Shown here in pieces: positions 1 to 20,610 of a stretch of 20,610 bases of DNA. The translations under genes and the position numbers were made by a program. The DNA is from a virus. The notes under the pieces were generated by a model that was not told the origin of the DNA, did no database searches, and saw only the letters and a program-made list of their open reading frames with translations. How positions within the stretch are numbered: position 1 is the first letter of the stretch; each line of letters opens with the position of its first letter. The stretch spans positions 1-20,610 of the IMG/VR virus record IMGVR_UViG_3300046328_000571. One strand, 5' to 3'.

Positions 1-521
1 TAATAGTTTCCCGGGGCTTTATCAATTCCGTTTTCAATGAATAATGCTTTGATGTTATTGTCCATTGGAATGTAAGCTCCCGACTTCCCTTTAGTGCCGC
101 CAGCATCCAGCATGATCTTGTTTTCATTTGATTTAATTTTTTGCAGATCTTCATTTGCTTTCTTTTGTCCAGCAACTAAAAACATAATCCGGGATTGCTC
201 TTTTACGTACATAAATTCAATATAAGCGGCTCCTTTTTTGGATAATATTTCTTCAACTCCTTTTAAAGTAGTTTGCTTGCCTAAATTGCCACCCACAAGC
301 CTATTGTAATCAGCTATTACAGTTGATGCTTTAGCAGTTCCAGCTTTAGCCATATCAACCATAGTAGTAAGTAATGATATTGTAGTAGAAGCCTGTTCAT
401 ATACCGGGTAAGCTTCTTTTTTTACCATCTCCATTACAGAATCCATATTGCTTTTTTGAGCAACACAATTCAGGCTTATAAAGGCCGCAAAAAGAATAAT
501 CAAAAGTGTTTTACTAATCAT
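1..521 (-). CDS. Small exported hypothetical protein (3' end at window edge)
   Basis: Read on the minus strand from the ATG complementary to 519-521, the frame stays open for 173 codons and leaves two bases (TA) at the window edge, so the stop may be just outside. The first ~21 residues form a signal peptide: MISK, a hydrophobic core (LLIILFAAFISL), then CVA-Q, which fits signal peptidase I cleavage after CVA. The N-C before VAQ does not make a convincing lipobox. The rest is mostly helical and rich in Lys, Met and Ala, with no catalytic motif I can name. It is transcribed leftward like the repressor to its right. It could be a lysogenic-conversion gene or a host gene next to the prophage; I cannot tell which. 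Confidence 0.75.
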   Translation of the reverse strand, partial: MISKTLLIILFAAFISLNCVAQKSNMDSVMEMVKKEAYPVYEQASTTISLLTTMVDMAKAGTAKASTVIADYNRLVGGNLGKQTTLKGVEEILSKKGAAYIEFMYVKEQSRIMFLVAGQKKANEDLQKIKSNENKIMLDAGGTKGKSGAYIPMDNNIKALFIENGIDKAPGNY

Positions 522-578
522 TTTTTTAAGTTTACTATTTAAGGAATATTATCAAATTGTAGAAATGTTACTACACCG

Positions 579-589
579 CCCCCCCCCCC
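579..589. repeat. Poly-C tract (11 C)
   Basis: Eleven consecutive C residues lie in the spacer between the leftward exported-protein gene and the repressor, in otherwise AT-rich DNA. The tract is upstream of the start at 521 with respect to that gene. Such tracts slip easily and can alter promoter spacing, but they are also common assembly trouble spots. The rest of the 522-683 spacer shows no clear gene. Confidence 0.9.
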
Positions 590-683
590 GATATGTATAT
601 TCGCCGTCCAATAATCTTTTTAATTCTCTTTTTTAATCAATAAAAATTTATTATGTCTAAGAAAAAGAAAAAGAAAATTAAGC

Positions 684-1022
684 CTATGGTAGTATTAGCA
701 ATCGCTTTATCTTATCTGCCAGGTGCAAAGCGATCTGTTCAGTTGGTTCCTTTGTTACTAAATTGCGCAGTGTAATTAATTCGTCTAAAATCACTCTAAT
801 AGCTGCCTCTTGTGCAGCTATTTTTTCTCCTGTATGCCCTTCTGGAGTAATTACATCGGCAAATTCTTTCAAAACAGTTGCCAAAATCTTCCCTTTTGCG
901 TTTTCTTTCATTGAAACTGCCAGATGTTGCCTAGCATATCCAATCCTTTCAGCAATCTGTTCTAGCGTAAGGTCTAACCTAAACTGAATTTCTGCAATCA
1001 ATTCGCTTAAATTTTTAGACAT
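684..1022 (-). CDS. CI-like helix-turn-helix repressor
   Basis: This 112-residue protein has an N-terminal XRE/HTH_3-type helix-turn-helix at about residues 5-45 (helices around LSELIAEIQFRLDLTLEQIA and ERIGYARQHLAVSMKENAKG). A longer helical tail follows (IAAQEAAIRVILDELITLRN), probably for dimerisation. It has no peptidase domain, so it is not a LexA-type self-cleaving repressor. It is transcribed leftward and is divergent from a small DNA-binding protein at 1199, the usual layout of a temperate-phage switch. The 176 bp between the two starts contains repeated TTACAA/TTGTAA words that are likely operators. Repressor identity is inferred from domain and position. Confidence 0.75.
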   Translation of the reverse strand: MSKNLSELIAEIQFRLDLTLEQIAERIGYARQHLAVSMKENAKGKILATVLKEFADVITPEGHTGEKIAAQEAAIRVILDELITLRNLVTKEPTEQIALHLADKIKRLLILP

Positions 1023-1061
1023 AAGTTGGTTTTTTAACTGCTTTATTAATAATTTTCTAAA

Positions 1062-1193
1062 TCTTACAATTATTTACAAAACTTTCCTTTTTGTAAAGTA
1101 ATGCAATATATATTTGCAATGCAATTACAAAACAGCTTACAAATGTAAGCACATAACGGGCTTTTTGCAAGTATTATTTTAAAAATCTTACAA
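1062..1193. promoter_or_regulatory. Divergent promoter/operator region with TTACAA repeats
   Basis: The word TTACAA occurs at 1064-1069, 1074-1079, 1125-1130, 1137-1142 and 1188-1193, and its complement TTGTAA at 1091-1096. One copy is part of a perfect inverted repeat, GCTTAC-AAAT-GTAAGC, at 1135-1150. A Bacteroidota-type -7 box TATATTTG lies at 1109-1116 for rightward transcription, with a TTTG at 1090-1093 whose 15-base spacing is shorter than the usual 19-21. Position between a CI-like and a Cro-like gene makes these words good operator candidates. Confidence 0.6.
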
Positions 1194-1198
1194 ATATT

Positions 1199-1414
1199 AT
1201 GATTAAGGAAAGTAAAGAAAGAAAAAGGAAGTCTGAGGCATTAAGCGCTAAAGAGCATGTTGCCTTATTGACCTGGATTAGCAAGCAACCAACAAAGCTG
1301 GATGCTGCCGACACTTTAAAAATGAGTAGGAACAATTTAGACAGAGTTGCATACCGTGGATCTTGCTCACCTGAAACCGCTACAAGAATAAGAACAGTTT
1401 TAAGCCTTAACTAA
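1199..1414 (+). CDS. Cro-like small DNA-binding protein
   Basis: This 71-residue basic protein faces away from the repressor. Residues ~20-65 read as a degenerate helix-turn-helix (EHVALLTWISKQPTKLDAAD, then LKMSRNNLDRVAYRGSCSPE, then TATRIRTVLSLN), a form common in small phage Cro-type proteins. The first 18 residues are a Lys/Arg/Glu-rich tail. A TTACAA operator-like word ends five bases before the start codon, so expression is probably controlled by the switch. It heads the rightward early operon, and its stop overlaps the next start as TAATG. Confidence 0.6.
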   Translation: MIKESKERKRKSEALSAKEHVALLTWISKQPTKLDAADTLKMSRNNLDRVAYRGSCSPETATRIRTVLSLN

Positions 1415-1548
1415 TGGGAAAGGTAGTAACAATGATCAAGCCGGCTAAAGTTGAAAGCCCTGCCATCAGGATTTTAAAAGAAGCGGCTATAAAATCTTAT
1501 GAAAACGCAAAGCGGAAATACAACGCATCATTCACCAAATTAAAATAA
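1414..1548 (+). CDS. Very small basic early protein
   Basis: This is a 44-residue frame whose ATG shares its A with the stop codon of the preceding Cro-like gene (TAATG), a sign of translational coupling. The product begins MGKVVTMIKPAKVESPAIRI and ends KYNASFTKLK. It is Lys-rich with one likely helix in the middle. No family is recognised. The tight packing on both sides (three bases to the next start) supports it being a real gene. Confidence 0.55.
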   Translation: MGKVVTMIKPAKVESPAIRILKEAAIKSYENAKRKYNASFTKLK

Positions 1549-1551
1549 GCT

Positions 1552-1710
1552 ATGCCATTTATTAAATCCATCGAGATACCAGAAAAATTTTGCTTTTTGG
1601 AATTTCAAATAGAGCATTACACCGAAAGGCTGAAAAATGCTGTAAGTAAAAAGGAAATCAAATTTCTTGAAGAACAACTAACCGGATTCCTCACCACAAA
1701 AAACAATTAA
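1552..1710 (+). CDS. Very small acidic/helical early protein
   Basis: This 52-residue frame starts three bases after the previous stop and ends one base before the next ATG. The product starts MPFIKSIEIPEKFCFLEFQI and continues as one amphipathic helix (YTERLKNAVSKKEIKFLEEQ). No domain is recognised. Its support is position: it fills the spacer exactly and runs in the operon direction. Confidence 0.55.
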   Translation: MPFIKSIEIPEKFCFLEFQIEHYTERLKNAVSKKEIKFLEEQLTGFLTTKNN

Positions 1711-1711
1711 C

Positions 1712-2044
1712 ATGGATTATCAAATGTTGTCAATTACAGCCATTGGCTTAATAGCAGTTGCCTTTTTTGGAAGTGTAATACTCCAGGCGTTGGAGCCTTA
1801 CGAGTGCTTAACTCTTAGCGATGAAGAAGAAAGTAAACCGATTGAATTTCCCATTCTGCCGATATCGGAAAGCTACAACAACATCATGCAACAGATAGAC
1901 AATGCAGAAACAATACAAGAACTTAATATGGCGCTTGTTGATGTGTATATTTTCTCAGGCACTTACAAAGATTCAGATAGATTAAAAAATATTCTCTTAG
2001 ATATGCACTTATTAAAAGAGTATCAGTTAAAAAAAGTTATATAA
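1712..2044 (+). CDS. Small single-pass membrane protein
   Basis: This 110-residue protein has one N-terminal hydrophobic segment at about residues 5-26 (MLSITAIGLIAVAFFGSVIL), followed by an acidic stretch (LSDEEESK) and a soluble helical region. The predicted topology is one membrane anchor with a cytoplasmic tail of ~80 residues. It starts two bases after the previous stop, so it belongs to the same early operon. No family is recognised and no function can be assigned. Confidence 0.65.
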   Translation: MDYQMLSITAIGLIAVAFFGSVILQALEPYECLTLSDEEESKPIEFPILPISESYNNIMQQIDNAETIQELNMALVDVYIFSGTYKDSDRLKNILLDMHLLKEYQLKKVI

Positions 2045-2081
2045 ACTCTGTTTTCGCATTGATTTTTTGGTAATTAAAAAC

Positions 2082-2105
2082 GGGAGTTTCTCTTTAGTCA
2101 CTCCC
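2082..2105 (+). terminator. Hairpin, possible weak terminator
   Basis: GGGAGT at 2082-2087 pairs with ACTCCC at 2100-2105 around a 12-base loop and is followed by TCTT. It lies 38 bases after the membrane-protein gene. The short stem and weak T tract make it a poor rho-independent terminator; it could equally be an operator. Confidence 0.35.
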
Positions 2106-2149
2106 TCTTAAAAAATAATTTAGATTTTTTCATATAGCAAGCAATCGTA

Positions 2150-2173
2150 GCCGGTGTATTTCTATACACTGGC
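2150..2173 (+). promoter_or_regulatory. Ten-base-pair hairpin with TTCT loop
   Basis: GCCGGTGTAT (2150-2159) and ATACACTGGC (2164-2173) pair over ten positions with a single G-T wobble around the four-base loop TTCT. It sits 14 bases before the ATG of the 25-residue peptide. No T tract follows, so a translational or RNA-stability role, or a protein-binding site, is more likely than termination. Confidence 0.5.
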
Positions 2174-2187
2174 ACATTTTAAAGATT

Positions 2188-2265
2188 ATGAGCAAATTGA
2201 TTGATTGGTTAATAGATGTATTTATAGAATGGATTGAGCCGCATGGCAACTCCGAAATAATGTAA
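2188..2265 (+). CDS. 25-residue amphipathic peptide
   Basis: A short frame starts at ATG 2188, encodes MSKLIDWLIDVFIEWIEPHG plus five residues, and ends with TAA two bases before the HNH-like gene. The first 17 residues make an amphipathic helix with Trp, Leu, Ile and Phe on one face and Asp/Glu/Lys on the other, like peptides that lie on membranes. The A-rich leader and exact fit before the next gene argue for translation. It is too short to be secure from sequence alone. Confidence 0.4.
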   Translation: MSKLIDWLIDVFIEWIEPHGNSEIM

Positions 2266-2267
2266 TT

Positions 2268-2660
2268 ATGAGTGAATGTAGTTTTCCAACCTGCACCAGA
2301 ATACCAGAGCATAACGGCTACTGTTTTCTGCATAAAATATACAGCAGTGTACCCCAACCGCCGAAGGTTAAAAAGGAAATCCCAAAAGTTTCTGAAAAGC
2401 GTAAGGAGCAGGACAAGCAATATAAAAAAGTAAAGAAAGAGATCTTAGGTAAAGATGCAAGATGTAAAGTAAAATCACCTGTTTGTACTGGTAAAGCTCA
2501 GGGATTAAACCACGACCAAAAGAGAACGCCGGGCAACTATACCAATGTAAATAATTTAACGCCCTGCTGCAATGCCTGTAATCTGTACATAGAAGAGCAT
2601 TCAGCCTGGGCACTTGAAAACGGGCATACGATAAGCAAATTCGCAACAATTAAACAGTAA
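2268..2660 (+). CDS. HNH-like phage protein with zinc-binding cysteines
   Basis: This 130-residue protein has three parts. An N-terminal Cys motif (MSECSFPTCTRIPEHNGYCF, Cys4, Cys9, Cys19) is followed by a Lys-rich helix at ~40-60. The C-terminal segment runs CKVKSPVCTGKAQGLNHDQK, then RTPGNYTNVNNLTPCCNACN. The order Cys-x5-Cys...H...N...CxxC resembles the HNH/treble-clef fold of phage endonucleases. The classic His-His pair is replaced by N-H-D, so activity is uncertain. It lies directly before RecT. A DNA-processing role is inferred; a NinG/Rap-like relative is another possibility. Confidence 0.6.
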   Translation: MSECSFPTCTRIPEHNGYCFLHKIYSSVPQPPKVKKEIPKVSEKRKEQDKQYKKVKKEILGKDARCKVKSPVCTGKAQGLNHDQKRTPGNYTNVNNLTPCCNACNLYIEEHSAWALENGHTISKFATIKQ

Positions 2661-2678
2661 TAAAATCAACAAAAAATC

Positions 2679-3608
2679 ATGAGTACAAAATTAACGCTGA
2701 TTCAAAAACTAGATCAGTCGGCACCTGCAGCAATAGTAGGGTTGCCAGAAGTAGCAGACCGCTTCAAAGGTATTTACAAAGTAATGAACGGCGGCGATGA
2801 TGAAGTCGCTGGCATAAAGTACGAAGCTGAAAAATTCCACTTTATGAAGTTAGTAACAGATACGGCCGCTTTACAGAACTGCACCAAATTAAGCCTGTAT
2901 GGATGCTTTATTGATATGGCTGTAAATGGCCTGTCATTCGATCCTGCTATGAAGCATGCCTACATAGTACCGTTCTCAGTAAATGCTGGCACTAAAGACA
3001 ACCCAAAGTGGGAGCAACGGGCTTCTTTAATGATTGATGGCCGTGGCGAATTGCTGATCAGAGTAAGACAAGGGCAAATAAAATACGCTGATAACCCGGT
3101 ACTGGTTTATGAAGGCGATGAGTTTATGCATGGTACTACAAAAGGATCTGTATTCTTAGAGCATAAGGCTGTATTTCCACGTAAATCAGATAATATCATT
3201 GCCTGTTATCTACGAATAGAAAGGCCAGATGGATCCGTTGATTATAAGGTAATGGGTATTGACGAAGTGTTGAAATTAAAAGAATTTGGAAAGAACGGCA
3301 ATAGCCTGGCATGGACAAAAGGCTTACCGGGCATGGTGCAAACCAAATGTATTAAACACGCTTTCAGAAGCTATCCAAAAGTAAAGCTTGGTAATTTTAC
3401 CAAACTACAGACAGAAAGCATTGAACCCACTCCAGAGGTTACTATTGATTACGGCTTAAATGACGCTGCTGAGGAGCTTCCGCAAGCTACCGGAACATTT
3501 ACACCGGTCATGATTGTAGAGCCAGTAAAGCAGCCAGTACAAGATGATGAGTTTGTTTCTAAAGCTCAGCCATCCGGAAGTAAAAGCTTTGATGATGATG
3601 ACTTTTAA
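2679..3608 (+). CDS. recT: RecT-family single-strand annealing protein
   Basis: This 309-residue protein matches RecT-family annealing proteins, which coat single-stranded DNA and anneal it to a complementary strand during phage recombination. Supporting segments are LSLYGCFIDMAVNGLSFDPA followed by KHAYIVPF (~70-98), SLMIDGRGELLIRVRQGQIK (~115-134), and LAWTKGLPGMVQTKCIKHAF with RSYPKV (~210-236), all in RecT order. The C-terminal ~60 residues are disordered and end in an acidic run (SFDDDDF), resembling tails that contact SSB-type partners. Its exonuclease partner is most likely the PD-(D/E)XK protein two genes downstream. It starts 19 bases after the HNH-like gene. Confidence 0.85.
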   Translation: MSTKLTLIQKLDQSAPAAIVGLPEVADRFKGIYKVMNGGDDEVAGIKYEAEKFHFMKLVTDTAALQNCTKLSLYGCFIDMAVNGLSFDPAMKHAYIVPFSVNAGTKDNPKWEQRASLMIDGRGELLIRVRQGQIKYADNPVLVYEGDEFMHGTTKGSVFLEHKAVFPRKSDNIIACYLRIERPDGSVDYKVMGIDEVLKLKEFGKNGNSLAWTKGLPGMVQTKCIKHAFRSYPKVKLGNFTKLQTESIEPTPEVTIDYGLNDAAEELPQATGTFTPVMIVEPVKQPVQDDEFVSKAQPSGSKSFDDDDF

Positions 3609-3639
3609 TTTTTAACCTTCTAATAGTTCAACAAAAAAA

Positions 3640-5007
3640 ATGGAAAATAACAATCAAGTAGCAGTAATCGAAAATAGTATCGAGCTGCTAAAAAAAGCAC
3701 CGCAAATTTTACAGGCTAACCAGATCCGCAAAAGCAAAGCCATTGAAGTAGGCAACAATATTCTTGTGCAGATTGATAGCGAAGGCATGAATACTGCTAT
3801 TGATGAAAGAGCAATGAAGTATCTGGCCAATGTAAACGCTGCCAGCAAGGATATGAAAGAACAACGGGCAGGAGTTACTCAAATAATGGACCAGCTCAAA
3901 AAAATGTACACCGAGGTAGAGAATGAATTGGATATTAAAAAGCCCGGAACAATACCTGCACAAATTCAAGAGCACCGGAATAAGTATGCTACTCAATTAG
4001 CACAAGAAGCAGCCGAAAAGAAAAGGCAAGCTGAATTAGTAGCTGCAAAGCAAAAGGCATACATTGAAATTGTCGCAAGTATAGAATCTCAATTTGCACA
4101 GTTTTACGGTAATCTTTTACTGGCTAAAAAAACAGCAATGCACAACAGCTTTAATCAAATATCACTTGCTGATTTTGGCGAAAAATCAATGAAGTTAAAA
4201 GCCTTCAACCCTACCTTAAACCCTGCTTTACTTAGCGAATTTAAACCTACTGGATATTATTTACAGTATCATTCACAAGGTGAAATTGCAGAAATGATAG
4301 TAAGTATCTCTAGTGAAAAAATACCTGAGTATAGCAATAACTATGTTGCAGAATTGGAAATTGTAAAAGATGAACTAATTGAAAGATTACCATCTAAATT
4401 AAATGAACTGAATGAGCAAAAAAGACTGGCAGATGAAAGAGCGGCCGAAGCAGAAAGGCAGCGTATTGAAAAAGAAAAATCAGATGCAGCCATTGCAGCC
4501 GCCAATGCTGAGCAGCGAAAAATTTTAGAAGCAAAGGCAGAAGCTGACAGGCTTGAAAATGAACGCAAAAACGCTGAGCTATTAGAACGGCAGCAAAAAG
4601 CAGCAGCGGAACAGGCAGACAGAGAAGCAGCAACAGCAGCAAGGATCAAAGAAGAAGCCGAAGAGAACAAAAGGAAAGCTGATCTTGATATTGAAGTGAA
4701 AAAGCAGGGTGAACAAACGATGGTAATGTTTGAGCAGGAAGCAGCTACTGCAGAATTGAATGATGGACCATCTACCAGGCAAGGTGTTGAAATTACGGTA
4801 TTGCACCCGGTAGGCTATACTCAAATATTTGCGCTTTGGTTTGATGCTGAGGGAAAGAACCTGCCTCTTGATAAACTTGGTAACACAAAACTTGATCAGA
4901 TGAAAGCATGGTGTGAAAAGAAATGCTTGAAGGACGGCACTAAAATAGAAAGTAAGTTTTTAGAGTACACCGATAATTTTAAAGCTGTAAATAAGAAAGC
5001 AAAGTGA
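3640..5007 (+). CDS. Coiled-coil phage protein between RecT and exonuclease
   Basis: This 455-residue protein has an N-terminal helical domain (~1-130), a middle domain (~145-245) and a long Ala/Glu/Lys/Arg-rich coiled coil (~245-365). A small C-terminal domain (~375-450) contains LHPVGYTQIFALWFDAEGKN. Similar coiled-coil proteins of the DUF1351 kind sit between RecT-like and exonuclease genes in many phages; I infer the same role by position and shape, not by a diagnostic motif. Its last four bases overlap the start of the exonuclease gene, so the two are probably co-translated. It may act as a scaffold for the recombination complex, but the biochemical function is unknown. Confidence 0.6.
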   Translation: MENNNQVAVIENSIELLKKAPQILQANQIRKSKAIEVGNNILVQIDSEGMNTAIDERAMKYLANVNAASKDMKEQRAGVTQIMDQLKKMYTEVENELDIKKPGTIPAQIQEHRNKYATQLAQEAAEKKRQAELVAAKQKAYIEIVASIESQFAQFYGNLLLAKKTAMHNSFNQISLADFGEKSMKLKAFNPTLNPALLSEFKPTGYYLQYHSQGEIAEMIVSISSEKIPEYSNNYVAELEIVKDELIERLPSKLNELNEQKRLADERAAEAERQRIEKEKSDAAIAAANAEQRKILEAKAEADRLENERKNAELLERQQKAAAEQADREAATAARIKEEAEENKRKADLDIEVKKQGEQTMVMFEQEAATAELNDGPSTRQGVEITVLHPVGYTQIFALWFDAEGKNLPLDKLGNTKLDQMKAWCEKKCLKDGTKIESKFLEYTDNFKAVNKKAK

Positions 5008-5672
5008 GTATAATTAAAGATCCATACTATAGTCGCTCCGAGGTTTCAAACTCCGACCTCGGAGCCTTAGAAAAGTATTTTGAAAGAGATGCCTTTACTA
5101 TTGACTTAACAGCAGCATTCCGGTTTGGTAGCTTACTGGATGCTATGATTACAGAACCTGAGCAGGTAGATTACTTTAAAATGACAGTAGCCGGTGAACC
5201 AATGCCAAAGGATGAATTTGTAAAGGCTGGTATAATGAAGGCAAAGTTTTTTGCAGATCCAATGTGCAAGCATTTGGCCAGTATATCAGAAATGCAAAAG
5301 GTTACAATTAAGCATGATTTTGAAATCTGTTATGAAGGTATAAACTTTAAATTGGACATGAGGGCTAAGTGGGATTTTTTCGTAAAAGATATTGATATGA
5401 GTGGTGACTTAAAAACAACAGCCAGTACCACTCAGAAACAATTTGAAGATTCAATCAGTCATTATAATTACGACAGGCAAGCTGCATTGTACATGGATCT
5501 GGAAGGTAAAACAAACTTCATCTTTTTAGGTATTTCAAAAACAGCACCCCATAAGATTTTTAAAGTACCAGTAAAAAAGGGCAGTCCAATTTACAACGCT
5601 GGCAAGGCAAAGTACCAGGAGTTAGCATGGCGGTATTTTTATCTGTTTGGCGATTTAAGTAAAATTTCATGA
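5004..5672 (+). CDS. PD-(D/E)XK exonuclease, RecE-like
   Basis: This 222-residue protein has the layout of RecE/YqaJ/PDDEXK_12-type phage exonucleases. These resect double-stranded ends to give the single strands used by RecT. Visible motifs are FRFGSLLDAMI (~40-50, the helix that normally opens the fold), KLDMRAKWDFF (~117-127), MSGDLKTTAST (~132-142, containing the catalytic D-x-K) and YNYDRQAALYMD (~154-165, the conserved Q-x3-Y helix). It overlaps the coiled-coil gene by four bases and the NinB gene by four bases, so translation is tightly coupled. Exonuclease polarity cannot be told from sequence. Confidence 0.75.
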   Translation: MSIIKDPYYSRSEVSNSDLGALEKYFERDAFTIDLTAAFRFGSLLDAMITEPEQVDYFKMTVAGEPMPKDEFVKAGIMKAKFFADPMCKHLASISEMQKVTIKHDFEICYEGINFKLDMRAKWDFFVKDIDMSGDLKTTASTTQKQFEDSISHYNYDRQAALYMDLEGKTNFIFLGISKTAPHKIFKVPVKKGSPIYNAGKAKYQELAWRYFYLFGDLSKIS

Positions 5673-6121
5673 AGCAAATAACCTTTGAGATTAGAGGCGG
5701 CAAAATTATAAACCCTGCTGAAATGCGAGAGCTATTCAACACATTGAAAGAAGGTAGGCACCAATTGACAATTAAGGATATGAGAAAAAGAAGCTTACCG
5801 CAAAATGATTATTACTGGGGCGTAGTAGTTCCGATGTGTAGGCAGGGTTTATATGATGCTGGTTACGATGAGGTAAAAACTTCTTTAGACAGCCACGAAG
5901 TTTTAAAGCATTTATTCCTAAAAAAGGAAGTAGTAAATAAATCAACTGGCGAGGTATTAGTATTAGATGGAAGCAGCAAAGAGCTCACCATCCCGGAGTT
6001 TAACGAGTACATAGAAAACATTTGTAAATGGGCTGCTGAGTACTTATCAATTGCCATCCCTTCACCAAATGAAGCAATGGCAACCTTCGCTGATTATATA
6101 GATGAAATTACAGAAAGATGA
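5669..6121 (+). CDS. ninB: NinB-like recombination protein
   Basis: This 150-residue protein resembles NinB (Orf) of lambda, a single-strand DNA binder that helps load the recombinase and can replace host RecFOR. The clearest match is MRKRSLPQNDYYWGVVVPMC at ~36-55, the signature R-S-x-x-Q-N-x-x-Y/W of the family. It is followed by helices around YDEVKTSLDSHEVLKHLFLK. A C-terminal helix covers FNEYIENICKWAAEYLSIAI, a position typical of the family. It overlaps the exonuclease by four bases and the next gene by four bases, so it belongs to the recombination module. Confidence 0.75.
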   Translation: MKQITFEIRGGKIINPAEMRELFNTLKEGRHQLTIKDMRKRSLPQNDYYWGVVVPMCRQGLYDAGYDEVKTSLDSHEVLKHLFLKKEVVNKSTGEVLVLDGSSKELTIPEFNEYIENICKWAAEYLSIAIPSPNEAMATFADYIDEITER

Positions 6122-6384
6122 AACTTGAAAAAGATGTATTCAGTAGTTGTAATCCGAAAAGAAAATATGGAGAGCAGGGCGAAGTAGTAGGAGTTGTAAG
6201 TTATCATGGAAGCGTTGCGATAGTAGAGAATTTACTAGGTGAAAAGTTTGCAGTAAAGGCCGAATTATTATCCGGTACAGTAGCTGAAAAAACTACAGAG
6301 CCTATAATTGAAAAACCAAAGCAATCAACAAAAACGGTAAAGGCCAATAAGCCGGCACCAATTATTCAACCATCATTATTTTAA
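6118..6384 (+). CDS. Small hypothetical with clamp-binding-like tail
   Basis: This 88-residue protein has a compact N-terminal part with beta character (EVVGVVSYHGSVAIVENLLG, ~20-39) and a Lys/Pro-rich linker (~60-80). It ends exactly at QPSLF. Bacterial clamp-binding peptides often have the form QL(S/D)LF, so this tail may bind the host DnaN sliding clamp. No family is recognised for the folded part. It overlaps ninB by four bases. Confidence 0.6.
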   Translation: MKLEKDVFSSCNPKRKYGEQGEVVGVVSYHGSVAIVENLLGEKFAVKAELLSGTVAEKTTEPIIEKPKQSTKTVKANKPAPIIQPSLF

Positions 6385-6389
6385 GATTT

Positions 6390-6914
6390 ATGGAAAAAGT
6401 AAAAATCAAAAAAGCAAAGATCAAAGACGGTTTATTCTTAGACGTAGAATTTACAGAGGATTTACCGGGGCACTCAAAAAAAGATACCAAGCTATCCTGT
6501 ACAGTGCCGGTACATGAAGATTTATTGAAAGCATTTGAAAAGCTACCAAAACACCTGGCTATACTTACTGATGCTTTAGCTAAGCCATCCAAAGTAAAAA
6601 AGCTGGAAGAGTGGGAGGATGAAGAGCTTACAAAATTTGCTGTAAAAGGATTTAGTATTGGAGGTAATGACGAGAACGAGGGTGTAACCTTATCAGGCAG
6701 TAAAAAAGGTGAATACGGTTTAATCAATCTCAATACACCGTTTCAAAAATGGGAAGCCAGCGACTACAAACATATTGGCGATTTAGGCAGCGATATTAAC
6801 GACTGCATTTATGAAGTTGAGCAATACTTGTTTGAAGGTAAAAAAGCGCCAGAAAGCCAGCTATCATTATTTGATGATGTAACCGTAACAATTGAAGGAG
6901 GTGAGGAAATATGA
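6390..6914 (+). CDS. Phage hypothetical with QLSLF clamp-binding motif
   Basis: This 174-residue acidic protein has a beta-rich N-terminus (KVKIKKAKIKDGLFLDVEFT), a helix (HEDLLKAFEKLPKHLAILTD) and a central domain with GFSIGG and LINLNTPFQKW. Near the C-terminus, at ~158-163, is SQLSLFDD, which contains the consensus pentapeptide QLSLF used by many polymerases and repair proteins to bind the DnaN clamp. The ordered part does not match a family I can name. It starts five bases after the previous gene, which also ends in a clamp-motif-like tail, and overlaps the next gene by four bases. Confidence 0.65.
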   Translation: MEKVKIKKAKIKDGLFLDVEFTEDLPGHSKKDTKLSCTVPVHEDLLKAFEKLPKHLAILTDALAKPSKVKKLEEWEDEELTKFAVKGFSIGGNDENEGVTLSGSKKGEYGLINLNTPFQKWEASDYKHIGDLGSDINDCIYEVEQYLFEGKKAPESQLSLFDDVTVTIEGGEEI

Positions 6915-7117
6915 GATTAGCAGCAACGCATTTTGTAGAGGTTTATGAGAGTGTAAATAAAGTAGAAACGGTTTCAAAACTTTACCCTATAAATGCCATG
7001 GCTAAATGCTTATACATATCTAGGGCTATGAAATTTAAAACACTTCAAGTTTGGAAAATCAAATTCAAAGAAAATGCCAATCCGGAAAAAGGGGAGTTAC
7101 CAGAAGGTAAAAAATAG
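6911..7117 (+). CDS. Small hypothetical, possibly shortened at an A tract
   Basis: This 68-residue basic protein starts in the last four bases of the preceding gene. The first ~50 residues (YESVNKVETVSKLYPINAMA onward) look like one folded helical unit; the tail is Lys/Glu/Pro-rich. The stop at 7115-7117 follows a run of six A at 7109-7114. Removing one A would continue the frame for about 27 codons to a TAA at 7194-7196 with protein-like sequence (TPKETPLPKIEVTVKVKALK). This may be slippage, a sequence error or a recent frameshift. No function assigned. Confidence 0.55.
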   Translation: MRLAATHFVEVYESVNKVETVSKLYPINAMAKCLYISRAMKFKTLQVWKIKFKENANPEKGELPEGKK

Positions 7118-7188
7118 AACTCCAAAAGAAACGCCGCTGCCTAAAATTGAGGTTACGGTAAAAGTAAAAGCTTTAAAAACTGTAGAAA

Positions 7189-7668
7189 ATGACTAAAAGA
7201 AACTTTAGAGGTAAGGTTTATCATTACGATCATGATTGTGGATGGGTGTATGGCTGTTTACATAACGAATGGGAAGGTGGCAGCTTTTTTACACTGATTA
7301 CTAATATTGACGATGAAAAACCAACAACAAACTCTTACAATGTTTTAGCCGGAACTGTAAGCCAATCAACCGGAATTAAGGATAAAAACGGCAAAGAAAT
7401 ATTTGAAGGTGACATTTTGATTGATAGAGAAATTACAGAGGATGGAATTGATATTAGTAGTTATTGCCCTGTTATTTATAACGAAGCAACAGGAAGTTAC
7501 TGTATTGATAATTCTTACTACAAAAATGTTCAGCACCTGGTTAATATGGTTGAGTACTTCGGGATTGGGAATTTAGAAGTAGTTGGTAATGTTTTTGAAA
7601 ATTATGACTTACTGCCTAAAGTAAACTCACCTGATTACATTGAACCAAAAATTGACCTTCCATTTTAA
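7189..7668 (+). CDS. YopX-family phage protein
   Basis: This 159-residue protein matches the YopX family common in Firmicutes and Bacteroidota phages. It begins KRNFRGKVYHY...GWVYG (~3-22), has TVSQSTGIKDKNGKEIFEGD followed by ILI (~55-77), and ends with the typical VVGNVFENYDLL (~137-148). The G-x-K-D-x-x-G-x-x-I-(F/Y)-E-G-D motif is the family hallmark. The molecular role of YopX proteins is not established. It lies among small accessory genes between the recombination module and the helicase. Confidence 0.8.
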   Translation: MTKRNFRGKVYHYDHDCGWVYGCLHNEWEGGSFFTLITNIDDEKPTTNSYNVLAGTVSQSTGIKDKNGKEIFEGDILIDREITEDGIDISSYCPVIYNEATGSYCIDNSYYKNVQHLVNMVEYFGIGNLEVVGNVFENYDLLPKVNSPDYIEPKIDLPF

Positions 7669-7678
7669 AAACAACTGT

Positions 7679-7789
7679 ATGAGAAAGTGGAGCAGGTATT
7701 ACAGAAACCGAATTAGAGAGGATAGAAAGCCTTTAATACGCAGGGTAATGTGTTACGTTAATTTCAAAAAATTCATTAATAAAATCTAA
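7679..7789 (+). CDS. 36-residue highly basic peptide
   Basis: A short frame starts at ATG 7679, ten bases after the YopX stop, and ends three bases before the DUF4406 gene. The product starts MRKWSRYYRNRIREDRKPLI and ends NFKKFINKI, with about a third Arg/Lys. It may be a small nucleic-acid-binding peptide. The support is spacing and strand only. Confidence 0.4.
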   Translation: MRKWSRYYRNRIREDRKPLIRRVMCYVNFKKFINKI

Positions 7790-7792
7790 AAC

Positions 7793-8110
7793 ATGAAAAA
7801 ATGCTATATCGCCGGGCAAATATCCGGGGTACAAATTTCTAAAGCATACAAGAACTTTTTTCTGGCTGAATGTGAACTGGAGAAAATGGGCTATAAGCCT
7901 GTAAACCCAATGGCTTTACCACATAAGCACAATAAGGAATCGAGCAGCTATATGAGAGAGTGCATAGCTGCCTTAATTGAATGCGATTTTATTTACATGC
8001 TGGTAGGATGGGGAGATAGCGAAGGGGCAAAACTTGAATATGATCTTGCAGTAAAATTAGGCATCACAGTTTTGTATCAACCAAAAGAAAGTTTCTATGC
8101 AAAAGGATAA
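7793..8110 (+). CDS. DUF4406 / nucleoside deoxyribosyltransferase-like protein
   Basis: This 105-residue protein matches DUF4406, related to nucleoside 2-deoxyribosyltransferases, which move deoxyribose between bases. Diagnostic segments are the N-terminal CYIAGQISG (~4-12), NPMALPH (~38-44), YMRECIAALIECDFIYMLVG (~53-72), and W-G-D-S-E-G-A-K-L-E-Y-D-L-A-V-K-L-G-I, where the Glu of G-A-K-L-E corresponds to the family catalytic Glu. Phage copies are thought to act in nucleotide salvage or base modification; the substrate here is unknown. It overlaps the next gene by 14 bases. Confidence 0.8.
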   Translation: MKKCYIAGQISGVQISKAYKNFFLAECELEKMGYKPVNPMALPHKHNKESSSYMRECIAALIECDFIYMLVGWGDSEGAKLEYDLAVKLGITVLYQPKESFYAKG

Positions 8111-8435
8111 TTCATTCCGCAAGGCTTTTTACCATCTTAAAATGGCAAACGAATATTTTAGAGATGCACAAAGGGAACACCCTAATAAAGTAAGCGGTGC
8201 AGTTGGTAAGAAGTATGGAGACCGCACCGAATGGATGATGAAAGATTTTAAAAGCAATCCATTATTACCAGGCTTTGCAATTGAGCAATGGAGCAAGGAA
8301 ATGGACAGCGATATTATGTTTCATGAATCAATCAGCAGCAAAGCCTTGAACCTTACAGAAAAGCAAAAAGAGATTTTGGAAACTATCATAGACCAGGTAA
8401 TTGCTGGAGAAGAAATTACAGTTAAAATACAATAG
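8097..8435 (+). CDS. Hypothetical phage protein
   Basis: This 112-residue mostly helical protein starts inside the DUF4406 gene. It contains FRKAFYHLKMANEYFRDAQR (~7-26), KKYGDRTEWMMKDFKSNP (~39-56) and a C-terminal helix LTEKQKEILETIIDQVIAGE (~86-105). No transmembrane segment or catalytic motif is visible. It is the last gene before the promoter and leader at 8471-8577, so it probably ends the preceding transcription unit. Confidence 0.6.
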   Translation: MQKDNSFRKAFYHLKMANEYFRDAQREHPNKVSGAVGKKYGDRTEWMMKDFKSNPLLPGFAIEQWSKEMDSDIMFHESISSKALNLTEKQKEILETIIDQVIAGEEITVKIQ

Positions 8436-8470
8436 TCAAAAAGAATAAAATTTATACAAAAAGATTTGCA

Positions 8471-8491
8471 GAGTTGCTATATTTGCAACTC
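8471..8491 (+). promoter_or_regulatory. Promoter -7 box inside a perfect palindrome
   Basis: GAGTTGC (8471-8477) and GCAACTC (8485-8491) form a perfect 7-bp inverted repeat. Its seven-base centre is TATATTT, so TATATTTG (8478-8485) matches the Bacteroidota -7 consensus TAnnTTTG. An upstream TTTA at 8451-8454 is a possible weak -33 element with 23-base spacing. A regulator bound to this palindrome would cover the promoter. The next gene is the intein-bearing helicase. Confidence 0.55.
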
Positions 8492-8577
8492 AATCACTTA
8501 ACGAAGTAGTGTCCGATAAGTGATTTATTCACTCCATTAAAGGGGGCTTTCAGACACTACCTGTTAGCCCCTTTTTT
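8492..8577 (+). ncRNA. Structured leader or small RNA with pseudoknot and T tract
   Basis: GTAGTGTC (8506-8513) is perfectly complementary to GACACTAC (8553-8560). GGGGGCT (8542-8548) can pair with AGCCCC (8566-8571), which is followed by six T. The two helices interleave and would form an H-type pseudoknot. A further small hairpin (AGTGA with TCACT around 8518-8533) lies in the first loop. The G-rich/C-rich helix plus T tract also looks like a rho-independent terminator placed six bases before the helicase ATG. Either this is an attenuated leader or a short ~85-nt RNA from the 8478 promoter. I do not recognise a known RNA family. Confidence 0.5.
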
Positions 8578-8582
8578 AGTTT

Positions 8583-11381
8583 ATGATTGATATAACAGAA
8601 ACGCCGATTGGCTATCAGGTTGAATTTGAATATAAGCCTTGGATAGTGGATGCAGTAAAAAGAATACCCGGCGCACATTTTAAACAGTTAGACGGTAAGA
8701 AATTCTGGCACGTTCCTTTAAGTTCCAGTAATGCTTTATTAAATTGGGCTGCTAAATTAGGTAAGACACCAAAGGCACAAACTGCTGTAGAGATTGGAGA
8801 AATAGATCCGCTTCCAGAGCTTACAATTGATATTCCACTAAAGATGAAAATGTTTCCGTACCAAGAAAGCGGCGTGGCTTACAATCTTGAAAAAAAGACG
8901 GCAATATTAGGGGATCAGCCTGGCCTGGGTAAAACGATTCAAGCCATTGCAACTGCTGAGGCTTCCGGGTGTAAATGTATTTTAATTATTTGCCCTGCTA
9001 CATTAAAAGAAAACTGGAAAAGAGAGATCGAGGTAAAGTGGACAAATAGCAAAGCATTGATCTTAAGTGATAGCTGTAAAAATACATGGCCAACATTTTA
9101 TAAGGTAGGTATTGTAAAGTATTTCATCACGAATTATGAGAGCTTAAAAAAGTACTTTGTTGAGGGGGTAAATATACCAACAGGCAAAGACGGCAAACCA
9201 GTTCCATTGCGTTTAAATCACATCAAATTTAAAGATACCATTGATCTTTTTGATTGTGTAATTATAGACGAAATCCACAAATGTTTCCCTTATGAAACTA
9301 AAGTATCAACAGAAATAGGGCTTTTAGAAATTGGGCTTATAGTAGAACAAAAGCTGGATATAAAAGTTGCAAGCTTTGACCACAAAAGCAATTCAATAGT
9401 ATTTAAGAAAATAATAAATCACTGGACAAATGAGCTTAAAGAAAGAAGTATTTACAAAATCAGGCACGAAAACGGACTGCTCTACGCAACTGGAAATCAT
9501 AAAATCTATACCGCCAGCGGCGAGTACAAAGAAGTACATAAAATCAAAAGTGGAGAGATGTTGTATATGTTGCAAGAAAACCTTTCTGACAAAAAAGGCA
9601 GGAAAGGCAACTGCAAAATACTGCTCCAGGAGTTGCTTTGCAAAGACAATAAATGCAGATCCGGAAATAAGGAAGAAAATGGACTTGAACAAAAGAAAGC
9701 CGGAAATAGAAAAAATATGTGCTTATTGCTCAGTAAGTTTTTCTATAAAATCCAACGGCAAGGAATCTGCAAAAATTCGGTTTTGCAGTCAAAGCTGCTC
9801 GGCAAAATGGAGAGTAAGAACACCGGAGGCTATTGCTGCAAATCAAACGCAGGAGAAAAGGGAAAAAGCAAGAGTGAATGCACTTCGTATAATGAACGAA
9901 GGTTCAAGAAGGCAAAAAACTTCACAAAGAATGATTGCAAAAAATCCTATGCACAATCAGGAAACAATAGAAAAGCTAAAAAAGGTAATGAGTGGTCGCA
10001 CATTTCTGGCAAGGGGTGGCAATGGCCAATTAACAAAGCAGCAAATAATGCTTTGGGAGGCAATAGGGCTACCGGAATCAGCAATGGAGTTTGCTATACC
10101 AACAAGGATCGTGAAGAGTTTATTCAAAAGCCTACCAAATTCATACAAGGTAGATGTTGCAATAGAAAATATAAAGCTTGCAATAGAAGTGGACGGGAGT
10201 ACCCACAGATTAAAAAAATGGAAATTTCTGGACGCAAGAAAAACAGAAGTGTTAAATGCGTTAGGGTGGAAAGTATTGAGGTTTACAAACCAACAAGTAA
10301 CGGAGAATTTGGATTCAGTTCTATTGTCAATAAAAGAGTTTATGATTTAGAGGTAGCTGATACACATAATTACTTTGCAGATAACATTTTAGTATCAAAC
10401 TGTAAGGATGGGAAAACAATGCAAAGTAAGCTTACAATGGGCATTGCAAAGGGTAAGGAGTACATTTTAGGATTGACAGGAACGCCTGTTGTAAACAAGC
10501 CTATTGACTTAATACCGCAACTGCACATCATTGGCCGCCTTCATAATTTCGGTGGGTACAAAGGCTTTGTAGATAGATACTGTCAAGGTAGAAATCAAGC
10601 AAGTAATTTAAAAGAATTGAATTACTTGTTGCATAAAAACTGTTTTTATCGCAGGGAAAAGAAAGATGTATTAAAAGATTTGCCCGATAAAATGAGGGAG
10701 ATTATCAAGTGTACCATCAGCAACCAGCGAGAGTATGACAAAGCCGAAAATAATCTGGTAAACTATCTCAAAGAAAATTTAGGTAAGACAGATCAGGAGA
10801 TTAGCGTAAGCCTACGTGGTGAGGTTATGGTAATGATTGGTATCTTAAAAAAGATAGCAGCAAAAGGTAAAATAGCAGATGTAATTGAACACATTGAGGA
10901 AGTAGTAGAGGCAGGGGAAAAGATTATTGTATTTGCATGGCACAAGGAAGTAATAGACGAACTGAAAAAAGTAATCACTGGCGCCGTTACCGTTGTAGGT
11001 AACGATAGTATGGAAAGCAGACAAAGATCTGTTGACAGCTTCCAGAATGATCCTAAAGTACAAGTTATCCTATGTAATATTAAATCCGGCGGTGTAGGTA
11101 TCACGTTGACAGCTTCCAGCCGTGTAGCCTTTATTGAATTACCATGGCATCCTGCAGACTGTGAGCAATGCGAAGATAGAGCACATAGGATTGGTCAAAA
11201 AGATAGCGTACAGGTGTCTTACTTCTTAGGTGATGGAACTATTGATGAAAAGATTTACGAGATCATCGAGAATAAAAGAAACATTGTAAACCAGGTTACA
11301 GGGGCAAGTGATGATGTGGAAACGGTAGAAAAGAACATGGTCGATCAGTTGATTGGTATTTTTTCAAAAGCTAAAAATTAA
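8583..11381 (+). CDS. HARP/SNF2-type DEAH helicase precursor with intein
   Basis: This is a 932-residue precursor; removing residues 234-606 leaves a 559-residue superfamily 2 ATPase of the SNF2/SMARCAL1 kind. Order: a HARP-like domain (~1-62, with HFKQLDGKKFWHVPL), Walker A GDQPGLGKT (~110-118), motif Ia (LIICPAT), motif II DEIH at 229-232, then the intein. After it come motif III (LGLTGTPVVNKP), motif IV (IIVFAWHKEVIDEL), motif V (SGGVGITLTASSRV) and motif VI (ADCEQCEDRAHRIGQKD). Such enzymes translocate on duplex DNA and anneal or remodel replication forks. The gene follows its own promoter and leader and precedes a DUF4373 replication gene. The mature protein should be complete only after splicing, since the interruption falls next to the ATP-hydrolysis motif. 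Confidence 0.9.
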   Translation: MIDITETPIGYQVEFEYKPWIVDAVKRIPGAHFKQLDGKKFWHVPLSSSNALLNWAAKLGKTPKAQTAVEIGEIDPLPELTIDIPLKMKMFPYQESGVAYNLEKKTAILGDQPGLGKTIQAIATAEASGCKCILIICPATLKENWKREIEVKWTNSKALILSDSCKNTWPTFYKVGIVKYFITNYESLKKYFVEGVNIPTGKDGKPVPLRLNHIKFKDTIDLFDCVIIDEIHKCFPYETKVSTEIGLLEIGLIVEQKLDIKVASFDHKSNSIVFKKIINHWTNELKERSIYKIRHENGLLYATGNHKIYTASGEYKEVHKIKSGEMLYMLQENLSDKKGRKGNCKILLQELLCKDNKCRSGNKEENGLEQKKAGNRKNMCLLLSKFFYKIQRQGICKNSVLQSKLLGKMESKNTGGYCCKSNAGEKGKSKSECTSYNERRFKKAKNFTKNDCKKSYAQSGNNRKAKKGNEWSHISGKGWQWPINKAANNALGGNRATGISNGVCYTNKDREEFIQKPTKFIQGRCCNRKYKACNRSGREYPQIKKMEISGRKKNRSVKCVRVESIEVYKPTSNGEFGFSSIVNKRVYDLEVADTHNYFADNILVSNCKDGKTMQSKLTMGIAKGKEYILGLTGTPVVNKPIDLIPQLHIIGRLHNFGGYKGFVDRYCQGRNQASNLKELNYLLHKNCFYRREKKDVLKDLPDKMREIIKCTISNQREYDKAENNLVNYLKENLGKTDQEISVSLRGEVMVMIGILKKIAAKGKIADVIEHIEEVVEAGEKIIVFAWHKEVIDELKKVITGAVTVVGNDSMESRQRSVDSFQNDPKVQVILCNIKSGGVGITLTASSRVAFIELPWHPADCEQCEDRAHRIGQKDSVQVSYFLGDGTIDEKIYEIIENKRNIVNQVTGASDDVETVEKNMVDQLIGIFSKAKN
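9282..10400 (+). mobile_element. Intein in the DEAH box of the helicase
   Basis: The 373-residue insert begins with Cys234 and ends with Asn606 before the +1 residue Cys607. Block A is CFPYETKVSTEIGLLEIG, block B is GLLYATGNHKIYTASGEY with the T-x-x-H signature, block F is VYDLEVADTHNYFA, and block G is NILVSN|C. The spliced join would read DEIHK-CKDGKT. The residue before the final Asn is Ser instead of the usual His, which is known in some active inteins but may slow Asn cyclisation. In the helicase frame the middle (~residues 330-560) is low-complexity Lys/Asn/Cys/Gly sequence with no recognisable nuclease domain. The nuclease is in another frame. Confidence 0.9.
9430..10350 (+). CDS. Homing endonuclease (EDxHD/DUF559-type) nested out of frame in the intein
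   Basis: The +1 frame encodes up to 306 residues. Two treble-clef zinc motifs come first (Cys44-x2-Cys47 with Cys65-x3-Cys69, and Cys97-x2-Cys100 with Cys119-x3-Cys123). Then come a basic helical region, the linker FLARGGNGQLTKQQ (~192-205), MEFAIPTR (~219-226), and a Vsr/DUF559-like nuclease core: YKVDVA (Asp242), LAIEVDGSTH (Glu253, Asp255, His259), Asp268 and LGWKVLRF (278-285). This is the arrangement of EDxHD phage homing endonucleases. The stop TAG (10348-10350) lies inside the intein's VYDLE codons. Start is uncertain: ATG 9430, or GTG 9550 directly before the first zinc finger; residues 1-40 look like a shadow of intein block B. Intron- and intein-linked nucleases of this family are established; the fully nested alternate frame is what is unusual here. 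Confidence 0.85.
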   Translation: MSLKKEVFTKSGTKTDCSTQLEIIKSIPPAASTKKYIKSKVERCCICCKKTFLTKKAGKATAKYCSRSCFAKTINADPEIRKKMDLNKRKPEIEKICAYCSVSFSIKSNGKESAKIRFCSQSCSAKWRVRTPEAIAANQTQEKREKARVNALRIMNEGSRRQKTSQRMIAKNPMHNQETIEKLKKVMSGRTFLARGGNGQLTKQQIMLWEAIGLPESAMEFAIPTRIVKSLFKSLPNSYKVDVAIENIKLAIEVDGSTHRLKKWKFLDARKTEVLNALGWKVLRFTNQQVTENLDSVLLSIKEFMI

Positions 11382-11384
11382 GGC

Positions 11385-12227
11385 ATGAAGTATATCCTAC
11401 ATGATACAAATGCCATTGATGATGAGAAAATGACTGAGCTTTTTTTAGAGTACGGATATGAGGGTATAGGGTTGTTTTGGTGTGTGCTTGAAAAGATTGG
11501 AAAGCAAGAAAAACCGATCAAAACCAAGGTGCTAAAATCACAGTTGAAAGTTGGTAAAAAGCTTGACAAATGCTGGAACTTTATGGAAAGTATCGGCATA
11601 CTTTCATCAAACAATGGTGAAACTTTCAATGAACGAATATTATCGTACAGCGAAACCTACAAGATAAAAAAAGAAAAAAACAAAGAAAAAATTTCACAAT
11701 GGCGTGAAAATCAAACAGTTGAAAAAAATGTAACCGGTTACGAACCTTCTTGTAACCCTCCTAAAGTAAAGGAAAGTAAAGTAAAGGAAAGTAAAGTAAA
11801 TAATCCTGTTGTTGATGCTATCGCACCAACGGGAAAATTAGAAATTTTACCTACTGTTTTTTGGAAAGAATTAACAGACGTTTGGTTTAAATTTTATAAA
11901 AAATATTACCTCACTGATCCAAGCTTTAGAGCAGCCGAAGGCAAGCAATTAAAATCAATTTTAACACGGCTCGAAAAAAAGACAAAAGAGAAAGGTTTTG
12001 AATGGACAGAAAAACACTCAGCAGATTGCCTTGCTCAATTTCTGGAACGTGCCAGATCAGATGAATGGCTAAGCAGAAATTTTAGCCTTGCAAACCTCGA
12101 TTCAAAATTTGATATTATCATAACGCAAAAAAATGGACAAGCCTCAAACGCAAAACAACAAACTGGAAAAGTTACAGGTGAACAACTCAACCAGGCATTT
12201 ACTAATTTCTATACACAGCAACAATAA
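11385..12227 (+). CDS. DUF4373 (Lin1244/Lin1753-like) replication protein
   Basis: The N-terminal ~100 residues match DUF4373, a winged-helix-like domain found at the start of many phage and plasmid replication proteins. Matching segments are FLEYGYEGIGLFWCVLEKIG (~22-41) and LDKCWNFMESIGILSSNNGE (~60-79). A Lys/Glu linker follows with a repeated KVKES unit (~127-138). The C-terminal ~110 residues include VWFKFYKKYYLTDPSFRAAE and a tail rich in Gln. It starts three bases after the helicase, so the two are co-transcribed. Probable role: origin recognition or helicase loading, inferred from family and position. Confidence 0.75.
   Translation: MKYILHDTNAIDDEKMTELFLEYGYEGIGLFWCVLEKIGKQEKPIKTKVLKSQLKVGKKLDKCWNFMESIGILSSNNGETFNERILSYSETYKIKKEKNKEKISQWRENQTVEKNVTGYEPSCNPPKVKESKVKESKVNNPVVDAIAPTGKLEILPTVFWKELTDVWFKFYKKYYLTDPSFRAAEGKQLKSILTRLEKKTKEKGFEWTEKHSADCLAQFLERARSDEWLSRNFSLANLDSKFDIIITQKNGQASNAKQQTGKVTGEQLNQAFTNFYTQQQ
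11762..11800 (+). repeat. Short tandem repeat in the DUF4373 linker
   Basis: The unit AAAGTAAAGGAAAGT is repeated with small overlap, encoding KVKES-KVKES-KV. It keeps the frame (15-base period) and sits in a flexible linker, so copy-number change would alter linker length without disrupting the protein. Confidence 0.7.
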
Positions 12228-12228
12228 A

Positions 12229-12783
12229 ATGGCGATTGCTGATAATTTACAGCAGTTTAAAAATAATGGGGTGGTAAATTTTGCAAATATTCTTTCCATA
12301 CCATCAAAAGACAGATTGCCTGAATTGGTACAAATTCACGGCCAGCAAAAAATTCATGCCTTGTTGGTCATGATGCTGGCAGATTTTGCCAATAGTTTTA
12401 ATCTGATCCGGCCAATGACACAAGATCAGATGGTATCAACAGCACTTGAATTAATTGCAACCAGCTATGATGATAACTTAGCTATTGAAGATTTTGCAAT
12501 TTTCTTTAGTGATGCCAAAAGTGCTAAATACGGCAAAGTATTAGACAGAATGGATCAGCAAACGGTTTTTGAATTGTTTGAAAATTACCGCCAAAACAGA
12601 CATAAGGCATACTTACAATCAAAAGAAGAACAAAACGTAAAATTCAAAGGATATGGCCCATCTGACAGGATTTGTGACGATAGGGAGGAAGAACAAAATG
12701 TAATGCGTAAGGAAATGAATAGGTATTATTCTGAAACTGTAATCAAAACCCATACACATGGCAAGAATCCAACTAGTGACTAA
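12229..12783 (+). CDS. Helical hypothetical protein downstream of replication gene
   Basis: The chosen start is ATG 12229, two bases after the preceding stop, giving 184 residues beginning MAIADNLQQFKNNGVVNFAN. An upstream in-frame ATG at 12133 would overlap the DUF4373 gene by 95 bases and add an implausible N-terminus. The body is helical (QKIHALLVMMLADFANSFNL, then MTQDQMVSTALELIATSYDD) and ends in a charged tail. Proteins of this sort follow DUF4373 genes in Bacteroidota phages, so a replication accessory role is plausible but unproven. Confidence 0.65.
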   Translation: MAIADNLQQFKNNGVVNFANILSIPSKDRLPELVQIHGQQKIHALLVMMLADFANSFNLIRPMTQDQMVSTALELIATSYDDNLAIEDFAIFFSDAKSAKYGKVLDRMDQQTVFELFENYRQNRHKAYLQSKEEQNVKFKGYGPSDRICDDREEEQNVMRKEMNRYYSETVIKTHTHGKNPTSD

Positions 12784-12994
12784 CACCGATATTTTCTTAA
12801 GCCATGAATTTGAATTACCGGCTAAAGAACATGATAAGAGCTTTGAGTATAACACAAAGACAAGAGAAAGGTACATACAAAGGAAGATAGGCCAATTTAG
12901 AGTGCAACATATAAAATTTATTCTACGGGCAAAAGAATGGTATATGGAGGCATTGATTGATAGTAAGATTGAGTTTGTGGGAGGGGAGGATTAA
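12758..12994 (+). CDS. Small hypothetical protein abutting the first attC-like site
   Basis: This 78-residue basic protein overlaps the previous gene by 26 bases. It contains FLSHEFELPAKEHDKSF and a helical RERYIQRKIGQFRVQHIKFI followed by LRAKEWYMEAL. Its stop codon TAA (12992-12994) shares bases with the AAC core of the first palindromic site, as seen for the cassette genes downstream. No complementary start sequence for a cassette is visible upstream, so this is either the last fixed phage gene or a cassette whose left boundary was lost. Confidence 0.6.
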   Translation: MARIQLVTNTDIFLSHEFELPAKEHDKSFEYNTKTRERYIQRKIGQFRVQHIKFILRAKEWYMEALIDSKIEFVGGED

Positions 12995-13115
12995 CGCACA
13001 GGGCTTAACGCAGGTGTGGTATTAGATAGGTGATTTACAGCCCTTGTACTTGGCTTGGATATATATGCTGCCGATAGCCTGATTGTCAAGCCACACTTGC
13101 GGTAAACCCAATGTT
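12993..13115 (+). repeat. attC-like site 1
   Basis: The left arm is AAC-gcaca-GGGCTTAACGCAGGTGTGG from 12993. The right arm, read as reverse complement from 13115, is AAC-att-GGGTTTACCGCAAGTGTGG. Three mismatches occur within 19 paired positions of the L stem. The ~75-base centre shares AGCCCTTGTAC (13039-13049) and ATTGTCAAGCC (13082-13092) with site 5. Confidence 0.8.
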
Positions 13116-13143
13116 GGCTGCTGTACGGTAAAAAAATAAAGAA

Positions 13144-13395
13144 ATGACAAAAGAAAGTATCATAGAATTACAAAAGATTGATTGCAACTGTAATGATTGT
13201 AAACACCTTGTCCGTGATTTTGAAAAATATAAATTATTTGATGGTTTATATACAAATGAGAAGGGTCAGGTTACAAGTCCATCACATCGTGTCAATTATG
13301 GTAATTGTCAAAAATTAAATAAGGCGGTATCGTTTATTCCGAATACCTGTCAATTAGAAACGCAAGGCTGCTTTGAACATCGGAGAGTAGTATAG
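13144..13395 (+). CDS. Cassette 2: Cys-rich small protein
   Basis: This 83-residue protein is the only gene of the cassette at 13114-13520. Residues ~12-20 hold IDCNCNDCKHL, and further Cys residues lie at NYGNCQKL, NTCQLETQGCF; the spacing (CxCxxC ... C ... C ... C) suggests one zinc site. The leader is A-rich (GGTAAAAAAATAAAGAA) with no Shine-Dalgarno. The stop is five bases before the AAC of site 2. The function is unknown; similar small Cys proteins are frequent in phage accessory regions. Confidence 0.65.
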   Translation: MTKESIIELQKIDCNCNDCKHLVRDFEKYKLFDGLYTNEKGQVTSPSHRVNYGNCQKLNKAVSFIPNTCQLETQGCFEHRRVV

Positions 13396-13400
13396 CGTAC

Positions 13401-13522
13401 AACGCCTACGGCTTGGCGAAGTGGGGGAATTATACCCACAAAAGCCGATTAGAATTACTAATGTTTAATAACAGATAAAAGATGATAGAAGCAGTCAGCC
13501 CCCATTTTGCCAAACCGATGTT
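13401..13522 (+). repeat. attC-like site 2
   Basis: The left arm is AAC-gccta-CGGCTTGGCGAAGTGGGGG from 13401. The right arm from 13522, reverse complemented, is AAC-at-CGGTTTGGCAAAATGGGGG. The centre shares GATTAGAATTAC (13447-13458) with site 6. The right arm lies inside the 5' end of the methyltransferase reading frame. Confidence 0.8.
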
Positions 13523-14885
13523 ACCTGCTGGTGCGGTTGGTTTACGAGTACTTTCCTTATTCGATGGAATGAGCTGTGGGCAACAAGCACTTGAAAGAAT
13601 TGGTGTAAATGTTTTGGAATATTACGCAAGTGAAATTGATAAACACGCTATTGCAGTAACGATGCACAATTACCCAAATACAAAGCAATTAGGAAGCGTT
13701 ATTGATGTGGATGGATATACACTACCAAAGATTGATTTATTGATTGGTGGAAGCCCTTGCCAAAGTTTTTCATTTGCTGGCAAACGAAAAGGAATGAGTA
13801 CAAAATGCGAAACAGAAATATTGACTTTAGAACACTATTTGGAATTGAAAAATGAAGGTTACGAATTTGAAGGGCAAAGCTATTTATTTTGGGAGTATAT
13901 GAGATTGCTTAACGAAGTCAAACCAAAATACTTTTTACTTGAAAATGTACTGATGGGCGAAAAATGGGAAAAGATATTGAGTAAAGCAATTGGAGTAAAA
14001 CCAATTGAAATAAACTCTGCTTTAGTATCTGCTCAAAATCGAAGAAGATTATACTGGACAAATATTGGAATGCAACCAATGGGATTATTTGGAGATTTAG
14101 AAAACATAATACCGCAACCAAAAGACAAAGGTATTTTGTTAAAAGATATACTTGAAAGTGAAGTTGATGACAAATATTATTTGAGCCAACAACGAATTGA
14201 AACAATGCTGAAAAGTGAAAGAAGTGTGCCTTATGTTGATGAAGAAACAAAGAAATTCAATTGCTTATTGGCTGTATATAATAAAATACCTACTGATGGG
14301 CAATATGTGGTACACAACACAATGCCACGAAGTAGCACAACTGGCAAAGGCGGTAGCGGACCACTAAGCCGAAATGATGGTAAAACCTATTGCTTAGATA
14401 CTGGAAGCACAAATGCAATTGAATTAGTTGGATGTATAAAGTTTGGCAGAACAGATGAGGCAAAGGAAATGAGAAAAGAAAGTATGAAAAATGGCAAAGA
14501 TTATACACCATTTCAAGCCAAAGAAATAACTGGTATTGATTACGATAAAATGAATACGCTTACTACTGCAATAAATAAAGATAACCTGGTAATGCAATTA
14601 AATCCATCAACTGAAAGTAATGGATGCCAACCTTACCAACAAAATAGAATTTATGATACAGATGGAATTAGCCCCGCCTTAATGGCTCAAATGAGTTGTG
14701 GCACTCACGCCATAAAACACGAAAGAAAAATAAGAAGATTAACACCTTTAGAGTGTGAAAGACTGCAAACCGTTAAATATGGATATACAAGTGTAGCTTC
14801 TGATAGTCAGCGATACAGAATGTTAGGTAATGGATGGACTGTTGATGTTATTGCTCACATATTATCTTACGGAGAATGGTCGTAG
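13518..14885 (+). CDS. Cassette 3: DNA (cytosine-5) methyltransferase
   Basis: This protein transfers a methyl group from S-adenosylmethionine to C5 of cytosine in DNA. All landmarks are present: motif I LSLFDGMSCG, motif IV GGSPCQSFSFAG with the catalytic Cys, motif VI YFLLENV, motif VIII SAQNRRRLYWTN, and the C-terminal RRLTPLECERLQ and MLGNGWTVDV. Start 13518 gives 455 residues (MLPAGAVGLRVLSLFDG). An upstream in-frame ATG at 13482 adds 12 residues encoded wholly by the attC-like right arm. Either way the start codon lies in the upstream site, and ATG 13518 ends with the G where integron recombination would occur. No restriction enzyme is nearby, so protection of phage DNA is the likely role. 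Confidence 0.9.
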   Translation: MLPAGAVGLRVLSLFDGMSCGQQALERIGVNVLEYYASEIDKHAIAVTMHNYPNTKQLGSVIDVDGYTLPKIDLLIGGSPCQSFSFAGKRKGMSTKCETEILTLEHYLELKNEGYEFEGQSYLFWEYMRLLNEVKPKYFLLENVLMGEKWEKILSKAIGVKPIEINSALVSAQNRRRLYWTNIGMQPMGLFGDLENIIPQPKDKGILLKDILESEVDDKYYLSQQRIETMLKSERSVPYVDEETKKFNCLLAVYNKIPTDGQYVVHNTMPRSSTTGKGGSGPLSRNDGKTYCLDTGSTNAIELVGCIKFGRTDEAKEMRKESMKNGKDYTPFQAKEITGIDYDKMNTLTTAINKDNLVMQLNPSTESNGCQPYQQNRIYDTDGISPALMAQMSCGTHAIKHERKIRRLTPLECERLQTVKYGYTSVASDSQRYRMLGNGWTVDVIAHILSYGEWS

Positions 14886-14896
14886 CACTTGCAGGT

Positions 14897-15018
14897 AACG
14901 GTGGGCATATTACGCAGGTTTGGAGGCTTTGCAATCAGATCCAAACCAGCACTAAAGCCCGGCTCTGCAAGCTGACCAGGATATGACTTCCAGCCAAACT
15001 TGCGTAAATGCCGTTGTT
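14897..15018 (+). repeat. attC-like site 3
   Basis: The left arm is AAC-ggtg-GGCATATTACGCAGGTTTGG from 14897. The right arm from 15018, reverse complemented, is AAC-aac-GGCATTTACGCAAGTTTGG. The left arm has one extra base (A after GGCAT). Upstream, GCACTTGCAGGTAAC (14885-14899) matches 13 of 15 positions of the reverse complement of this cassette's own start (13520-13534). Confidence 0.85.
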
Positions 15019-15123
15019 GTGTGCTGTTTTTCTTAGGGTTTTACAACTATCTTTAAAATAATTGTAAATAAATTAGGAAAATACAATTTGACGGCATATA
15101 TTTGTATTACAAAAGCAAAAAAC

Positions 15124-15378
15124 ATGACAAAGACAATTTCACAATTACGCAAAGAAGCAAACAAAGCACCTAAGTACGTTTTAAAAATGGACGGACTTGA
15201 TTTATTTGTTGCCGACAAACAGGCTTTAACTGGCTGCAATATCACTGAAGATGTAAAGAAGGCTAAAATGTTTTCAGTTGGTTTTGATAATGAAGAAATG
15301 AAAGCTGGAGTATGGACGGCAGTTGCACAGTTAATGACTAATAACAAAGATGTAAAGTTTGAAGTAATGTATTTATGA
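15124..15378 (+). CDS. Cassette 4: small hypothetical protein
   Basis: I chose ATG 15124 (product MTKTISQLRKEANKAPKYVL, 84 residues in all), preceded by an A-rich leader and 20 bases after a TATATTTG box (15097-15104) that could be a -7 element, although no -33 TTTG is well placed. An earlier ATG at 15088 would include the promoter-like sequence. The body has alternating strands (FVADKQALTGCNITEDVKKA, then KMFSVGF) and ends DVKFEVMYL. It overlaps the methylase-like gene by four bases. No family is recognised. Confidence 0.6.
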   Translation: MTKTISQLRKEANKAPKYVLKMDGLDLFVADKQALTGCNITEDVKKAKMFSVGFDNEEMKAGVWTAVAQLMTNNKDVKFEVMYL

Positions 15379-16046
15379 GAATAATAGTAGGATGCGAAGA
15401 AAGCGGCGAAGTACGTGATGCCTTTATAAAATTAGGGCATGATGCAATTAGCTGCGATTTAAAGCCATCAAGGAACGGCGGGCCACATTATCAGGGCAGC
15501 ATCTTTGATATAGACTACTCTGATTTTGATTTGGCTATAATTCATCCACCATGCACTTACTTATGCGTTACTGCAAATAAATGGCTTAAAGACCAACCTG
15601 CCAGAAAAAGCGGGGCATTAGTTGGAGCAGAAAGGCGGCAAGCCGTAAAAGAGGCACATGATTTTTTTATAGCCTGCTGGAAATTACCAGTTAAAAGAAT
15701 GTGTATTGAAAACCCTGTAGGCGTAATGAGTTCATTATGGCGAAAGCCGGATCAAATCATACAACCGTGGCAATTTGGGCATAATGAACCAAAAAAAACC
15801 TGCCTTTGGCTGCGTGGCTTGCCACTATTAAAACACACTAAAATAATGGAACCGGAATATCATATAACAAAATCCGGGAAACGATTGCCTAAGTGGTATG
15901 CTTATGCTGATAAAAGCAAAGGGCAGGCACACAGGGCAGAAATTAGAAGCAAAACATTCACAGGCATTGCGGAAGCAATGGCAAACCAATGGACAAATGA
16001 AAAGAAGATTATTTCACCTGTACTTGAAATCAACTTTGGAGCATAA
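15375..16046 (+). CDS. Cassette 4: phage DNA methylase-like protein (C5-MTase superfamily)
   Basis: This 223-residue protein has a Rossmann-type opening (MRIIVGCEESGEVRDAFIKL, the place of motif I), an acidic loop (HDAISCDLKP) and a motif IV-like IIHPPCTYLCVTANKW (~55-70) where the P-P-C resembles the catalytic Pro-Cys. MCIENPVGVMSS (~113-124) resembles motif VI E-N. It lacks the QxRxR and C-terminal motifs of complete C5 methyltransferases and is half their length. Short proteins of this type occur in many phages as putative cytosine methylases or related base-modifying enzymes. Methyl transfer is inferred, not certain. It is translationally coupled to the preceding 84-residue protein. Confidence 0.7.
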   Translation: MRIIVGCEESGEVRDAFIKLGHDAISCDLKPSRNGGPHYQGSIFDIDYSDFDLAIIHPPCTYLCVTANKWLKDQPARKSGALVGAERRQAVKEAHDFFIACWKLPVKRMCIENPVGVMSSLWRKPDQIIQPWQFGHNEPKKTCLWLRGLPLLKHTKIMEPEYHITKSGKRLPKWYAYADKSKGQAHRAEIRSKTFTGIAEAMANQWTNEKKIISPVLEINFGA

Positions 16047-16218
16047 ATATTATGGCTCTTTAAAAGCGATTTTTATTGACACTACAAACCCGGATTTAGG
16101 AGTAAGCAAATTTACCCTGGACAGGTTTGATTTTGTCCAGCCCTACGAAAATGAAGTTTGTGTAATTCGTAAAGGCTTTATGCAGTCCACCGGCGATATT
16201 AGGACTGCTACCAAATAG
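15997..16218 (+). CDS. Cassette 4: small hypothetical overlapping the methylase-like gene
   Basis: From ATG 15997 the frame gives 73 residues (MKRRLFHLYLKSTLEHKYYG onward), with a plausible folded part SLKAIFIDTTNPDLGVSKFT, then LDRFDFVQPYENEVCVIRKG. The first 50 bases overlap the methylase-like gene. A TTG at 16036 is an alternative start. The stop at 16216-16218 lies five bases before the AAC of site 4, the same distance pattern as the other cassette genes, which supports it being real. Confidence 0.5.
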   Translation: MKRRLFHLYLKSTLEHKYYGSLKAIFIDTTNPDLGVSKFTLDRFDFVQPYENEVCVIRKGFMQSTGDIRTATK

Positions 16219-16223
16219 CACAC

Positions 16224-16346
16224 AACGGATTGGGGCTTGTAGCAGTAGTGGATCTATAGCACTACTGTTCAATACACCACTAAAGCTGATTAGAAGTACA
16301 CAGCTCAAAACTTGCACTTCTGCCCCTATTGCTACAAACCCTTGTT
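16224..16346 (+). repeat. attC-like site 4
   Basis: The left arm is AAC-ggattg-GGGCTTGTAGCAGTAGTGG from 16224. The right arm from 16346, reverse complemented, is AAC-aa-GGGTTTGTAGCAATAGGGG. Upstream, AGCACACAAC matches the reverse complement of this cassette's start, GTTGTGTGCT (15016-15025). GCACTACTGTT (16259-16269) and GATTAGAAGTAC (16288-16299) recur in site 6. Confidence 0.85.
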
Positions 16347-16397
16347 AGCGGTAGTACGGTAAAATAAATAAGGGTGTAAAAATTAAAAACAGAAAAA

Positions 16398-16730
16398 ATG
16401 AAAAAAGCATTTATCAAATGGATGTCCAACCAAAACTGGATTTACAACTTAGCAGTAAAATTAATTGCTAACAGAATTGTACACGGTCAAAATCAACTTA
16501 CGCCTAAATATCTAATGGATAGAGGATGGGTTGAAGAAGAAGGATTTTTTGTTGAGTCAAACATTAAAGACCGTGATAAGATTTGGATAAAGTTTGAAAA
16601 CCACTATTTCAGAATTTGGCACGGCAAAGAAAGAACCTTTATCGGTTTAGAAAGCAAAGTTGAATGGTTTGAAAACTACTATCTACTTGCTCACGGTGAT
16701 AATGGTCGCTACCAACTTGCAGGTGTGTAG
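16398..16730 (+). CDS. Cassette 5: hypothetical protein
   Basis: This 110-residue protein is the only gene of the cassette at 16345-16866. It begins MKKAFIKWMSNQNWIYNLAV, continues LTPKYLMDRGWVEEEGFFVE and carries many aromatic residues (FENHYFRIWHG, KVEWFENYYLLAHGD). The middle reads as a beta-rich domain of the kind seen in small Bacteroidota phage proteins. The leader is A-rich without Shine-Dalgarno. The stop is ten bases before the AAC of site 5. No function can be assigned. Confidence 0.65.
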   Translation: MKKAFIKWMSNQNWIYNLAVKLIANRIVHGQNQLTPKYLMDRGWVEEEGFFVESNIKDRDKIWIKFENHYFRIWHGKERTFIGLESKVEWFENYYLLAHGDNGRYQLAGV

Positions 16731-16740
16731 TATTACCGCT

Positions 16741-16868
16741 AACGAACAGGGCTTGGCTGCACGTACCGGAATTTGAAATACTGAATTTCAGCCCTTGTAC
16801 AAAAGCCCGGTTATGTACCGAAGTTGATAGTCAAATTGTCAAGCCGGTATTGCGCCAAACCCCATGTA
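16741..16868 (+). repeat. attC-like site 5
   Basis: The left arm is AAC-gaaca-GGGCTTGGCTGCACGTACCGG from 16741. The right arm from 16868, reverse complemented, is TAC-atg-GGGTTTGGCGCAATACCGG. The left arm has two extra bases. TACCGCTAAC directly upstream is complementary to the start of its own cassette, GTTAGCGGTA (16344-16353). The right core is GTA, not GTT, matching the next cassette. Confidence 0.8.
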
Positions 16869-16928
16869 CTACGTAGTATTTTCTTGTGCTGCGGAGCATT
16901 TTTAAGTAACAATTTAAAAACTATAACA

Positions 16929-17324
16929 ATGATAACAAGAGATTTATTCAGACTTCCTTTCGGAAACCACAAGTTAACAGATGGGATTTATACTTTCTTG
17001 CTTCAAAAAGAAAATTCCGATTATCTCCGAAAGACTACTTACAGCATAAGGCAATACGACTCTTTATCGGGAGGTTCGGTTACATTTTATGAAGATATTG
17101 ACGATGTTTTTGATAACACAAGCCGATATAAGCAAAAGGTTTTAAAATATAGAGTATTCATTACGGGAATGTCTTTTGGTGGTAGGGATGATTTATGGAA
17201 TGTACTTTACAACTTAAAATACGTTCCTAAGTCCTCTTATAAAGAGTGGTTAAAAAAAGTTGAAGGAATAATGTCCATCCAAATTGAAAAACAAATGTGT
17301 GGCGTTGGCGAAAATATTACGTAG
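16929..17324 (+). CDS. Cassette 6: hypothetical protein
   Basis: I chose ATG 16929 (MITRDLFRLPFGNHKLTDGI, 131 residues), which follows an A-rich leader (CAATTTAAAAACTATAACA). An in-frame ATG at 16824 would translate through the right arm of site 5. The protein is aromatic and mixed alpha/beta, with SLSGGSVTFYEDIDDVFDNT and VFITGMSFGGRDDLWNVLYN. No family is recognised. Its stop (17322-17324) directly touches the TAC core of site 6. Confidence 0.6.
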   Translation: MITRDLFRLPFGNHKLTDGIYTFLLQKENSDYLRKTTYSIRQYDSLSGGSVTFYEDIDDVFDNTSRYKQKVLKYRVFITGMSFGGRDDLWNVLYNLKYVPKSSYKEWLKKVEGIMSIQIEKQMCGVGENIT

Positions 17325-17448
17325 TACGGTTCGGGGCTTTAAGAAGTTGGGGTTTCAAAGCTCAAATGTTCGTTTAAGCACTACTGTTGATTAGAATTAC
17401 AAAAGTTGGGGTTTATCACTTCTGCCCCAATTTCTTAAACCCCTTGTT
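17325..17448 (+). repeat. attC-like site 6
   Basis: The left arm is TAC-ggttc-GGGGCTTTAAGAAGTTGGGG from 17325. The right arm from 17448, reverse complemented, is AAC-aa-GGGGTTTAAGAAATTGGGG. AAAATATTACGTAGTAC (17311-17327) matches 16 of 17 positions of the reverse complement of this cassette's start (16866-16882), including the unusual TAC/GTA core. Confidence 0.9.
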
Positions 17449-17503
17449 ATGCCATCGTTGCGGTTTTCAAGGCAGGAAGTTTAACTTAAAAACAATTTAA
17501 AAA

Positions 17504-18220
17504 ATGAAATTAATAGCACTTGGCGACACTCACGGCAGAACAGATTGGAAGCAAATAGTTTCTAATACTGAATTTGATAAAGTAATATTTATTGGCGACT
17601 ACTTTGATACTCACGAAGATATTACACCTGAACAGCAGAAGTCAAATTTTGAAGATCTGATTAAATACAAAATAGCCAATATGGATAAAGTTGTTTTACT
17701 TTTTGGCAACCACGACTATCATTATTTAAAAACTGTAAATGAAACTTATAGTGGTTTTCAAGAATGGCACAGGACAGATATAGCAGAGATGTTACACAAA
17801 GCATTAGGTGCTGATTTAATGCAAATGTGCCTAATTGATGGTAATTACATTTTTAGCCACGCAGGTGTAACAAAAACTTGGTTGAAAAATACTGGTTATA
17901 CAGGCGAAGACCCATTAGAATTATTTATAAATGATTTGTTTAAATATCAGCCATTGGCTTTTAGGTTTACAAGTGGTGTTAATCATTCTCCTTATGGTGA
18001 TGATATTTGCCAAACGCCAATATGGGTTCGCCCACAAAGTTTGTATGCAGATTGTTTGGATAATTTTATTCAAGTTGTTGGGCATACTACACAAAAGCAA
18101 TTAAAGATTATAGACGACAAGATAGTATTGATTGATACAATCGGAATGTCTGGTCAATTTCTTTGTATCACTGATGGTGAAATGTCCGTTTTGGAACTAT
18201 CACGTAGCAATGGGGCATAA
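17504..18220 (+). CDS. Cassette 7: calcineurin-like metallophosphoesterase
   Basis: This 238-residue protein has the full metallophosphoesterase signature: GDTHG (Asp8, His10), FIGDYFD (Asp32), LLFGNHDYH (Asn69, His70), FSHAG (~124-128) and VVGHTT (~195-200), which bind two metal ions and the phosphate. The family hydrolyses phosphomonoesters or diesters; Ser/Thr protein phosphatases, nucleotide hydrolases and nucleases all use this fold, and the substrate cannot be read here. It is the only gene in the cassette, follows an A-rich leader, and its stop overlaps the AAC of site 7. Confidence 0.85.
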   Translation: MKLIALGDTHGRTDWKQIVSNTEFDKVIFIGDYFDTHEDITPEQQKSNFEDLIKYKIANMDKVVLLFGNHDYHYLKTVNETYSGFQEWHRTDIAEMLHKALGADLMQMCLIDGNYIFSHAGVTKTWLKNTGYTGEDPLELFINDLFKYQPLAFRFTSGVNHSPYGDDICQTPIWVRPQSLYADCLDNFIQVVGHTTQKQLKIIDDKIVLIDTIGMSGQFLCITDGEMSVLELSRSNGA

Positions 18221-18349
18221 CGCTGGGCATATTGCGAAGTTGGGGTAATAGAATTACTGTCGCTTGGTAGCTTATTGCACAACTGCTCAACAAAGATTTA
18301 AACTCCGATTGCGGTTCCGTCAAGCCCCAATTTAGCAAATGCCTATGTT
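18219..18349 (+). repeat. attC-like site 7
   Basis: The left arm is AAC-gct-GGGCATATTGCGAAGTTGGGG from 18219. The right arm from 18349, reverse complemented, is AAC-ata-GGCATTTGCTAAATTGGGG. GGCATAAC upstream is complementary to this cassette's start, GTTATGCC (17446-17453). The site is the longest of the set. Confidence 0.8.
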
Positions 18350-18389
18350 GGCTGCTGCTATTAGGGTTCTCAAAATAATGTCCTAAATA

Positions 18390-18421
18390 TTTGGTGTAAC
18401 CAATAAGTTACACTACATTTG
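18390..18421 (+). promoter_or_regulatory. Bacteroidota-type promoter in cassette 8
   Basis: TTTG at 18390-18393 and TACATTTG at 18414-18421 are separated by 20 bases, matching the Bacteroidota consensus TTTG-N19-21-TAnnTTTG exactly. Predicted transcription starts around 18428, giving an 8-base leader before ATG 18436. It is the best promoter match in the window and lies inside a cassette. Confidence 0.7.
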
Positions 18422-18435
18422 ATAAAACATTTATT

Positions 18436-18684
18436 ATGGCAACAGTAACAAAAAACGCAAAAGAACTGAGTTTTAAACAAATAACTATTGGTGAATTGCA
18501 ACACGCTGATTTTTTTTCTCTTAATGGTAAATCATTTTTCATCTTTTCAAGAGTGGAAGAAATCGGATTAGGATTAGTTTCTATTCATTACCTATCAACG
18601 GTGAAATGGCAATCGTATGACAGGGTAATCAGGAATGATAAAAAGGTGTTTGTTGCACCATTAGGGAGGCATTATGAAGGATAA
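18436..18684 (+). CDS. Cassette 8: small hypothetical protein
   Basis: This 82-residue protein follows the promoter at 18390-18421. It contains KQITIGELQHADFFSLNGKS and VSIHYLSTVKWQSYDRVIRN, and appears to be a small beta-rich domain. The last 11 bases overlap the start of the following gene, so the two are coupled and may form a pair. No toxin-antitoxin family is recognised, although the size and coupling would fit one. Confidence 0.6.
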   Translation: MATVTKNAKELSFKQITIGELQHADFFSLNGKSFFIFSRVEEIGLGLVSIHYLSTVKWQSYDRVIRNDKKVFVAPLGRHYEG

Positions 18685-18871
18685 AATATTTAACTACATA
18701 AATGCTGCTGCTTTCTTTTCTGAATACTTGCCACACATTAAAAGCTATAAACACAAATTACGTGGCAAAAATGGTAGAGGAAACATTGTTGACTTTACAG
18801 ATAAAGAAAAAAAGGAAATAAACGCTGCCTTGAAAAAACTCTTTAAAGAATTAGGGGGTGTCGCAAAGTAG
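18674..18871 (+). CDS. Cassette 8: second small hypothetical protein
   Basis: This 65-residue basic helical protein starts inside the preceding gene. It contains YINAAAFFSEYLPHIKSYKH and TDKEKKEINAALKKLFKELG. The stop (18869-18871) is followed at once by GCAGCCAAC, which is complementary to the start of this cassette, but no attC stem follows. The function is unknown. Confidence 0.55.
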   Translation: MKDKIFNYINAAAFFSEYLPHIKSYKHKLRGKNGRGNIVDFTDKEKKEINAALKKLFKELGGVAK

Positions 18872-18879
18872 CAGCCAAC
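18867..18879 (+). repeat. Orphan attC left core at the array end
   Basis: AGTAGCAGCCAAC matches 12 of 13 positions of the reverse complement of the cassette 8 start (18347-18359). This is the expected 3' core of cassette 8. After it the sequence runs ATCTTTTTTAATGCAC, with no L arm and no matching GTT, so the last site is truncated. Confidence 0.65.
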
Positions 18880-18917
18880 ATCTTTTTTAATGCACTCTCT
18901 TTAAAAATCAACATTTT

Positions 18918-19799
18918 ATGAATAGGAAAAATGAATTATTACAGCAATTTAAAAATGAATTGAGTTTGAGAAATTATGCTATGAATAGTATAGATACTTA
19001 CAGTGGGTATCTATCACAGTTTTTTGAAGCAATGAAAGGCAAACCAAAGCCATTGCAAATTGAGGAGATTAAACAATTTTTGTTATCCATCACCAACATG
19101 AATACCAGGGCAATGTTTGTAAATAGCATCCGTAATTTTTATAGCTACATTTTAAAAACGCCTTTGAGTTTAGATGATATTCCTTATCCACGTAAGACAA
19201 GTTATTTGCCACAAATACTAAGCATACAAGAGGTAGATCGAATGATGAAATGTGTTGTAAATATTAAGCATAAAGCCATTTTGCAAACCATGTATAGTTG
19301 CGCTTTGCGTATAAGTGAAGTGCCAGAAATTGAATGCAATACTAATATATGTCACTTGGATAGCAGCAGAAAAACATTGCTGGTGAAAGGTGCCAAGGGT
19401 TTTAAAGATCGGTATGTACCAATACCTATTCCTACCATTATATTGCTTCGCAATTACAGAATAGCAGATAATAAAGGAAAGTGGTTATTTATGGGGCAAA
19501 ATCAACAAAAATATTCTGTGAGAAGTATTCAGCAGATTTTTCACCGTGCAAAAGAAGCTGCACATATTGCCAAAAAAGTAACGCCACATTCATTAAGGCA
19601 TAGCCGCCTTACTCACCTATGCGAAGCTGGGATGGATATATACAAGCTAAAGGAATTTGCCGGGCACAACAATATTAAAACAACTGAAATTTATTTGCAC
19701 CTCAGTAAATCATCACTGGTAAATAATACCGAGCTGGCAGACCTGATCATTGCACAGTCATTGCATAACAGTGAATTATTAATAGAATTAGGAAATTAA
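18918..19799 (+). CDS. XerC/D-like tyrosine recombinase
   Basis: This 293-residue enzyme has a SAM-like N-terminal DNA-binding domain (~1-85) and a catalytic domain with the full tyrosine-recombinase set: Arg131 in CALRISE, a beta-hairpin Lys near KGAKGFKDR (~157-163), H-x-x-R as His224/Arg227 in PHSLRHS, His250 in FAGH and nucleophile Tyr259 in TEIYLHLS. It cuts and rejoins DNA through a 3'-phosphotyrosine. Length and motifs fit Xer/phage-type integrases. The ~20-35-residue insertion that marks integron integrases before the H-x-x-R motif is absent. It sits 39 bases after the end of the cassette array, same strand. It may be the phage integrase, the array recombinase, or both. Confidence 0.88.
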   Translation: MNRKNELLQQFKNELSLRNYAMNSIDTYSGYLSQFFEAMKGKPKPLQIEEIKQFLLSITNMNTRAMFVNSIRNFYSYILKTPLSLDDIPYPRKTSYLPQILSIQEVDRMMKCVVNIKHKAILQTMYSCALRISEVPEIECNTNICHLDSSRKTLLVKGAKGFKDRYVPIPIPTIILLRNYRIADNKGKWLFMGQNQQKYSVRSIQQIFHRAKEAAHIAKKVTPHSLRHSRLTHLCEAGMDIYKLKEFAGHNNIKTTEIYLHLSKSSLVNNTELADLIIAQSLHNSELLIELGN

Positions 19800-19800
19800 A

Positions 19801-20241
19801 ATGAGAACACCCTTCACTTTAGCTGATCTTAAAAAAACGCCTTGTGCGGCAATTAATCAGCACCTCTTTGTTGCGCCGGTTAAGAAAAAAGAAAAGAGCC
19901 TTGGCAAGCAAAAAACATGGATTCAGTTTAGATTACTCCAGTTTGCAGAAAGCAACAAACTGGAGCTTAAAGAAGAACATAGATTTCACGATGAGCGCAA
20001 GTGGCGTTTCGATTGGGCAATACCTGAGCTGCATATAGCATTTGAATACGAAGGTATCTTTTCAGCTAAAAGCCGCCATACTACAGCCAAAGGTTTTACA
20101 GGTGATGCAGAAAAATATAACGCTGCTCAATCTGCAGGATGGATAGTTTACAGATACACTGCAATAAACTACTTAGATTTGGTAACTGATCTAAATAATT
20201 TGCCCGGTATTATTCAAAAAGAAAAAGATTTATTCAAATAG
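19801..20241 (+). CDS. PD-(D/E)XK-fold endonuclease-like protein
   Basis: This 146-residue protein starts one base after the recombinase stop. Residues ~60-75 read EEHRFHDERKWRFDWAIPEL, followed by HIAFEYEGIFSAKSRHTTAK (~76-95) and a closing AGWIVYRYTAINY (~118-130). The pattern E...R-x-D...E-x-E-G...H...K...G-W-x-x-x-R resembles compact phage nucleases of the VRR-NUC/DUF559 kind, with Asp and Glu as metal ligands. It could be a Holliday-junction resolvase or a packaging-related nuclease. It is co-transcribed with the recombinase. Confidence 0.65.
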   Translation: MRTPFTLADLKKTPCAAINQHLFVAPVKKKEKSLGKQKTWIQFRLLQFAESNKLELKEEHRFHDERKWRFDWAIPELHIAFEYEGIFSAKSRHTTAKGFTGDAEKYNAAQSAGWIVYRYTAINYLDLVTDLNNLPGIIQKEKDLFK

Positions 20242-20255
20242 AGTAACTTTGACTT

Positions 20256-20610
20256 ATGGCCAAAAAACAATTGACCGATTTAAAACAGGATCCGAGCAAC
20301 TTTAATCAGCATTCTCAATTTGGTATGGGCCTACTGGAAAAGTCAATAAGGAAGTTTGGTTTTGTAGAAGCTGGCCTTATTAGTGAAGATGATGTTATAT
20401 GCTCAGGCAATGCCAGGCAGGAGACCGCAGTTAGTATTGGAATGGAAGATGTGCAGATAATTGATATTGACGGTACCAAACCAGTTTACCTACGCAAAAA
20501 AGGCCTTAAAAGCGGCTCACAGGAATTTAAAGAATTGGGATTGGCGCTCAATGCTGTAGGTAAAGCAAATGTGGTATTGGATGCTGAATTGATAGAAGCT
20601 GAATTAGGGG
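20256..20610 (+). CDS. ParB-like nuclease-domain protein (truncated by window)
   Basis: From ATG 20256 the frame is open to the window edge (118 codons). The product starts MAKKQLTDLKQDPSNFNQHS and continues LEKSIRKFGFVEAGLISEDD and VICSGNARQETAVSIGMEDV. The order N-x-N...SI-x-K-F-G-F...G-x-x-R is that of ParB/sulfiredoxin-like N-terminal domains, which in phages often precede a DNA methyltransferase or lie next to the terminase genes. The C-terminal part is missing. It follows the endonuclease by 14 bases. Confidence 0.7.
   Translation, partial: MAKKQLTDLKQDPSNFNQHSQFGMGLLEKSIRKFGFVEAGLISEDDVICSGNARQETAVSIGMEDVQIIDIDGTKPVYLRKKGLKSGSQEFKELGLALNAVGKANVVLDAELIEAELG

Follow-up and report, generated by a model that had tools for sequence, protein, structure and literature searches.

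An intein and a nuclease gene occupy the same DNA

The window, meaning the whole stretch of DNA that was analysed, is 20,610 nt long (IMG/VR virus record IMGVR_UViG_3300046328_000571). It contains a gene for an SNF2/SF2-type helicase (positions 8583–11381; 932 aa) that carries an intein (Table 1). A preliminary description, made from the letters of the sequence, held that the helicase frame runs uninterrupted through an intein at 9282–10400, and this is the case: the frame is stop-free from 8583 to 11381, and the intein boundaries are placed by matches to PF14890, TIGR01445 and TIGR01443 (all of which exceed their cut-offs) and by relatives with an empty site. The intein begins with a Cys at 9282, after DEIHK, and ends with an Asn at 10400, before Cys-Lys-Asp. 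Its conserved residues are (i) C1, (ii) T70 and H73 of block B (TxxH), (iii) Y354, and (iv) N373, followed by Cys; the penultimate residue is Ser, where His is usual. In the AlphaFold model of the intein frame the two HINT halves (residues about 1–100 and 323–373) are confident, while nearly all of residues 102–321 have pLDDT values below 50, and the linker between the halves is accordingly predicted to be disordered. The domain search gave no LAGLIDADG match in frame 0 of the window intein.

A second open frame, shifted by +1, runs from 9418 to 10350 and encodes a complete EDxHD/DUF559-type nuclease, as had been described for about 9550–10350. That description is confirmed by the open frame and by the DUF559 match (E 5e-15 to 7e-15), and the start is here refined to the GTG at 9550. 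The nuclease stop codon, TAG, falls within the VYDLEV motif of the intein. A profile search with the nuclease retrieved structures 3hrl (E 1.5e-12) and 3r3p (I-Bth0305I; E 0.007), and Foldseek with the AlphaFold model of the nuclease (mean pLDDT 93.6, pTM 0.56) returned the same two, 3r3p with a probability of 1.00. PF04480 is present in all 39 aligned nucleases, which share an invariant E, D, ExDGxxH and D. A NUMOD3-like DNA-binding motif, suggested by the string RMxxxNPM, was also considered and was rejected, Pfam giving no match.

Table 1. Features of the intein-bearing helicase gene, in window coordinates. Positions of catalytic residues are those of the first base of each codon.
Feature	Position	Strand	Basis
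N-extein of SNF2/SF2-type helicase, ending in DEIHK (motif II/Walker B)	8583–9281	+	SNF2-rel_dom E 2e-21; phrog_62 DNA helicase
Intein, 373 aa, Cys1 to Asn373, contiguous open frame (frame 0)	9282–10400	+	PF14890, TIGR01445/TIGR01443; exact empty site in relatives
HINT N-half, residues 1–97	9282–9572	+	AlphaFold pLDDT 84–96 per 10-residue block; alignment A4
Possible N-terminal extension of nuclease if ATG 9430 is used (less likely)	9430–9549	+	Frame open from 9418; inside conserved N-intein domain
Nested nuclease gene, +1 frame, 266 aa, probable start GTG 9550, stop TAG 10348–10350	9550–10350	+	GTG kept in L254, L255 and L257; AlphaFold mean pLDDT 93.6; DUF559 E 5e-15
Two Cys-rich (zinc-ribbon-like) elements of nuclease	9559–9801	+	Conserved CxxC pairs in alignment A5; zf-FCS and similar Pfam matches in some relatives
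Intein-frame linker, residues 102–321, -1-frame shadow of nuclease gene	9585–10244	+	pLDDT <50 nearly throughout; dN/dS 1.35 in relatives
DUF559/EDxHD catalytic domain; invariant E10087, D10153, E10186, D10192, H10204, D10231	10087–10347	+	Invariant columns of alignment A5; 3hrl, 3r3p (I-Bth0305I)
HINT C-half, residues 323–373 (VESIEV strand, VYDLEV, HNY, LVSN)	10248–10400	+	Confident strands in model; C-intein profile match
Dual-coded strand: GWKVLRFTN (nuclease, from 10264)/VESIEVYKP (intein, from 10266)	10264–10292	+	Same overlay in 139 of 165 distinct relatives
C-extein of helicase, beginning with Cys+1 (CKDGKT)	10401–11381	+	Helicase_C E 8e-14

The intein frame avoids stop codons across the nuclease gene

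The preliminary description further proposed that the intein frame is kept open around the nuclease gene. This proposal is borne out by three sets of counts. Firstly, when the synonymous codons of the nuclease are shuffled, a mean of 14.7 stops is expected in the intein frame; none is observed, and zero-stop sequences arose in 0 of 1000 shuffles, on which ground we reject a chance open reading frame. If the helicase codon usage is instead applied to the fixed nuclease protein, the expectation rises to 25.8. The third forward frame, which had been described as not long open, contains 31 stops over the same stretch. Secondly, 95 distinct nested nucleases, amounting to ~20,100 codons, have no intein-frame stop against 877–1,150 expected, while in the corresponding frame of free-standing DUF559 homologues 548 of 8,577 codons are stops. 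Thirdly, two relatives (L081 and L108) are fractured, in that the intein consists of two ORFs with the nuclease between them, and here the stops are close to expectation (15 against 18.8, and 23 against 26.9, respectively). The constraint thus vanishes when read-through of the frame is no longer required, and these two loci are the cleanest control for it.

Could the two frames instead be an artefact, with compensating frameshifts making a nuclease that is really in frame appear nested? The same DNA is found in two further metagenome contigs (L001 at 100% and L002 at 99.99% identity, over 7.6–8.4 kb), so that a sequencing frameshift is excluded; no compensating frameshifts near 9550 or 10300, which the preliminary description had named as evidence against nesting, occur in these independent assemblies. 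With the same DNA in three metagenome contigs, the same phase in isolate phages from other sequencing groups, and homologues that already refute it, we consider assembly or sequencing error to have a negligible probability.

Selection acts on the nuclease frame, and on both frames at the 3' end

Constraint in both frames, a comparison named in the preliminary description, was estimated from eight independent pairs of homologues. By position in the nuclease codon (1, 2 and 3), the differences number 156, 159 and 390, respectively. In the middle part of the overlap, dN/dS is 0.185 in the nuclease frame versus 1.35 in the intein frame; over the final 34 codons, which the nuclease shares with the C-intein, the values are 0.27 and 0.72. 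The contrast indicates that the intein-frame linker is a shadow that needs only to avoid stops, while the 3' overlap is constrained in both frames. The nuclease is selected as a protein, and no protein-level selection is seen on the linker.

These values also bear on the possibility that only the intein is functional, the +1 frame being either the fossil of a decayed nuclease or an ORF open by chance. Remnant nucleases are indeed found in some relatives. Against this, the nuclease-frame dN/dS is about 0.19, 164 of 166 full-size members keep the catalytic motif with frames open (each of the 164 having at least 120 open codons upstream of the motif), and a nuclease fold is predicted with high confidence. 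We regard the fossil explanation as highly improbable.

Within the 3' overlap, 139 of 165 distinct members lay the nuclease sequence GWKVLRFTN over the intein sequence V(E/D)S(V/I)E(I/V)(L/Y)(E/K), and in the AlphaFold models both GWKVLRF and VESIEV are predicted strands. The GWKVLRF/VESIEV stub survives in three inteins that are missing most of the nuclease (L176, L204 and L273), as expected if those bases still serve splicing. The strand overlay probably locks the phase at +1. A single origin of the arrangement may likewise explain the constant phase: the relatives share descent, and the constancy may hence trace to one event.

The nuclease is probably translated from its own start

Most members have an ATG 220–320 nt into the intein, directly ahead of the first Cys pair. 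Of 138 such early ATGs in the nuclease frame, 40 have a Shine-Dalgarno site of 5 nt or more; the corresponding figures are 34 of 649 for ATGs further along the nuclease frame (P 3e-14 for this comparison) and 2 of 117 for ATGs of the intein frame in the early zone. The window nuclease has no such site at its start, and the same is true of 22 of the 23 genes of this phage. Its most likely start is the GTG at 9550, which lies a few codons ahead of the first Cys pair and is retained in three relatives; that conservation may be due to the need for the SGE codons of the intein. Independent initiation is thus well supported for the family, and is inferred for the window. Since start sites are enriched for Shine-Dalgarno sequences across the family, it is plausible that separate translation allows the level of the nuclease to be set apart from splicing.

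Alternatively, ribosomes translating the helicase/N-intein frame could undergo a programmed frameshift, and the nuclease would then be made as a fusion and without an internal start. In those members that were inspected, the +1 frame is open towards the end of the N-intein, such that a single +1 slip would suffice. Set against this are (i) several relatives in which the open stretch of the +1 frame starts precisely with an ATG that follows a strong Shine-Dalgarno site (310 nt into the intein in L060, 220 nt in L111), (ii) the specificity of the Shine-Dalgarno enrichment for the nuclease frame, and (iii) an informal look at the members, in which a shared slippery heptamer was not noticed. Frameshifting is, on this evidence, very unlikely, and initiation at an internal start is preferred.

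The +1 arrangement recurs in viruses and bacteria

A tblastn search of isolate phages gave 42 records; the matches listed (40) all lie under a host-protein gene, mostly one annotated as a helicase. In each of eight isolate phage records examined, the open helicase frame is accompanied by a nuclease in +1 relative to the CDS and by a third frame with 15–24 stops. None of the eight has a separate nuclease gene annotated under the helicase CDS; annotation hides such enzymes. Profile searches of viral and bacterial contigs added about 110 loci with both intein halves, all of them +1. The bacterial contigs are labelled in their records as Chloroflexi, Acidobacteria, Proteobacteria, Verrucomicrobia and others, and part of them may be prophages. 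A search for plasmid carriage found no match among 72,556 plasmid records, and this candidate was rejected.

So as not to select on the nuclease, the N-intein motif was also used alone as a query. Among the 126 loci obtained, the nuclease is in +1 in 113 (109 with both intein halves and four cut by a contig end) and in +2 in one; the remainder are split, canonical or mini-inteins. As the N-intein seeds came from nested members, the nested share is not a census, while the phase was no criterion in choosing the loci. A tally of 183 distinct contiguous inteins, which includes the fractured loci L081 and L108 (left out of the breakdown), comprises 176 with a nuclease or remnant in +1, one in +2, none in frame, and four without it. 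A nuclease in frame with the intein, the arrangement that the preliminary description had named as contradicting its reading, is thereby absent from all 177 distinct inteins that gave a nuclease match. With some 175 distinct inteins sharing it, in viruses and in many phyla of bacteria, the two-layer layout is a stable design.

The host proteins include SF2/SNF2 helicases and clamp-loader AAA+ ATPases (DNA_pol3_delta2, DNAX lid). In nearly all inteins the insertion point is DE/CH (slash at the insertion point; Walker B/motif II of P-loop ATPases) or lies a few residues away.

Empty sites and partial nucleases are consistent with homing

Five inteinless helicases (L298–L301 and L338) have an exact, gap-free empty site; the nearest, L298, is 77% identical and reads DEVHR/TKDG. 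In 12 distinct inteins much or most of the nuclease is deleted and the intein frame is intact. At one further locus (L114), a lone nuclease lies just upstream of an inteinless helicase with the motif DESHH. A FastTree tree places L114 and the fractured L081 and L108 inside the nested clade, with many open forks, and is suggestive of a direction from nested to fractured. Empty sites, partial nucleases, the lone nuclease and the tree placement would all fit a homing cycle.

The window very probably holds a mobile intein at helicase motif II, with a homing endonuclease gene overprinted one base out of phase and independently translated. The computed features on which this reading draws are both frames, their conservation, stop avoidance, the selected frame, start signals, empty sites and fold; from them we infer splicing, internal initiation in vivo, cleavage and homing. 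The proposed series of events is as follows. Frame 0 would yield a precursor consisting of helicase, HINT N-half, a disordered linker of ~220 residues, HINT C-half and helicase, and this precursor would splice to give an intact helicase. The +1 frame, from its own start, would yield a free nuclease with zinc-ribbon and EDxHD/DUF559 domains. The cleavage target of the nuclease is presumably motif II of helicase alleles that lack the intein, and repair of the cut allele would copy the intein in. Over the nuclease gene, the intein frame would be kept only stop-free, except at the 3' end with its shared strand bases.

The nuclease may instead serve another role, such as excluding rival phages or cutting host DNA. 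DUF559 proteins form a diverse nuclease superfamily, and free-standing members do occur (L087 and L095). Yet the nested nucleases are strictly linked to inteins at one type of site, presence and absence alleles exist, the nuclease is lost by deletion as in a homing cycle, and both profile and fold resemble the homing enzyme I-Bth0305I. A role other than homing is consequently judged unlikely, although less so than the alternatives weighed above.

Relation to known inteins and nucleases

In canonical inteins, an in-frame LAGLIDADG homing endonuclease forms a domain of the same polypeptide. Canonical-looking LAGLIDADG inteins were also encountered here (L249, L290, L297 and L314), one of them, L297, at the same DE/CH site. 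Like the window intein, they encode an endonuclease between the two parts of a HINT domain; unlike it, their other frames are full of stops, whereas the window nuclease is a separate +1 protein. In the fractured genes of Dassa et al. 2009, the intein is reportedly split and its two halves flank a free-standing endonuclease gene. L081 and L108 share this build, with a nuclease of the same family as in the window; the window and nearly all of its relatives differ in keeping the intein frame unbroken and the host protein as one chain. I-Bth0305I (PDB 3r3p), an EDxHD homing endonuclease, resembles the window nuclease in its catalytic domain by profile and fold. The PDB lists it as the protein of a mobile intron, whereas positions 8400–11500 of the window have no Rfam match (intron RNA) at E up to 1, on which ground a group I intron with an encoded endonuclease was rejected.

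The methylase gene of phage ShiLan contains an out-of-frame HNH endonuclease, with no detectable intein or intron (PMC11855218). There too, the insertion leaves the host frame open and conceals an endonuclease ORF in another frame; the difference is that ShiLan has no splicing element, while here a conserved splicing domain surrounds a nuclease of a different family. According to the same paper, overlapping frames occur in actinobacteriophages, for which it cites a preprint by Gosselin, Arsenault and Gogarten (2025; 'Actinobacteriophage Inteins ... Non-Canonical Architecture') and Gorbalenya (1998; 'Non-canonical inteins'). Going by this citation, the two sources may describe overlapping-frame intein endonucleases. 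Among isolate phages, the nuclease class considered here is found mainly in Vibrio, Pseudomonas and Corynebacterium phages, and for this reason its overlap with an actinophage survey is probably small.

Judged by sequence, an EDxHD nuclease overprinted on a splicing intein whose frame is unbroken would be a combination distinct from each of these nearest kinds. It would provide a third way, beside in-frame fusion and gene splitting, to pair a splicing element with a homing nuclease. We lean, by a modest measure, towards a broader reading: that these loci represent a widespread and undescribed class of 'overprinted inteins', in which the nuclease is out of phase, separately translated, and locked at +1 by GWKVLRF/VESIEV. 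Such a class would link contiguous inteins, fractured split-intein genes (in which stop avoidance is lost) and mini-inteins (in which in-frame deletions leave a dual-coded nuclease stub), and these arrangements would then be tied into one evolutionary series. Three questions become testable: (i) whether splicing can be tuned apart from homing, (ii) how the loss of a selfish nuclease is slowed by gene overlap, and (iii) how split inteins originate. Inteins that tolerate roughly 200 disordered residues could, in addition, seed protein-splicing tools.

Other arrangements of intein and nuclease

Two relatives of the window locus, L081 and L108, are fractured: intein and host gene are broken into three overlapping ORFs, which encode, in order, the N-terminal half of the helicase with the N-intein, the nuclease, and the C-intein with the C-terminal half of the helicase. 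Split inteins were also seen in helicase and terminase-like proteins of three further loci (L284, L292 and L281); their nucleases are of another kind (HNH-type by appearance in L292) or none was recognised.

In locus L114, a free-standing nuclease overlaps the start of a helicase without an intein. Motif II of this helicase (the Walker B stretch) reads DESHH rather than DECHH, possibly a resistant allele. Motif II is likewise without an intein in L314, a relative of the window helicase that carries two other inteins of canonical look, one at the Walker A site and one ahead of HRIGQ.

Locus L250 provides the one example found of a second nuclease family overprinted in an intein: within the intein of a terminase large-subunit-like host protein, an HNH_3 nuclease with its own ATG lies in the +2 frame, not in +1.

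Coordinates of features in the window and in other loci
Feature	Location	Evidence
Fractured relative	L081:3328-5298
Fractured relative	L108:3196-5490
Nuclease and inteinless helicase	L114:3824-5892
Intein	L250:3001-3930
HNH_3 nuclease	L250:3282-3875	E 4e-18
C-5 cytosine methylase	window 13482-14885	E 8e-40
Methyltransferase-like ORF	window 15375-16046	by appearance; no Pfam match
Tyrosine recombinase/phage integrase	window 18918-19799	E 5e-31
Small short-nuclease-like ORF, directly after integrase	window 19801-20241	by appearance; no Pfam match

Probable lifestyle and possible host of the window phage

The presence of a tyrosine recombinase/phage integrase gene suggests that the window phage is temperate. 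Only one of the 23 window genes is preceded by a Shine-Dalgarno site (4 nt), and the gene leaders are A-rich; in both respects the window genes resemble those of Bacteroidota phages, and we infer a Bacteroidota host.
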